Position numbers and translations under genes: made by a program
Notes under the pieces: generated by a model
Seen by the model: only the letters and a program-made list of their open reading frames with translations
Databases searched by the model: none
What the model was told of the DNA's origin: nothing
In this document: piece after piece, positions 1 to 42,672 of the stretch
Layout: every line of letters begins with the position of its first letter
How positions within the stretch are numbered: position 1 is the first letter of the stretch
Virus record (IMG/VR): IMGVR_UViG_3300044776_000069
Span: 1 to 42,672 of that record
Source: a virus
DNA: 42,672 nt
Direction: 5' to 3' (one strand)

Positions 1-284
1 AAATTCTCGAAGGTCAGCCACCGAGCGCACACATGAATCCCACGACCTCCGTAGTGTCGATATGTCTTCACGTTCGGGTTCGAGCATCGCTGCTTCATGG
101 CCTTCCAAATCTCGTATATCGACGATTTCGATCCACGGCGACGAAAGCCGTGCTTGAGCTGGGCGTCCGTGTATGGCTTGAAAATTCCCCGACCCGCGCA
201 GCTGCGCGAGCAGTATTTACCGCCACCGCGCTTGACGAGCCATGCGAAGGTCAGAAATGACTGGCCGCAACTCAAACACGCCAT
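1..284 (-). CDS. HNH/AP2-type endonuclease, N-terminal part (runs off left edge)
   Basis: The gene starts at an ATG at 284, preceded by AAGGA at 7 nt spacing, and stays open to base 1 (94 codons plus 2 nt). Residues 3-29 hold a small zinc motif (CLSCG, then YCSRSC). The rest has the phage HNH-family N-terminal pattern: IWKAMKQRCSNPN, YGGRGI and VCARW, followed by FEN at the edge. Proteins with this pattern are usually free-standing HNH nicking or homing endonucleases. The catalytic His-Asn-His region is not in the window. The piece at 42591-42672 looks like the missing C terminus of the same protein and continues in the same frame if the ends are joined. It lies 16 nt downstream of the ATPase gene. 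I am confident it is coding, and moderately sure of the family. Confidence 0.75.
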   Translation of the reverse strand, partial: MACLSCGQSFLTFAWLVKRGGGKYCSRSCAGRGIFKPYTDAQLKHGFRRRGSKSSIYEIWKAMKQRCSNPNVKTYRHYGGRGIHVCARWLTFEN

Positions 285-300
285 GGGAGTATCCTTAGGA

Positions 301-2511
301 CTACCCGACATTGGCGCGCTCGATTCCGGCTTCATCCATGCCAAACGTGACAATGCTCCATGCTCCAGCTGCTTCCGGGTCGTGAGGCGAGCAAACAAGT
401 GCGTGCGTTACGGCATCGCCCGTCGCTTCGATCCCAGCCAGGAGTCGCGCCAGCATCGCGTCGTCGCATTCCGCTGCTTCCGTGAGCAAGACGCGCAGCT
501 CGCCGCCGCGCTGCTTCAAGACCGCGCAGGTGATCGCCGCGCAAAAGACCGAATACTCGGCCCCGCTCATCGCCTGAATCGCGACCCGCCGTCCGTCGTC
601 GCGGATCCATCCGATATCGCAAACCGATTTCGAGGCCTCGAGGTAGGGCCGGTTCCCGACGCCGGCGCCGGCGAGGAAGGTGTCGATCTGCGCGATCAGT
701 CCGCCGCCGCGGCGCTCCAACTCTTCCTCGCGAATCCGCTGGAGCGCGTACTCGAGCGCTTTCGCGACGTCGACGGTCGCCTCCAGCCGGTCGATCTCGG
801 CGGCGATCGCGTCGATCTCCGTGGCGAGTGCACGCTGCGCGGTGAGGACGGAAAGCTGCTCGTCGATCCGGGCGATCCGGGCCTCCAAGCTCGCCGGCGT
901 CTCATCGGGCTCGGCGAGCACCCCGGCAAGGAGGCTTACCGATGCCTGGAGCGCGGCGATCTTCTGGAGTAGTTCCGCTGCGGCCTTCTCGGCAGCCGGG
1001 ACGCGCTCCCGCTGGCGCGTGATCTCGGAGACCGCGGCCGCGCGCTTGCGGTTGACCAGGTCGATTTCCTCGGCCGTCTCGCGCTTGCGAGACGCGACCC
1101 TCGCGTCGGCGTTGCCAGCCTGGGCACGCAGCCCGATCAGCTCCTTGTCGAGTTTCCCCCGGCGCTCGGCACGTTCGAGGTTGCGCTTGGCAGCAGCGGC
1201 CGCGGAGTCTCCATGCGTCGTCACCGTTACGCGGGCGCTCCTAAGCTGGAACTCCATCTCTTCGAGACCGGGAAGATTCGCGCACGCGATCTCCAGCAGG
1301 CGTTTCGCGCGGTCGCTGTAGGCATCGACCAGCAGAGCCTCCGCGATCTCCCGAACCTCCGCCCACGGATTCGCCTTCGCGCCGGCGAGTTCCTGCTCCA
1401 GTCCCTCGATGATCTTCTCGTAGCGCGTCAGGTCCTCGACCGGCTCGTCGACGATCCCGGCCAGCTCCCCTTCGAGGCTCTCCAGCCGCGCGCGGTCGAC
1501 GTGCACGTCATGCACGACGCCCTTCAAGCGTCCGATCTGCTCGTCGAACTCCGTGATCCTCGCCTCGCACGTCGCGATCATATCGGCCGACTCGGTCCGG
1601 ACGTGCTCAAGGCGAGCGACCGCCTGGTCGTGCTCCGGCTTCACGCGCGCGAGGTCTGCCTCTGCCTTAGCGTGTTGCCGCCCCCGGTCCGCCTGGTGGC
1701 GCGTCCGTTCGGCGACAACGCCCAGCTTCTTCTGAAGGCCCCCGCGTTCGCCCTCCAGCTCCCCGATCGGCTTGATCGGTGTCGTGGCCTGCACCCGGCT
1801 CTGAAGCTCGGTCAGGGCGCCTCTCCGGTGCTTCACGTCGCGATCCGCCGCGTTCTTCGTCTCGTTCACCCATGCGATTACCGACGGGATGCCGTTGGCG
1901 TTGAGGCTCGAGGTCAGCGCCGGAGCGATCGCTTTCAGGGCGTCGTATCGGCCCGGAGGAAGATTCGGCGCGGCCTCCCGGTGATCCAAAGGCAGTTGAT
2001 CCGGTTCCAGCCCAAGAAGCCGCGCCACCGCATAGCGCCCGACACGCACCGGCAGATCCTGATCAGCGCCCCCGCTCCCGATCAGTTGCTCGATACGCGC
2101 CGCACGCTTGGCGGGCGTCATGGAGAGAAGCTCCCGAATGTCGAGCATTTCGGCGATGTCGTCCGGGTCCGAACCGAACAGCTCAAAGATCGCCTGCTCA
2201 TGCTCCGGCTGTCCGCCCCTGGCCCACGATGCGTGACAGCGGCATGTGAACGCCTTTCCCTCGCGGGTGAGTGTCCGCGTGGCAACGCGCCCGTCGTCCA
2301 GCGTCAGCTCGACGTGAAGCTCGTGACCAGACATCAACGCCGACGTCGCGGACAACGTCCGCCCCAGCACCGGGACGAATCCCAGCGCGAGGAACCGGAT
2401 AGCGTCCGCGAGCGTCGACTTCCCTGCACCATTAGGCGCGCTGATTACGCTGTAGCGACCGATCGTCACGTCGTGATCGGCGGCCTTAAAACCTTTCGTT
2501 CGGATCCTCAT
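301..2511 (-). CDS. SMC/Rad50-like AAA ATPase of the recombination operon
   Basis: The product is 736 aa. The ATG at 2511 lies 2 nt after the RecT stop; a longer in-frame extension would overlap RecT and is rejected. A P-loop (APNGAGKST, residues 25-33) is at the N terminus. The middle is long, charged and helical (coiled-coil-like). An ABC-type signature (MSGAEYS, from residue 648) and a weak Walker B stretch (LRVLLTEAAECDD, about 672-684) are at the C terminus. This split-head architecture is that of Rad50/SbcC/RecN-type DNA-repair ATPases, and phage versions often sit beside RecT and a nuclease. I see no clear CxxC zinc hook. The Walker B is unusual, with TE where most families have DE. 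It probably assists end processing by the exonuclease and RecT upstream in the same operon. Confidence 0.8.
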   Translation of the reverse strand: MRIRTKGFKAADHDVTIGRYSVISAPNGAGKSTLADAIRFLALGFVPVLGRTLSATSALMSGHELHVELTLDDGRVATRTLTREGKAFTCRCHASWARGGQPEHEQAIFELFGSDPDDIAEMLDIRELLSMTPAKRAARIEQLIGSGGADQDLPVRVGRYAVARLLGLEPDQLPLDHREAAPNLPPGRYDALKAIAPALTSSLNANGIPSVIAWVNETKNAADRDVKHRRGALTELQSRVQATTPIKPIGELEGERGGLQKKLGVVAERTRHQADRGRQHAKAEADLARVKPEHDQAVARLEHVRTESADMIATCEARITEFDEQIGRLKGVVHDVHVDRARLESLEGELAGIVDEPVEDLTRYEKIIEGLEQELAGAKANPWAEVREIAEALLVDAYSDRAKRLLEIACANLPGLEEMEFQLRSARVTVTTHGDSAAAAAKRNLERAERRGKLDKELIGLRAQAGNADARVASRKRETAEEIDLVNRKRAAAVSEITRQRERVPAAEKAAAELLQKIAALQASVSLLAGVLAEPDETPASLEARIARIDEQLSVLTAQRALATEIDAIAAEIDRLEATVDVAKALEYALQRIREEELERRGGGLIAQIDTFLAGAGVGNRPYLEASKSVCDIGWIRDDGRRVAIQAMSGAEYSVFCAAITCAVLKQRGGELRVLLTEAAECDDAMLARLLAGIEATGDAVTHALVCSPHDPEAAGAWSIVTFGMDEAGIERANVG

Positions 2512-2513
2512 GG

Positions 2514-3362
2514 CTAGATCATCGCCCCGGCCGTGGGCTTCGCAGCCTTCGACGCGCTCTCGATCTCGCCCGTCTCCTGGTCGACCTGCGGCTTCCCGTC
2601 GCCGTTGCCAGCAGTGGGCTTCGCATCCTCCGGCTGCTTGACCTCGTTCTTGGGGTCGAGTCCGGCCGCGAAGTCCTGCGGAAGCCCAAGGTCTGCGCGC
2701 TCGTCGTTCTCGGCAACCCGCTGCACCTCGACGCTCATCGGGAGCAGCTTCACGAGCTGACGGAGCGCTGTTTTCCTCCACATCGCGGGTTCGTCATTCG
2801 GATTGTTCCACGGCGATGAATCCGACGAGGCCGCCGGCGAACGCTTCTTGATCGCGAGGATCGCGTCGGCCTCCATCACGATCCACGGCTTGCCCCCATT
2901 CTTGAGTTCCGCGTAGGCGTAAGCCGCGACCATCGCGCCGCGGTCCTTGCCGCGGTGCGCCTTGTGCTTCAGGACCGGCGGATAGTTCTGGTAATCAAAC
3001 TCGTCCTTCTCGTAGACCACGTGCGCGCCGATCTGCGCGATCTCCCCGGAGCGCCAGCACAATTGCACGAGGCCCTTGTAGCCGGCGATGAACGTCGCAA
3101 CGCCCTTGTACGGGAGGATCCAGCACTGCCCCGCCACTCCGGGTTCGAGCCCCAACGTCGCGGCTTCGAGCATCGCGGCAAGGAATGACTCCTGCGAGCA
3201 GTCCAGGAGCTTCGGCGTGCGGATCGCCGCGTTGATCGCGACGCGTGCGAGACGCTCCGGGGTGATGTGCTTCGGTAGCACGGCCCCGATCGCCTTGTAG
3301 TTCGCGCCAATCACGGCGCGCAGGTTGTTCAGTTTGACCTCGGTCGTAATGATCTGGCCCAT
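2514..3362 (-). CDS. recT: RecT-family single-strand annealing protein
   Basis: The product is 282 aa and binds single-stranded DNA to promote annealing in phage recombination. The N-terminal two thirds carry the RecT pattern: CSQESFLAAMLEAATLGLEP, then GQCWILPY, FIAGYKGLVQL, the region around VYEKDEFDY, and DEPAMWRKTALRQLVKLLP near residue 200. The C-terminal 60 residues are low-complexity and charged, as is common for RecT tails. The ATG is 2 nt downstream of the exonuclease stop, so the exonuclease, RecT and ATPase genes form a compact operon. Length matches the family. Confidence 0.95.
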   Translation of the reverse strand: MGQIITTEVKLNNLRAVIGANYKAIGAVLPKHITPERLARVAINAAIRTPKLLDCSQESFLAAMLEAATLGLEPGVAGQCWILPYKGVATFIAGYKGLVQLCWRSGEIAQIGAHVVYEKDEFDYQNYPPVLKHKAHRGKDRGAMVAAYAYAELKNGGKPWIVMEADAILAIKKRSPAASSDSSPWNNPNDEPAMWRKTALRQLVKLLPMSVEVQRVAENDERADLGLPQDFAAGLDPKNEVKQPEDAKPTAGNGDGKPQVDQETGEIESASKAAKPTAGAMI

Positions 3363-3364
3363 GG

Positions 3365-4342
3365 CTAGTTCACGGTTCCTTTCTTCTTGAGCAGGAGAAG
3401 CGGACGGACGTCAACGCGCCGTTCGTACTTCGCCTTGAGGTGCGCCGGAATGTCGTAGACCGGCCGCGTGTGCGTCTTGTAGCTGTAGGTTGTGTTGTCG
3501 GCGAGCCGGCCGTAGCTTGCCTCTCCGATCGCGAGACGGATACGGTTCTTGAGCGTTTCGACCGTCGCCTCGATCAGTTCCTGCTCCCCAACCGCTTCGC
3601 GCAGCTGCTGGTGGATTTCGAAAAACTCGCCGGGCAATTCGACGGTGACGCCGGCGGCGCGCTCCGGGAACATCTTGAGGATTGCCTCGACCGTCTCGTC
3701 TCTGGCGTCGATCCAGTGCGCGGGGATCGCCTCGCGTTCCGTCACGAAGCGCCAGAACTCCGCACAGCGCGGGATCAGCGTCTGCTCGATATAGTCGTCG
3801 TCGCGTCGCACGTCCGCCCACACGAGCCGCCCGCGGTCCAGCAGCGCAACCGCGGTTCCCCACGCATGGCCGCAAACCGCCATTTCGTGTTGCATCTGCG
3901 CCCACGTGTCGATCGGCGGCCCTTCCTTCCAGTCCGAGACGCGCCCGGTGTTCTTGACCTGGACGATGCCGGGTCCGTCGTGATCCTCGGCTTCCTGCTC
4001 GCCGTCGGGTGTCGCGATCAGGAACGGGTGCTCGATCGACTGGAGCAGCACGCCTGTCGTCAGCACCTTCCGCCCGGTCTCGTCGAAATATTCGTCGAGA
4101 ATCAGCGGCTCAAGTTTCTTCCCCCAGCGCATGACTTCGGTCTCATCGTTGGCATCGAGAAGCCCCAGCTTCTGGCCGTAGATTTTCACCGTCGACCCAT
4201 AGGGCGAGAGCCCGGTGATCGTTGGCGACTCACTGGCGCCGACTCCGCTTTCGCGCCGGAGCGCGAGCCAGTCGGCGTCGTTCTTCCCGTCGCGTAGCAG
4301 TAGCACGCGATTTTGCTTGACGATTTTTTCTGGAATAGCCAT
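3365..4342 (-). CDS. YqaJ-type (lambda Exo-like) recombination exonuclease
   Basis: The product is 325 aa and is the predicted partner nuclease of RecT, resecting double-strand ends. Family marks are W25-x-x-LR with GVGASE (33-38), the LEPLI segment around E78, ATPDGE (110-115), and the Q-rich helix WAQMQHEM (147-154). At the place of the catalytic E-x-K motif the sequence reads Q128-V-K130, so the metal-binding glutamate appears replaced by glutamine (codon CAG; GAG would restore it). This is either a sequencing error, a real inactivating change, or a variant site. The start at 4342 is preceded by GGAG at good spacing. Confidence 0.9.
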   Translation of the reverse strand: MAIPEKIVKQNRVLLLRDGKNDADWLALRRESGVGASESPTITGLSPYGSTVKIYGQKLGLLDANDETEVMRWGKKLEPLILDEYFDETGRKVLTTGVLLQSIEHPFLIATPDGEQEAEDHDGPGIVQVKNTGRVSDWKEGPPIDTWAQMQHEMAVCGHAWGTAVALLDRGRLVWADVRRDDDYIEQTLIPRCAEFWRFVTEREAIPAHWIDARDETVEAILKMFPERAAGVTVELPGEFFEIHQQLREAVGEQELIEATVETLKNRIRLAIGEASYGRLADNTTYSYKTHTRPVYDIPAHLKAKYERRVDVRPLLLLKKKGTVN

Positions 4343-4409
4343 GGTCGTCTCCTATCGTTCGGTTACCTGCGCGCCTCGCGAGCTCATCACTTGCGGGGCG
4401 CGCGTCTTT

Positions 4410-4763
4410 TCATCCCTTGTTGAAAGCACGCGGACGCTCGCTCGCTTCCTTCGCAGTCACCACACGCGGGTTGCACTTCGGGCACGTCGATCGCGATCCC
4501 GTCGCCGAGTACTTCGCACCGCAGTCGTCGCATTCCTTGGTGCGCGGCCATCCCCCGCCCTTTCCAGCGCCCTTGTTCGGCGGCGGCGCCTGGTCCGCGT
4601 ACCCCTTAACCGCCAGCTTCCGCCCACGCTTCACCGCTGTACCCCCCCCATTTTTTTCATCGCCGTCGACGAGCTTCTCCAGCACCGCGATCGCGTCACC
4701 GAGCTGCGCGTGCTCAACGCGCATTTCATCGAGAGCCGTCTTGAGGGACTCGCGCGCGCTCAT
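4410..4763 (-). CDS. Small zinc-ribbon protein
   Basis: The product is 117 aa. I chose the ATG at 4763 because it overlaps the upstream stop as ATGA. The N-terminal 35 residues look helical (RESLKTALDEMRVEHAQLGDA). A flexible Gly/Pro/Lys-rich linker follows, then a zinc-ribbon with CDDC (78-81) and CPKC (94-97). The tail is basic. It sits between the lipoprotein-like gene and the exonuclease in the early operon. Function unknown; a DNA- or RNA-binding accessory of the recombination module is possible but is inference. Confidence 0.75.
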   Translation of the reverse strand: MSARESLKTALDEMRVEHAQLGDAIAVLEKLVDGDEKNGGGTAVKRGRKLAVKGYADQAPPPNKGAGKGGGWPRTKECDDCGAKYSATGSRSTCPKCNPRVVTAKEASERPRAFNKG

Positions 4764-5575
4764 CGCTTGTACCCCATGTCGCCGCCTCCCCACCACGACC
4801 ACGAAATCGGTTCATAGTAGTCCTCAATCATACCGCCTCGCCCACCGCCCTTGCGTTCCTTTGGCGGGGGGGGTGGTGGTGTCGAATATCCACAGATGCA
4901 CGGGTTGATTGGACACCAGTCTGCGTGGCCCACCGCTTCAGGCGCACTCGCCATAGCAGACAGCGTGGAGAGCAGCGCATGCCGCTGGCTCGCCGTCTCA
5001 CCGATTGGCTCCAACGGGACGCCGGTCGAGCTAACAGGAGCTTCTTCATGCGGGCAGTTGCATGGCAAGCAGTAGACCGTCGGGAACCCCTTGATGGCGC
5101 AATTCTCGAACGTATTGCTCGACCCGCCGTCGCACCACCAGCTTGAGTAGATGCGGCGGTACTGGATCGTCGCGTGGTGAGTCCCGTACTCGACGCAGAT
5201 ATTCGCGTAGGGAATCTCGGCCGTGAAGACCCACAGGTTGTTGCCGAGGTTGGTGGACGTGAATATCGGGTTCGTGTCCGGGTCCTCGTAGAGACTGCAC
5301 TGGACGACACAATTTGGCGGCCAGTAGAACCACAGCTTTGATTGCGGGGCCGGACTCGCGATCGTGTTCGACGGAAACTGGATATACCACGTGACGCGCC
5401 CCCACTTGTTCCCGTCGTCGTCGCAGAATGATTCCCACGTTTCATTGCTCAAGACGGCCGAGCCAGAACAGCCCGTTGTGACCACGCGCGTCGGGCCAAC
5501 GAGATGCGGCGGCGAATCGGGGCCGGGGTCACCACAGGAAATAGCGATCAGGACTATCAACAGCAAGCGCTTCAC
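4760..5575 (-). CDS. Secreted Cys-rich lipoprotein-like protein
   Basis: The product is 271 aa from a GTG at 5575 with AGGAAG about 8 nt upstream. Residues 1-13 form a signal sequence (MKRLLLIVLIAIS) followed by Cys14, resembling a lipobox, although Ala at -3 is atypical. The mature part is rich in Cys, Trp and Tyr, with several Cys pairs (for example CLPCNC and CPINPCICG). It ends in a polyproline run and a Gly/Arg-rich tail (residues about 232-250). I recognise no domain. A secreted, probably disulfide-bonded protein in a recombination operon is unusual. A role at the host envelope, such as superinfection exclusion, is conceivable but unproven. Confidence 0.75.
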   Translation of the reverse strand: MKRLLLIVLIAISCGDPGPDSPPHLVGPTRVVTTGCSGSAVLSNETWESFCDDDGNKWGRVTWYIQFPSNTIASPAPQSKLWFYWPPNCVVQCSLYEDPDTNPIFTSTNLGNNLWVFTAEIPYANICVEYGTHHATIQYRRIYSSWWCDGGSSNTFENCAIKGFPTVYCLPCNCPHEEAPVSSTGVPLEPIGETASQRHALLSTLSAMASAPEAVGHADWCPINPCICGYSTPPPPPPKERKGGGRGGMIEDYYEPISWSWWGGGDMGYKR

Positions 5576-5581
5576 TGTGTG

Positions 5582-5971
5582 TCACTTCCTCTCGCGTATT
5601 CTTTTGCAGGTTCGGCATCCACGATTTCGCTGTTTTTGTCGATAGGTGTTCTCTGGGGTGAACTCATGCCCGCGGATGCAATGCGTTTGCTTCGCTTTTC
5701 TAGAAGCAATCGAGATTGAGTTCTCAAGGCTGTTCTGTCTCGGAGTGGCAACCCGAAGATGGATTGGATTGACACAGCAACGTACCCTGCAAACGTGGTC
5801 GATTTGCATCCCCGTGGGGATGGGCCCATTGACCAGCTCATAGGCAAGGCGATGCGCTAGAAAAGACTTTCCGTTCACTTCGGTCCGTCCATAGCCATCG
5901 GTCAATGCTCCGAGCCACACATGGCAACCTGTGTTCGGCTCTGCGACCCACTTGCTTTCAAATCGCGTCAC
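5582..5971 (-). CDS. HNH homing-type endonuclease
   Basis: The product is 129 aa from a GTG at 5971, 4 nt after the upstream stop. A TTG at 5986 in the same frame would add 5 residues and overlap the neighbour. The GTG gives the usual family start MTRFESKW. Motifs are GCHVWLGA (15-22), HRLAYEL (40-46), the HNH core QIDHVCRVRCCVNPIHL (56-72) and TPRQN (76-80). A C-terminal zinc knuckle follows (C98, H102, C119, C122). All key HNH residues are present, so it is probably active. Such genes are mobile in phages; it interrupts an otherwise tightly coupled early operon. Confidence 0.93.
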   Translation of the reverse strand: MTRFESKWVAEPNTGCHVWLGALTDGYGRTEVNGKSFLAHRLAYELVNGPIPTGMQIDHVCRVRCCVNPIHLRVATPRQNSLENSISIASRKAKQTHCIRGHEFTPENTYRQKQRNRGCRTCKRIRERK

Positions 5972-5975
5972 ACAA

Positions 5976-6146
5976 TCACCGCCCAACGTTGATGCCGATG
6001 ATCGCGACGATGGCCGCGAGAATCAGGAACACGTCGAGCGTGCGCCGCGCCCGCGCCACCCAGTGATCGATGCGGTCCTGGCGACGGATCGCAGCTCGCG
6101 TCACCTCGTAATCCGGCCATGAGTCGGCCCAGGTGGCGTACGTCAT
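5976..6146 (-). CDS. Small single-span membrane protein
   Basis: The product is 56 aa. The ATG at 6146 overlaps the previous stop as ATGA. The N-terminal 37 residues are charged (ATWADSWPDYEV, RRQDRIDHWVARARR), then one membrane segment (LDVFLILAAIVAIIGINV) runs almost to the C terminus. No family is recognised. Coupled translation with the acidic protein upstream supports it as a real gene. Confidence 0.7.
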   Translation of the reverse strand: MTYATWADSWPDYEVTRAAIRRQDRIDHWVARARRTLDVFLILAAIVAIIGINVGR

Positions 6147-6475
6147 GACGCCTCCCCGACGGGCACCGGCGTTTCGCCAGCGACCTCCTGCTCCTTGCAC
6201 ACTTCGCACTCGCTCGGATTGGCGTTGTGCACGCACCAATCAGATTCCTCGTCCTCGCTGCCGCCGGGCTGGTCGAAGAGGCTCCCCGTCGTGTCCGCGG
6301 GCGCTTCCGGCGCTTCCGGCTCCGGCTCCCGTTCGAAGAAGTCGATGTCGCACGTCATGCCGGCGAGCAGTCCGAGCGACGCCCAGGCCTCACGGTTCAT
6401 CTCCGCCGCGATCTTCACGTCGATTCCCTTGCCGTCCTTCGTGTTGACGGCCACGATTTCTCCAACGAGTCTCAT
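6143..6475 (-). CDS. Small acidic protein with C-terminal Cys cluster
   Basis: The product is 110 aa. The ATG at 6475 is chosen because it has a strong AGGAGGT ribosome site 8 nt upstream and an ATGA overlap with the preceding gene; a longer frame to 6535 lacks both. Residues 1-50 look like a compact fold (MRLVGEIVAVNTKDGKGIDVKI, split by no gap). The remainder is acidic and Pro-rich, with a terminal Cys/His cluster (WCVHNANPSECEVCKEQ) resembling a short zinc motif. No function assigned. Confidence 0.75.
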   Translation of the reverse strand: MRLVGEIVAVNTKDGKGIDVKIAAEMNREAWASLGLLAGMTCDIDFFEREPEPEAPEAPADTTGSLFDQPGGSEDEESDWCVHNANPSECEVCKEQEVAGETPVPVGEAS

Positions 6476-6705
6476 GCGCTGACCTCCTGTTTTCGTTCGA
6501 GCCAGTAGAGCCACACGTTCTTTCGTCGTTCGCACGTGATCGGATACCCATTCGCTCGCAGTTCCGCGACCGCCGAGTTGACGGCGCAGACGTGGGCCGT
6601 CTCGATCAACTCCCGAGTCGTCCAGCGGCCCCCGCGTTGCAGGGTTTCCAGCACCCGCTGAAGCCGTGGACTGGTCTCGATTCGGGCCGCGTGCATCCGG
6701 TTCAT
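6472..6705 (-). CDS. Winged-helix DNA-binding protein (probable early regulator)
   Basis: The product is 77 aa. It matches a small winged helix: helix LQRVLETLQRGGRWTTREL, recognition-like helix NSAVAELRANGYPI, then a beta-wing (CERRKNVWLYWL). The ATG at 6705 was preferred over the one at 6696 because the predicted transcription start of promoter P1 falls on it. It is the first gene of the leftward early operon and sits beside repeated operator-like blocks, so autoregulation at those blocks is a reasonable inference. It also resembles small helix-turn-helix proteins that phages use in replication or assembly control. Confidence 0.8.
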   Translation of the reverse strand: MNRMHAARIETSPRLQRVLETLQRGGRWTTRELIETAHVCAVNSAVAELRANGYPITCERRKNVWLYWLERKQEVSA

Positions 6706-6711
6706 ACCACC

Positions 6712-6755
6712 ACCTTATGCGAGTCCCGCGCCAGCGTCAAGGGATAATTTTATCC
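6712..6755 (-). promoter_or_regulatory. Promoter P1 for the leftward early operon (leaderless)
   Basis: Read on the minus strand: an upstream block GGATAAAATTATCC (6755-6742) leads into -35 TTGACG (6740-6735), a 17-nt spacer, and a -10 TAAGGT (6717-6712). Six nt separate the -10 from the ATG at 6705, so the expected start site is the A of the start codon and no ribosome site is possible. The upstream block is itself an inverted repeat (GGATAA-tt-TTATCC), a plausible operator. The block is repeated at 6975-6995. Confidence 0.6.
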
Positions 6756-6938
6756 AACCGATTGATTATTCGTAACCTCAATAGTTTCAAGGCGTTTCTT
6801 GCGCTTCCAATCCCTGCGCTTGCGGGTAGCTCGGGCTTTTGCACACATTGGGCACCGCCTCATTTGCACGGGACATGGCACCGGGAGTTGCTTTCTGCAA
6901 TCCCGGCAGGTCCGCTTTCTGTTGGTGTATCCATTCAT
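6750..6938 (-). CDS. Small basic zinc-ribbon protein
   Basis: The product is 62 aa from the ATG at 6938; extending to 7037 would run across two promoters and is rejected. It has CRDC and CPMC pairs with an extra Cys in the loop, followed by a strongly basic tail (KARATRKRRDWKRKKR), suggesting nucleic-acid binding. There is no ribosome site upstream, but a TTGACA-17-GAAACT promoter ends 6 nt before the ATG (P3), giving a leaderless start like its neighbours. Its 3' end overlaps the upstream element of P1. Confidence 0.6.
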   Translation of the reverse strand: MNGYTNRKRTCRDCRKQLPVPCPVQMRRCPMCAKARATRKRRDWKRKKRLETIEVTNNQSVG

Positions 6939-6944
6939 GTGGAG

Positions 6945-6988
6945 AGTTTCGACGTGTGGCGGAAAGTTGTCAAGGGACAAAATTAGCC
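6945..6988 (-). promoter_or_regulatory. Promoter P3 for the small zinc-ribbon gene
   Basis: On the minus strand, -35 TTGACA (6973-6968), a 17-nt spacer and -10 GAAACT (6950-6945). There are 6 nt between -10 and the ATG at 6938. The -10 is poor, but the -35, its upstream extension (GGCTAATTTTGTCC, 6988-6975) and the geometry match P1 and P2. P3 is back-to-back with P2. Confidence 0.4.
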
Positions 6989-6994
6989 CTTGAC
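6969..6994. promoter_or_regulatory. Palindromic operator-like element spanning two divergent -35 boxes
   Basis: A perfect 8-bp inverted repeat, GTCAAGGG (6969-6976) and CCCTTGAC (6987-6994), with a 10-nt AT-rich centre. It contains the -35 hexamer of the rightward promoter P2 and that of the leftward promoter P3. A protein bound here would control both directions at once. Confidence 0.55.
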
Positions 6995-7018
6995 GGAAAA
7001 TGTGCGCGCGGATAATGT
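6975..7018 (+). promoter_or_regulatory. Promoter P2 for the helicase-methyltransferase gene (leaderless)
   Basis: The block GGACAAAATTAGCC (6975-6988) leads to -35 TTGACG (6990-6995), a 17-nt spacer, and -10 TAATGT (7013-7018). Seven nt separate it from the ATG at 7026. It is 19 of 21 bases identical to P1 across the extended -35 block. No ribosome-binding sequence precedes the ATG. Confidence 0.65.
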
Positions 7019-7025
7019 TGTCCGC

Positions 7026-9209
7026 ATGGATTATCAACAGTTCCTAGAGAGCAAGGCCGTCACTAACCGCGCGACCGGTGTCATCGCCGGGGAATTACCA
7101 CCGCACCTGTTCCCGTTCCAGCGGGACATCGTGCGCTGGGCTCTCGCCCGCGGGCGGGCGGCCATCTTCGCGGATTGCGGACTTGGGAAGACGATCATGC
7201 AGCTTGAGTGGGCGGCCCGTATCCCCGGTCGCGTCCTGATCTTGACCCCGCTCGCCGTCGCCGCCCAGACGGAGCGGGAAGCCGCGCGGTTCGGCATCGA
7301 GGGCGTGTCCCATGCGCGCCGCTCGGACACGGGGGCAAAGATCGTCGTCACGAACTATCAGATGGTCGATCACTTCGATCCGTCCGCGTTCGCCGGTATC
7401 GTCCTCGACGAGTCCAGCATCCTCAAGGCCTTCGATGGCGCCACCCGTACTAAGTTGATCGAGCTGTTCGCGAAGACGCCGTATCGGCTCGCCTGCACGG
7501 CGACGCCGGCCCCGAACGACTTCATGGAACTTGGGAACCACTCGGAGTTCCTCGGCGTCATGCCGCGCTCCGAGATGCTCTCCATGTTCTTCGTCCACGA
7601 TGGGGGAGAGACCCAGAAATGGCGCGTGAAGGGTCACGCGCAAGACGCCTTCTGGCGCTGGTGCGCGTCGTGGGCGGTGATGATGCGCAAGCCCTCGGAC
7701 CTCGGCTACGATGACGATGGCTTCGACCTGCCGCCGATCCGATTCCATCGCCACGTCGTGCGCGCGGAGCACGCGGATGGGTTCCTGTTCCCGATGCCGG
7801 CATCGAGCTTGCAGGAACGCTTGGCCGCGCGTCGCGACACGACCGACGGACGATGCCTCGCCGCTGCTGAGATAGCGAACCAGCACGACGGCCAGACGCT
7901 CGTCTGGTGCAACCTGAACGCCGAGTCGGACGCACTGACGGACGCGATCAACGGCGCCGTGGAGGTACGGGGGTCGGACACCGACACGGAGAAGGAACGG
8001 GCGATGGAGAACTTCTCCGCTGGCTCGGCCCGCGTCCTCGTCACGAAGCCGACCATCGCGGGGTTCGGGATGAACTGGCAGCACTGCAACAAGGTGATCT
8101 TCGCCGGGCTCTCGGACTCCTATGAGCAGTTCTATCAGGCGATCCGTCGGTGCTGGCGATTCGGTCAGGTTAACCCGGTGGACGTGCACATCGTGACGGC
8201 CGACACCGAGGGGGCGGTCGTCGAGAACATCAAACGCAAGGAAGCAGACGCGGCCAGGATGGCCGAGAGGATGGTGGCGCACATGTCTGATCTCAACAAG
8301 GAATCGCTCGCTGGCGCGGTGACGAGGACCACCGACGCCTATCAACGACGGACGGAATCAGGCGACGGGTGGACGCTGACCATCGGCGACTGCGTGGACG
8401 TCCTCGCCGAGATGGCGGATGAGTCCGTTGACTTCACCGTCTACTCGCCGCCTTTCGCATCCCTCTATACCTACTCCGCGAGCGAACGCGACATGGGAAA
8501 CTGCGCCGACGATGCGGCCTTCTACGAGCACTACCGGTTCCTCGTCCGCGAGTTGATCCGCGTGACCAGGCCCGGGCGCCTGCTCTCGTTCCACTGCATG
8601 AACCTTCCGACGAGCAAGGTCAACTTCGGCTACATCGGTATCCGTGACTTCCGCGGCGAGTTGATCCGACTGCACGAGGCAGAAGGGTGGATATATCACT
8701 CCGAGGTCGTGATCTGGAAGGACCCGGTGACCGCGATGCAGCGCACGAAGGCGCTCGGGCTCCTGCACAAGCAGTTGAAGAAAGACTCCTGCCTGAGCCG
8801 CCAGGGGATACCGGACTACCTCGTCACGATGCGGAAGCCCGGCGATAATCTCTCGCGCGTCGAGCACACCAACGAGACGTTCCCGGTGAGCGAGTGGCAG
8901 CGGATCGCGTCCCCGGTCTGGGCGGACATCAACCCGTCGGACACGCTGCAATTCCGATCAGCGCGAGAACACAAAGACGAGCGGCACATCTGCCCGCTGC
9001 AGATCGAGGTGATCCGACGCGCACTCCGGCTGTGGAGCAACCCCGGTGACCTGGTGCTCTCCCCCTTCGCCGGGATCGGATCGGAGGGCTATGTCGCTCT
9101 CCAGATGGGGCGACGGTTCGTCGGGGCGGAGCTGAAGGAGTCCTACTTCTCGCAGGCCTGCCGGAACTTGGCGGCGGCGAAGGTCCAGTTGGAGCTCGAT
9201 GCTGGATGA
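7026..9209 (+). CDS. SNF2-like helicase fused to N4/N6-type DNA methyltransferase
   Basis: The product is 727 aa. The ATG at 7026 is preferred; an in-frame TTG at 6990 lies inside the -35 box. The N-terminal half is a superfamily 2 helicase: ADCGLGKT (49-56), VLDESS (126-131), TAT (158-160), and a C-terminal lobe ending in QAIRRCWRFGQ. The second half is a beta-class amino-methyltransferase with order IV then I: catalytic SPPF (474-477) and AdoMet-binding FAGIG (681-685). It may methylate phage DNA against host restriction while translocating; the target is unknown. I see no paired restriction nuclease. This is one of two genes on the plus strand, divergent from the early operon and convergent with the late array. 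Confidence 0.9.
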   Translation: MDYQQFLESKAVTNRATGVIAGELPPHLFPFQRDIVRWALARGRAAIFADCGLGKTIMQLEWAARIPGRVLILTPLAVAAQTEREAARFGIEGVSHARRSDTGAKIVVTNYQMVDHFDPSAFAGIVLDESSILKAFDGATRTKLIELFAKTPYRLACTATPAPNDFMELGNHSEFLGVMPRSEMLSMFFVHDGGETQKWRVKGHAQDAFWRWCASWAVMMRKPSDLGYDDDGFDLPPIRFHRHVVRAEHADGFLFPMPASSLQERLAARRDTTDGRCLAAAEIANQHDGQTLVWCNLNAESDALTDAINGAVEVRGSDTDTEKERAMENFSAGSARVLVTKPTIAGFGMNWQHCNKVIFAGLSDSYEQFYQAIRRCWRFGQVNPVDVHIVTADTEGAVVENIKRKEADAARMAERMVAHMSDLNKESLAGAVTRTTDAYQRRTESGDGWTLTIGDCVDVLAEMADESVDFTVYSPPFASLYTYSASERDMGNCADDAAFYEHYRFLVRELIRVTRPGRLLSFHCMNLPTSKVNFGYIGIRDFRGELIRLHEAEGWIYHSEVVIWKDPVTAMQRTKALGLLHKQLKKDSCLSRQGIPDYLVTMRKPGDNLSRVEHTNETFPVSEWQRIASPVWADINPSDTLQFRSAREHKDERHICPLQIEVIRRALRLWSNPGDLVLSPFAGIGSEGYVALQMGRRFVGAELKESYFSQACRNLAAAKVQLELDAG

Positions 9210-9448
9210 GCCAGCCTCGCCGGTGGTCCGCGGTCGAGTCGGTCGCGAACGTGGCGATCGGATACGGCGTGGCGCTGGTCGCCCAGTTGACCATTTTCCC
9301 ACTCTACGGCCTGCACCCAGAAATTGGACAGAATCTTGCCATTGGGGCATGGTTTACCGGCGTGTCGCTGGTCCGTTCCTACCTGATTCGCCGCCTGTTC
9401 AACCACAGAGCCACACCCCGTCCAACATATCGACCCGGACCGAGATAG
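9206..9448 (+). CDS. DUF7220-like small membrane protein
   Basis: The product is 80 aa, ATGA-coupled to the methyltransferase stop. The start (SQPRRWSAVESVANVAIGYGV), a second hydrophobic segment (NLAIGAWFTGVSLVRSY) and the end LIRRLFN match the pattern I recall for DUF7220 phage membrane proteins, often found beside phage methyltransferases or replication genes. Two membrane segments are likely. Function unknown. Confidence 0.75.
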   Translation: MSQPRRWSAVESVANVAIGYGVALVAQLTIFPLYGLHPEIGQNLAIGAWFTGVSLVRSYLIRRLFNHRATPRPTYRPGPR

Positions 9449-9556
9449 GCCCGCCTGGGGCAAATGGTGAAGCGGGCGCCGCCAGCGCTGCGGGCAGAGG
9501 GACAGACGAATCGCTCGTCCGTATGGTTGGCCGCAGGGAGCCGACGACGCCCTATG
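9449..9556. other. Convergent intergenic gap
   Basis: This 108-nt gap separates the ends of the rightward methyltransferase pair and the leftward late array. It holds a weak hairpin, GCCCGC (9449-9454) with GCGGGC (9472-9477), and a short GACGA/TCGTC repeat further on. Neither has a T-run. A terminator would be expected here but I cannot point to a convincing one. Confidence 0.3.
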
Positions 9557-10381
9557 TCAGCGGACCAGCGCCAGCCCGACGCCGCCAGAAACCGCATCGT
9601 CCGCGTAGTTCACGATCCCGTTGGCCTGGCCGGCATGCATCTGCCCGAAGAGCGAGATGTCGTAGGCTTCCGCCAGCGGGATATAGACCTCGTAGTCCTG
9701 GTAGGACAATCCGAGGTTCACGACGACGCGAATCGCCCCGGGGATTTCCGCGATCGCCATCAGCTCGCCGCCGGCGTCCTCCCAGAGCGAGAAGTCGATG
9801 AACTCCTTGATCCCGTCGGTCCCCATGCCGGTCGACAACACGTACCACCCGCGCACGTAGCCCGTGAGGTACAGCGTCTTCCCGTTGAACGGGACCTCGT
9901 AGGCGAACTTGGATTCCAGTAGCACGCGATCAATCGAGGCGGAGGCCGAGTCCGTGCCGGATGAGTTGTGCAGCCAGCCGACACGCCCGCCACGAAAGAG
10001 CCCGGTCGCGTCTTCATTCACGCGCACGAACGCTTCCGGCAGGTAGTTGTTCTCGTTGATCGGGCTCGACTCCGCCCCGACCGGCCAGTTGACGGCACGC
10101 CAGGTGAACGCGAGATACGGGTCCAGGGACACCCCGCCGATCACGACGGGTGCGCGGAGCACGCTCGCCGCCATCGAGGCTTGCGCTTTCAGGTAGGGAG
10201 CGTTGGCCTGGTCCCATGACTCGCTCGAGCTGTAGTCCGTCGCGATGTACATGGGCAGGTGTTGCCGGAACCGCACGGGCTCCCGCCCCTGCGCCCGCGC
10301 GAGCGAGCACAGGGACAGGCCGACGACGAGGATCCCCGCTACCAGGCAGCTAACGGCTGCCAGTCGGTTACCGGCGCGCAT
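9557..10381 (-). CDS. pldA: OMPLA-like outer-membrane phospholipase A (phage-borne)
   Basis: The product is 274 aa from ATG 10381 (TGATG overlap with the upstream gene; a GTG at 10384 is the alternative). Residues 1-30 are a signal peptide ending ARA|QG. The mature protein follows the PldA/OMPLA plan: FRQHLPMYIATDY near 38-50 (E. coli has a QHKPNY-type start), LAFTWRAVNW (90-99), ENNYLPEAF (110-118; E. coli has ETNYEPEVF), and the active-site segment WLHNSSG (136-142), with H138 and S140 in the catalytic His and Ser positions. D151 replaces the third catalytic residue (Asn in E. coli). It ends with an outer-membrane-style beta strand. OMPLA hydrolyses outer-membrane phospholipids on destabilisation. 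Next to the endolysin, it probably breaches the outer membrane during lysis. Confidence 0.88.
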   Translation of the reverse strand: MRAGNRLAAVSCLVAGILVVGLSLCSLARAQGREPVRFRQHLPMYIATDYSSSESWDQANAPYLKAQASMAASVLRAPVVIGGVSLDPYLAFTWRAVNWPVGAESSPINENNYLPEAFVRVNEDATGLFRGGRVGWLHNSSGTDSASASIDRVLLESKFAYEVPFNGKTLYLTGYVRGWYVLSTGMGTDGIKEFIDFSLWEDAGGELMAIAEIPGAIRVVVNLGLSYQDYEVYIPLAEAYDISLFGQMHAGQANGIVNYADDAVSGGVGLALVR

Positions 10382-10569
10382 CACTGCGGCACCCCGGGCG
10401 CCGGGAGTTTGAGGCGGATACCGACGAGCCCGAGCCCCTCGGCAAACTTCGTGATCGCTGCGTTCCAGTCGATGTCGCCACCATCGGAGAATGAGGACAC
10501 AATCGGAATGAGCGCCGCGATCATCAGGGCCAGACCGCTAAGAATTGCTTTTGACTTGAGCCAGTTCAT
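10381..10569 (-). CDS. Small membrane protein, possible holin
   Basis: The product is 62 aa with an ATG at 10569 and an AAAGG/GAGGG-rich stretch upstream. One membrane span (ILSGLALMIAALIPIVSSF) follows a short basic N terminus. The rest is amphipathic (WNAAITKFAEGLGLVGIRL). Location between the endolysin and the phospholipase suggests a lysis role such as a holin or pinholin, but single-span proteins of this size have many other functions. Confidence 0.65.
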   Translation of the reverse strand: MNWLKSKAILSGLALMIAALIPIVSSFSDGGDIDWNAAITKFAEGLGLVGIRLKLPAPGVPQ

Positions 10570-10639
10570 GTCGACCTTTCACCCTCTGCACGTTTCCTCT
10601 TCCTGTTCTCGGCATCCCCCGTGCCAAGCGTCGGGATTC

Positions 10640-10714
10640 TGGTGGCGGGGGCGGGGATCGAACCCGCGTCCTCCGGGTTATGGGCCCGGCGCTCTACCTC
10701 TGCGCTACCCCGCT
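10640..10714 (-). tRNA. tRNA with CAU anticodon, initiator (fMet)-like, CCA encoded
   Basis: The 75-nt cloverleaf reads on the minus strand. The acceptor 5' strand is AGCGGGG (10714-10708) and the 3' strand CCCCGCC (10650-10644), leaving an A1:C72 mismatch, with discriminator A73 and encoded CCA. The T arm is canonical (GCGGG, TTCGATC, CCCGC). The anticodon stem CCGGG/CCCGG gives the three consecutive G:C pairs (29-31:39-41) typical of initiators. The loop CCCATAA has anticodon CAU and C33 instead of the nearly universal U33. The D stem has one G-A mismatch. An unpaired 1:72 and the GGG/CCC stem argue for initiator rather than elongator Met or Ile2. Its 5' end overlaps the endolysin stop. Confidence 0.85.
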
Positions 10715-11196
10715 CCTGTCGCTGGCGTCAACGCGGCCACGAGCCGCGCGCGCACAATATCCATGTTCATCGCCGGGCAGTCTTTCGCGACGCCCGGAAT
10801 CTCACGGTGCCCCAGCACGTTTTCCGGCTTGATCCCGTAGCGCAGGCACCACGCGCGGAGTACGCGGTCCACCGACTCGATCTGCGCCAACGTGTAGATG
10901 CCGTTCCCGATCAGGCACACTGCGAGGCTCCGGCTGTTCCAGCCTTGCGCGTGCGCGCCGATCTCCTGCGGCTCGAGCTCCGCGTCCATGTCGAGCGAAC
11001 GACCCGCTTGGATTGCGCCGTCGTAGAGCGTGTCGCGGCGATGCTTCGCGCGATCCTCGGCGGTGATGTAGCCCGAGAGTATGACGGCGTGATAGCCACA
11101 ACCCGCCCAGCCGCGCGCGAGGTGCCACTTGTTGATATCGAGCACCGTCCCCCACTCGGACGCGGAGCAATGGACGATGATGTGTGTCGGTGTCAC
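10705..11196 (-). CDS. N-acetylmuramoyl-L-alanine amidase endolysin (T7 lysozyme-like)
   Basis: The product is 163 aa from GTG 11196, overlapping the upstream stop as GTGA, with GAGG upstream. It is an Amidase_2 domain with no extra binding domain: zinc ligands H9 (IIVHCSAS), H130 (GHREI) and C140 (KDCPA), plus Y35/H36 (GYHAVI) and K138 corresponding to the T7 active-site residues. It cuts the amide bond between MurNAc and the stem peptide. There is no signal peptide, so a holin is needed. Its stop codon TAG (10707-10705) coincides with bases 8-10 of the downstream tRNA, so RNase P cleavage would remove the stop from the message. Confidence 0.95.
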   Translation of the reverse strand: MTPTHIIVHCSASEWGTVLDINKWHLARGWAGCGYHAVILSGYITAEDRAKHRRDTLYDGAIQAGRSLDMDAELEPQEIGAHAQGWNSRSLAVCLIGNGIYTLAQIESVDRVLRAWCLRYGIKPENVLGHREIPGVAKDCPAMNMDIVRARLVAALTPATGAG

Positions 11197-11567
11197 GCGC
11201 GCTCAACCTCGTGGACGCCGGGCTGCATGTAGTCGGTCGGCGGCAGTTCCTTCGACCAGTCCTTCGTCTCGTGATACGTGCAGCCGGTTCCTTGACAGAG
11301 AATCGAAACGCGCCCGTGGTACTGGTCGTCGTCGATTTCCCCGCGCCCCTTGCACTGCGGGCAAACGAAAACGAGCAAGGAAGGCTGCTCGATGGCGAGC
11401 ACGAGATGGATTTTGGCGCGGCTGCCGACTGGCCACCCTCGATCAACGTGATCGAACTCACGACGAATGCGATCAAAAGCCTCTTCCAGCGCGCCTCGCC
11501 CCGTCCGATTGGTTCGGCACACGTCGGTGATGATCTGATGCGATGCGGCAATGCCGGGGATGTTCAT
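11193..11567 (-). CDS. Small protein with DnaJ-like zinc knuckles
   Basis: The product is 124 aa. ATG 11567 overlaps the upstream stop as ATGA; a longer frame to 11672 runs through the neighbour. The C-terminal half contains CPQCKGRG and, 15 residues on, LCQGTGC, close to the CxxCxGxG repeats of the DnaJ zinc domain. The N terminus has an alpha-helical region (GALEEAFDRIRREFDHVD). Location in the lysis segment does not explain it. Function unknown. Confidence 0.7.
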   Translation of the reverse strand: MNIPGIAASHQIITDVCRTNRTGRGALEEAFDRIRREFDHVDRGWPVGSRAKIHLVLAIEQPSLLVFVCPQCKGRGEIDDDQYHGRVSILCQGTGCTYHETKDWSKELPPTDYMQPGVHEVERA

Positions 11568-11809
11568 GGCAACACCGGCACCCATCGGTCCGCTTCTTGT
11601 TCCACAAGTTCGACCGGCGTGGAGTTGATGCAAGCCGTAAAGAGAAAGGTAACGTGCTTCAGGATGTCCCACTGACCTATCCCTACTCCGCGTTCAAACC
11701 TGGTTTGTCCGCGCGCCGATCCGTCGAGGCTTTCATAGCTGAACTCAAGGAACGGCTCTCCATCCGGTAGCTGGTTGTTGAGCACCACCGTTTCGATTAA
11801 GACCTTCAT
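11564..11809 (-). CDS. Hypothetical protein
   Basis: The product is 81 aa, ATG 11809, with a purine-rich GGAAGGAAAT upstream and ATGA overlaps at both ends. The composition is mixed alpha/beta (KVLIETVVLNNQLPDGEPFLEFSYES, then KHVTFLFTACINSTPVELVEQE). I recognise no family. Coupling on both sides is the main evidence that it is real. Confidence 0.65.
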   Translation of the reverse strand: MKVLIETVVLNNQLPDGEPFLEFSYESLDGSARGQTRFERGVGIGQWDILKHVTFLFTACINSTPVELVEQEADRWVPVLP

Positions 11810-11991
11810 GATTTCCTTCCTTCCATCGACTTCCAGAGCATCCCCGCGACCACGCCCCATTGCGCGATCAGCGCCAGCGTCACGCTCTGCGCGACCTTCG
11901 GCCCGTGGTAGGCGACGGCGCAGGTTCCAAGAAGTAGCGTCGTACATAGTGTTACCGCAAATAGCAGCTCGATCTTCTCTCGGTGCGTCAC
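11806..11991 (-). CDS. Two-span membrane protein, holin candidate
   Basis: The product is 61 aa from GTG 11991 (GTGA overlap). It has a short basic N terminus (THREK), first span (LLFAVTLCTTLLLGTCAVAY), polar turn (HGPKVAQS), second span (TLALIAQWGVVAGMLW), then a basic tail (KSMEGRKS). This is the layout of class II holins. It lies three genes upstream of the endolysin in the same operon. I consider it the best holin candidate, ahead of the single-span protein at 10381-10569. Confidence 0.7.
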   Translation of the reverse strand: MTHREKIELLFAVTLCTTLLLGTCAVAYHGPKVAQSVTLALIAQWGVVAGMLWKSMEGRKS

Positions 11992-12539
11992 CGAAGCACC
12001 TTGATCTCTCGGAGCAATTGGTCCGCTCCGATCTCCTGCCCGCGACGGATGCACATGAGCCATATCGCAGGCGTCTCATCGGGGTGCGCCCCGAACCGCG
12101 CGGACTCCTGACAGAGCGCCGCCATTCCGAATCTAAGCTCGATGATGCCCCACAACACCACGTCATCGGCTGGCAGTTCCGGGTCGTTCACGAGTCGCCG
12201 AAACTCACCGAGCATGGCCGGATCCGGGACGTAGCCGGCTTGTTCGATCATCGCCGCCAGTGCGACCGTGTTGATCCGGTAGTCACTGCCGTGGTCGGCC
12301 CTCCCGCGTACCGCAGCCGACGCCTTCGAAGCCTCCAACCAGGTCGCGACCTTGACGGTCTCGATCTCGATGCGCTGGAGCTGCGCGCGAACTGGATCGA
12401 CGACCGCGGTCTCGAACTCGGCGATCGCCTTCGCGAGCCGTGCATCCCACAGCTTCACCGCGACGCCGTAAAATATCCCGCCCCACGCGAGGATGATCGC
12501 GTTAATGAGTGCGATTTCTTTCAGGCCCAATTCGTTCAT
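11988..12539 (-). CDS. Membrane-anchored helical protein
   Basis: The product is 183 aa, ATG 12539. One N-terminal membrane segment (EIALINAIILAWGGIFYGVAVKL) is followed by a helical, probably coiled-coil stretch (LAKAIAEFETAVVDPVRAQLQRIEIETVKVA, in two helices) and a globular C-terminal half with two Cys. It is GTGA-coupled to the holin candidate. An i-spanin-like role could be considered from the topology, but the C-terminal half is longer than usual and there is no o-spanin partner. Function unknown. Confidence 0.65.
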   Translation of the reverse strand: MNELGLKEIALINAIILAWGGIFYGVAVKLWDARLAKAIAEFETAVVDPVRAQLQRIEIETVKVATWLEASKASAAVRGRADHGSDYRINTVALAAMIEQAGYVPDPAMLGEFRRLVNDPELPADDVVLWGIIELRFGMAALCQESARFGAHPDETPAIWLMCIRRGQEIGADQLLREIKVLR

Positions 12540-12576
12540 CCCTTCAGCGCGTCTCCCCAGCCGCGCGTCGGCCTAG

Positions 12577-12891
12577 CTAAATGAGGTAGCCTCCATGATC
12601 GGCGTCGACGGATGCCGCCGCCTCGATGAAGTCGCAGGCCAGCCCGGGATCATCCGCCAGCATCGTCTCGACGATCTCGTGCAACGCCTCGTACTTCGTC
12701 CGCACCGTAAACGTGGCCCGGATTCTCCGGCGCAGAATGGGGTCCTCGATTCGGTCGTCCACAATCTTCATGGCCTCGGCGAACTCGCGCCCGCCGATGT
12801 TCTTCATCTCGGCGGATAGCATCGATCCGCCCTCCATCGCCTTCGAGCGCGCGATGTGTTCCTTCCACTGCTCCAGCGTTCGCTTGCTCAT
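12577..12891 (-). CDS. Hypothetical helical protein
   Basis: The product is 104 aa, ATG 12891 with AAAGGAG upstream and an ATGA overlap with the preceding gene. It is almost entirely helical, with charged helices (TLEQWKEHIARSKAMEGG; DDRIEDPILRRRIRATF). It sits at the border of the tail and lysis modules. No family recognised. Confidence 0.7.
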   Translation of the reverse strand: MSKRTLEQWKEHIARSKAMEGGSMLSAEMKNIGGREFAEAMKIVDDRIEDPILRRRIRATFTVRTKYEALHEIVETMLADDPGLACDFIEAAASVDADHGGYLI

Positions 12892-13208
12892 ACACGCTCC
12901 TTTACCTGGAAGATGGCGCGGGCGATGAACTCCGACACCGCGCCGCTGGCGGCCTTAAAATCCACGCGTATCGTCCCCGCCTCGACGAAGATGCTCGTCC
13001 CCGTCGGCCAGGCGATGTTGAACGCGCCCGAGGCGATCGTTCCGCAACTAAAGTTTGCTTCGGCCTGGCCGCCGTTCTTGTAGTAGGCCGTGACGGCGTA
13101 CCCATCGTAAGACGTGTCGATCCCCTGCTTGTTGCGAATCGTGATCTCTGTCGGCCTCGGCTTGTCGCTGGTGAAAAACTCGCGGCCATGCGTGCGCACG
13201 TGAAACAT
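12888..13208 (-). CDS. Small beta-rich tail-associated protein
   Basis: The product is 106 aa, ATG 13208. It has the look of a compact beta domain: EITIRNKQGIDTSYDGYAVTAYYKNGG, split into two strands, and TSIFVEAGTIRVDF. This is similar in kind to the small beta-sandwich proteins encoded next to tail-fibre genes. It directly follows the glycosidase-like tail protein. Structural role inferred from position only. Confidence 0.6.
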   Translation of the reverse strand: MFHVRTHGREFFTSDKPRPTEITIRNKQGIDTSYDGYAVTAYYKNGGQAEANFSCGTIASGAFNIAWPTGTSIFVEAGTIRVDFKAASGAVSEFIARAIFQVKERV

Positions 13209-13210
13209 AA

Positions 13211-15115
13211 TCAGTCCCCTTCCAATTCGACGGGTGGATTCTCTATCACGATGCCCGACGTATCGTCAACGAACTCCGCGGGATGGTTGGCGATCGCAAT
13301 CCGTTCCGCGTCCGTCACGAGTTCAACGGGCGGGTTGTTGAGAATGAGCGGCGGCCCCTCGGCCGTGATGGTCACGTCCAAGAGCACCGCCCCTTCGCCG
13401 AGGCTCAGCGAGAGCGCCGACGTCGCGCCGCCGAGGCTCCCATCCGCGAGGTACGGCGCGCTCGTCGTAATGGCCAGCACGGCCGTCTCCGATCCCACCT
13501 GCCCGGCCTTGCGCACGAACAGATACGCGCGACCGTTCTCGAACGCGCGGCGGTACACGTTGCCCTTCACCCACGCGCCGGCGACCAGTTCATACTCGCC
13601 GGTCGCGGCCCCCAGTCCAGCGGCCGCGGTATTGAGCAGGTTCGGCTGCTCCCAGGTGGAAATATCTTCGGGCGCGTCGACGGCGGTGGCGAAGCGGGCG
13701 CACAGACCCGCGCGCGCGGCCATCAGGAACCATGCCGCAATCGCGATCTTCGCCCGATCCTTCTGCGCCTGGCTGGGGGAGGCCGTGGTCAGGAGGCCGT
13801 GTGCCAAGACGGTTCTCTCGGTGGTGACAGCGACGAGGGTCGCCCAGCGCGATTCGCACTGCTCGGCGGTCAGGTTCGGCTCGTCGTTGGCGTAGCCGAG
13901 TGCCTGCTGGGCCTCGATCAGCCGGCTGGCGGCGATCAGCGCCACGGTATCGGCGTCGACGTTCTGCATGAACGCGAGGTTCCCGAAGTTCGGGAAGACC
14001 TGGGGCGGTGGCGTGACCACACCCGGCACCCATGGGAAAGCGGCGCGCACCGCGTCCTGCACGGCGACGAACGCGGCAATGCACGCCGCCGAGTAGGCGG
14101 CGCCGTTCCCGGTGTACTCGGTGCTGGTCAGGATGTTCTCGTGGCCGACGTCATAGGCCGCATACCACATCGTCAGGTCGACCTGGACGGCGTCCATGAT
14201 CATGCCGTCATGCTGTCCAGGAGGCCCTCCGTACATGAGCCCCTGGAGCATCTTCACCGCGCGGCTCGCCTGCCACGCGACGTAGGGCGCGTGCCCCATG
14301 TTCATGACGTAGTAGCCTGTGAGGCCGCCACTTGGAAGCTGCCGGCGAACTCCGGCGTGGTGAATGTAGCCAGCCTCCGCGCCTGCGCCGGCGAAGGCGT
14401 TCCAGAGCGCCGCATCGCCCGGCGAAATCAGCCGATGCAGGTTGTAGGTGTAAAGCCTCGTCTCCGGGAACTCTGCGTGGATCACGATCGCGTCGTCGTC
14501 AATCCGATGCATAACGATCTTGTTACTCTCCGCGCGCTCCTCATTCTCCGCGAGCGTGGTGGCTCGCCCGACGACTTCGCTGTAGCTCTCGAGGATCGGC
14601 AGGTCTTGCAGGTAGTCGTAGGCGAGTTCCGACACCATGATCGTCGCGTCGAAGTCGTTCGCGCCTGCGCAGAAACAGGAATATTGAAAACACAGGGTGT
14701 TGATCGCGCCCGCGCCCTGGATATTGAGCCCGGTGATCAGCGGAAACTCAATCGCGACCGGAGCGAATGACGGGATCGCTATATCGACGTAGGTCTCGGC
14801 GAGTTGGGCCCCACCCTGCTGGTCTAGAATGACGACGTATAGGCGCAGCGATGGCGCACCGATCACACTGAATGCCATCGCCACGCGGCCGCGGATCCTG
14901 ACCGCGTTCACCGTCTCGCAGTCCGCCGGCCGGCCGACTCGGTGGGTATCCTTCAACGAGCGATCCCAATTCTGGCAGATGATCGAGGTGGAGTCGCTGC
15001 CATCCGAGACGATCAGACTATGGATCGGCGGGAGCTCGGGCGGTATGGTGCCGGTGTTATCGGTCCAGTCTGCTGGTTCGGCCGTTCCACCCGCTCGCAG
15101 GTCGTGAAAGATCAT
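13211..15115 (-). CDS. Large tail-module protein, glycoside-hydrolase-like (GHL15-like)
   Basis: The product is 634 aa, ATG 15115 overlapping the tail-tip stop as ATGA. The N-terminal 180 residues are beta-rich, as in fibre head or carbohydrate-binding domains. The centre resembles the TIM-barrel of the hypothetical glycosyl-hydrolase family 15: YVMNMGHAPYVAWQA, then HDGMIMDAVQVDLTMW with acidic residues where a catalytic site would lie, and near the C terminus RRAFENGRAYLFVR, like the closing motif of that family. The tail (VELVTDAERIAI, VELEGD) contains two short NNPPVEL/ENPPVEL repeats. It probably sits at the tail tip and cleaves or binds a host glycan. Catalysis is inference. Confidence 0.6.
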   Translation of the reverse strand: MIFHDLRAGGTAEPADWTDNTGTIPPELPPIHSLIVSDGSDSTSIICQNWDRSLKDTHRVGRPADCETVNAVRIRGRVAMAFSVIGAPSLRLYVVILDQQGGAQLAETYVDIAIPSFAPVAIEFPLITGLNIQGAGAINTLCFQYSCFCAGANDFDATIMVSELAYDYLQDLPILESYSEVVGRATTLAENEERAESNKIVMHRIDDDAIVIHAEFPETRLYTYNLHRLISPGDAALWNAFAGAGAEAGYIHHAGVRRQLPSGGLTGYYVMNMGHAPYVAWQASRAVKMLQGLMYGGPPGQHDGMIMDAVQVDLTMWYAAYDVGHENILTSTEYTGNGAAYSAACIAAFVAVQDAVRAAFPWVPGVVTPPPQVFPNFGNLAFMQNVDADTVALIAASRLIEAQQALGYANDEPNLTAEQCESRWATLVAVTTERTVLAHGLLTTASPSQAQKDRAKIAIAAWFLMAARAGLCARFATAVDAPEDISTWEQPNLLNTAAAGLGAATGEYELVAGAWVKGNVYRRAFENGRAYLFVRKAGQVGSETAVLAITTSAPYLADGSLGGATSALSLSLGEGAVLLDVTITAEGPPLILNNPPVELVTDAERIAIANHPAEFVDDTSGIVIENPPVELEGD

Positions 15116-17814
15116 GGCGCGATCACCTCCAGAAATTGCAGATCCACTCGGCCGGCCTCAATCGTGCTCGCCTCGAGGACGAAGACCGGCCGCGGCGTGT
15201 CCGTGTCCCGCTCCAGTAGGTAGCGGCCAAGCTGCAGATCGACCCGGTCGCCAAGCTCGAGGTCGAGCTGATCGGAGAATGCTTCGGCTGTCACCCGGCG
15301 CCGGCGCGCGCGATTCCAATCGATCAGCCACTTCAGGATGTTACGAGCGCTGGTCTGATCATTGACCCAGTTACACCAGTACTCTTTCGGATTCTCGCGA
15401 TTCCCGAGCGCCGCATAGGCGTTGGCGCACTTCGTTTCGTAGGCAGCGTTGCCGATGTTCGAGTCGTTCCGATTGCAGAAGACGTGACTGACGTAGGTGT
15501 CCTCCCCATGGATCCGGGCATAATGAAGGATGTAGTCGGTGAAGAGCTCCTCGCGCTTCGTGAACTGGCACTCGATCGATCCATCGACGAAATCGCTGGG
15601 GGTGAGCGTCCGGACCGTCGACCCGTGCTTGAGCGTTCTGACCGCCTCCTTCCCGTCGCCGTCGACGTAGTAGAGCATCGCGGTATGGAAGGCGAGGTCC
15701 TCGATCACCTCGATCGACTCCTGGATCTCGGTGACCTGGCCCGCCATGATGAGCGTCAGCCCATCCGAGACGGCTGCATCGAAGGATCCCGTGTTGATCT
15801 CCGCGGTCGTCACCCCGAGCTCATGGCGGAGAATCGCCTCGAGCACCTCGGCCTGGTCGTAGATCACGCTGGCCGCCGTCTTCCTCCCACCCCAGGTATC
15901 TCCGAAGGCGCGCCCGAGCATCGAGGCGAACGGGAGCCAGTCCTCGATCGCGATCGCGACGTCAAGGCGGATCCCGAGCGCATAGAGCTCGAATGTCACG
16001 TTCGGGGAGGATCCCGCCGTGATCTCACAGCGCACCGCGTAGTAGTTATCTGGTGAGAGCCACCAGCTGACCTGCTTCGATGCATCGTCGAGCGTGAAGG
16101 GCTTGTCCATTTCGTTGGCGTCTTCCGGTGCCGCGTTCGGAACGGCATCGAACATCGCGCCCGTCGTCATGACGGCCGTCTTGATGGATCCCGTGTTGGG
16201 GGTCGCGCGCATCGTGATATTGCGGGTCGCTGTCCCGCTGTTGAGGATCGCCTGGACTTTTCCGATTGCGTAGGCGGCGAAGGCCTCGAGGCCAGAGAAC
16301 TCGTCGGGCTTCTGCAATCTGAAGCCGAAGTCGACCGCGTTGATCGTCGTCCTCGTCTCGAAGGCTTTCGTTGCAAGATCGGCGTCAGCCGCGAACGTCT
16401 GATCGGTGAAGCTGCCATTGTTGCCCACGGATACGGCAAACAGGAGAAGCGACAGCGGCACCAACCCCTGCTCGAGATAGTTGGCGCCGGCGACGCTTTC
16501 GATCTTCGCCTGCGAGTTCGTCTTCACCCACTCGCTGGCATTCCCCGCCGAGGTGTCGATCCGCTCACGGTAGAAGCGCTTGCTGTCCGATCCGTAGTGA
16601 TAGATCCGCTGAAACGAAACCGCGTGGGTCGGCGCATCGAAGTAAGCCGTAATCGGATCTGTGTTCGCGACTGCATTGACGAGGATGCCAGCGGCCGCGA
16701 CTCGCGACGGGAAGATCTCGCCCAGCCCGACATGGTCGAAGAGGAACTCCCCGAACGTTATGGGAAAGGGACGCCCGATGTTGTCCGGAGGGATCACGAA
16801 TCCCGGCACGGTTTCCGCGGTCACGCGAGTCGCGGGGACCGTTCGATGCCTCCGGTTCATGATCGACTTCGTCTGGAGCTTGATCGTCCCGTCATCCCAC
16901 TTCGGGTCCCGGACCTCGCCCCAGTAGACCGAGAGCAGATCGCTTGCGGCCATGTCATAGCGGCCTGCGTGATAGCTGCTCGCGCGAAGGCGCCCCTCGA
17001 GCTGCACGTCGTCGAGATAAATGATGTCCCCGATCGTCGGAACCTCGAACTCGATCGTCACGGTGTGCTGCTCGGGGAGATCCCAGGCGGCGTGAAAGAT
17101 CCCCTCAAGCGTGAAACGATCGAACTGGCTGGCGGACGGGGTGAACGCGGTGAAACTCGATCCGATCTGGAGAACGCGCGTCGAGCTATTCCAGAAGAGC
17201 CCATTGACCCGAACATAGGCGCGTACGACGTCGCCGGCCGCACCCGCGCGCGCGTAGAATGAGGCCGAGATCGTAGTCCCCTGGCGCACCGTCACGGCCG
17301 CCGAAAGGATCTTCGGACCAGGGGATCCTCCGCAGGTGAGCTTCGCGGATTGCGCCCCGCTGCGCTTGATCGTCGTCTCGCGCGCGATCGCGTTCGATGC
17401 GTGCCCCTGCGTCTCTGTCCAGAAGTCGAAATCGCTCCCCGACGTTGGGGATTCGAAGCCGGAATTGCGAAGCAGGTTCAGCGGGAAGAGCGCGCGGGAG
17501 ATCGCGACGTCACGCCCCTCGATGTCGAGCTGCTGGAGGGTTCGATGCAGCTCCTTCGTCTTGTCGTTGAGCGTGATGGAGACCGCGTCGCGGGTGGCAA
17601 TTCCTCCTCCTCCGACGATCCGCGCGGAGTATTTGATCGGATCCACCGAGGCGATGATGCCGCCCTCGTAGATGTTTCCGGCGACGGTCACTGCGCGCTC
17701 CGCCCAGCGGAACTGCGACCAGGTGTCTGCGCCGCGCGGGAAAACGTCGACCAGGTAAATAACGGCGCTCCCGTCTCGCGCGTGTTCCGGAATCGTCGCC
17801 GGGATCGTCCTCAC
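15112..17814 (-). CDS. Tail-tip/baseplate protein with carbohydrate-binding module
   Basis: The product is 900 aa from GTG 17814 (GTGA overlap). The N-terminal 110 residues resemble baseplate or tail-hub proteins (IYEGGIIASVDPIKYS; ITLNDKTKELHRTLQQ). About residues 115-275 form a CBM_4_9-type jelly roll: NSGFESPTSG at its start, W near 131, and IIYLDDVQLEG at its end. The middle and C-terminal parts contain hub-like stretches, including LTLIMAGQVTEIQESIEVIEDLAF and a C-terminal LELGDRVDLQLGRYLLERD. Large size and position after the tape measure fit the central tail-tip protein that contacts the receptor. Confidence 0.75.
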   Translation of the reverse strand: MRTIPATIPEHARDGSAVIYLVDVFPRGADTWSQFRWAERAVTVAGNIYEGGIIASVDPIKYSARIVGGGGIATRDAVSITLNDKTKELHRTLQQLDIEGRDVAISRALFPLNLLRNSGFESPTSGSDFDFWTETQGHASNAIARETTIKRSGAQSAKLTCGGSPGPKILSAAVTVRQGTTISASFYARAGAAGDVVRAYVRVNGLFWNSSTRVLQIGSSFTAFTPSASQFDRFTLEGIFHAAWDLPEQHTVTIEFEVPTIGDIIYLDDVQLEGRLRASSYHAGRYDMAASDLLSVYWGEVRDPKWDDGTIKLQTKSIMNRRHRTVPATRVTAETVPGFVIPPDNIGRPFPITFGEFLFDHVGLGEIFPSRVAAAGILVNAVANTDPITAYFDAPTHAVSFQRIYHYGSDSKRFYRERIDTSAGNASEWVKTNSQAKIESVAGANYLEQGLVPLSLLLFAVSVGNNGSFTDQTFAADADLATKAFETRTTINAVDFGFRLQKPDEFSGLEAFAAYAIGKVQAILNSGTATRNITMRATPNTGSIKTAVMTTGAMFDAVPNAAPEDANEMDKPFTLDDASKQVSWWLSPDNYYAVRCEITAGSSPNVTFELYALGIRLDVAIAIEDWLPFASMLGRAFGDTWGGRKTAASVIYDQAEVLEAILRHELGVTTAEINTGSFDAAVSDGLTLIMAGQVTEIQESIEVIEDLAFHTAMLYYVDGDGKEAVRTLKHGSTVRTLTPSDFVDGSIECQFTKREELFTDYILHYARIHGEDTYVSHVFCNRNDSNIGNAAYETKCANAYAALGNRENPKEYWCNWVNDQTSARNILKWLIDWNRARRRRVTAEAFSDQLDLELGDRVDLQLGRYLLERDTDTPRPVFVLEASTIEAGRVDLQFLEVIAP

Positions 17815-18170
17815 GCGATCACTTCCTCTCGGAAGACGAGGTCCGTCTCGGTGAATGCCCCGCCGCCCGTAGACGCATCGAGGTCTCCGTCCCAGTAGCG
17901 CACCGTGCGCGTCACCCCGAGAGAGTCCGTTACCTGAACTGTCTCCGCGCGAAAGCGGAGGCTGTTCTCGATGTAGGTGTAGAGCTTCTTCGCCTCCGCA
18001 TAGGGGAGCCTTGTGCGGATCGAATAGAACCGCTCAACCAGGTCGGTGCCGGAGATCGACACGGATCCATCGCCGGCGACCTTCGCGGTCTGCCTCGAGC
18101 TGCTCTTGTACTTCACGGGAACAAGGGCCCCGCGCGAGAGCGTGTATGGTCCGATCACGACTTGCGCCAT
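17811..18170 (-). CDS. Small tail protein between tape measure and tail tip
   Basis: The product is 119 aa, ATG 18170 with GGAGAA upstream. It has regular beta-strand character (VVIGPYTLSRG; SVSISGTDLVERFYSI; TVRYWDGDLDAS) with one helix (PYAEAKKLYTYIENSL). It is likely a distal-tail or tip-adaptor protein by position; no named family recognised. Confidence 0.65.
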   Translation of the reverse strand: MAQVVIGPYTLSRGALVPVKYKSSSRQTAKVAGDGSVSISGTDLVERFYSIRTRLPYAEAKKLYTYIENSLRFRAETVQVTDSLGVTRTVRYWDGDLDASTGGGAFTETDLVFREEVIA

Positions 18171-18188
18171 CTAGTTCTCCGCCTGCAT

Positions 18189-20105
18189 TCAAGGCCAGAC
18201 AAATTGATTGCTACGACGGAAGAACGTCAGCTTGTAGTCGCTTACAATGACCTCGTTCGCCGGAAACTTCCGGTTCTTCCAGAGCGCGATCAGTAGATAG
18301 TCGGCGAACTCGGGGATGTCGTAGCACGCAGTGAGGTGCGTCCACTCGCGCACCGATCGATCGATACAGTTGATCGGGGCGAAGTGCACCGTGTTACTCG
18401 TGTATGGATAGAACGGCGCCACAATCTGCCCGACCGGCAATGACGAGAAGAAGGCGAAGTTGTAGTTGCTGGGAGGGTAGAGCCAGAAGAAGTTTGGGAC
18501 ATTCGTGGTCCCGATCTGGTTCGTCCGCTCCTCCACGGGAGAATAGAACGTGATCCCCAGCTCCTTGTCGTTCGCACCACCGAGCGTGACCCACCCGGAG
18601 AACGAATCGCAGATCGCCCAGATGTCGAACTGAGCCGTCCACCCACCACCGGCGGGCGGAACCACGCCCATCGTGGCGAACGACTGCTCATACGTGGAAT
18701 CGATTGAGCCGGAGACCGCGATGATCTGCCCGTTCCCGGCGATCGCGTTGGCGGCCCAGTTGAGTGAGTAGGCGCGCTTGCCCCCATGGCGGATGGTCCC
18801 GGGCTTGAGCACCAGCATCGCGGTATCAGACGCGGCCTGTGCGCCATCGCCACTGAACCACCAGTCGATATGTGTATCGCCGTCGCGGTCTGCAAAGTTG
18901 CTGGCGAAGGTTTCAACCGAAGGAGAGAGTGGAGCCTTGTAATACAAGTCAAATGCCTGGCTCGGCACCAGCACGCGCAGCTGTCCGGCGTCGGTCAGGG
19001 CCTTGATATAGACGAACAGTTTCTTCACACTGTTCTGTCCGTCGGTCATAGACGTCTCCATGGTCGAGAATTTGTGCAGATTCAGAACGATAAGGCCTTT
19101 GGTCTGTAGCGCGAACCGAAAGGTTTTGTATACGGCCGACGTGTCCTGCGACTCGGCAATGGACTGCACGATCTCGTATGGATGCGGGTGCTGAAATGGG
19201 ATCGCACTTACCTTCGCACCTGCTGCGCCGGTTCCGCCGGTGCCCCACCTGCCCCACCGCGCGCAGTCGAGAGGATATAGATAATTCGGTCGCGAGCTCC
19301 CACCAAGAGGGGAGGCGGCGTCGGTCGCACCAGACACGCCGTAATCGATGCCAGCGCGGGCCATGAATTTCTCGGTTCCCGACCAGGCCGACGTATTCGA
19401 ATGTGAGTGAAAGCGAACTTTGTCGGTGAGTCCCAGCGTATCAACGAGCGCGCGCACGTTGCCCGAGAAGTGAAGGTCCATCGCAGCGTTCATCTGCCCC
19501 TGGGTGTAGTCGCCCTTCGCAAACTTGTCGCTTTGATTATGAGTGTTGCTATTGAACCACACCTTCTCGTCCCAGCCGCCCGATCCGACCTCCCACCCGT
19601 CGTTCTTGCGGAGCGCCCGGATCTTGCTCGCTGATAGGATGGCGTTCACCGTGTCGCCATGCTCGACGTAATAGGCGCTGATCGATAGCCCAACCTTGAT
19701 GCCATAGAGCCGCAGCATGTCACGAATGCGCATCCTGACGTTCGATGGGGCGGCGTTCACAAACAATGAGTCGTTGAACCACTCCTTGCTCTGGTCGTCA
19801 GCAACGACACAGAACGTGGCTATCATGGAATCCTGCTCGGAAGTGGCAAGCGACGATTGGATGCCGAGCAGAGTATTCAGCGCCCCCTGCGGAGTAGTCC
19901 CCGCTGGGCGCGCCGTTAGATAGTTGTCGAGCACGATGTCGAGCGCCGTGGAGCTGCTGAATTGCCAGCCGCTTCCGCCGGCGAGTTCGGTAAGCTTCTC
20001 CTGCATCTTCTTCGCGTTCGGGGATGGGGGCACCGTGAACCCACATAGGAGCGCGAGCTGCGCCCCCAGCGCTGCCGAAACGATCCATCGAAAAGCCGTC
20101 TTCAT
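18189..20105 (-). CDS. Secreted polysaccharide-deacetylase-like protein with C-terminal beta modules
   Basis: The product is 638 aa, ATG 20105 with AGGA upstream. Residues 1-22 look like a Sec signal peptide, odd for a gene inside the tail cluster. Residues about 95-250 resemble a NodB deacetylase fold: ADDQSKEW (102-109) in place of the TFDDG motif, LRLYGIKVGLSISAYYVE (131-148), and LRKNDGWEVGSGGW (165-178), where the metal-binding HxxxH would be expected but is lost. FHSHS (232-236) may supply His ligands instead. The C-terminal 250 residues are beta-rich, resembling carbohydrate-binding modules. It may be an exported glycan-modifying or receptor-masking protein, or a tail component. Activity is doubtful. 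Confidence 0.6.
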   Translation of the reverse strand: MKTAFRWIVSAALGAQLALLCGFTVPPSPNAKKMQEKLTELAGGSGWQFSSSTALDIVLDNYLTARPAGTTPQGALNTLLGIQSSLATSEQDSMIATFCVVADDQSKEWFNDSLFVNAAPSNVRMRIRDMLRLYGIKVGLSISAYYVEHGDTVNAILSASKIRALRKNDGWEVGSGGWDEKVWFNSNTHNQSDKFAKGDYTQGQMNAAMDLHFSGNVRALVDTLGLTDKVRFHSHSNTSAWSGTEKFMARAGIDYGVSGATDAASPLGGSSRPNYLYPLDCARWGRWGTGGTGAAGAKVSAIPFQHPHPYEIVQSIAESQDTSAVYKTFRFALQTKGLIVLNLHKFSTMETSMTDGQNSVKKLFVYIKALTDAGQLRVLVPSQAFDLYYKAPLSPSVETFASNFADRDGDTHIDWWFSGDGAQAASDTAMLVLKPGTIRHGGKRAYSLNWAANAIAGNGQIIAVSGSIDSTYEQSFATMGVVPPAGGGWTAQFDIWAICDSFSGWVTLGGANDKELGITFYSPVEERTNQIGTTNVPNFFWLYPPSNYNFAFFSSLPVGQIVAPFYPYTSNTVHFAPINCIDRSVREWTHLTACYDIPEFADYLLIALWKNRKFPANEVIVSDYKLTFFRRSNQFVWP

Positions 20106-20112
20106 ATCGTTC

Positions 20113-23100
20113 CTATCTGGCCTCTGCTAGTTTTCCGCGGATCCGGCCGCTGCTCATCGCTTCCTCGATCTGCGGGTAAATCACGTCGTGGAGAAACGCC
20201 TTCATGTCCCGTGCGAATACGTTATCTCCGCCGCTGATGTTGAAGTTCACGGTAAGCCCATTGCCCGTCTGCGGGAGTTGTCCGGTGCGATTGATCGACG
20301 CGAGCGCGTTGCTCCCCACCTTCTGGACGGTCTCCCGTCTCATGACGAACTCGCCGGGGGTGAGCACCGCCGGAATGCTGTCGCGGTCGGGCCCTCCTCC
20401 CGGCACGAGGCCGCCCTTGTTGAACGCCATCAGGAATGCGAACGCGGCGGCCGCAGCAGCAGCGCCGAGCGCGGGACCGATGATCGGGATCGCGGCGAAG
20501 GCATGAAAGGCCTTCACGGCGCCGATCTTCGCGTCCAGAAACTTCTGGCGCGCGGCGACCTTCTCGTTGAGCGCCTGGCCGATGATCGTCGCCTTGATCT
20601 GCTCGACGACGTAGGCCTTGAACATCTGGGACGCGTTTCGAATGAACGTCCGTTTCGAGGAATCCCACATCGCCTCGCGCCGCTGCTTGCCAGTCATTTC
20701 CTTGTCGAGAATCGTGTCGAAGAAGGTGTCGTAGGCGGCTTCCAGCGAGCTAATTCCGAGCATCATGATCTGGTTGTTTGCAAGCCAGTGTGCGAGGACT
20801 TCGTCTTCGAAGACCTGTCGCGCCGTGCTCAAGTCGGCCGAGCGCGCGATCTGCAGCTCGGCTATTTTCGCCGCCGACCCTCCGGCCGAGGCCTCTTCGA
20901 CCGCATAGGCTGCGTTGATCTGTGCCTGCCTGGCCGCGAGCCATTCCTTCGTGTACGTCGGATAGAGGCTTACCAGCCGCATCAGACTGGCCTTCTCCTG
21001 ATCTTCAACCCGCGCGAGTCGTGCCGCGTTCGATGCAACGAGAACATCCTGCAGCTGCTGATCTCGCTGGATGGTGAGCTCGGCGATCTTGCTCACCGAC
21101 CCGTCGGCCGTCACGAGCTCGCGGGCGTAGTTTGCGTTGATCAGTGCCTCGTGCGCGGAGAGCCATTCCGTCGTCCCAGCTTTCTTCGCCGCGGTGATCT
21201 CCTGATCCCTGCGTATTTCCAACGCACCGATCGCAGCCGCGGAGCCGCCCGCCAGTGCGATCTGGTTGTCGTAGCTCCGCCGGATCATCGCCTCGCGTTC
21301 CGAGAGCCACTGCTCGTCGTATGGTTTCGGAGCTGCCGCCATCAGGATCAGGTGCGCGCGCCAGGCATCCTCGCGTTGCGCGAGCGCGCGCGCGAAGCCA
21401 GCGTTGTCCGGGGTCGGCAGCTCTCCGGCCGCCGCAGCAGGAGAATCCGGGGGAGGCGTCAGCGTGCCCGCTTGCCTCGCGAGCGCTTCCTTCCCCTTCT
21501 TCTCGAGGTCCGCGAAGAAGGCACCCGAGTCGAGCTGCATCCCGCCGAACGCGTTCGCGAACTTGGCTTTCATCCCTTCCGCCGCGTCTCCGATCGCGTC
21601 GCGCGCGTCGGCCGCTTTCATCTTCGCCCAGTCGAACGCCTGCTCCGCACCGTTGCCGATCCCCTCCCAGACGTCGCCCGCCTTCTCGCCAATGAACGCC
21701 ATGGCACCCCGCACCTTTTCCTCCAACCCCGGGAAGAGCTCGCCGACGAACGAGAGCGCCTTGTCCCAGAACTCGACCATGCGCCGAACCGGCAAGGTGA
21801 GAATATCGAAGAAGGCTTTGCCGAAGAGCTTGGCCCCGCGCAGCAGCTGGTCGACGAAGTTCCGGAAACGCTCGTCGGTCTTGTAGAGGTGTACCGCGAT
21901 CGCGCCGAGCGCGGCTGCAGCGGCAACGGCGAGGATGATCCAGCCCGCCGGCGACGCGGCGATCGCGAGCGTCATTCGCATGATCAGCCCCGTCACCATC
22001 GAGATCACCGGAGCGAGCTTCGACATCGAGACCATCCATATCGTCTTCGCGGCAGCGGCCCCATGGACCACGGTCACCATCGTGGCCATGACCTTGAGGA
22101 AGCTCCCGACGGTCAGAAGCAGGACCGCCACGACACCCGCCGCCTTGAGCCCAGAGACGACCTGATCCCGGTGCGCCATCGTCCAGTCTCGGATCGTGAT
22201 CACGAGGCCGACCACGACCGCCTTATAGCGTTCAACGAAGGCCTGCACATCCTTCACGCTCGTCAGAACCACGCCGGACATTTCCTGGAATGCCGCGATC
22301 ATGACTTCGCCGACCATGTTCTTCAGCACCAGCATCTGCGAGGCGACAGTCGCCTGGTTACGGGCGAACATTTCCTCCGCGCGCGCGGTCCCCGTGATCG
22401 AGGCTGTCATTTTGTCGAACGCGGCGGGGCCCTGCTTCGCGAGCGAGAGGATGATCGAGAGTTGGCGCGCGTCGAAGGCTTTGGAGAGCGCGGCACTCCC
22501 CTGGCTCGCGAGCCGCTGGAAGACCGCGACGACCCCGTCCCCCTGGATCGTCATCCCGCCCAACATAGCCGTGAGTTCTTCCGAAGGGTTCAAGAGTGCG
22601 GAGAAGATGCCCTGCAGCCCGGCTGCAGACTTCGTCGCCTTCTGGCCGCCCTGGTCGAGGAGAGCCAGCATCGCGATCGTCTCTTCGAACGAGAGCCCGA
22701 CGTTACCCGCCATCGCCGCCACATTGGCGAGTCCAGCGCGCAGCGAGTTCATATCGATCTTTCCGATCGACGCGGCCATGACGTTCACGATCCGATCCGC
22801 GTCCTGCCCCTTGAGCCCGAAGGCGTCGAGCGCCTGGGCCACCAGGTCCGCGCCCTCGGCGAGATCGATCATCGTGGCTCCAGCGAACTTGACGACGGGC
22901 CCGATGGTCTGAAGCGTCTCCGCCGCGTCCCCGGACGAATCGGCTACCACGGCCATCGCCTGCGCGACCTGCTTCGCCCCGAACGTCGTCGACGCTCCCC
23001 AGCTGCGCGCCGCGGCGGATAGTTGCGCCATCTGCGCCGGCGTGGCGCTCGTAGTCGCGCCCACCCGCGCCATCGCCTGCTCGAAACTAGCCCCCGCGAT

Positions 23101-23493
23101 CGTGCTCGCCGCCGCCGCGGCGACAATCGCCACCTGGATGGCCTTCCAGGCCGTCACCGCCCGCCGCTGCAGGGCTTCGGAGGCGCCGGCCATACGGAGC
23201 GATGCCGCCGCCACTTTGTCGGCGCTCTGCGATGACGCATCGGCCATGGACTTCAAACGCTGGACGATCGCGGAAACCGAGTTGTTGACCGCAGTGCGCA
23301 CCGAGCCGAAGGCCGAGCTCATGCGCTGGCGGAGCGTCTCATGCGCCTGAGAGGTTCGGATCGTCGCCGCTCGGAGCTTATCCGACCCCTGCGCGGCCTG
23401 CGCCACGAAGCGGCCGTACTCGTCCCGGGCCTTGCCGAGCTTCGGCGAGAGGGTGTCCTTCCCGCCGATTTCAAGTTCCAGTCCGAATCCCAT
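20113..23493 (-). CDS. Tail tape measure protein
   Basis: The product is 1126 aa and sets tail length. The N-terminal 60 residues contain the common GGKDTLSPKLGKARDEYGRF start. A PhageMin_Tail-type domain follows (SFEQAMARVGATTSA; AARSWGASTTFGAKQVAQAM; GLSFEETIAMLALLDQGG). There are hydrophobic helices in the middle (VAVLLLTVGSFLKVMATMV; LAIAASPAGWIILAVAAAAAL). The C terminus has GGLVPGGGPDRDSIPAVLTPG, followed by EFVMRRE, a widespread tape-measure ending. It follows the G/GT chaperone as usual. Three tandem repeats occur at 20830-21316. Confidence 0.95.
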   Translation of the reverse strand: MGFGLELEIGGKDTLSPKLGKARDEYGRFVAQAAQGSDKLRAATIRTSQAHETLRQRMSSAFGSVRTAVNNSVSAIVQRLKSMADASSQSADKVAAASLRMAGASEALQRRAVTAWKAIQVAIVAAAAASTIAGASFEQAMARVGATTSATPAQMAQLSAAARSWGASTTFGAKQVAQAMAVVADSSGDAAETLQTIGPVVKFAGATMIDLAEGADLVAQALDAFGLKGQDADRIVNVMAASIGKIDMNSLRAGLANVAAMAGNVGLSFEETIAMLALLDQGGQKATKSAAGLQGIFSALLNPSEELTAMLGGMTIQGDGVVAVFQRLASQGSAALSKAFDARQLSIILSLAKQGPAAFDKMTASITGTARAEEMFARNQATVASQMLVLKNMVGEVMIAAFQEMSGVVLTSVKDVQAFVERYKAVVVGLVITIRDWTMAHRDQVVSGLKAAGVVAVLLLTVGSFLKVMATMVTVVHGAAAAKTIWMVSMSKLAPVISMVTGLIMRMTLAIAASPAGWIILAVAAAAALGAIAVHLYKTDERFRNFVDQLLRGAKLFGKAFFDILTLPVRRMVEFWDKALSFVGELFPGLEEKVRGAMAFIGEKAGDVWEGIGNGAEQAFDWAKMKAADARDAIGDAAEGMKAKFANAFGGMQLDSGAFFADLEKKGKEALARQAGTLTPPPDSPAAAAGELPTPDNAGFARALAQREDAWRAHLILMAAAPKPYDEQWLSEREAMIRRSYDNQIALAGGSAAAIGALEIRRDQEITAAKKAGTTEWLSAHEALINANYARELVTADGSVSKIAELTIQRDQQLQDVLVASNAARLARVEDQEKASLMRLVSLYPTYTKEWLAARQAQINAAYAVEEASAGGSAAKIAELQIARSADLSTARQVFEDEVLAHWLANNQIMMLGISSLEAAYDTFFDTILDKEMTGKQRREAMWDSSKRTFIRNASQMFKAYVVEQIKATIIGQALNEKVAARQKFLDAKIGAVKAFHAFAAIPIIGPALGAAAAAAAFAFLMAFNKGGLVPGGGPDRDSIPAVLTPGEFVMRRETVQKVGSNALASINRTGQLPQTGNGLTVNFNISGGDNVFARDMKAFLHDVIYPQIEEAMSSGRIRGKLAEAR
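20830..21316 (-). repeat. Three tandem coding repeats in the tape measure
   Basis: Three degenerate units share the pattern EWL-x-x-(R/H)-x-A-x-I-x-x-x-Y, then A-x-G-S-x-x-x-I-x-x-L-x-I-x-R: EQWLSEREAMIRRSYDNQ, TEWLSAHEALINANYARE and KEWLAARQAQINAAYAVE. The second and third are separated by an extra helix. The repeats probably form a helical array. Confidence 0.75.
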
Positions 23494-23496
23494 CGC

Positions 23497-24170
23497 CTAC
23501 CCGTTCCCCTTCGCGTTCTCCTGATCCCGTTTCATGCGCTCCGCTTCGATCTCCGCGACCGTACCAGCCAGGTGCTGAATCTTGATGCCGAGAAAATCCG
23601 CCTCGTACTCATCCAGACGGATCGCCCGCAGCTGATAGATCAGGTCCGGCAGTCCACCGGGAAGCCGCCCCGACCAGTACAGTTCCCACGCCAGATCGTT
23701 CTCGGCGAGGAGCTGTGTCTCCCGGAACCGACACGGGACCCCAGTCTCATCGCACTCGGTCTCGGTCTCATTCTCCGCGCACGTGGCGCGGCACTTCTCG
23801 CACGTCAGTCCGTCGTTGTCGGACTGCTGACGGGCGTAGTCGGTGAGTTTCCCAGTTCGCGCTCCTCGGTGTCGGCGAGGTTATCGCTCGCGAGCTGGAC
23901 GATTTCGCCCTTGATCGTCTCCGGGATTGCGCCCACCAGGTCGACAGCGAACTCGACGGGCTGGCCGTCGAATTTCACGTTCTCCCAGCCCGTGATCGCG
24001 TACTCGACCAGCTCGTCGCCGACCTTCGACCAGTCGATATTCCCTCTCCGGTCGGTGTGGCGCTTGACGATCACCGCGCGCACGCCGGATGGGACGCGCC
24101 GGTAGTAGATCTGGAAGTCGTCACCCTTGTAGGTGAGCCGCTCCTTCGCCGAGACAAGATGCAGTGCCAT
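23497..24170 (-). CDS. Tail assembly chaperone GT fusion (-1 frameshift product)
   Basis: A second open frame of about 118 codons, without its own start codon, runs from the slippery site to TAG at 23499-23497. Read through a -1 shift at 23853-23847 it extends the G protein after residue 108 by 116 residues (224 aa in all). The extension begins LTDYARQQSDNDG and contains a Cys-rich patch (CEKCRATC, then CDETGVPC), then helical sequence (RFRETQLLAENDLAWELYW; DLIYQLRAIRLDEYEADF). The arrangement G, frameshift, GT, tape measure is conserved in long-tailed phages; the T part binds the tape measure while G binds the tail tube. Confidence 0.85.
23805..24170 (-). CDS. Tail assembly chaperone G protein
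   Basis: The unshifted product is 121 aa, ATG 24170. It has a compact N-terminal domain (LHLVSAKERLTYKGDDFQIYY; VRAVIVKRHTDRRGNIDWSK) and a Thr/Pro/Ser-rich end (SPTTPVSSPTTTD). That low-complexity end is typical of sequence forced by overlap with the -1 frame. It is followed by the tape measure and preceded by the beta-helix and tail-tube genes. Confidence 0.85.
   Translation of the reverse strand: MALHLVSAKERLTYKGDDFQIYYRRVPSGVRAVIVKRHTDRRGNIDWSKVGDELVEYAITGWENVKFDGQPVEFAVDLVGAIPETIKGEIVQLASDNLADTEERELGNSPTTPVSSPTTTD
23806..23826 (-). other. Hairpin downstream of the frameshift site
   Basis: A perfect 7-bp stem, CAGTCCG and CGGACTG on the minus strand, with a 7-nt loop. It lies 20 nt after the slippery heptamer and overlaps the G stop codon. 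The distance is longer than usual for a frameshift stimulator, so its role is uncertain. Confidence 0.4.
23847..23853 (-). promoter_or_regulatory. Programmed -1 ribosomal frameshift site GGGAAAC
   Basis: In the G frame the codons read CTG GGA AAC, so the heptamer G-GGA-AAC has the X-XXY-YYZ form. Slipping back one base enters exactly the GT frame. This is the same class as the lambda G/GT site. Confidence 0.85.
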
Positions 24171-24187
24171 GATTTCCTCCCTCTGCT

Positions 24188-24808
24188 TCAGGTGGTCTTA
24201 TTCCCCGTGTTGACGGACGGGGTGCCGTTGATCTGGCCCGCGGTGTTCGCCGCAATGCGGTTGCCGACCAGAATCGAAGAGTTTGTAAGATCGTTCACGC
24301 CGTAGCCCGTGTTCCCGTACGAGAGCGAGTTCTCCATGCGCGCGTGGCTTCCGACGGTAAGCCGCAGGCCGTCGCCGCCGTTCTGGAAGAGCCGGCAACG
24401 ATCGATCACGGCATCGTTCTGTGAGCTCAACAGGTGAATCCCGTGCGAGGTCGCATTCTGAACGGCGATGCGCTCGAACCAAGCCTCTCCCGACGTGTCG
24501 ACCACGATGCCCGCGCCCGCGCCGTCGAGGCGAAATCCCGCGAGGTGCACGCGCGCGCCCGTCACCGTGATCTTTTTCGCGCCGAGGTTGAGTGCGGTCG
24601 CCTGAAACGGCGACCAGATGTAGACATCGTTGGCAGCGATCGTGAGGTCGGCAGAGAGCGTGGCCCCAGCACAGAGCACGATCTTTCGCGCGCCGTGGGT
24701 GTTGTAGGCCGCGTAGAGATCGGAGACTCGGCCTTCGGTCCCGACGAATAGGTCGAACCATGGACCGACCCGCTCCATGGAAGCGGTATCGAAGGTAAAA
24801 GCAGCCAT
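24188..24808 (-). CDS. Right-handed beta-helix protein in the tail cluster
   Basis: The product is 206 aa, ATG 24808 with GAGGGGAA upstream. After an N-terminal segment (ASMERVGPWFDLFVG) it has the regular coils of a pectate-lyase-like beta-helix: KIVLCAGATLSADLTI, KITVTGARVHLAGFRLDG, AWFERIAVQNATSHGIHLL, AVIDRCRLFQNGGDGLRL, and RMENSLSYGNTGYGV. Such folds occur in tailspikes and capsid or tail decoration proteins. There is no obvious catalytic motif. Its place between tail-tube and chaperone genes is unusual for a spike; it may decorate the tail tube. Confidence 0.75.
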   Translation of the reverse strand: MAAFTFDTASMERVGPWFDLFVGTEGRVSDLYAAYNTHGARKIVLCAGATLSADLTIAANDVYIWSPFQATALNLGAKKITVTGARVHLAGFRLDGAGAGIVVDTSGEAWFERIAVQNATSHGIHLLSSQNDAVIDRCRLFQNGGDGLRLTVGSHARMENSLSYGNTGYGVNDLTNSSILVGNRIAANTAGQINGTPSVNTGNKTT

Positions 24809-24838
24809 CCGGTTCCCCTCTGCGGCCCCCGGGAGAGC

Positions 24839-26041
24839 CTACGTTTCGAGCAGGTAGTTTCCGCTATCCGCGTTGGCGCAGGTCACGACCAGCGGCGACG
24901 CCTTCTTGAGCGCGATCGCCCCGTAGTAGGACGCCGCGAACTCGTCGGTGCTCGCCGGATCGCGCGAGAAGGCCTGCAGCGCAAACGAATTGCGAAGTGG
25001 CCCCGGCCCCTGAATGTTCGGTTCCGCGGAATCCGGGCTCTGCTTCAGCGACGTCATGAAGAATCCCCAGCGATACACCTGCGCGGTGGCACCAATCGAC
25101 GCGCCCGTCATCACGATCCTGGCACACATCTCCTGATCGGTTTCGAGAAGCCCGATCCATGTCGGGTCCCCCGTGCCGCGGTCGGTGTAGCGTGGCCGCT
25201 CCAGCTTGAGCATGACCGTCGACGCCTCGGTGCGCACCGGTATCTCGATGTTCTGCCCCGTCGCAGACGACTGGTCCTCGGCTGACATCTTGTTGTCGAC
25301 CTCGAGCTCGAACTTGTTCGTGAAGACGTCGACGGTTCCGGACTGGCCCGCGGCGCGCAGCCCAAGGCGAATCTGGCACTGGTGGAAGAGAATCCGCGTG
25401 ATCGGCCCCGCCGGCAGCGTCCAATTCGTACTGTTGTAGCTTCCTCGCACGCGATCGTAGGTAAGTAGTTCGAAGGCGAATCGAACGCCTTCCGCCGGCG
25501 TTCCCGTGATCGTCATCTTGTTGACGAACGCGGAATACTGGACCCAGTCGTCGAGGCCCTTCCCGAGCCCGAGCTGGCCGCGGCGAACCTTCCGATCGTT
25601 CGAGTTGAACCCCGCCGCACGTTCGTCGACGGATGTCCACGGCTCGTCGACCAGGTTGAAGTCCATCTCGAAGAGGTGGCGATAGGCGCCAGCCTCGAGC
25701 GTTTCGGGCGATCCGGTTCCTGACCCGGCGGCGGACTCGAAACCCATGGCGCACATGATCAGGCGCTCCAGGCCGCGCCAGCGAAACACGCCCTGGATCG
25801 GGCCCGCGCCCATCTTGCGGAAAATGTCGGGCGGAAGCTGCGACCCGCTGCCGACCAGCGATTCGTCGGGCGCGCGTTCGCGCAACGTCTTCAGGTTCTC
25901 GGACATGAAGGCGAACTGGTGCGTACCCGCCATGTCGGTCGCCCCCGGCACCTGCGGATAGGCGATCGCCGGCCCGGCTCCGTAGAGCCCGCGGTCTTTC
26001 TTGAACGCGGCTTTCGCCTTCCACCCGCCGTAATCAGCCAT
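24839..26041 (-). CDS. Tail-tube protein (long paralogue)
   Basis: The product is 400 aa, ATG 26041. It shares with the next gene the segment ERAPDESLVGSGS, and the overall plan of repeated beta-strands with long loops (VRFAFELLTYDRVRGS; EIPVRTEASTVMLKL; AEPNIQGPGPLRNSF). This plan and position upstream of the tail chaperone fit a phage tail-tube-like protein. The order of two tandem related genes suggests tube plus a tube-associated paralogue. I cannot say which is the major one. Confidence 0.7.
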   Translation of the reverse strand: MADYGGWKAKAAFKKDRGLYGAGPAIAYPQVPGATDMAGTHQFAFMSENLKTLRERAPDESLVGSGSQLPPDIFRKMGAGPIQGVFRWRGLERLIMCAMGFESAAGSGTGSPETLEAGAYRHLFEMDFNLVDEPWTSVDERAAGFNSNDRKVRRGQLGLGKGLDDWVQYSAFVNKMTITGTPAEGVRFAFELLTYDRVRGSYNSTNWTLPAGPITRILFHQCQIRLGLRAAGQSGTVDVFTNKFELEVDNKMSAEDQSSATGQNIEIPVRTEASTVMLKLERPRYTDRGTGDPTWIGLLETDQEMCARIVMTGASIGATAQVYRWGFFMTSLKQSPDSAEPNIQGPGPLRNSFALQAFSRDPASTDEFAASYYGAIALKKASPLVVTCANADSGNYLLET

Positions 26042-26056
26042 GCCTCACACCTCCGC

Positions 26057-27010
26057 CTAGATGAACGTGACGCGCATCTCGTTACCGACGTAAAGCGGGT
26101 TCCCCGCCTGCGACGGACTCGCCTGCAAGGTCCCCTCGAGCGTGATCGGACCCGGCCCCTCGACGGGGACATCGAATCCGTCCGTGATCCGCAGATTCGG
26201 CAACTGGGCCGAGAACGACTCGCTGCCTCCGGTATGCTGAATCTGCAACTGCAGCGCTGTATCGTTGTCCTTCCAGTCCGCGAGGACGCTCGTCGCCGTG
26301 TTGTAGCGCGGGATCGTGAGCTTGATCTCGCATGCGCGCCAGTCGCCCGGGATCGGCTCGAGGATCTCGGTCGGGCTGTTCGAATCGCGGTCGTCGGCCA
26401 CCATCTGGCGGTCGAACGCGATCTCGTAGGAGCTGAAGCCGATCGCGTCACCCGACGTCAGCGCGTCCGCCTGGTCGCCGATCCATATCTTCGTGATCGC
26501 GTGCTTGAAGAGCACAAGATTTCGCGGTCCGGGGGTTGAGATAGCGGGGAACGCCGTAGCCGATAGATCGCGTTTGCGAATCAGCCATCCGAACTTAACC
26601 TGCGCGATGCCGCCCGCGCGACACGAGATTGTCGCCTTGACGATCTTGCCCGCGTAGAAGCGATGCCGCTGGATGACCTTGTCAACTTCGACCGACGGCC
26701 ACTTCGGGAGATCGTCGTCGCTGATCGTGAACGTGCGCCCGACGGCCGTGCCCATCAGGCATTCGAAGAGCGTGTCGAAATTGTTGTAGTCGAGGTTGTG
26801 GGTCGTCTCGCCGGCAACCGCGAGCCCGCCCTGCGCGCTGGGGCCCCGCGACGCCGTGCCGACCAGCGATTCGTCGGGTATCCGGTCGAACGCGACGGAA
26901 AGCGTCTCGTTCAGAAACGGGATCAGCGCGGTAGGCGCCGAGTATCCGGCCGCCCAGCTCGCGAGTTTGATGATTCCGAGCTTGCTCCCAAATCCGCCGC
27001 CGTCAGCCAT
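26057..27010 (-). CDS. Tail-tube protein (short paralogue)
   Basis: The product is 317 aa, ATG 27010. It contains DRIPDESLVGTAS, near-identical to the long paralogue, and the same C-terminal pattern of a Pro/Gly turn before the last strands (VEGPGPITLEGTL). Strands such as KIVKATISCRAGGIAQVKFGW and YEIAFDRQMVADDRD fit a tail-tube beta-barrel. It directly follows the tail-completion genes, the usual place of the major tail protein. Confidence 0.75.
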   Translation of the reverse strand: MADGGGFGSKLGIIKLASWAAGYSAPTALIPFLNETLSVAFDRIPDESLVGTASRGPSAQGGLAVAGETTHNLDYNNFDTLFECLMGTAVGRTFTISDDDLPKWPSVEVDKVIQRHRFYAGKIVKATISCRAGGIAQVKFGWLIRKRDLSATAFPAISTPGPRNLVLFKHAITKIWIGDQADALTSGDAIGFSSYEIAFDRQMVADDRDSNSPTEILEPIPGDWRACEIKLTIPRYNTATSVLADWKDNDTALQLQIQHTGGSESFSAQLPNLRITDGFDVPVEGPGPITLEGTLQASPSQAGNPLYVGNEMRVTFI

Positions 27011-27041
27011 GAGCTCTCACCTCGTGTTCGGCCGCTCTCGC

Positions 27042-27395
27042 CTAAAGCGAAGCGAGCCAGTCTTCGTAAGCCGTCTGCCCACCGTCGATCTCGGCAACCT
27101 CGAAACCATTCTGCATCCAGCAGTACGGGATCACCCACGCGGGCGGGCCCGCAATCTGATTGACGCTGCCCGCCAAGTCGTCTTCGAACCAGCCGCTGGT
27201 GAGCGAATGCGCGTCCGCAAACACCTTCTCCGGCGCGTAGGCCGCGAACCCCTCGAAAAACTCGAAGGCGCCGACCATCCCCGTAAACGCCGGGTCCGTA
27301 TGCGCGATCCAGTACCAGCCGTCCATCGGGACGTCGAGCTGATACATACCCGGAGGGCCGATCGGAGACTCGTCACCAGGAAATGTCGCTGGCAT
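27042..27395 (-). CDS. Hypothetical protein of the tail-completion cluster
   Basis: The product is 117 aa from ATG 27395, 6 nt after the upstream stop; a TTG at 27401 would add two residues. It is rich in aromatic residues (GWYWIAHTDPAFTGMVGAFEFF; WVIPYCWMQNGFEVAE) and acidic. I recognise no family. A tail or neck component is plausible by position. Confidence 0.65.
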   Translation of the reverse strand: MPATFPGDESPIGPPGMYQLDVPMDGWYWIAHTDPAFTGMVGAFEFFEGFAAYAPEKVFADAHSLTSGWFEDDLAGSVNQIAGPPAWVIPYCWMQNGFEVAEIDGGQTAYEDWLASL

Positions 27396-27401
27396 CGTCA
27401 A

Positions 27402-27857
27402 TCACCCCGCATAGTGGAAGTCGACGCGGCCGTCGATCCGAACGGCACCCACGGGCGGTGCCACGATCAGCGGCTCGAAGCCGAAGACCGAAAGCGAGAG
27501 CGGACCCGGGTCGACCTGCTCGATCTCGATCTGTGAAAAGTCCGCTTGGAATACCGGATCCACCTGCAGCTCCTGAATCGCTTCCTCGACGGCGTCGATC
27601 AGGTCGCACTTGCGCAGGTCCATGTCGTCCCCGATGTCGAGGATGATCACGATCGCGAAACGAAAATCGGTCTGGTGTTCTTGGTTCGTCTCGGGTCGAA
27701 CGCTCGATGGCATCAGCGGCACGTAGCACTGGGGGAGCATCTCGGCGGCCGGAAACGGGAACGCCGGCGCGTGGGCCAGCACCTGCTCGAACTCGACCTT
27801 GGTCCCGATCTTCTCCAGGATCAGCGCGGCCGCCTTGCGTCGGAGCCCCTTCTGCAT
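27402..27857 (-). CDS. Probable tail terminator protein
   Basis: The product is 151 aa, ATG 27857 (TGATG overlap; a GTG at 27860 is possible). It begins with a basic helix (QKGLRRKAAALILEKIGTK), continues with mixed strands (FRFAIVIILDIGDDMDL, typical of the small tail-terminator fold), and ends in a beta-hairpin. Order after the connector and the virion-morphogenesis protein, and before the tail tube, supports a tail terminator. Confidence 0.65.
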   Translation of the reverse strand: MQKGLRRKAAALILEKIGTKVEFEQVLAHAPAFPFPAAEMLPQCYVPLMPSSVRPETNQEHQTDFRFAIVIILDIGDDMDLRKCDLIDAVEEAIQELQVDPVFQADFSQIEIEQVDPGPLSLSVFGFEPLIVAPPVGAVRIDGRVDFHYAG

Positions 27858-28432
27858 CACGCGGCGCCCTTCAGTGGAACATCGGCCGCGTGCGCATACT
27901 CGACTATCAGTGTGGCAAGCTCGTTCTCCAGCGCGTCGACTTCGCGCGGTCCCTTGCCGATGTCGAAAAACTCGCGTCTCGGCACCGTGGTTCCAAAGTG
28001 GTGCCCGTGCGCAATCGCGCCGGAACGCGCGCTCCCGAAATAGAGAATCGCCTTCTCTTCTTCGGCGCGCACCTGAATGTCGTTGAGCATTTTCCCGGAG
28101 ACCGATAGCTGCGGTCGCGCACCCAGCCCGATACCACTCTTGTACTGCTTCCAGCCTCCGGAGAAGAACATGGTCTTCCCGCCCTTCGTCGTCTGTCCGC
28201 CGGCGGGCGCGGGATAGCCGACCGGCCGCTTCTTGATCGGGAGGTAGCGGGGCGTCGTCGAGTAGGGCGTGAATGCCGAGCCGCTCGCGTCCTTGCCGGC
28301 GAGCGTGCGCTGGATGATAAGCGCCTTGGCGACATTCCCGATCTGCAACATCGTCTTCGATCCGATCTGCTTGCTGAAGTCCTCGAGCCGCTTCGGAGTG
28401 TTGAAGGTCTTAATCTTGCTCTCGACGATCAC
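27857..28432 (-). CDS. Tail-completion / virion morphogenesis protein (gpG/HK97 gp10-like)
   Basis: The product is 191 aa from GTG 28432 (GTGA overlap). The upstream 400 nt of the open frame overlap the connector gene and are excluded. Motifs are an N-terminal helix (KRLEDFSKQIGSKTMLQIGNVAKAL), the loop FTPYSTTPRYLPIKKRPVG, a beta part AILYFGSARSGAIAHGHHFG and the closing VPRREFFDI, which matches the TPRxFL-type ending of this family. It helps join tail to head. Confidence 0.8.
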   Translation of the reverse strand: MIVESKIKTFNTPKRLEDFSKQIGSKTMLQIGNVAKALIIQRTLAGKDASGSAFTPYSTTPRYLPIKKRPVGYPAPAGGQTTKGGKTMFFSGGWKQYKSGIGLGARPQLSVSGKMLNDIQVRAEEEKAILYFGSARSGAIAHGHHFGTTVPRREFFDIGKGPREVDALENELATLIVEYAHAADVPLKGAA

Positions 28433-28902
28433 TCGACGTCCTCCGGTGCGAGCGGCAGTACCCCGCCGCCGCGGCTGAAACGCACGCTCGAATCCACCTG
28501 ATATTTCTCGGTGTCGTCGATCGTGCCGCTCTCGTCGAAATCGAAGCTCATCATTGCGGTCGCCACCTCGAACTCCTCGTCGAACTCCTTCTTGTAGTGC
28601 TTCGCCTTCGCATCCCAGCCGTCGCCGGAGATTGTGATATTGCTCACACAGCAGAGCTCGATCGCCTTGAACGTGGCCGCCGCCTTGAACACGTCCGGGT
28701 TGGGGATCAGATTCAGGACGTCCGGCTCGTCGGTCTCGATCTCCCGCTGACGCAGGATGTAACGAAGCTTCCGTTCGATCTCGGACTTCGCCGAGGCCCG
28801 CCACTTCGACGTATCCTTCGTCCAGTTGAGCCACGTCGCCTCAAGCGCCAGAATGTCGGCATCCGTGCAGAGCTCCGCGGCCGCCCAGTTCCCGACGGGC
28901 AT
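28429..28902 (-). CDS. Head-tail connector protein
   Basis: The product is 157 aa, ATG 28902. It has the helical connector pattern: CTDADILALEATWLNW near the start, RASAKSEIERKLRYIL, and LIPNPDVFKAAATFKAIEL, as in gp6/gp15/gp36-like adaptors (DUF1320-like). The acidic C-terminal half (EFEVATAMMSFDFDESG) may form the beta tail. Position between capsid-associated genes and tail completion agrees. Confidence 0.7.
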   Translation of the reverse strand: MPVGNWAAAELCTDADILALEATWLNWTKDTSKWRASAKSEIERKLRYILRQREIETDEPDVLNLIPNPDVFKAAATFKAIELCCVSNITISGDGWDAKAKHYKKEFDEEFEVATAMMSFDFDESGTIDDTEKYQVDSSVRFSRGGGVLPLAPEDVE

Positions 28903-28905
28903 GGA

Positions 28906-29487
28906 CTACTCCGGCGCCGGTGCTTCGGGCGCTTCGTCCGGTCCGGGTGCCTCCGGGATCGCAGGAACAGGATCCGCAGGCAGCTCGTGCGGCATCGGTT
29001 CGGTCGACGCCGGCGTCTCCGGTTCAGGAGCAATGGGCGCCGGCGCTTCGGGCGCTTCCAACACGGCCTGCTCGAAATCCCGCGACTGCTCTTCCTTGTT
29101 CATGGTCTTCGCTTTCTGGCGCGCGCGGGCACGCATGATTTCGAGGGTCTCGAGGCGGCGCTTCTCGCTCGTTGCATAGGCGCGAAACTCCTCCGCCTTC
29201 TCGGCGGTGATCTCGTCGACCCGGCAGAGACGACGCTCCCAGTAGTCGACGTACTCGCCGATGGTGACCCCCGTCTCCTGGACGAGTGTGCCCCCGACGT
29301 TCTTGACCCAGTCCGGGCGCTCGAGCACGAGTGCATCGAGATCGAGGACGCCGACGCCCAGATAGAACTGCACGTACTTGTCTTTTCCTGTGAAGTCGTC
29401 TTTGTTAGGCCGCGTGATGAGATAATGCTTCGCTTCGGCGACGCCGATCGTCGTGATGACGGCCCCCTGCGGTTTCCCTCTCGCCAT
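28906..29487 (-). CDS. Virion-associated protein with acidic Pro/Glu-rich tail
   Basis: The product is 193 aa from ATG 29487 with AGGAGGG upstream; the longer frame to 29541 lacks a ribosome site. An ordered N-terminal 110 residues (AVITTIGVAEAKHYLIT; VQFYLGVGVLDLDAL) are followed by a basic helix (AYATSEKRRLETLEIMRARA) and a low-complexity Pro/Glu/Ala tail of about 60 residues. No family recognised. It lies between the cement protein and the connector. Confidence 0.65.
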   Translation of the reverse strand: MARGKPQGAVITTIGVAEAKHYLITRPNKDDFTGKDKYVQFYLGVGVLDLDALVLERPDWVKNVGGTLVQETGVTIGEYVDYWERRLCRVDEITAEKAEEFRAYATSEKRRLETLEIMRARARQKAKTMNKEEQSRDFEQAVLEAPEAPAPIAPEPETPASTEPMPHELPADPVPAIPEAPGPDEAPEAPAPE

Positions 29488-29587
29488 GACATTCCCTCCT
29501 GAATCGACGGGGGACCCGTTGGGACCGGAGCGCGACCCCACACGTTAGAGCCCCACCGGGCCCCCCGATTGCGTTTCTGCCAGCGAC
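29488..29587. other. Gap between two head genes
   Basis: This 100-nt gap on the minus strand holds the ribosome site of the downstream gene. Upstream of that is a GC-rich run with no convincing promoter or terminator. I see no small coding frame in it. Confidence 0.3.
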
Positions 29588-29986
29588 CTAGACGATGCCC
29601 GCGTGCAAGGTGCCCGCCGTGGCGCTGTTCGTCGCGATCACGTACTGCAGCCGCAGGAACTGCTTGTGCTTGGGCGGCACCTTCATCCGGTACGGGCTGA
29701 AGTCGGTGTAGTTGGCCGCCGACACCCGCCCGGTCAGGATCGTGACGTACGATCCACCCGAGGTCGCCGATTCCTGCAGCACGACTTGAATCGTGCCGGT
29801 GTCACCCGTGCTGTCGCCGCCTTCGATCAAGACGACGACTTCCGGGCCGTCGCCCTCGTCGCCATCCGCGGCGCCCATGTCCACGACGTTCGTCGACGTG
29901 ACGGGCGAGGCGCCGGTCGTGAAACCGGACGCCATTGTCGTCGCGTCGTTGAACATTTTGTTGCTGTCAAAGAGTCTCTGACTCAT
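29588..29986 (-). CDS. Capsid cement protein (Bbp16-like)
   Basis: The product is 132 aa, ATG 29986 with GGAGGAG upstream. Pattern of the Bbp16 capsid-stabilising family: a short N-terminal arm (RLFDSNKMFNDATTM), a STNVVDMG strand, VVVLIEGGDSTG, and IQVVLQESATSGGSYVTI. It is directly downstream of the major capsid gene, as expected for a decoration protein. Confidence 0.75.
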   Translation of the reverse strand: MSQRLFDSNKMFNDATTMASGFTTGASPVTSTNVVDMGAADGDEGDGPEVVVLIEGGDSTGDTGTIQVVLQESATSGGSYVTILTGRVSAANYTDFSPYRMKVPPKHKQFLRLQYVIATNSATAGTLHAGIV

Positions 29987-30044
29987 GTCCTGCTCCTCCG
30001 CGTTACGCGTGAATCGTGAAAGCCCCGACGACCTTCCCGGTCGA

Positions 30045-30962
30045 CTAGCTGACGGTCTCCGTGTCGAGCATCGCGTCGCTCGTGGTGATGGGTATATCCC
30101 CGTACGTGTTGATCGGACGGCCGAGCTCGTTCAGGTCGCGGCCGAGCGTGAGACCGAGCGCCCGGAGCGCCTTGCGCAGCTGCGTCTGCGTGCGCTTCGT
30201 CATCAGGAGCGCGTCGGGACGACCGATCACCTTGTCAATCGCCTCGTCGAGCTTGTCGACGGAGATCGCGGTGCCGACCGTGATGTCTTTGAGCCACGCG
30301 CACGCGGCGCCGTGATGGATCGCCATCGCCCCGGCCGCCTCGACGCGCGTCCGGAAGACCGGCTTCGCCTGAAGCTCGCCCAAGTTGGTGACCTCGATAC
30401 CCGGCGAGGGGCCGAGCATCAGACCCATCAGGTAGTTGTCGCCGAAGCGAACGGCGAACACCGAGGAACCGTCGGACCCCGACGAGGCGCCGTTGTCGAC
30501 GACCATCGGAGCGCCCGGCGCATCGGTCAGGCGCTTCATGATGCCGTCGAACCCGTCGGCGTCGGTGTAGGCCGCGCCCGCGCGCGCCGCCGGCGAGTTG
30601 CCGTAGAGGAGCGTCTGGACCCACTTGACGGCCATGGACTTCCCGAACGCGCGGTCGTTACGCGCGCGCTGCTTGGGCTTGGTTCGCGCGATCAGCTTGT
30701 CGAAATCGCTGTCCCCGCCCAGCGGCCGGAGATTCTCCGTGAGCCGCTGGACGATCAGCGTGCTCTCGGGGAAGGCCTCGTTGAGCTTGCGGAACGCAAC
30801 ACCCGGCAGCGTCTTCTCGACGTTGTAGGTGTAGGTGAGCTCGTCCTGAAAATCGACGGGGAGCTTGAGGAAGATGCCTTCCTCCAGATAGAGCTGTTCG
30901 ACCAGGTCCCCGCGTACCGGATCGCTGGTCGCCTTACGGGCTTCATAAAGAGTGCCAGGCAT
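30045..30962 (-). CDS. Major capsid protein
   Basis: The product is 305 aa, ATG 30962 with GGAGGAA upstream. It is soluble, alpha/beta, without internal repeats, and placed after a scaffold and before a cement protein. Features are N-terminal arm MPGTLYEARKATSDP, VEKTLPGVAFRKLNEAF, the helix AFGKSMAVKWVQTLLYGN, ADGFDGIMKRL, and C-terminal KRTQTQLRKALRALGLTLG. The general pattern is that of the Bbp17/BPP-1-like group within the HK97 fold; I recognise the pattern rather than a specific homologue. Confidence 0.8.
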   Translation of the reverse strand: MPGTLYEARKATSDPVRGDLVEQLYLEEGIFLKLPVDFQDELTYTYNVEKTLPGVAFRKLNEAFPESTLIVQRLTENLRPLGGDSDFDKLIARTKPKQRARNDRAFGKSMAVKWVQTLLYGNSPAARAGAAYTDADGFDGIMKRLTDAPGAPMVVDNGASSGSDGSSVFAVRFGDNYLMGLMLGPSPGIEVTNLGELQAKPVFRTRVEAAGAMAIHHGAACAWLKDITVGTAISVDKLDEAIDKVIGRPDALLMTKRTQTQLRKALRALGLTLGRDLNELGRPINTYGDIPITTSDAMLDTETVS

Positions 30963-31006
30963 CGGTGGTTCCTCCGCGTTCGATGCCTCTTACCGAGCGG
31001 GTTGTG

Positions 31007-31708
31007 CTATCGCGCGTTACCGGCCGCGGCCTTCGGATCGGACTTCTCATACCAATCCGTCCAGGCCTCGTCCTTGTCGGCGAACTTCTTATCGTCGTCA
31101 CCGTTCGTATTCCCGCGTGGCACCGGGACGACGTCGGCTTTCACTTTCGTCGTCGTGGTGCTCGCCGCAAACACGCCCAGGTCGGCGAGTTCGTCGAACT
31201 TTTCCAGGTTAGAGAGGAGCTGGTTTTCGTCGAGCTCTTTGTCCTTCTCGGCGAAGACGAATCGAGACCGGATGCTCGTCACCCGTTTCTTCTCATCGTC
31301 CTTCGCGTCGGCCTTCTCGGCCGGGAGTTGTGCGCTCTTCGAGGCCCAGTCCACTCGCGCGCGTTTGATCGTCCGCTCTGCGAGAGGCTGATACTTGTCG
31401 AGGTCCGCCTTGTAGCGAGCGGCCAATTGCTTGTTCTCGGAATCTCCACTGGCGAGCGCGGTCTTCAGACGGTCACGTTCCGTTTCCGCCTCCTGCGCGC
31501 GCGTGCGTAGCTTCCGAGCATCCGCATGGAGCTCGTTGTAGTCGGTGGTCTCGACGACTCGTTGCGTGCTACCGAGCTCTATGAGCCCGGCCTCTTTGAG
31601 CGCATCGCTCCCGAGCGCGTCGGAGATGATCTCTTTCGCGTCGTCCTTGAGCTCGACGGAGGCCTTCTTTAAGGCCTTCGTCACCAGCTCCATGAGTTTC
31701 TTGCTCAC
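31007..31708 (-). CDS. Scaffolding protein
   Basis: The product is 233 aa from GTG 31708 with AAAGGGGAAA upstream. It is highly charged and helical throughout (LVTKALKKASVELKDDAKEII; DARKLRTRAQEAETERDRLK), with a basic-acidic disordered C terminus (PRGNTNGDDDKKFADKD) that ends with a Trp/Tyr patch (AWTDWYEK). It immediately precedes the capsid gene. It probably directs capsid assembly and then leaves or is degraded. Confidence 0.8.
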   Translation of the reverse strand: MSKKLMELVTKALKKASVELKDDAKEIISDALGSDALKEAGLIELGSTQRVVETTDYNELHADARKLRTRAQEAETERDRLKTALASGDSENKQLAARYKADLDKYQPLAERTIKRARVDWASKSAQLPAEKADAKDDEKKRVTSIRSRFVFAEKDKELDENQLLSNLEKFDELADLGVFAASTTTTKVKADVVPVPRGNTNGDDDKKFADKDEAWTDWYEKSDPKAAAGNAR

Positions 31709-31724
31709 GCGTTTCCCCTTTGGT

Positions 31725-31817
31725 TCAGATGCTGCGGCCCGTGGCCGCCTTCACCGGATTCTTGATCGATGAGTGGGCACCCGTCGCGATGATCGCGCGC
31801 AAGGCCGAGCCCAGCAT
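31725..31817 (-). CDS. Candidate 30-residue peptide
   Basis: ATG 31817 one nt after the upstream TAA, ending TGA at 31727-31725, 16 nt before the scaffold start. The peptide starts MLGSALRAIIATGAHSS and ends in a basic part (KNPVKAATGRSI). No ribosome site is clear except AAGG. Tight packing between real genes suggests it may be translated; size alone does not prove it. Confidence 0.35.
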   Translation of the reverse strand: MLGSALRAIIATGAHSSIKNPVKAATGRSI

Positions 31818-31818
31818 G

Positions 31819-31998
31819 TTAGCTGACGGCCTTGTCGTTGTCGGCCTGGATCTCGTCGGTGCATTCCTGGGTGAACGCGACCGCGGTCAGCGCGTTCGTG
31901 ATGTCCGACATGTCGCGCCCGGCGGCGATCCCCTTCACGGTCTTGTGGATCTGCACGCCGGCGGCTTCGAGCTGAGCGAGTGATTCGGAACTGAACAT
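31819..31998 (-). CDS. Small acidic protein upstream of scaffold
   Basis: The product is 59 aa, ATG 31998 with AAGGGAG 9 nt upstream, ending TAA. Sequence MFSSESLAQLEAAGVQIH, then KTVKGIAAGRDMSDITN, then ALTAVAFTQECTDEIQ. It is one helical, acidic protein. It fills the gap between the 32014-32520 gene and the scaffold. Function unknown; it may be a small head-assembly factor. Confidence 0.65.
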   Translation of the reverse strand: MFSSESLAQLEAAGVQIHKTVKGIAAGRDMSDITNALTAVAFTQECTDEIQADNDKAVS

Positions 31999-32013
31999 GA
32001 TCGATCTCCCTTC

Positions 32014-32520
32014 TTAGTAAACGAGGACTTCCAGAGTCAGCGCGCCGTTGGCGTAGGCCACGCCCGGGTTCTTGATTTTCACGGCGAGGTAACGACCGAA
32101 AAGATTGTTGTTCCCGTCGTAGCCGCCACCCGCGACGAGCACTGGGTATCGGAAGACGGACCCGGCCGCCGGCGCCGCGCCCGCGGTGAACATCACATGA
32201 TCGGATGGGGCAACGGGGACGTTCTGGCCATCGATGCCAAGCCGGAAATGGTTATACGCGTCCCCATCGACGGCGATGTCGACGCCGACTGCTGGGCCAG
32301 CGTCGCCCCAGCGCGCAGCGTTTTTCAGGTGGAACGTGGACGCCGCATCGCCGCCACTGAGCCCGGTCCAGCGGAAGAAAAGCTCGACAAAGTCGGCCTT
32401 CATCGCGCCATTCGCCAGCAGCGGAATCCGAGCAATGTCCTGGTAGGCGGTGTTGATCGAGTTCGCCTGAACAACGATCGCTTTGTCGTCAATCCGCGCA
32501 TACAGAACGGGTCGCGACAT
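32014..32520 (-). CDS. Beta-rich virion protein, probable decoration or neck protein
   Basis: The product is 168 aa, taking the ATG at 32520 (MSRPVLYAR); a GTG at 32529 would add three residues. It has many short strands (AIVVQANSINTAYQD; ADFVELFFRWTGLSGG; RYLAVKIKNPGVAYANGAL) and Gly-rich loops, as in capsid-decoration proteins. It lies upstream of the scaffold. No family recognised. Confidence 0.65.
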   Translation of the reverse strand: MSRPVLYARIDDKAIVVQANSINTAYQDIARIPLLANGAMKADFVELFFRWTGLSGGDAASTFHLKNAARWGDAGPAVGVDIAVDGDAYNHFRLGIDGQNVPVAPSDHVMFTAGAAPAAGSVFRYPVLVAGGGYDGNNNLFGRYLAVKIKNPGVAYANGALTLEVLVY

Positions 32521-32681
32521 CAGGCGCACCGTCCTAGCGCTTCACGGCCGGTCCGTCCGGTGGCGGCAGGAAAAGAGCTGGCCCCCGCGGCGAGACAACG
32601 TCCCTGGAGCTCGCACGCGAGGGCCGAGCAGACGGTTGGAACCGCCCGCGAATATGGATAGCAGTAAAAGAAAAACCGCAT
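32520..32681 (-). CDS. Candidate 53-residue Cys-rich peptide
   Basis: ATG 32681 to TGA at 32522-32520, sharing one base with the start of the next gene (TGATG). It begins MRFFFYCYPYSRAVPTVC and has five Cys. There is no ribosome site I trust. The one-base overlap resembles other couplings here, but the composition is uneven. It may instead be untranslated leader. Confidence 0.25.
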   Translation of the reverse strand: MRFFFYCYPYSRAVPTVCSALACELQGRCLAAGASSFPAATGRTGREALGRCA

Positions 32682-32722
32682 TCGGCAGTTGGGACGCTGT
32701 TCGAACGCGGGACGTTGTAAGG

Positions 32723-32738
32723 CGGGGCGTTCCCCGCT
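32723..32738 (-). terminator. Hairpin after the packaging genes, possible terminator
   Basis: Stem GCGGGG/CCCCGC with a 4-nt loop, about 7 nt downstream of the 87-residue gene's stop. There is no clear T-run directly after it, though a T-rich stretch follows some 40 nt later. It lies in the longest gap of the late array (32521-32745), so it may separate two transcription units or attenuate. Confidence 0.35.
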
Positions 32739-32745
32739 TTCGTCG

Positions 32746-33009
32746 CTAACCTATGGGCGGCATTGCGGGGGCGTCAAGAAATATCTTTTCGGGCGCGCTG
32801 GCAAGAACGATCGACGAGACGCGCACGCCCTCCGCGTCCGTGCTCATGTGCATTCCGCAGGGGCAGTCGAGGTCGGTCGCGAGAAGCTCCTGGAAGTCGT
32901 CGTCCCGGTAGTAGCGCACCATCTTGGCGACACGCTGCCCGCAATCAGTGTGCAGCACTCCGTGCGTCGTGCGCTCGAAGAACGGGGCGGCGATCGAGAG
33001 TATGATCAT
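32746..33009 (-). CDS. Hypothetical small protein
   Basis: The product is 87 aa from ATG 33009 (ATGA overlap); the longer frame to 33204 shadows the neighbour. It has HTDCG and DCPCGMH clusters that could bind metal, and strands such as EGVRVSSIVLASAPEKIF. No family recognised. Confidence 0.65.
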   Translation of the reverse strand: MIILSIAAPFFERTTHGVLHTDCGQRVAKMVRYYRDDDFQELLATDLDCPCGMHMSTDAEGVRVSSIVLASAPEKIFLDAPAMPPIG

Positions 33010-33194
33010 GCGCGCCCGAAGCCGATGATCGCGCCGGACGGGCGCCGCGTGCGCTTCGTGATCTGCCGCTGCACCAGCCGGAACACCGCCGGGCGCGGGC
33101 CATGGGCGAGCGGGCGGAAGTGCCGGCGTGAGCGTGCCCAGCGGTAGTCGGCCTTGATCTTCGAGTCCGCTGGGTTGGGTATCTTCACGATCAT
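33006..33194 (-). CDS. Small basic protein
   Basis: The product is 62 aa, ATG 33194, overlapped by ATGA on both sides. It is rich in Arg and Lys (KIKADYRWARSRRHFRPL; RLVQRQITKRTRRPS), so nucleic-acid contact is possible. No family recognised. Confidence 0.6.
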   Translation of the reverse strand: MIVKIPNPADSKIKADYRWARSRRHFRPLAHGPRPAVFRLVQRQITKRTRRPSGAIIGFGRA

Positions 33195-34102
33195 CCCGTA
33201 ACACTAGCAGCCGGACGCTCGCTCGTCACCTGTTTCGTGAGGCCCTTCGCCCGCTCGATCGCGCCCTTCAAGCCCGGCGTCACCGCGATCCACGAGTGCC
33301 GGCAGTTCCAGCCGCCACCGTTCACGAACACGTCCGCGACGTCCGCGCCCTGCCCGTTGCTCATCCCCGCGATGTCCTTCCGGGAGAACACGTTCCCCAC
33401 GCGCGCGAGGCAGAAGGCGCGCGTCTTCTCGTCCACGGGCCCGAGGTAGAGGAAGTTGTCGTCGATTCCCGCGGCTTCCGCCTGGTCCCCCGCGATCTGG
33501 CGCGCCACCCGGATATGCGCCGTCCGCGCGTACGTCGTCGCGTGCCACTCGTAGAGGCCTTTCCCCTGGCCCCACTTGTACTCGCCCTTGATCGCCCCGC
33601 GCAGCATCTCCAGCGAGCCCGATTTCGAGGGGCCGATCAGAACCTCGTGGAAGAGGATGTCGTTCAAGCGCTGCTCGGACGCCGCGCGAAGCCCAACGAA
33701 GCGCGTCTGCGTCCCCTCCTGAAGCGCCTTCATCATCCCCTCCGAGAGCTCGAAGAACTTCTGCCCCTGCGCGGAGGCCATCCCCTCGGTGAACTTCGAG
33801 AACTCCGGGAGCGCGTTGACGTACTGGCGAACCGCCGAATTGTAGCCTGCGCGATCCGTCGCACGCTCAAGTTCCGCCTTGTGGTCCAGCCACCAGCGGA
33901 GACGCTCGTCGCGCGTGAGATCGGAAAAGCGTGGCGCGTCCTCGATGATGGCGGAGATGCGCGCGAAGGTCTTCGCCTGAGCGTCGAGCATGGCCTTCTG
34001 GAATGCGCCCTCCATGGCGTCGGCCTGCGCTTCCAGCGCGAGCTGGTGCTGCGTCAATTCCTTGAGAATCCGTCGCAGCTCGCTATTCGTGAGCGGGGCC
34101 AT
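33191..34102 (-). CDS. MuF-like minor head protein (SPP1 gp7 type)
   Basis: The product is 303 aa, ATG 34102 immediately after the portal stop. N-terminal helices (LRRILKELTQHQLALEAQADAM) lead to the conserved C-terminal core: YARTAHIRVARQIAGDQA, LGPVDEKTRAFCLARVG, then GGGWNCRHSW. It shares the Cys/His pattern of Mu F/SPP1 gp7 proteins, which help load the portal and capsid interior. Confidence 0.9.
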   Translation of the reverse strand: MAPLTNSELRRILKELTQHQLALEAQADAMEGAFQKAMLDAQAKTFARISAIIEDAPRFSDLTRDERLRWWLDHKAELERATDRAGYNSAVRQYVNALPEFSKFTEGMASAQGQKFFELSEGMMKALQEGTQTRFVGLRAASEQRLNDILFHEVLIGPSKSGSLEMLRGAIKGEYKWGQGKGLYEWHATTYARTAHIRVARQIAGDQAEAAGIDDNFLYLGPVDEKTRAFCLARVGNVFSRKDIAGMSNGQGADVADVFVNGGGWNCRHSWIAVTPGLKGAIERAKGLTKQVTSERPAASVTG

Positions 34103-35629
34103 TTACGCAGTGCCCTCCTCCCGCGGCTGGACCGGCCCGCGTCCCGGCGGAGGGGCTTCTTCCGGCACGCCGAACGCTTCGGCCTGTGCCTTCTTGATCG
34201 CCGCGTTTTCCTTCACAATCTCCAGCGCCAGCTTCAACGCCTCTTTGCGATCGGAAATCTTTCGCTTCTTCATGATCCAGTCCACCGGGGAACTGAAGTT
34301 GTTCTCGATCTCGATCGCCGCCGCGCTCGCCTCCTCTTGCGGAGATTCCGGGAACTCAACCTCGTTGAACGTCACCTCCAGGCGCACGAGCGGATCCACG
34401 TGCTCGGCTTCGATGGGGTGATACCGATTCCAGGTGAGTTTCGTGTATTCGTGCAGGTCGACCTCGCGTTGTATCCAGTCGTTGAGCTGGTCGTCGCGAT
34501 CCTCCAGGAGCTCCGAGTTGTCGATCATCTTGGCGAAACCGCTCATGGCCTTCTCGTCCTGTGCCCACGCGGACGGGGGCTGCCCGTAGCTCCCCGCATT
34601 GAGCTTGATAAACCAGTCGATCAGCGCTTGCATCTCGACGATCTTTGGCTCTGGGCTCGGGAAGGTAAGGCTTGGCGAAGCGTCGTCCTTCATCACACCC
34701 TCGACCGTGATTGGGTGCTTCGGACCAACCTTGAGGCGTTCGCCCTTCTTGAGTTTCATGTTGATTGCAACCGGCTGGCCGTGCGTCTGCAGGAATCCGT
34801 TCTCCCAGAGGTTCCCAAGCTGGATCGCGGCCTGCTCGAACGCGTCGACGATGTCCGAGCCGTAGCGCCCCCAGTAGTCCTCGCACTCCTCGCGTCGAAT
34901 CGTCACGATCGGGATCGGCCGCTCGGCGTCGATCAAGGTCTCGCCGGCGAATGGATTCAACCCCGCGCTGTCGCCCACCGCGTAAACGAACCCGTCGTCG
35001 CGGACGAACACGTACTCCGCGTCGGTCCACAACAGGAACCCTCCGAGCGGCTTGTCGTTGATCATGAAATCGAGCCGACGCGCGAAGCCAAGGAACCGAA
35101 GGTAGTCGGCAGGGTCCGGCACAACCATGACTTCGGTGCGCTTGCGAATATCCCAGTCGATCCGGTTGTTGCGATACACAACCTCGACGTGCACCGTGTT
35201 GAGGAGGTTCCCGAACTGCTCGGCCTGGCGCAGGCGGCGGTTCCGATCGAGGCGTTTGTACATGCGCTCGACCTTCGCGAGCTCCTTGTCCCCGGTCTTG
35301 AGTTCCTTCTCTCCGATGAAATACCGTCGCGTCGGTGGCGTGCGGTACGTCATGGAAATCCGCTTGATCGTGCGCTTCACCCCATTGACCGTCGGGCACT
35401 GCCACTCTTTCGTTTCGTCGCCGAAGGTGATCGTCGCCTGTTTCTGGATGTACTCGACGATCTTCGCGCGCGATCGGTTGTACCACTCGATCAGCCGCTT
35501 CGCGGCCGCGCGGTCGACCTGTTCGCCCTTCCACTGCGCCGCGAGTTCTTTCCCAAGGTTGTCGTCTCGACGAAGCGCCTTCGCTCCGCGGGGCGACAAC
35601 CAGGTCTTGTACATACTCAGATCGGCCAT
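34103..35629 (-). CDS. Portal protein
   Basis: The product is 508 aa, ATG 35629. It carries portal-like regions: RAAAKRLIEWYNRSRAKIVEY, NRRLRQAEQFGNLLNTVHVEV, SDIVDAFEQAAIQLGNLW, EMQALIDWFIKLNAGSYGQP (about residues 320-339), and the C-terminal helical stalk. It lies between terminase and MuF, the normal order. The C-terminal Pro-rich end (PEEAPPPGRGPVQP) is disordered. It forms the dodecameric DNA channel. Confidence 0.9.
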   Translation of the reverse strand: MADLSMYKTWLSPRGAKALRRDDNLGKELAAQWKGEQVDRAAAKRLIEWYNRSRAKIVEYIQKQATITFGDETKEWQCPTVNGVKRTIKRISMTYRTPPTRRYFIGEKELKTGDKELAKVERMYKRLDRNRRLRQAEQFGNLLNTVHVEVVYRNNRIDWDIRKRTEVMVVPDPADYLRFLGFARRLDFMINDKPLGGFLLWTDAEYVFVRDDGFVYAVGDSAGLNPFAGETLIDAERPIPIVTIRREECEDYWGRYGSDIVDAFEQAAIQLGNLWENGFLQTHGQPVAINMKLKKGERLKVGPKHPITVEGVMKDDASPSLTFPSPEPKIVEMQALIDWFIKLNAGSYGQPPSAWAQDEKAMSGFAKMIDNSELLEDRDDQLNDWIQREVDLHEYTKLTWNRYHPIEAEHVDPLVRLEVTFNEVEFPESPQEEASAAAIEIENNFSSPVDWIMKKRKISDRKEALKLALEIVKENAAIKKAQAEAFGVPEEAPPPGRGPVQPREEGTA

Positions 35630-35642
35630 GATCGAACCCTCC

Positions 35643-37385
35643 CTAACTGCGCTTGACGCGCATGCGACGAATCGCGTGCTCGCGATTCACGTAGTAGCCC
35701 ACCGCGTCGCTCCCGTGACCTCGCAGTGGGTCGCTCTTGTCGAGCTGCATCGTGCCCGGGACGAACCCCTGGCGTTCGAAATCTTGAATCAGTTGCGAGC
35801 ATCGGTCGGAAATGTACAGGTGAATCCCCCTGCGTGCATCCTGAAATCTTGCGTTCACGTCCTTGACCCGCTCGGACTGAAGCGGATTTGAGTTGCCAAT
35901 GTGCTGCTCAGTGTTGACAACACGGCGCGCGGCGAACACGTCGTTGATGATCTCGTAGTCGGTGCGGGTAGCCGCGGTGTGTCGATGGTGGCCGGTCGCG
36001 TCGCCATAGACCAGTATCCCCGTCTTGTGCTTCCCGTAGCGTCGGACGAACTCCTCGGCGACCTCCATCGTCGACGTCGACTGGTCGAGGTAGAGCTCGT
36101 CGATCATGTACGAGATTTCGTCGCCGTTGTGCGGGTAAGTATGGCCGACCACCCAGTGCATCGGCTTCACGTTGAAGTCGACCATCAGGATCAGCGGCAC
36201 CGCGGGGTTATAGCGAACCTTCGCCTCGGGCAGCACGTGCACGGTGCGATCAAAGCTGTAGTACGCGCGACCAGTTGAGACGTCAACCCATTGCCCCTCG
36301 AGCTCTTGGAGTGCCAGCTTCGCATCGTAGAGCCCGCGGAGGCCCTCGTAGTATCCTGGAGGCAGCGCCGTGTTCTCCTTCGTCGCCCCGTGGTAGACCT
36401 TGACCCGGTTCTTCTTCGCCTCGACCACCAGGACGTCGTATCCCCAGCCGAATCCATCGGAGGTCCCTGTGACGAGGATGCATCGCTCCTTCGCCTGGGG
36501 AGCGCGCACGCGCCCGGCGATCACATCGAAGGCCTCACGCGTCGTCATCTGCAGTGGTTCGTCGATCCATGCCGCACCCACTTCCACGCCACGAAGGCGA
36601 TCCGGCCGGTCCATCGATCGGAACATGATGGTCGTGTCGCCCCACAGGATTACCGTGTCATCGCTCGGCCGGTTCTGGAATGGGATGCCCTTGCGCGCGC
36701 ACGCCTCGATGAACTCCCGCTTCGTGATGTCCTCGAGCATCCGGTAGGTCGGCGCGTAGACCGCCATCGGGATCCCGCGATTGAGCTCGCAGAGCTTGCC
36801 GAACTTCTCCGCGCCGCAGCGAGTCTTTCCCGCACCAATGCCGGCGATGAAGGCGAGAATGAAAACGTCCTCCCCACGCTTCGCCAGCGTCGAGGGGAGG
36901 TCGAGTACGAAGTCGCGCTGATACCAGTGTGGATCAAAATCTCGCAGCAAGGGCCATTCGCAGCGCTCGCCCGCCTGGGGGATTCCGTCGAGCTCGTTCT
37001 TGATAGCTCGCAGCTGCTCCGCTGCGGTAATTGTGAGCCTCCCAAGCTCGGCGGGTCTCAGGTTGGATCGCACCGCGATCTTGTCGAGAAACCCATGGTG
37101 CGACTCAACAACGATATCCTCGAGTATCCCCGAAAGGCCCGACAGAAACTGCGCGCGCGAGCCGGATTCGAGCTTTTCCTTCAGGCCTGGGAGCTTTTTT
37201 TCGAACGTTGTGCCGGCAGTCGAGATGCCGCGGAGGTACTCATCGCGCAGCTTGACACGGATGTAGCGCTTCCCAGTGGCGTACGGGATACCGTGGCGTC
37301 GGAGCCACACGTTGAGCGGGAGTCCGGACTGGGCCCATTCAATGCGCAGGCGCACCCAGTCTCGGTCGCGTTTGATTTTCTCCAC
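35643..37385 (-). CDS. Large terminase subunit with N-terminal small-subunit-like domain
   Basis: The product is 580 aa from GTG 37385; no better in-frame start exists before an upstream stop. Residues about 150-580 are TerL: Walker A AGIGAGKT (181-188), WIDE (273-276), a helicase-type motif ILVTGTSDG, and nuclease carboxylates in LILMVDFN and VYGDATG. Residues 1-135 resemble a small terminase: a helix-turn-helix (RLRIEWAQSGLPLNVWLRR, then GIPYATGKRYIRVK) and helices ending EQLRAIKNELDG. I see no separate small-subunit gene in the window, so this may be a fused TerS-TerL. DNA recognition and packaging would then be in one chain. Confidence 0.85.
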   Translation of the reverse strand: MEKIKRDRDWVRLRIEWAQSGLPLNVWLRRHGIPYATGKRYIRVKLRDEYLRGISTAGTTFEKKLPGLKEKLESGSRAQFLSGLSGILEDIVVESHHGFLDKIAVRSNLRPAELGRLTITAAEQLRAIKNELDGIPQAGERCEWPLLRDFDPHWYQRDFVLDLPSTLAKRGEDVFILAFIAGIGAGKTRCGAEKFGKLCELNRGIPMAVYAPTYRMLEDITKREFIEACARKGIPFQNRPSDDTVILWGDTTIMFRSMDRPDRLRGVEVGAAWIDEPLQMTTREAFDVIAGRVRAPQAKERCILVTGTSDGFGWGYDVLVVEAKKNRVKVYHGATKENTALPPGYYEGLRGLYDAKLALQELEGQWVDVSTGRAYYSFDRTVHVLPEAKVRYNPAVPLILMVDFNVKPMHWVVGHTYPHNGDEISYMIDELYLDQSTSTMEVAEEFVRRYGKHKTGILVYGDATGHHRHTAATRTDYEIINDVFAARRVVNTEQHIGNSNPLQSERVKDVNARFQDARRGIHLYISDRCSQLIQDFERQGFVPGTMQLDKSDPLRGHGSDAVGYYVNREHAIRRMRVKRS

Positions 37386-37600
37386 CGTGATCGCATTGGG
37401 GGTCGCGCTCGAGGTGGTTTACAGGAATTGCCCCAGGATCGTTTTCGCTCTAATGAACGCGCACACGGCGCCCTGGGGTCTTACTTGGGTCGCGATCGCT
37501 CAACCGGAGCGAGCTGGTGAAGCGTCGCACGTATTCTCGAACGCATCCGTGATCTTTTTGGCGAGTTGCGAGGTTGTAGTGCGCATCATGCATGCTGAAT
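37386..37600. other. Gap upstream of the terminase
   Basis: This 215-nt gap separates the early replication-type gene from the late array and is the natural place for a late promoter or a packaging site. I see no consensus promoter. Two overlapping short frames are present (ending at 37500 and about 37452), neither convincing. A 29-residue candidate begins MMRTTTSQLAKKITDAF. Confidence 0.3.
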
Positions 37601-38545
37601 CTACGTCGCGCTGGGCTCTGCCGTCAATGGGCGCGAGTTCGCGAACGGTACTGGGATTCCGCAGCGCTCGCACTGCGTGCGGATGCACGCCGTGAAGTAT
37701 TTCGCGACTCCGATCATCGCCGAGCTGTTGGCGAGCGCGCGTTGGTGGCGATCCTGCGTGTCGGCCATCGCCTGGTTCACGAGCGAGCGCGGGACGTGAC
37801 GTGCGATCGTGAGGAGTGTACCTCGATCGTCCCGGTCGTGGTTGGTCGGTCGTCCCTCGAGCAGGTTCAGCTTCTCGGTCACGTAGTCCAGGAGTAGGTC
37901 GGTCTCGGTCGCTGGGTTCAGGTGCCGCCGAGGCTCCGACGTCTCGGCCTTCGGTTCTGGATGCGCTTCGTCAGCCGGCGAACGGTGGGCGGTTGAGTCG
38001 GCGGCGAGGTGTAGGTTATCTCTAACGTTCGGAGTAAGAGATCTATCTTCTGCTTCTGCTTCTGATCTACCTGCGGGGGTGCCTGCGGGGGTGCCTGCGG
38101 GGGTGCCTGCGGGGGTGCCTGCGTCTACTCTATTATAGTGCTGAAAGCGCCGGTTGGTCTTTTCAGCTCCGCGCTTACCGTAAGTAGCTTGTCTTTCAAC
38201 CTCTTGCGCCTCTTGTACGATGTATGGGGAAAACCACGCACCATCTTCTCTCTGCTTGAATGGGCCCAGACGCAGGGCATCGCCGACCCATTCGGCGAGG
38301 TACCTGCTGTTGACCCCGACGGTCGGGAGGGCGTGGGGGCGACACCCCTCCGCTATCGCCTTCGTGGAGAGGATGTGACCGTGTCGCACGAACACCCCGG
38401 CCTCGTCAGTTTGGGTCTCTAGTTGCGCCCAGAGTACGTGAACGATGGCCCGTTGCTGCCACGTCAGGGCGTTCATTGTGGAGTCCGCGAGGTAGCGTTC
38501 ATTCCACATTTTCGACCAGGGCCGCCGACCGTTTTTCGTCGCCAT
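37601..38545 (-). CDS. Replication-initiation-like protein with N-terminal winged helix
   Basis: The product is 314 aa, ATG 38545. The N-terminal 130 residues have the DnaD/replication-initiator-type layout (RYLADSTMNALTWQQRAIVH; VLWAQLETQTDEAGVF), with a predicted winged helix around residues 20-100. A low-complexity linker (AGTPAGTPAGTPAGTPAGRS) follows, then SEAEAED and a C-terminal helical part (ETDLLLDYVTEKLNLLEG; VAKYFTACIRTQCERCG). It is next to the RusA gene. It probably recruits the host replisome, but this is an inference. Confidence 0.65.
   Translation of the reverse strand: MATKNGRRPWSKMWNERYLADSTMNALTWQQRAIVHVLWAQLETQTDEAGVFVRHGHILSTKAIAEGCRPHALPTVGVNSRYLAEWVGDALRLGPFKQREDGAWFSPYIVQEAQEVERQATYGKRGAEKTNRRFQHYNRVDAGTPAGTPAGTPAGTPAGRSEAEAEDRSLTPNVRDNLHLAADSTAHRSPADEAHPEPKAETSEPRRHLNPATETDLLLDYVTEKLNLLEGRPTNHDRDDRGTLLTIARHVPRSLVNQAMADTQDRHQRALANSSAMIGVAKYFTACIRTQCERCGIPVPFANSRPLTAEPSAT
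38071..38123 (-). repeat. Perfect 12-bp tandem repeat in coding sequence
   Basis: Four exact copies of CTGCGGGGGTGC (plus-strand reading) and a 5-nt partial copy. They encode the tetrapeptide Ala-Gly-Thr-Pro in the linker of the replication-like protein. Perfect identity suggests recent slippage. Confidence 0.9.
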
Positions 38546-38548
38546 CCC

Positions 38549-38968
38549 TCACCCTCCCAGCTTCTCGATTGTGATCTCCGACCGGGCAGGCTCGCCCTGC
38601 GCGGCCCGCCACTTACGCACCACCAGCTCGGCCACCTGTTGATCCGCGAACCACGCGGAGAGGCCATCTAGAAGCGCCTTCGCGATATTGTCCGCGTCGG
38701 GCTTCTCGGTCATCGGCGCCTGGCCACGGGGCTCCCGGGATCGCCACTTTGCCCGCGGCCACTCAAAGAAAGCATCGAGCGTGACCCGGAGCGGCCCCTG
38801 GATTCGCTGCAGGCCAATCTGCTCACGCGCATGCAGCGAGACGAGCTGCTCGAAGCGTGCGCTCTTCTGGGGTGTGTACATGCGCGCGAACTGGCCGCCG
38901 GGCGCGATGCTGGCGCGTGGCCGGCCTTTCGCGACGGCCTCACCTGGGACAACGAACGACCACGTCAC
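38549..38968 (-). CDS. rusA: RusA-family Holliday-junction resolvase
   Basis: The product is 139 aa from GTG 38968 (GTGA overlap). RusA marks: N-terminal GEAVAKGRPR, DAFFEWPRAKW, and KPDADNIAKALLDGLSAWF with the metal-binding Asp triad. Ends with the family WRAAQ-like and RSEITIEKL segment. It cuts four-way junctions made during recombination and packaging. Confidence 0.95.
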   Translation of the reverse strand: MTWSFVVPGEAVAKGRPRASIAPGGQFARMYTPQKSARFEQLVSLHAREQIGLQRIQGPLRVTLDAFFEWPRAKWRSREPRGQAPMTEKPDADNIAKALLDGLSAWFADQQVAELVVRKWRAAQGEPARSEITIEKLGG

Positions 38969-39447
38969 GCGCGCTCACCGCCAAGCGGGGCCACCAGAAG
39001 GCGCGTCATGTCGGCACCGTCGGTGACCTGGTCGAGCTGTGGGAGCAGGATCTGCCCAATGGTGCGCCCGTCCCGCGTCACGATGAACGGCATAAACTCC
39101 TGCTCGAAGGTTGTGATCTCGGACTCGACGGACTCCAGCTTCGCCTTGATCACCAAGAGCAGCGAGCGCCAGATGCGTCGCAATTCAGCATCGTAGCGCT
39201 TCTTTTGGTTGTCGATCGTGTCAGCCTGCCAGCTCGAGCGCGGGCGCAGGACGAATCGTTTCTCGGTGCGATCGGGGAGTGCAATATCGAAACGCACGAA
39301 GCGCCCGTTCATCGCGAAGCCGATCACCGCGCGCTCGGCCTCAAAGAACGACATGAACTTCGTGGCGCCGGCGCGCTCGACGAGTGCTTCGATCTCGCCT
39401 CGGCTCTTCGCGACCGGGACGACGGTTCCTTCGGCGAACTTTGCCAT
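38965..39447 (-). CDS. Conserved phage protein of unknown function
   Basis: The product is 160 aa, ATG 39447 with GAGGGGGAAA upstream. It has a mixed fold: AGATKFMSFFEAERAVIGFAM, VRFDIALPDRTEK, and helices RYDAELRRIWRSLLLVIKAKLESVE, split over two helices. The FEQEFMPFIV segment is well conserved in appearance in small phage proteins near RusA genes. No activity assigned. Confidence 0.7.
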   Translation of the reverse strand: MAKFAEGTVVPVAKSRGEIEALVERAGATKFMSFFEAERAVIGFAMNGRFVRFDIALPDRTEKRFVLRPRSSWQADTIDNQKKRYDAELRRIWRSLLLVIKAKLESVESEITTFEQEFMPFIVTRDGRTIGQILLPQLDQVTDGADMTRLLVAPLGGERA

Positions 39448-39567
39448 TCAGTGTTTCCCCCTCTGCGAATTTCAAAACGGGAGCGCCGCCCGCATCGCCC
39501 CTGGTCCCCGCACGCGCCCTGTGTAAACACGCCGGAGACTCTTTGACCCTGACGACGCCCCCGATTC
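39448..39567. other. Gap upstream of the RusA-linked genes
   Basis: This 120-nt gap contains the ribosome site of the next gene and no convincing promoter, terminator or coding frame. Confidence 0.3.
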
Positions 39568-39957
39568 CTAGATCAGCGCGAGTTTCGTATAGTGCGGATC
39601 CGATGCCGACCATGCCGCGTTTCGCCTTGCCTTCACCTTGAGCCGCCATGCGGTCGCCGCCGCGCGATGTGGCGCCCGATCCGCCTCGCGACGTGCGCGT
39701 TGTAGGTCCAGAATCACACGTCGGCGCTTGCAATAGTCCGCGCGCTTCGCCGCACGGTGGCGATCGATGTGGCGCGCGTAGTAGCGCTTCATGATCGCGC
39801 TCTTCATGACCGGATGCTTCGCGGCGTAGCGCATCGAGGCCGCGCTTCGCGCGTGCTCGGGACACCAGCGCGCGCGATGCGAGCGCATCAGGTGCACTGT
39901 CTGTTCGCACCCGAGCGCGACGCAGCGTTGGCAGATGATCGCGTATCGCGGCCTCAA
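39568..39957 (-). CDS. Small basic zinc-finger-like protein
   Basis: The product is 129 aa from TTG 39957 (TTGA overlap with the deformylase stop). It has Cys pairs (IICQRCVALGCEQ; WCPEHARS) near the N terminus and a long Arg/Lys-rich tail. It may bind nucleic acid. The start is uncertain because of the TTG; an internal ATG is possible. Confidence 0.6.
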   Translation of the reverse strand: MRPRYAIICQRCVALGCEQTVHLMRSHRARWCPEHARSAASMRYAAKHPVMKSAIMKRYYARHIDRHRAAKRADYCKRRRVILDLQRARREADRAPHRAAATAWRLKVKARRNAAWSASDPHYTKLALI

Positions 39958-40436
39958 ACTAACCCACCCGCGATCCTCGCCAGCTTCGGCTTGAGCATCA
40001 GTCTTCTCGCGTGGTCGAGGTGGTCGATGAAGAGCACGCCGTCGAGGTGATCGATCTCGTGCTGCAGGACGCGCGCCGATCGCCCGTACATCGTGATAGT
40101 GCGCGCGCCGCCCTTCAGATCGCGATAGGCCACGAGGACACTTTCAGCGCGTCTCACGTGCGAAACCACTCCTGGGATGCTCAGACACCCCTCCTCATCG
40201 AGGACCGTCTCTTTCGAACGCTCGATGATCGCTGGGTTGACCATCTCGTGCGGCGGGAAGCGGAGCACGATCAAGCGCATGTCGAGACCGACCTGCGGCG
40301 CGGAGAGCCCGACGCCCTTGTGCTTGACCATCAACTCCGACATCCGGCGCGCCGTCTCGCGCAGCGACTTGTCGAACTCCGTGATCTCGCTGGCACGAGC
40401 GCGCAGGATCGGATCGCCGTAGTAGACGAGCTTCAT
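39954..40436 (-). CDS. def: Peptide deformylase
   Basis: The product is 160 aa, ATG 40436 (ATGA overlap). All three deformylase motifs are intact: GVGLSAPQ (41-48), EGCLS (82-86) with metal ligand C84, and HEIDH (126-130). It removes the formyl group from nascent protein N termini. The C-terminal helix is short, as in compact phage versions. Marine phages are known to carry deformylases. Here it may work with the initiator-like tRNA at 10640-10714. No signal peptide; cytoplasmic and ribosome-associated. Confidence 0.95.
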   Translation of the reverse strand: MKLVYYGDPILRARASEITEFDKSLRETARRMSELMVKHKGVGLSAPQVGLDMRLIVLRFPPHEMVNPAIIERSKETVLDEEGCLSIPGVVSHVRRAESVLVAYRDLKGGARTITMYGRSARVLQHEIDHLDGVLFIDHLDHARRLMLKPKLARIAGGLV

Positions 40437-40771
40437 CGGGCCGCCCTCGCCTCGCGTTGCTGCTGAATGAGCGCACTGCTTTCCCTGAGAAGAGCGAGAC
40501 GCTCCGGGCCCAATGGAAGGTCATGTGCTTTGTTGCGCAGCTCGTCGATGCGATCGCGCAACACGTCGTTCGCGCGTTCCTCCTGCGTCTTCTCCCGCAT
40601 GATAAGCTCGAACGTTCCCCACCAACGAAGCCGGATTGCAACGTCAGTGACGCAGCCCATTTCATGAAGCGTTCTGCCTCCAGCGATCAGGATGTCGAGG
40701 TTACCGTGGCGCAGCCGCTTTCGGCGAAGCTCGGGGAACTCTCGCTTGCGGCGCGATGGCCACCACTTCAT
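40433..40771 (-). CDS. Hypothetical basic helical protein
   Basis: The product is 112 aa. The ATG at 40771 has GGAGG 5 nt upstream, preferred over a GTG at 40783. It has a basic N terminus (KWWPSRRKREFPELRRKRLR), a short strand region (NLDILIAGGRTLHEMG; VAIRLRWWGTFELI) and a charged helix (ERANDVLRDRIDELRNKAHDL). No family recognised. It is ATGA-coupled to the deformylase. Confidence 0.65.
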   Translation of the reverse strand: MKWWPSRRKREFPELRRKRLRHGNLDILIAGGRTLHEMGCVTDVAIRLRWWGTFELIMREKTQEERANDVLRDRIDELRNKAHDLPLGPERLALLRESSALIQQQREARAAR

Positions 40772-40811
40772 GGCGTCCTCCACGTGCAGCGCATCGATCT
40801 CGTCGATCGGC

Positions 40812-40937
40812 TCATCGATCCATCAACTCCACGCGGTGATAGGACGCCGGCTTGCCCGCTCGGGATGCGTAATAGCTCATAGCGGCCGTCATCAGCACAA
40901 CCACCGCGATCACGACGGCGAGAAGGCGGCGGGTCAT
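40812..40937 (-). CDS. Small single-span membrane protein
   Basis: The product is 41 aa, ATG 40937 overlapping the previous stop as ATGA. A strong membrane segment (LLAVVIAVVVLMTAAMSYY) after two Arg, then a basic tail. It is shorter than most open-frame cut-offs. Coupling supports it as real. Confidence 0.6.
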   Translation of the reverse strand: MTRRLLAVVIAVVVLMTAAMSYYASRAGKPASYHRVELMDR

Positions 40938-41869
40938 CGCCTCCACGTCCTTCTCGCGTTCACGGTCTCGCCTCGGCTCGGATAAAATACGAGCGTTCTG
41001 GGCTGGCCCGCCGTGTAGTATTCGCACCCCACGTAGTTCGTCCAGTCCACTGTGTCCCCGCGATGGATCGTCCAAATATCCGGTTTTGCTCGATAGCATC
41101 CGCTCCCGCCCAGAAACACGAGCACCTCGATAGGCGCCGTGATTGGCTCGTAGTGCCGAGCGTGTCCGGCCGGCAGCGTGCACAGGCGGATATGTTCGTA
41201 GCGATCGATGCCCTTGACGCGCCGATAAACGAGCGAGTCTATGATGCTGCGCCCCCACTCGACGGACACGAGGCGGGTCACGTAGGGCGCGCGCAAGTCG
41301 GTTTCGCGCGGGAGCCACACTCGCGGGAAGGAGTCCTCGACGGTTGAGTCCCGCGGGTGGATTTGACTGGAATCAGAGAGAACGAACTCCGGCGATATAT
41401 CGCTACCATCGGTTGTGATCGGCACTCCGTAAGGATACGGCGTAAGGCCGCGCCACCCTGGCGTTGTGCTTGACGTGTCGCTCGGACCGCCAGAGTCGAG
41501 GTGTCCGCCGGCCTGTGGTCCCGGCGTCGCGTACGCCATCGGCCACGTCGCGAAATCGCGCTTTAAAACCTCGTCGATCTTCTCTCGCGCCAAGATACGC
41601 CCGAGCCGATTGGTTCCCATGTCGAAAAACGGCGCTCTGGGCGCATCGAATAGTCGATAGATGATGTCCTCGCGTGTTTCGATTAGGTCGACGCCGACGA
41701 ACGAGCGACCCAACAGTGCATCCCCCGTCGAGTCACCCACCACCGACGTTGCCGCGCGCTCGTCGGATTCCGGGACGCGCGGGCCCTGGACGTTGTCGAT
41801 CGCCTTTCCGATTACGAGCCCGATCGCGAGCAGCGCCACGCTCACCCATGAGAGCCCACTAGTTTTCAT
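40934..41869 (-). CDS. Membrane-anchored protein of unknown function
   Basis: The product is 311 aa from ATG 41869; the longer frame to 41971 overlaps the neighbour. The N terminus is a signal-anchor (SWVSVALLAIGLVIGKAI). The rest is hydrophilic, without a recognised domain: GRSFVGVDLIETREDII, LREKIDEVLKRDF-like helix, and a beta-rich C-terminal part (VLVFLGGSGCYRAKPDIW; DTVDWTNYVGCEYYTAG). Probably periplasmic or exposed. It stands among several small membrane genes. Confidence 0.65.
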   Translation of the reverse strand: MKTSGLSWVSVALLAIGLVIGKAIDNVQGPRVPESDERAATSVVGDSTGDALLGRSFVGVDLIETREDIIYRLFDAPRAPFFDMGTNRLGRILAREKIDEVLKRDFATWPMAYATPGPQAGGHLDSGGPSDTSSTTPGWRGLTPYPYGVPITTDGSDISPEFVLSDSSQIHPRDSTVEDSFPRVWLPRETDLRAPYVTRLVSVEWGRSIIDSLVYRRVKGIDRYEHIRLCTLPAGHARHYEPITAPIEVLVFLGGSGCYRAKPDIWTIHRGDTVDWTNYVGCEYYTAGQPRTLVFYPSRGETVNARRTWRR

Positions 41870-41999
41870 GCTGCGAGTCACTCTCCCTTCGCGCGTTGTC
41901 CTGGTGCTCCGGCAGGAAGGCGACAATGATCGCGATGCCGAGGAAAGCCAGAATCCAGAGCCCGGATACAATCGCTGCGATCATAAGAACGAGTTTCAC
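41859..41999 (-). CDS. Small membrane protein
   Basis: The product is 46 aa from GTG 41999 (GTGA overlap). Nearly the whole first half is hydrophobic (KLVLMIAAIVSGLWILAFLG; IAIIVAFL), then a charged tail (PEHQDNARRESDSQHEN). One or two spans. Its 3' end overlaps the start of the next gene by 11 nt. Confidence 0.6.
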   Translation of the reverse strand: MKLVLMIAAIVSGLWILAFLGIAIIVAFLPEHQDNARRESDSQHEN

Positions 42000-42289
42000 C
42001 GCGCGCACCTCATGCCGACCCATGTCCAGAAGAGGATTACGCCTGCGATCACCGCGAGCCGCCACGCGATCGCCTCCCAGTCACGGCCGCGCATGGAGCG
42101 GACCTCGATCTGCGGATGGTCACCCGCAGCCGGGTGCGTAGGCGTCAGGCGCCGCGCGCGCTGCAGCGTCGGAGTGATCCGAAGGTTTTCCACCTGGTGC
42201 CCGGCGCAGCGGTGGACGCGCGTGCCGGACTCGCGTTCGTAGACGCAACCGCAATCCCTCCGTAGAAACAGTGCTTTTTGAGTTTTCAC
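41996..42289 (-). CDS. Zinc-motif protein with C-terminal membrane segment
   Basis: The product is 97 aa from GTG 42289 with GAGGGGG about 8 nt upstream. The N-terminal part has Cys/His ligands (RDCGCVYERESGTRVHRCAGHQ, in two groups: CGC and HxCxxH). The C-terminal 20 residues form one membrane segment (AWRLAVIAGVILFWTWVGM). The larger open frame to 42433 has no ribosome site. Confidence 0.6.
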   Translation of the reverse strand: MKTQKALFLRRDCGCVYERESGTRVHRCAGHQVENLRITPTLQRARRLTPTHPAAGDHPQIEVRSMRGRDWEAIAWRLAVIAGVILFWTWVGMRCAR

Positions 42290-42399
42290 GATCTTGACCC
42301 CCTCCAGAGTGATCGTTGGTGTGTCGCGCCGGGGTCCGGGTAACGGGAGGTCTCTCGCCCCTCGCCCCGGCGCTGGTTGCCGCCATGGGAGCGGCTTTC
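42290..42399. other. Gap between two small genes
   Basis: This 110-nt gap is GC-rich. I see the ribosome site of the next gene and no confident promoter, terminator or coding frame. The frame ending at 42120 that covers part of it looks like a shadow. Confidence 0.3.
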
Positions 42400-42594
42400 T
42401 TAGGTCTTCCTGAACAAATCGGCGTGCGTGCACGTCGCGTAATGCGAGTCGCCCGACTCAGGGTCGAACGGATGCCAGTGGTCGTTGTAGTCGATCGCCA
42501 TCACGATCTCCTCGCCGCAGCCCGTGCACGCCTTCCGGTACTGCTCGACGTACTCGTGCGCCTCTCCAATCTGGTAGACGTCGCCACGACTCAC
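42400..42594 (-). CDS. Small zinc-ribbon protein
   Basis: The product is 64 aa from GTG 42594 (GTGA overlap with the HNH stop). It has a CTGC pair, then a WHPFDPESG stretch and HYATCTHADLF with further Cys/His. It looks like a rubredoxin- or zinc-ribbon-like fold. Such small proteins occur in phage early operons; function unknown. Confidence 0.65.
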   Translation of the reverse strand: MSRGDVYQIGEAHEYVEQYRKACTGCGEEIVMAIDYNDHWHPFDPESGDSHYATCTHADLFRKT

Positions 42595-42672
42595 GCCGCA
42601 CGCTCCTTGTTTCTACGGTTTGCAACCTGCTCCTTCTGCGTCGCCCACCGACAGTTTCCCGGCTCGTAGTTG
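42591..42672 (-). CDS. HNH endonuclease, C-terminal part (runs off right edge)
   Basis: 26 codons plus one base, open to the right edge and ending TGA at 42593-42591. It reads YEPGNCRWATQKEQ then VANRRNKERAA, the typical end of phage HNH endonucleases of the GNCRW type. It matches in frame with the N-terminal piece at the left edge. The middle, with the His-Asn-His core, would lie in a missing stretch. Confidence 0.75.
   Translation of the reverse strand, partial: NYEPGNCRWATQKEQVANRRNKERAA

Follow-up and report, generated by a model that had tools for sequence, protein, structure and literature searches.

At lambda OR and with class II activators, sites near -42 can activate and sites over the -10 region repress, and the stoperators of Cluster A are many sites spread over the genome. 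For cI/cro of the telomere phage PY54, the excerpted report describes divergent promoters, a palindromic operator and leaderless mRNAs that were mapped for both genes (PMC4488713). Divergent leaderless promoters have been predicted together with dyad repeats for PL1/PR2 of the Cluster O mycobacteriophage Corndog, in a paper whose excerpts also mention stoperator distribution and asymmetry (PMC4351075), and the portion of text on SXT/R391 used here reports a leaderless setR mRNA and partial dyad operators for SetR (PMC4542580).

The locus described here belongs to an unclassified phage, virus record IMGVR_UViG_3300044776_000069 (63% GC), whose 42,672 bases were analysed as a whole and are referred to as the window; a search of the record for exact terminal repeats of 12-200 nt gave none. 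The locus is, in our assessment, a sound but fairly ordinary phage control region. The precedents of PY54, Corndog-type phages and SXT mean that its kind is already known, and leaderless phage early genes have precedent as well. With PY54 it shares divergent promoters, a palindromic operator, putatively leaderless genes and an AT-rich UP-like element, but PY54, as excerpted, has cI, cro and mapped mRNAs, whereas here neither gene was identified and the starts are predicted from sequence (PMC4488713). Corndog likewise features an AT-rich gap with divergent promoters predicted to be leaderless, dyads specific to the phage and no integrase, but its dyads are, according to the excerpted text, 17 bp long and number more than 30 per genome, whereas those found here are 14 bp long, three in number and all situated at promoters (PMC4351075). 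The likeness to SetR, as far as the excerpted paper goes, extends to intergenic partial dyads, two early promoters, one operator proposed to conceal a -10 region, activation proposed from another site and a leaderless regulator mRNA, but SXT/R391 is an integrative element with a CI-like SetR and no SetR homologue was identified in the phage (PMC4542580). A site near -42 combined with a site over the -10 region is also found at lambda OR; here, however, no CI or Cro was found and the three sites are of other sequence. Among the proteins scanned, a subset of the open reading frames, there is neither an integrase nor a CI/Cro-type repressor (HTH_3/Xre) that could serve as candidate regulator, and the genes adjoining the promoters encode an HTH_39 winged helix and a CxxC protein, with no adjacent CI or Cro.

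Coding-like frames reside mostly on the minus strand of the window. The clear rightward gene (7026-9209, plus strand) encodes a 727-aa helicase and DNA methylase and is followed by a small DUF7220 gene (9206-9448). To its left, on the minus strand, lie two small genes. The one at 6750-6938 encodes a 62-aa protein that has a basic tail and two CxxC pairs, and the one at 6472-6705 a winged-helix protein of 77 aa (PF14090 HTH_39, Pfam E 3.9e-5). The first-pass annotation had pointed to a 21-bp block that occurs three times in this region, and this was borne out: the copies are located at 6735-6755 (minus), 6968-6988 (minus) and 6975-6995 (plus), with pairwise identities of 19/21, 16/21 and 14/21, the closest pair being the leftmost, minus-strand copy and the rightward, plus-strand copy. 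What went unnoticed in that annotation is that the common part of the block is a 14-bp pseudo-palindrome, GGAYAAnnTTRTCC, that two of the blocks have these 14 bp in common and that a third copy of the dyad exists. The first operator-like dyad, O1 (GGATAATTTTATCC, 6742-6755), is symmetric in six of seven pairs and is placed 1 nt upstream of the -35 box of promoter P1. O2 (plus strand GGACAAAATTAGCC, 6975-6988) is shared by two of the blocks on opposite strands and sits between back-to-back -35 boxes, 1 nt from those of both P2 and P3; as O2 serves both of these promoters, one on either side of it, there are two DNA blocks and not three independent ones. O3 (GGATAATGTTGTCC, 7010-7023) is identical to O1 at 12 of 14 positions and lies over the P3 -10 region and the expected start site. 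Symmetry is weak in O2 (four of seven pairs) and intermediate in O3 (five of seven), compared with a mean of 1.9 pairs over all 14-mers of the window. The six half-sites read GGATAAT, GGATAAA, GGACAAA, GGCTAAT, GGATAAT and GGACAAC, so that all six agree in the GG and the AA of the half-site GGAYAA.

Apart from O1-O3 and their reverse readings, the 42.7 kb contain no site with two or fewer mismatches, and the next unrelated matches have four. All three dyads fall within 282 bp, unlike the many genome-wide sites that characterize Cluster A stoperators. When the 346-nt region was shuffled with dinucleotides preserved, three 14-mers within two mismatches were obtained in 0 of 400 cases; a three-member 14-mer family was present in 4 of 245 real phage windows, a count that includes windows over the O1-O3 site itself. 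The gap between O1 or O2 and the -35 box is 1 nt at all three promoters, which places the centres of these dyads at -43.5 to -44.5, while that of O3 is at -9.5.

The predicted promoters themselves agree with the first description in that all have 17-nt spacers and -10 boxes ending 6, 6 and 7 nt before the ATGs at 6705, 6938 and 7026, respectively. P1 (6712-6740, minus) consists of TTGACG (6740-6735) and TAAGGT (6717-6712), P2 (6945-6973, minus) of TTGACA (6973-6968) and a weak -10 box, GAAACT (6950-6945), and P3 (6990-7018, plus) of TTGACG (6990-6995) and TAATGT (7013-7018). An alternative to P1, termed P1' (6747-6775, minus), combines TTACGA (6775-6770) with TAAAAT (6752-6747), the latter inside O1. 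Among 85,274 positions, P2, P1', P3 and P1 ranked 1, 2, 6 and 10 with a sigma70 weight matrix that is approximate and E. coli-based and may not be that of the host. A simple consensus scan of 5500-9300 listed none of P1-P3, because it needs four of six matches per hexamer and the -10 boxes of P1-P3 share only three positions with TATAAT.

Among 47 gene starts picked by hand, the three promoter-linked starts scored 12.1, 11.5 and 10.0 for leaderless geometry and the next best 6.5; their -10 boxes all end within the 5-8 nt before the start codon that we took to define such a geometry. An anti-Shine-Dalgarno duplex of -6 kcal/mol or better is predicted at 33 of the same 47 starts, calculated with the E. 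coli sequence, which may not be that of the host. The earlier statement that the three genes lack ribosome sites holds for the 62-aa gene (-0.2 kcal/mol) and the helicase gene (-3.3 kcal/mol). It fails for the 77-aa gene, which has TAAGGTGGTGGT-ATG at its start, with a predicted duplex (-12.5 kcal/mol) that is one of the window's strongest. It is thus probable that the 62-aa and helicase genes are translated from leaderless mRNAs, as their geometry suggests, while for the 77-aa gene the strong ribosome site together with P1' makes leaderless expression doubtful, or else just one mode out of two. Geometry alone had pointed to three leaderless genes, and a strong ribosome site plus an alternative promoter at one of them call for caution. 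The P1 -10 box overlaps the Shine-Dalgarno sequence of the 77-aa gene, and a transcript from P1' would carry this sequence in a leader of about 35 nt. Only P3 and P2 may be real, with the 77-aa gene expressed from P1' or P2 by way of a normal leader and P1 a by-product of the Shine-Dalgarno sequence. The higher rank of P1' and the strength of the ribosome site favour this explanation, to which we give somewhat less than an even chance, but P1 matches the other two promoters in block, gap and spacer and nearly equals them in its distance to the ATG.

For the region as a whole, we give about even odds to the reading that it controls the early genes of a tailed phage, with the dyads as operators for a dimeric regulator and with two leaderless promoters or perhaps three. 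The outward-facing P2 (left) and P3 (right) would be arranged back to back over one dyad, O2, and the other leftward promoter, either P1 or P1' a short way upstream of it, would have a copy of its own, O1. Divergent predicted promoters accompanied by several related dyads are also what a CI/Cro-type switch displays. The original suggestion of an operator or activator site agrees with the anatomy of the sequence, i.e. a dyad present in three copies, the constant 1-nt gap and the location of one copy over a -10 region. One dimeric regulator may bind O1, O2 and O3. At O1 and O2 it would sit where class II activators do or could gate access to the -35 box, readings that both fit the 1-nt gap and the centres given above; bound at O3, whose centre fits a repressor, it should prevent rightward transcription of the helicase/methylase gene from P3. 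We think that one dimeric regulator both acts at O1/O2 and represses at O3. The 77-aa gene may use a leaderless P1 transcript alongside transcripts that carry the Shine-Dalgarno sequence and stem from P1' or from P2 read-through. Points against such a control region are the weak P2 -10 box, the poor symmetry of O2, the 4 of 245 real windows, the strong ribosome site at 6705, the E. coli basis of the promoter and ribosome-site predictions, the failure to find a CI/Cro-type repressor or integrase among the proteins scanned and the lack of the region in the relatives found. We judge it unlikely that the dyad next to each -35 box activates three leaderless promoters and that its O3 copy provides feedback shut-off, with no recognised CI or Cro and with a regulator whose family has so far not been known to act in this way. 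Should the fixed geometry at -43 be activating, an activator-driven leaderless switch would be added to those described. The control region as proposed offers a compact model of how a phage for which the collections searched yielded no close relative may govern its early genes.

The main rival to regulated operators is that the AT-rich block is a UP element contacting the alpha subunit of RNA polymerase; there would then be no regulator and O3 would be part of an ordinary -10 region. This is conceivable, as three -35 boxes in a genome of 63% GC are each immediately preceded by an AT-rich core, and the excerpted report on PY54 describes an UP-like element next to the leaderless promoter of cro (PMC4488713). 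All three sites retain GG and CC at their flanks, however, which a UP element does not need. Furthermore, O3 matches at six of the eight positions outside its GATAAT core, for which the probability by chance, given that core, is 0.0037. GG/CC ends and O3 count against a UP element, although not decisively, and we consider this explanation not very likely.

Relatives of the region were sought by way of several genes of the phage. A search for close relatives of the phage via its terminase gave no match, and a RecT search yielded 16 loci with a best identity of 47%. Of the relatives of the helicase, 80 loci were kept and 63 were taken for upstream scoring, 62 of which could be scored. The start at 7026 is supported, as many of these proteins start at the equivalent position with a similar xYxxF motif. 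Their upstream regions differ from that of the phage: 46 of the 62 have a Shine-Dalgarno duplex of -6 kcal/mol or better, only locus L015 has a near-leaderless promoter (score 9.7, without the block), and three-member 14-mer families, found in two of the 62, are not palindromic (0-1 of 7 pairs). No relative keeping the control region was found among those examined. The exact 20-base pattern of operator plus -35 box did not occur in viral contigs, and a looser 18-base pattern matched 75 stretches in genomes as well as six in viral contigs. Neither three clustered sites nor promoters so arranged are present in any of these, and the two that were inspected lie within genes; we thus read them as chance matches. 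As no close relative of the phage was found in the collections searched, the lack of block matches is not a refutation.

The 77-residue winged-helix protein had been put forward as the binder of the block. An autoregulatory role could be argued from its neighbouring DNA-binding fold and from its position as the first gene in the leftward run after P1. The predicted structure is a winged helix (mean pLDDT 83) with weak ArsR-like matches (best E 0.008), and sequence searches against solved structures gave nothing useful. Relatives of the protein do not support the proposal. For the 79 of 80 that could be scored, 31,994 bp of upstream sequence contain no operator-like site, even though the presumed recognition helix AHVCAVNS is invariant in five aligned sequences. 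The same 79 genes have no leaderless promoter (best score 3.7), and at 50 the Shine-Dalgarno duplex reaches -6 kcal/mol or better. Inspected by eye, the sequence upstream of many of the 79 reads as an acidic ...PF-stop tail that we take to resemble the tail of SSB. This would place the genes inside an operon and thus counts against a binder role. Among 41 helicase contigs, the winged-helix protein was detected in one, weakly (E 0.008). Autoregulation by this protein via the block is hence quite improbable in our view.

The 62-aa CxxC protein, for which no relatives were found in the collections searched, stays a candidate binder. Its gene is enclosed by the two blocks of 19/21 identity, which form 21-nt inverted repeats (90% complementary) with outward -35 boxes, and the enclosed 261 bp (6735-6995) have a GC content of 51% compared with 63% for the phage. 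These features and a weak, below-cut-off similarity of the 62-aa protein to Zn_Tnp_IS91 (E 0.012) might suggest that this piece is a small cassette, either mobile or invertible, with inverted-repeat ends. This is highly improbable, since the piece has no target-site duplication, no recombinase was found among the proteins scanned, the searches gave no relative of the 62-aa protein and the core is also present in O3, beyond the limits of the piece.

Elsewhere in the window, the promoter of rank 5 is TTGACG-18-TAGATT at 37592-37627 (minus) upstream of the terminase gene; it lacks the block and is possibly a late promoter. It was rejected as a fourth leaderless promoter (37627, minus) because its ATGs open frames of only 29 and 47 codons. 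A RecT-like annealing protein and a RecE-like exonuclease are encoded as a pair at 2514-4342 (minus), adjoined by an SbcC-like protein (301-2781). A tRNA-Met gene (10640-10714, minus) overlaps the amidase gene at 10705-11196 by 10 bases with its end, and a phage peptide deformylase (E 2.9e-41) is encoded at 39954-40436 (minus). Finally, the product of 9557-10384 (minus) is similar to phospholipase A1 of the outer-membrane type (E 3.4e-7), which may hint at a Gram-negative host or a role in lysis.

Follow-up and report, generated by a model that had tools for sequence, protein, structure and literature searches.

How does a tailed phage remove the outer membrane of its host when no spanin pair is visible among its lysis genes? 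This question is raised by the window analyzed here, the whole 42,672-base stretch of IMG/VR virus record IMGVR_UViG_3300044776_000069 (positions 1 to 42,672), in which a homolog of outer-membrane phospholipase A (OMPLA/PldA) is encoded close to an endolysin. Kongari et al. reported that 91 of 677 phages (about 13%) lack an identifiable spanin and regarded the route such phages take instead as unresolved (PMC6139136). Disruptins provide one answer, and according to a 2026 paper it is still open whether these, or outer-membrane disruptors of another kind, are encoded by spanin-less phages (PMC12819732).

A PldA-like gene ends the late gene run of a tailed phage

The source of the window is a tailed phage, and the core genes present encode the terminase large subunit, major head protein, tape measure, minor tail protein, RecT/RecE and RusA. 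On the minus strand, the tail genes are followed in order by a 183-aa protein, a two-span 61-aa protein, two small ORFs, an amidase, a tRNA-Met, a 62-aa protein and pldA, the final gene of the late run. Plus-strand genes for a helicase–methyltransferase fusion and a DUF7220 protein run convergently toward pldA; the fusion is a single 739-aa ORF at 6990-9209, in which a DNA helicase is joined to a DNA methyltransferase, and the DUF7220 gene comes next. The features of the lysis region are as follows:

9557..10381, minus strand: OMPLA/PldA-like outer-membrane phospholipase A homolog (PF02253, hhalign, AlphaFold, Foldseek)
10381..10569, minus strand: 62-aa membrane protein with one strong TM span, holin/antiholin candidate (ORF, hydropathy)
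10640..10714, minus strand: tRNA-Met (CAT) (ARAGORN; Rfam tRNA, 58.4 bits)
10705..11196, minus strand: T7-type N-acetylmuramoyl-L-alanine amidase, the endolysin (PF01510, Amidase_2, E=3.8e-15; phrog_822 amidase, E=3e-24)
11806..11991, minus strand: 61-aa protein with two TM spans, class II holin-like (ORF, hydropathy)
11988..12539, minus strand: 183-aa protein with an N-terminal TM span (ORF, hydropathy)

The T7-type amidase carries no export signal. The stop codon of the 62-aa ORF overlaps the pldA start (TGATG), and its product has no family and no match among phage records. For the 61-aa protein, whose GTG start overlaps the stop of the upstream ORF, the flanking charges give an N-in/C-in topology, and no family match reached the cut-off. 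The 183-aa protein, with neither a family nor a phage-record match, is possibly a holin or an inner-membrane partner; the charges flanking its TM span favor a cytoplasmic C-terminus. The amidase and the adjacent TM ORFs make up a holin–endolysin cassette, in which the small membrane proteins are holin candidates by topology only. The preliminary description had named the same neighbors, a holin-like small membrane protein, a T7-type amidase and a two-span holin candidate, and our annotation agrees with it.

Other genes of the window were noted in passing. The tRNA-Met gene is complete and lies inside the lysis run, between the amidase and the 62-aa ORF, overlapping the amidase gene at its end. 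Close to the lysis genes, 13211-15115 encodes a 634-aa protein whose match to glycosyl hydrolase 15-like (GHL15) is weak and under the cut-off, and the phage encodes its own peptide deformylase at 39954-40436 (phrog_2890, E=3e-41).

The PldA-like protein is a divergent PLA1-family homolog

The PldA-like frame is intact over 274 codons, with ATG 10381 as the probable start and GTG 10384 as the alternative (ORF 9557-10384). Its product scores 30.5 bits against Pfam PLA1 (PF02253; curated cut-off 27 bits), matches solved OMPLA structures by sequence (phmmer E=0.001) and aligns over residues 38-275 with a bacterial PldA alignment that leaves out the window protein (hhalign 98.7%, E=3e-16). Supplied with 44 homologs, AlphaFold predicted a 12-strand barrel (pLDDT 84), for which the best eight Foldseek matches in the PDB, with E about 1e-10 to 1e-9 and TM 0.62-0.70, were without exception OMPLA; in a viral predicted-structure library, the top matches were other barrels only, with no OMPLA among them. 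On the window sequence alone the model reached pLDDT 39, and because it fails without the PldA alignment, it is homology that supports the barrel fold. A Sec signal peptide, ending near ARA-QG, can be read at the N-terminus. Both the OMPLA/PldA-like identity and the signal peptide had been claimed at the outset, with structure prediction and a PldA-family HMM search proposed as checks, and the results bear out each of these claims. Judged by its sequence, ORF 9557-10381 is a true PLA1/OMPLA homolog.

The catalytic His and Ser, at 138 and 140 counted from the ATG (139 and 141 from the GTG), are both invariant in the 44 PldA homologs, and the SSP serine and the calcium-site serine are retained; equivalents of Ser106 and Ser152 are present. 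Relative to the reference triad His142-Ser144-Asn156, the third residue is Asp (D151, ATG numbering) in place of Asn156, a state also found in 5 of the 44 homologs and in the T4-like phage protein described below. HxSNG, which is conserved in bacterial PldA (PMC5043575), reads HNSSG in the window protein, the N being present in 44/44 sampled homologs. In SPFR, Asn replaces an Arg that is invariant in the sample, and GYG is replaced by GQA, a difference that is biased because the homologs were collected with the GYG pattern. The preliminary description was thus correct in calling H138 and S140 intact, and it had passed over the Asp-for-Asn substitution and HNSSG. Given these departures, the activity of the window protein cannot be assumed, and the protein could be catalytically weak or dead. 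Because the HxSNG motif is altered, we file it as a divergent PLA1-family homolog and not as a proven PldA enzyme.

No spanin pair is visible in the window

Scanning the window for lipoboxes in six frames turned up no plausible sense-strand lipoprotein in the vicinity of the lysis genes, and the window showed no Rz/Rz1-type pair, in agreement with what had been described before. No lipobox lipoprotein with an inner-membrane partner or a C-terminal TM span lies near the endolysin. The LGTC of the 61-aa ORF was considered as a lipobox and rejected, as it falls within the first TM span and is not a standard lipobox. A spanin elsewhere in the genome had been named as a finding that would count against the proposal; the search returned no pair and one distant lipoprotein-like candidate in the early region, from a linear contig that may not be the whole genome. 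This candidate, at 4760-5575(-), is a 271-aa ORF with a lipoprotein-like start (MKRLLLIVLIAISC-GD), many cysteines and no phrog match.

The window pldA is probably a long-resident phage gene

GC3 and codon usage of pldA resemble those of the structural genes, and in a 61-row tree, where the median branch is 0.26 changes per column, its own branch measures 4.5. Together, these features point to long residence in phages, and they make a recent capture or an assembly error look unlikely. PldA is not represented in PHROGs. Close relatives of the window protein were absent from viral contigs, genome contigs, phage records and 398 + 192 bacterial genomes (E 1e-8), with a weak bacterial match as the sole exception, and no close phage relative emerged through the capsid, terminase or amidase.

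Elsewhere in IMG/VR, PldA was found on only two other contigs, L023 and L082. L023 was rejected as a phage gene: it is a full-length, bacterial-type pldA at a contig end or prophage edge, and it groups with bacterial proteins. Records filed as phage PldA in INPHARED (among 50,697 phage records) were likewise set aside, as they look like misfiled bacterial contigs; those opened, with H63 and H65 lying outside this set, carry housekeeping-type genes. CAKLQH020000031.1 and MT839379.1 (L011 and L012) are examples of phage-filed records that look bacterial, by rpiA, ilvA and trkG or as a Bacteroidales-like contig.

PldA also accompanies an endolysin in a T4-like phage

The remaining contig, L082, is a 151-kb record whose PLA1 protein was found by a scan with the bacterial PldA alignment. 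The record encodes a T4-type major capsid protein (gp23) at 285.8 bits, a match found in 0/14 control genomes, together with tail tube and head closure genes. Its PLA1 protein (255 aa, 133 bits) carries the motifs HESNG and SRSWDR, and its pldA gene is followed downstream by genes for a response regulator, a coiled-coil protein with a single span and an endolysin (phrog_465, E=6e-26). This endolysin match is the sole one in the record and lies 1.2 kb from pldA. The response-regulator receiver protein, encoded at L082:10815-11273 in the interval from PldA to the endolysin, is a possible regulator of lysis timing. Among the structural genes, L082:4166-6955 encodes two proteins that look radical-SAM-like by eye (CxxxCxxC motifs).

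The window phage and L082 have capsids of different families and likewise endolysins of different families, and the PldA–endolysin pairing is an independent recurrence in an unrelated T4-like phage, seen so far in these two phages only. Under random placement, proximity this close would arise in about 5% and 3% of cases for the two phages, a rough estimate that ignores module structure. A homolog of either endolysin lay within about 5 kb in 0/57 bacterial pldA loci. In the tree the branches of the two phage PldAs are both very long, and the proteins may or may not share a phage ancestor. The preliminary description had suggested a synteny search for OMPLA beside amidases in other phages; L082 provides PldA beside a phrog_465 endolysin, and PLA1 was absent from the seven viral amidase-relative records searched.

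In the 20 kb around the L082 pldA, no coding-strand ORF with a lipobox was found, the only match being antisense; the genome has two lipoprotein-like genes, both far from the endolysin. The coiled-coil single-span protein adjoining the endolysin gave a weak Rz-like match, which was rejected because the same profile matched 14/14 control genomes and is thus not specific.

Proposed mechanism and alternative explanations

We are inclined to think, with confidence only just on the positive side, that the phage OMPLA acts as an outer-membrane disruptor beside a holin and a T7-type amidase in a Gram-negative host. The inner membrane and the peptidoglycan would be breached by the holin and the cytoplasmic amidase. 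The PldA-like protein, exported by Sec at a late stage of infection, would be inserted into the outer membrane as an inactive monomer; as the holin and amidase disturb the envelope, phospholipids would reach the outer leaflet, the barrel would dimerize with calcium and cleave them, and the resulting lysophospholipids would break the outer membrane, the job normally done by spanins. We infer phospholipase activity, dimerization, timing and a lysis role for the window PldA. Lipid hydrolysis in place of spanin-driven fusion, as originally suggested, is plausible, and the recurrence in L082 strengthens it. The family and predicted fold, the export-type N-terminus, the retained His/Ser, the place of the gene and the lack of a spanin near the lysis genes speak for it; the altered motif residues, the lipoprotein-like ORFs in both genomes and the possibly incomplete contig speak against it. 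In T4-infected E. coli, activation of host phospholipase A was described in the 1960s-70s. Perturbation of the envelope activates host OMPLA, which works with calcium and through dimerization (PMC5043575), and the title of a reference in PMC4353708 reports that bacteriocin release protein triggers OMPLA dimerization.

The place of pldA, last before the convergent boundary with the early genes, is a usual site for cargo. Bacterial pldA genes also occur on plasmids and beside IS elements, and L023 shows a bacterial-type copy at a prophage edge. The gene could accordingly be late cargo (a moron) whose product remodels the outer membrane while the phage infects or lysogenizes its host, for instance to exclude other phages or to alter the lipid balance of that membrane, and its adjacency to lysis genes would then be incidental. 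We regard this as unlikely, as pldA overlaps a membrane ORF of the lysis run, combines core-gene-like codon usage with a very long branch and has the same endolysin neighborhood in the unrelated T4-like phage.

The departures from motif residues also suit two readings without catalysis. In one, the barrel would have no enzymatic part to play and would serve as an anchor in the outer membrane, forming an unusual two-part spanin together with a phage protein of the inner membrane, for instance the 183-aa ORF product; an outer-membrane protein has been suggested as a possible o-spanin (PMC6139136), and the L082 coiled-coil protein beside the endolysin, with its weak Rz-like match, would fit. Retention of the catalytic His and Ser and the calcium-site Ser, the unspecific Rz-like profile and the charges around the 183-aa span make this improbable. 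The other reading, to which we give equally little credence, takes the gene as a degenerate or inactive captured host pldA, either without a role or with a role in virion entry. HNSSG and the Asn-for-Arg change would agree with it, whereas the intact frame, the phage-like codon usage and the conserved His/Ser argue against decay, and a virion role is unlikely because a signal peptide is ill-suited to a virion part.

Relation to known systems and significance

Returning to the phage OMPLA as an outer-membrane disruptor, the window protein shares with OMPLA/PldA (E. coli 1qd6, Salmonella 7ezz) the 12-strand barrel, here as a predicted fold, the export signal, His/Ser, SSP and the calcium-site Ser, at about 20-25% identity; unlike them, it is phage-encoded beside an endolysin, has Asp for Asn156 and HNSSG, and sits on a very long branch. 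With spanins (lambda Rz/Rz1, T1 gp11) it would share the third lysis step, outer-membrane removal after the endolysin, but the window has no lipoprotein or type II partner, and lipid hydrolysis is proposed instead of membrane fusion. Like the disruptins (phiKT), it is proposed to disrupt the outer membrane in spanin-less phages; those are short amphipathic peptides, whereas this is an enzyme-family barrel. In release through bacteriocin release protein, OMPLA is also engaged in the exit of large cargo from Gram-negative cells, but there the enzyme is the host's own. Mycobacteriophage LysB (Ms6) has a fold different from that of OMPLA, a mycolyl-arabinogalactan substrate and mycobacterial hosts. 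It is a proposed functional analog, as a lipid-ester hydrolase of a lysis cassette that serves the third lysis step (PMC5707550).

With its pldA, the lysis run is a variant form of the cassette that phages use for lysis. The preliminary description knew of no phage lysis system built on OMPLA, and we likewise found no description of a phage OMPLA beside an endolysin in the literature searched, most subscription journals lying outside its scope. It is possible, with doubt slightly outweighing belief, that phage OMPLA joins spanins and disruptins as a third class of outer-membrane disruptor, recruited by unrelated phages and finishing lysis by phospholipid hydrolysis. With two unrelated phages each encoding it near the endolysin, OMPLA is a concrete candidate for an enzymatic route in spanin-less phages; if this is true, some phages may breach the outer membrane of bacteria through digestion of its lipids.
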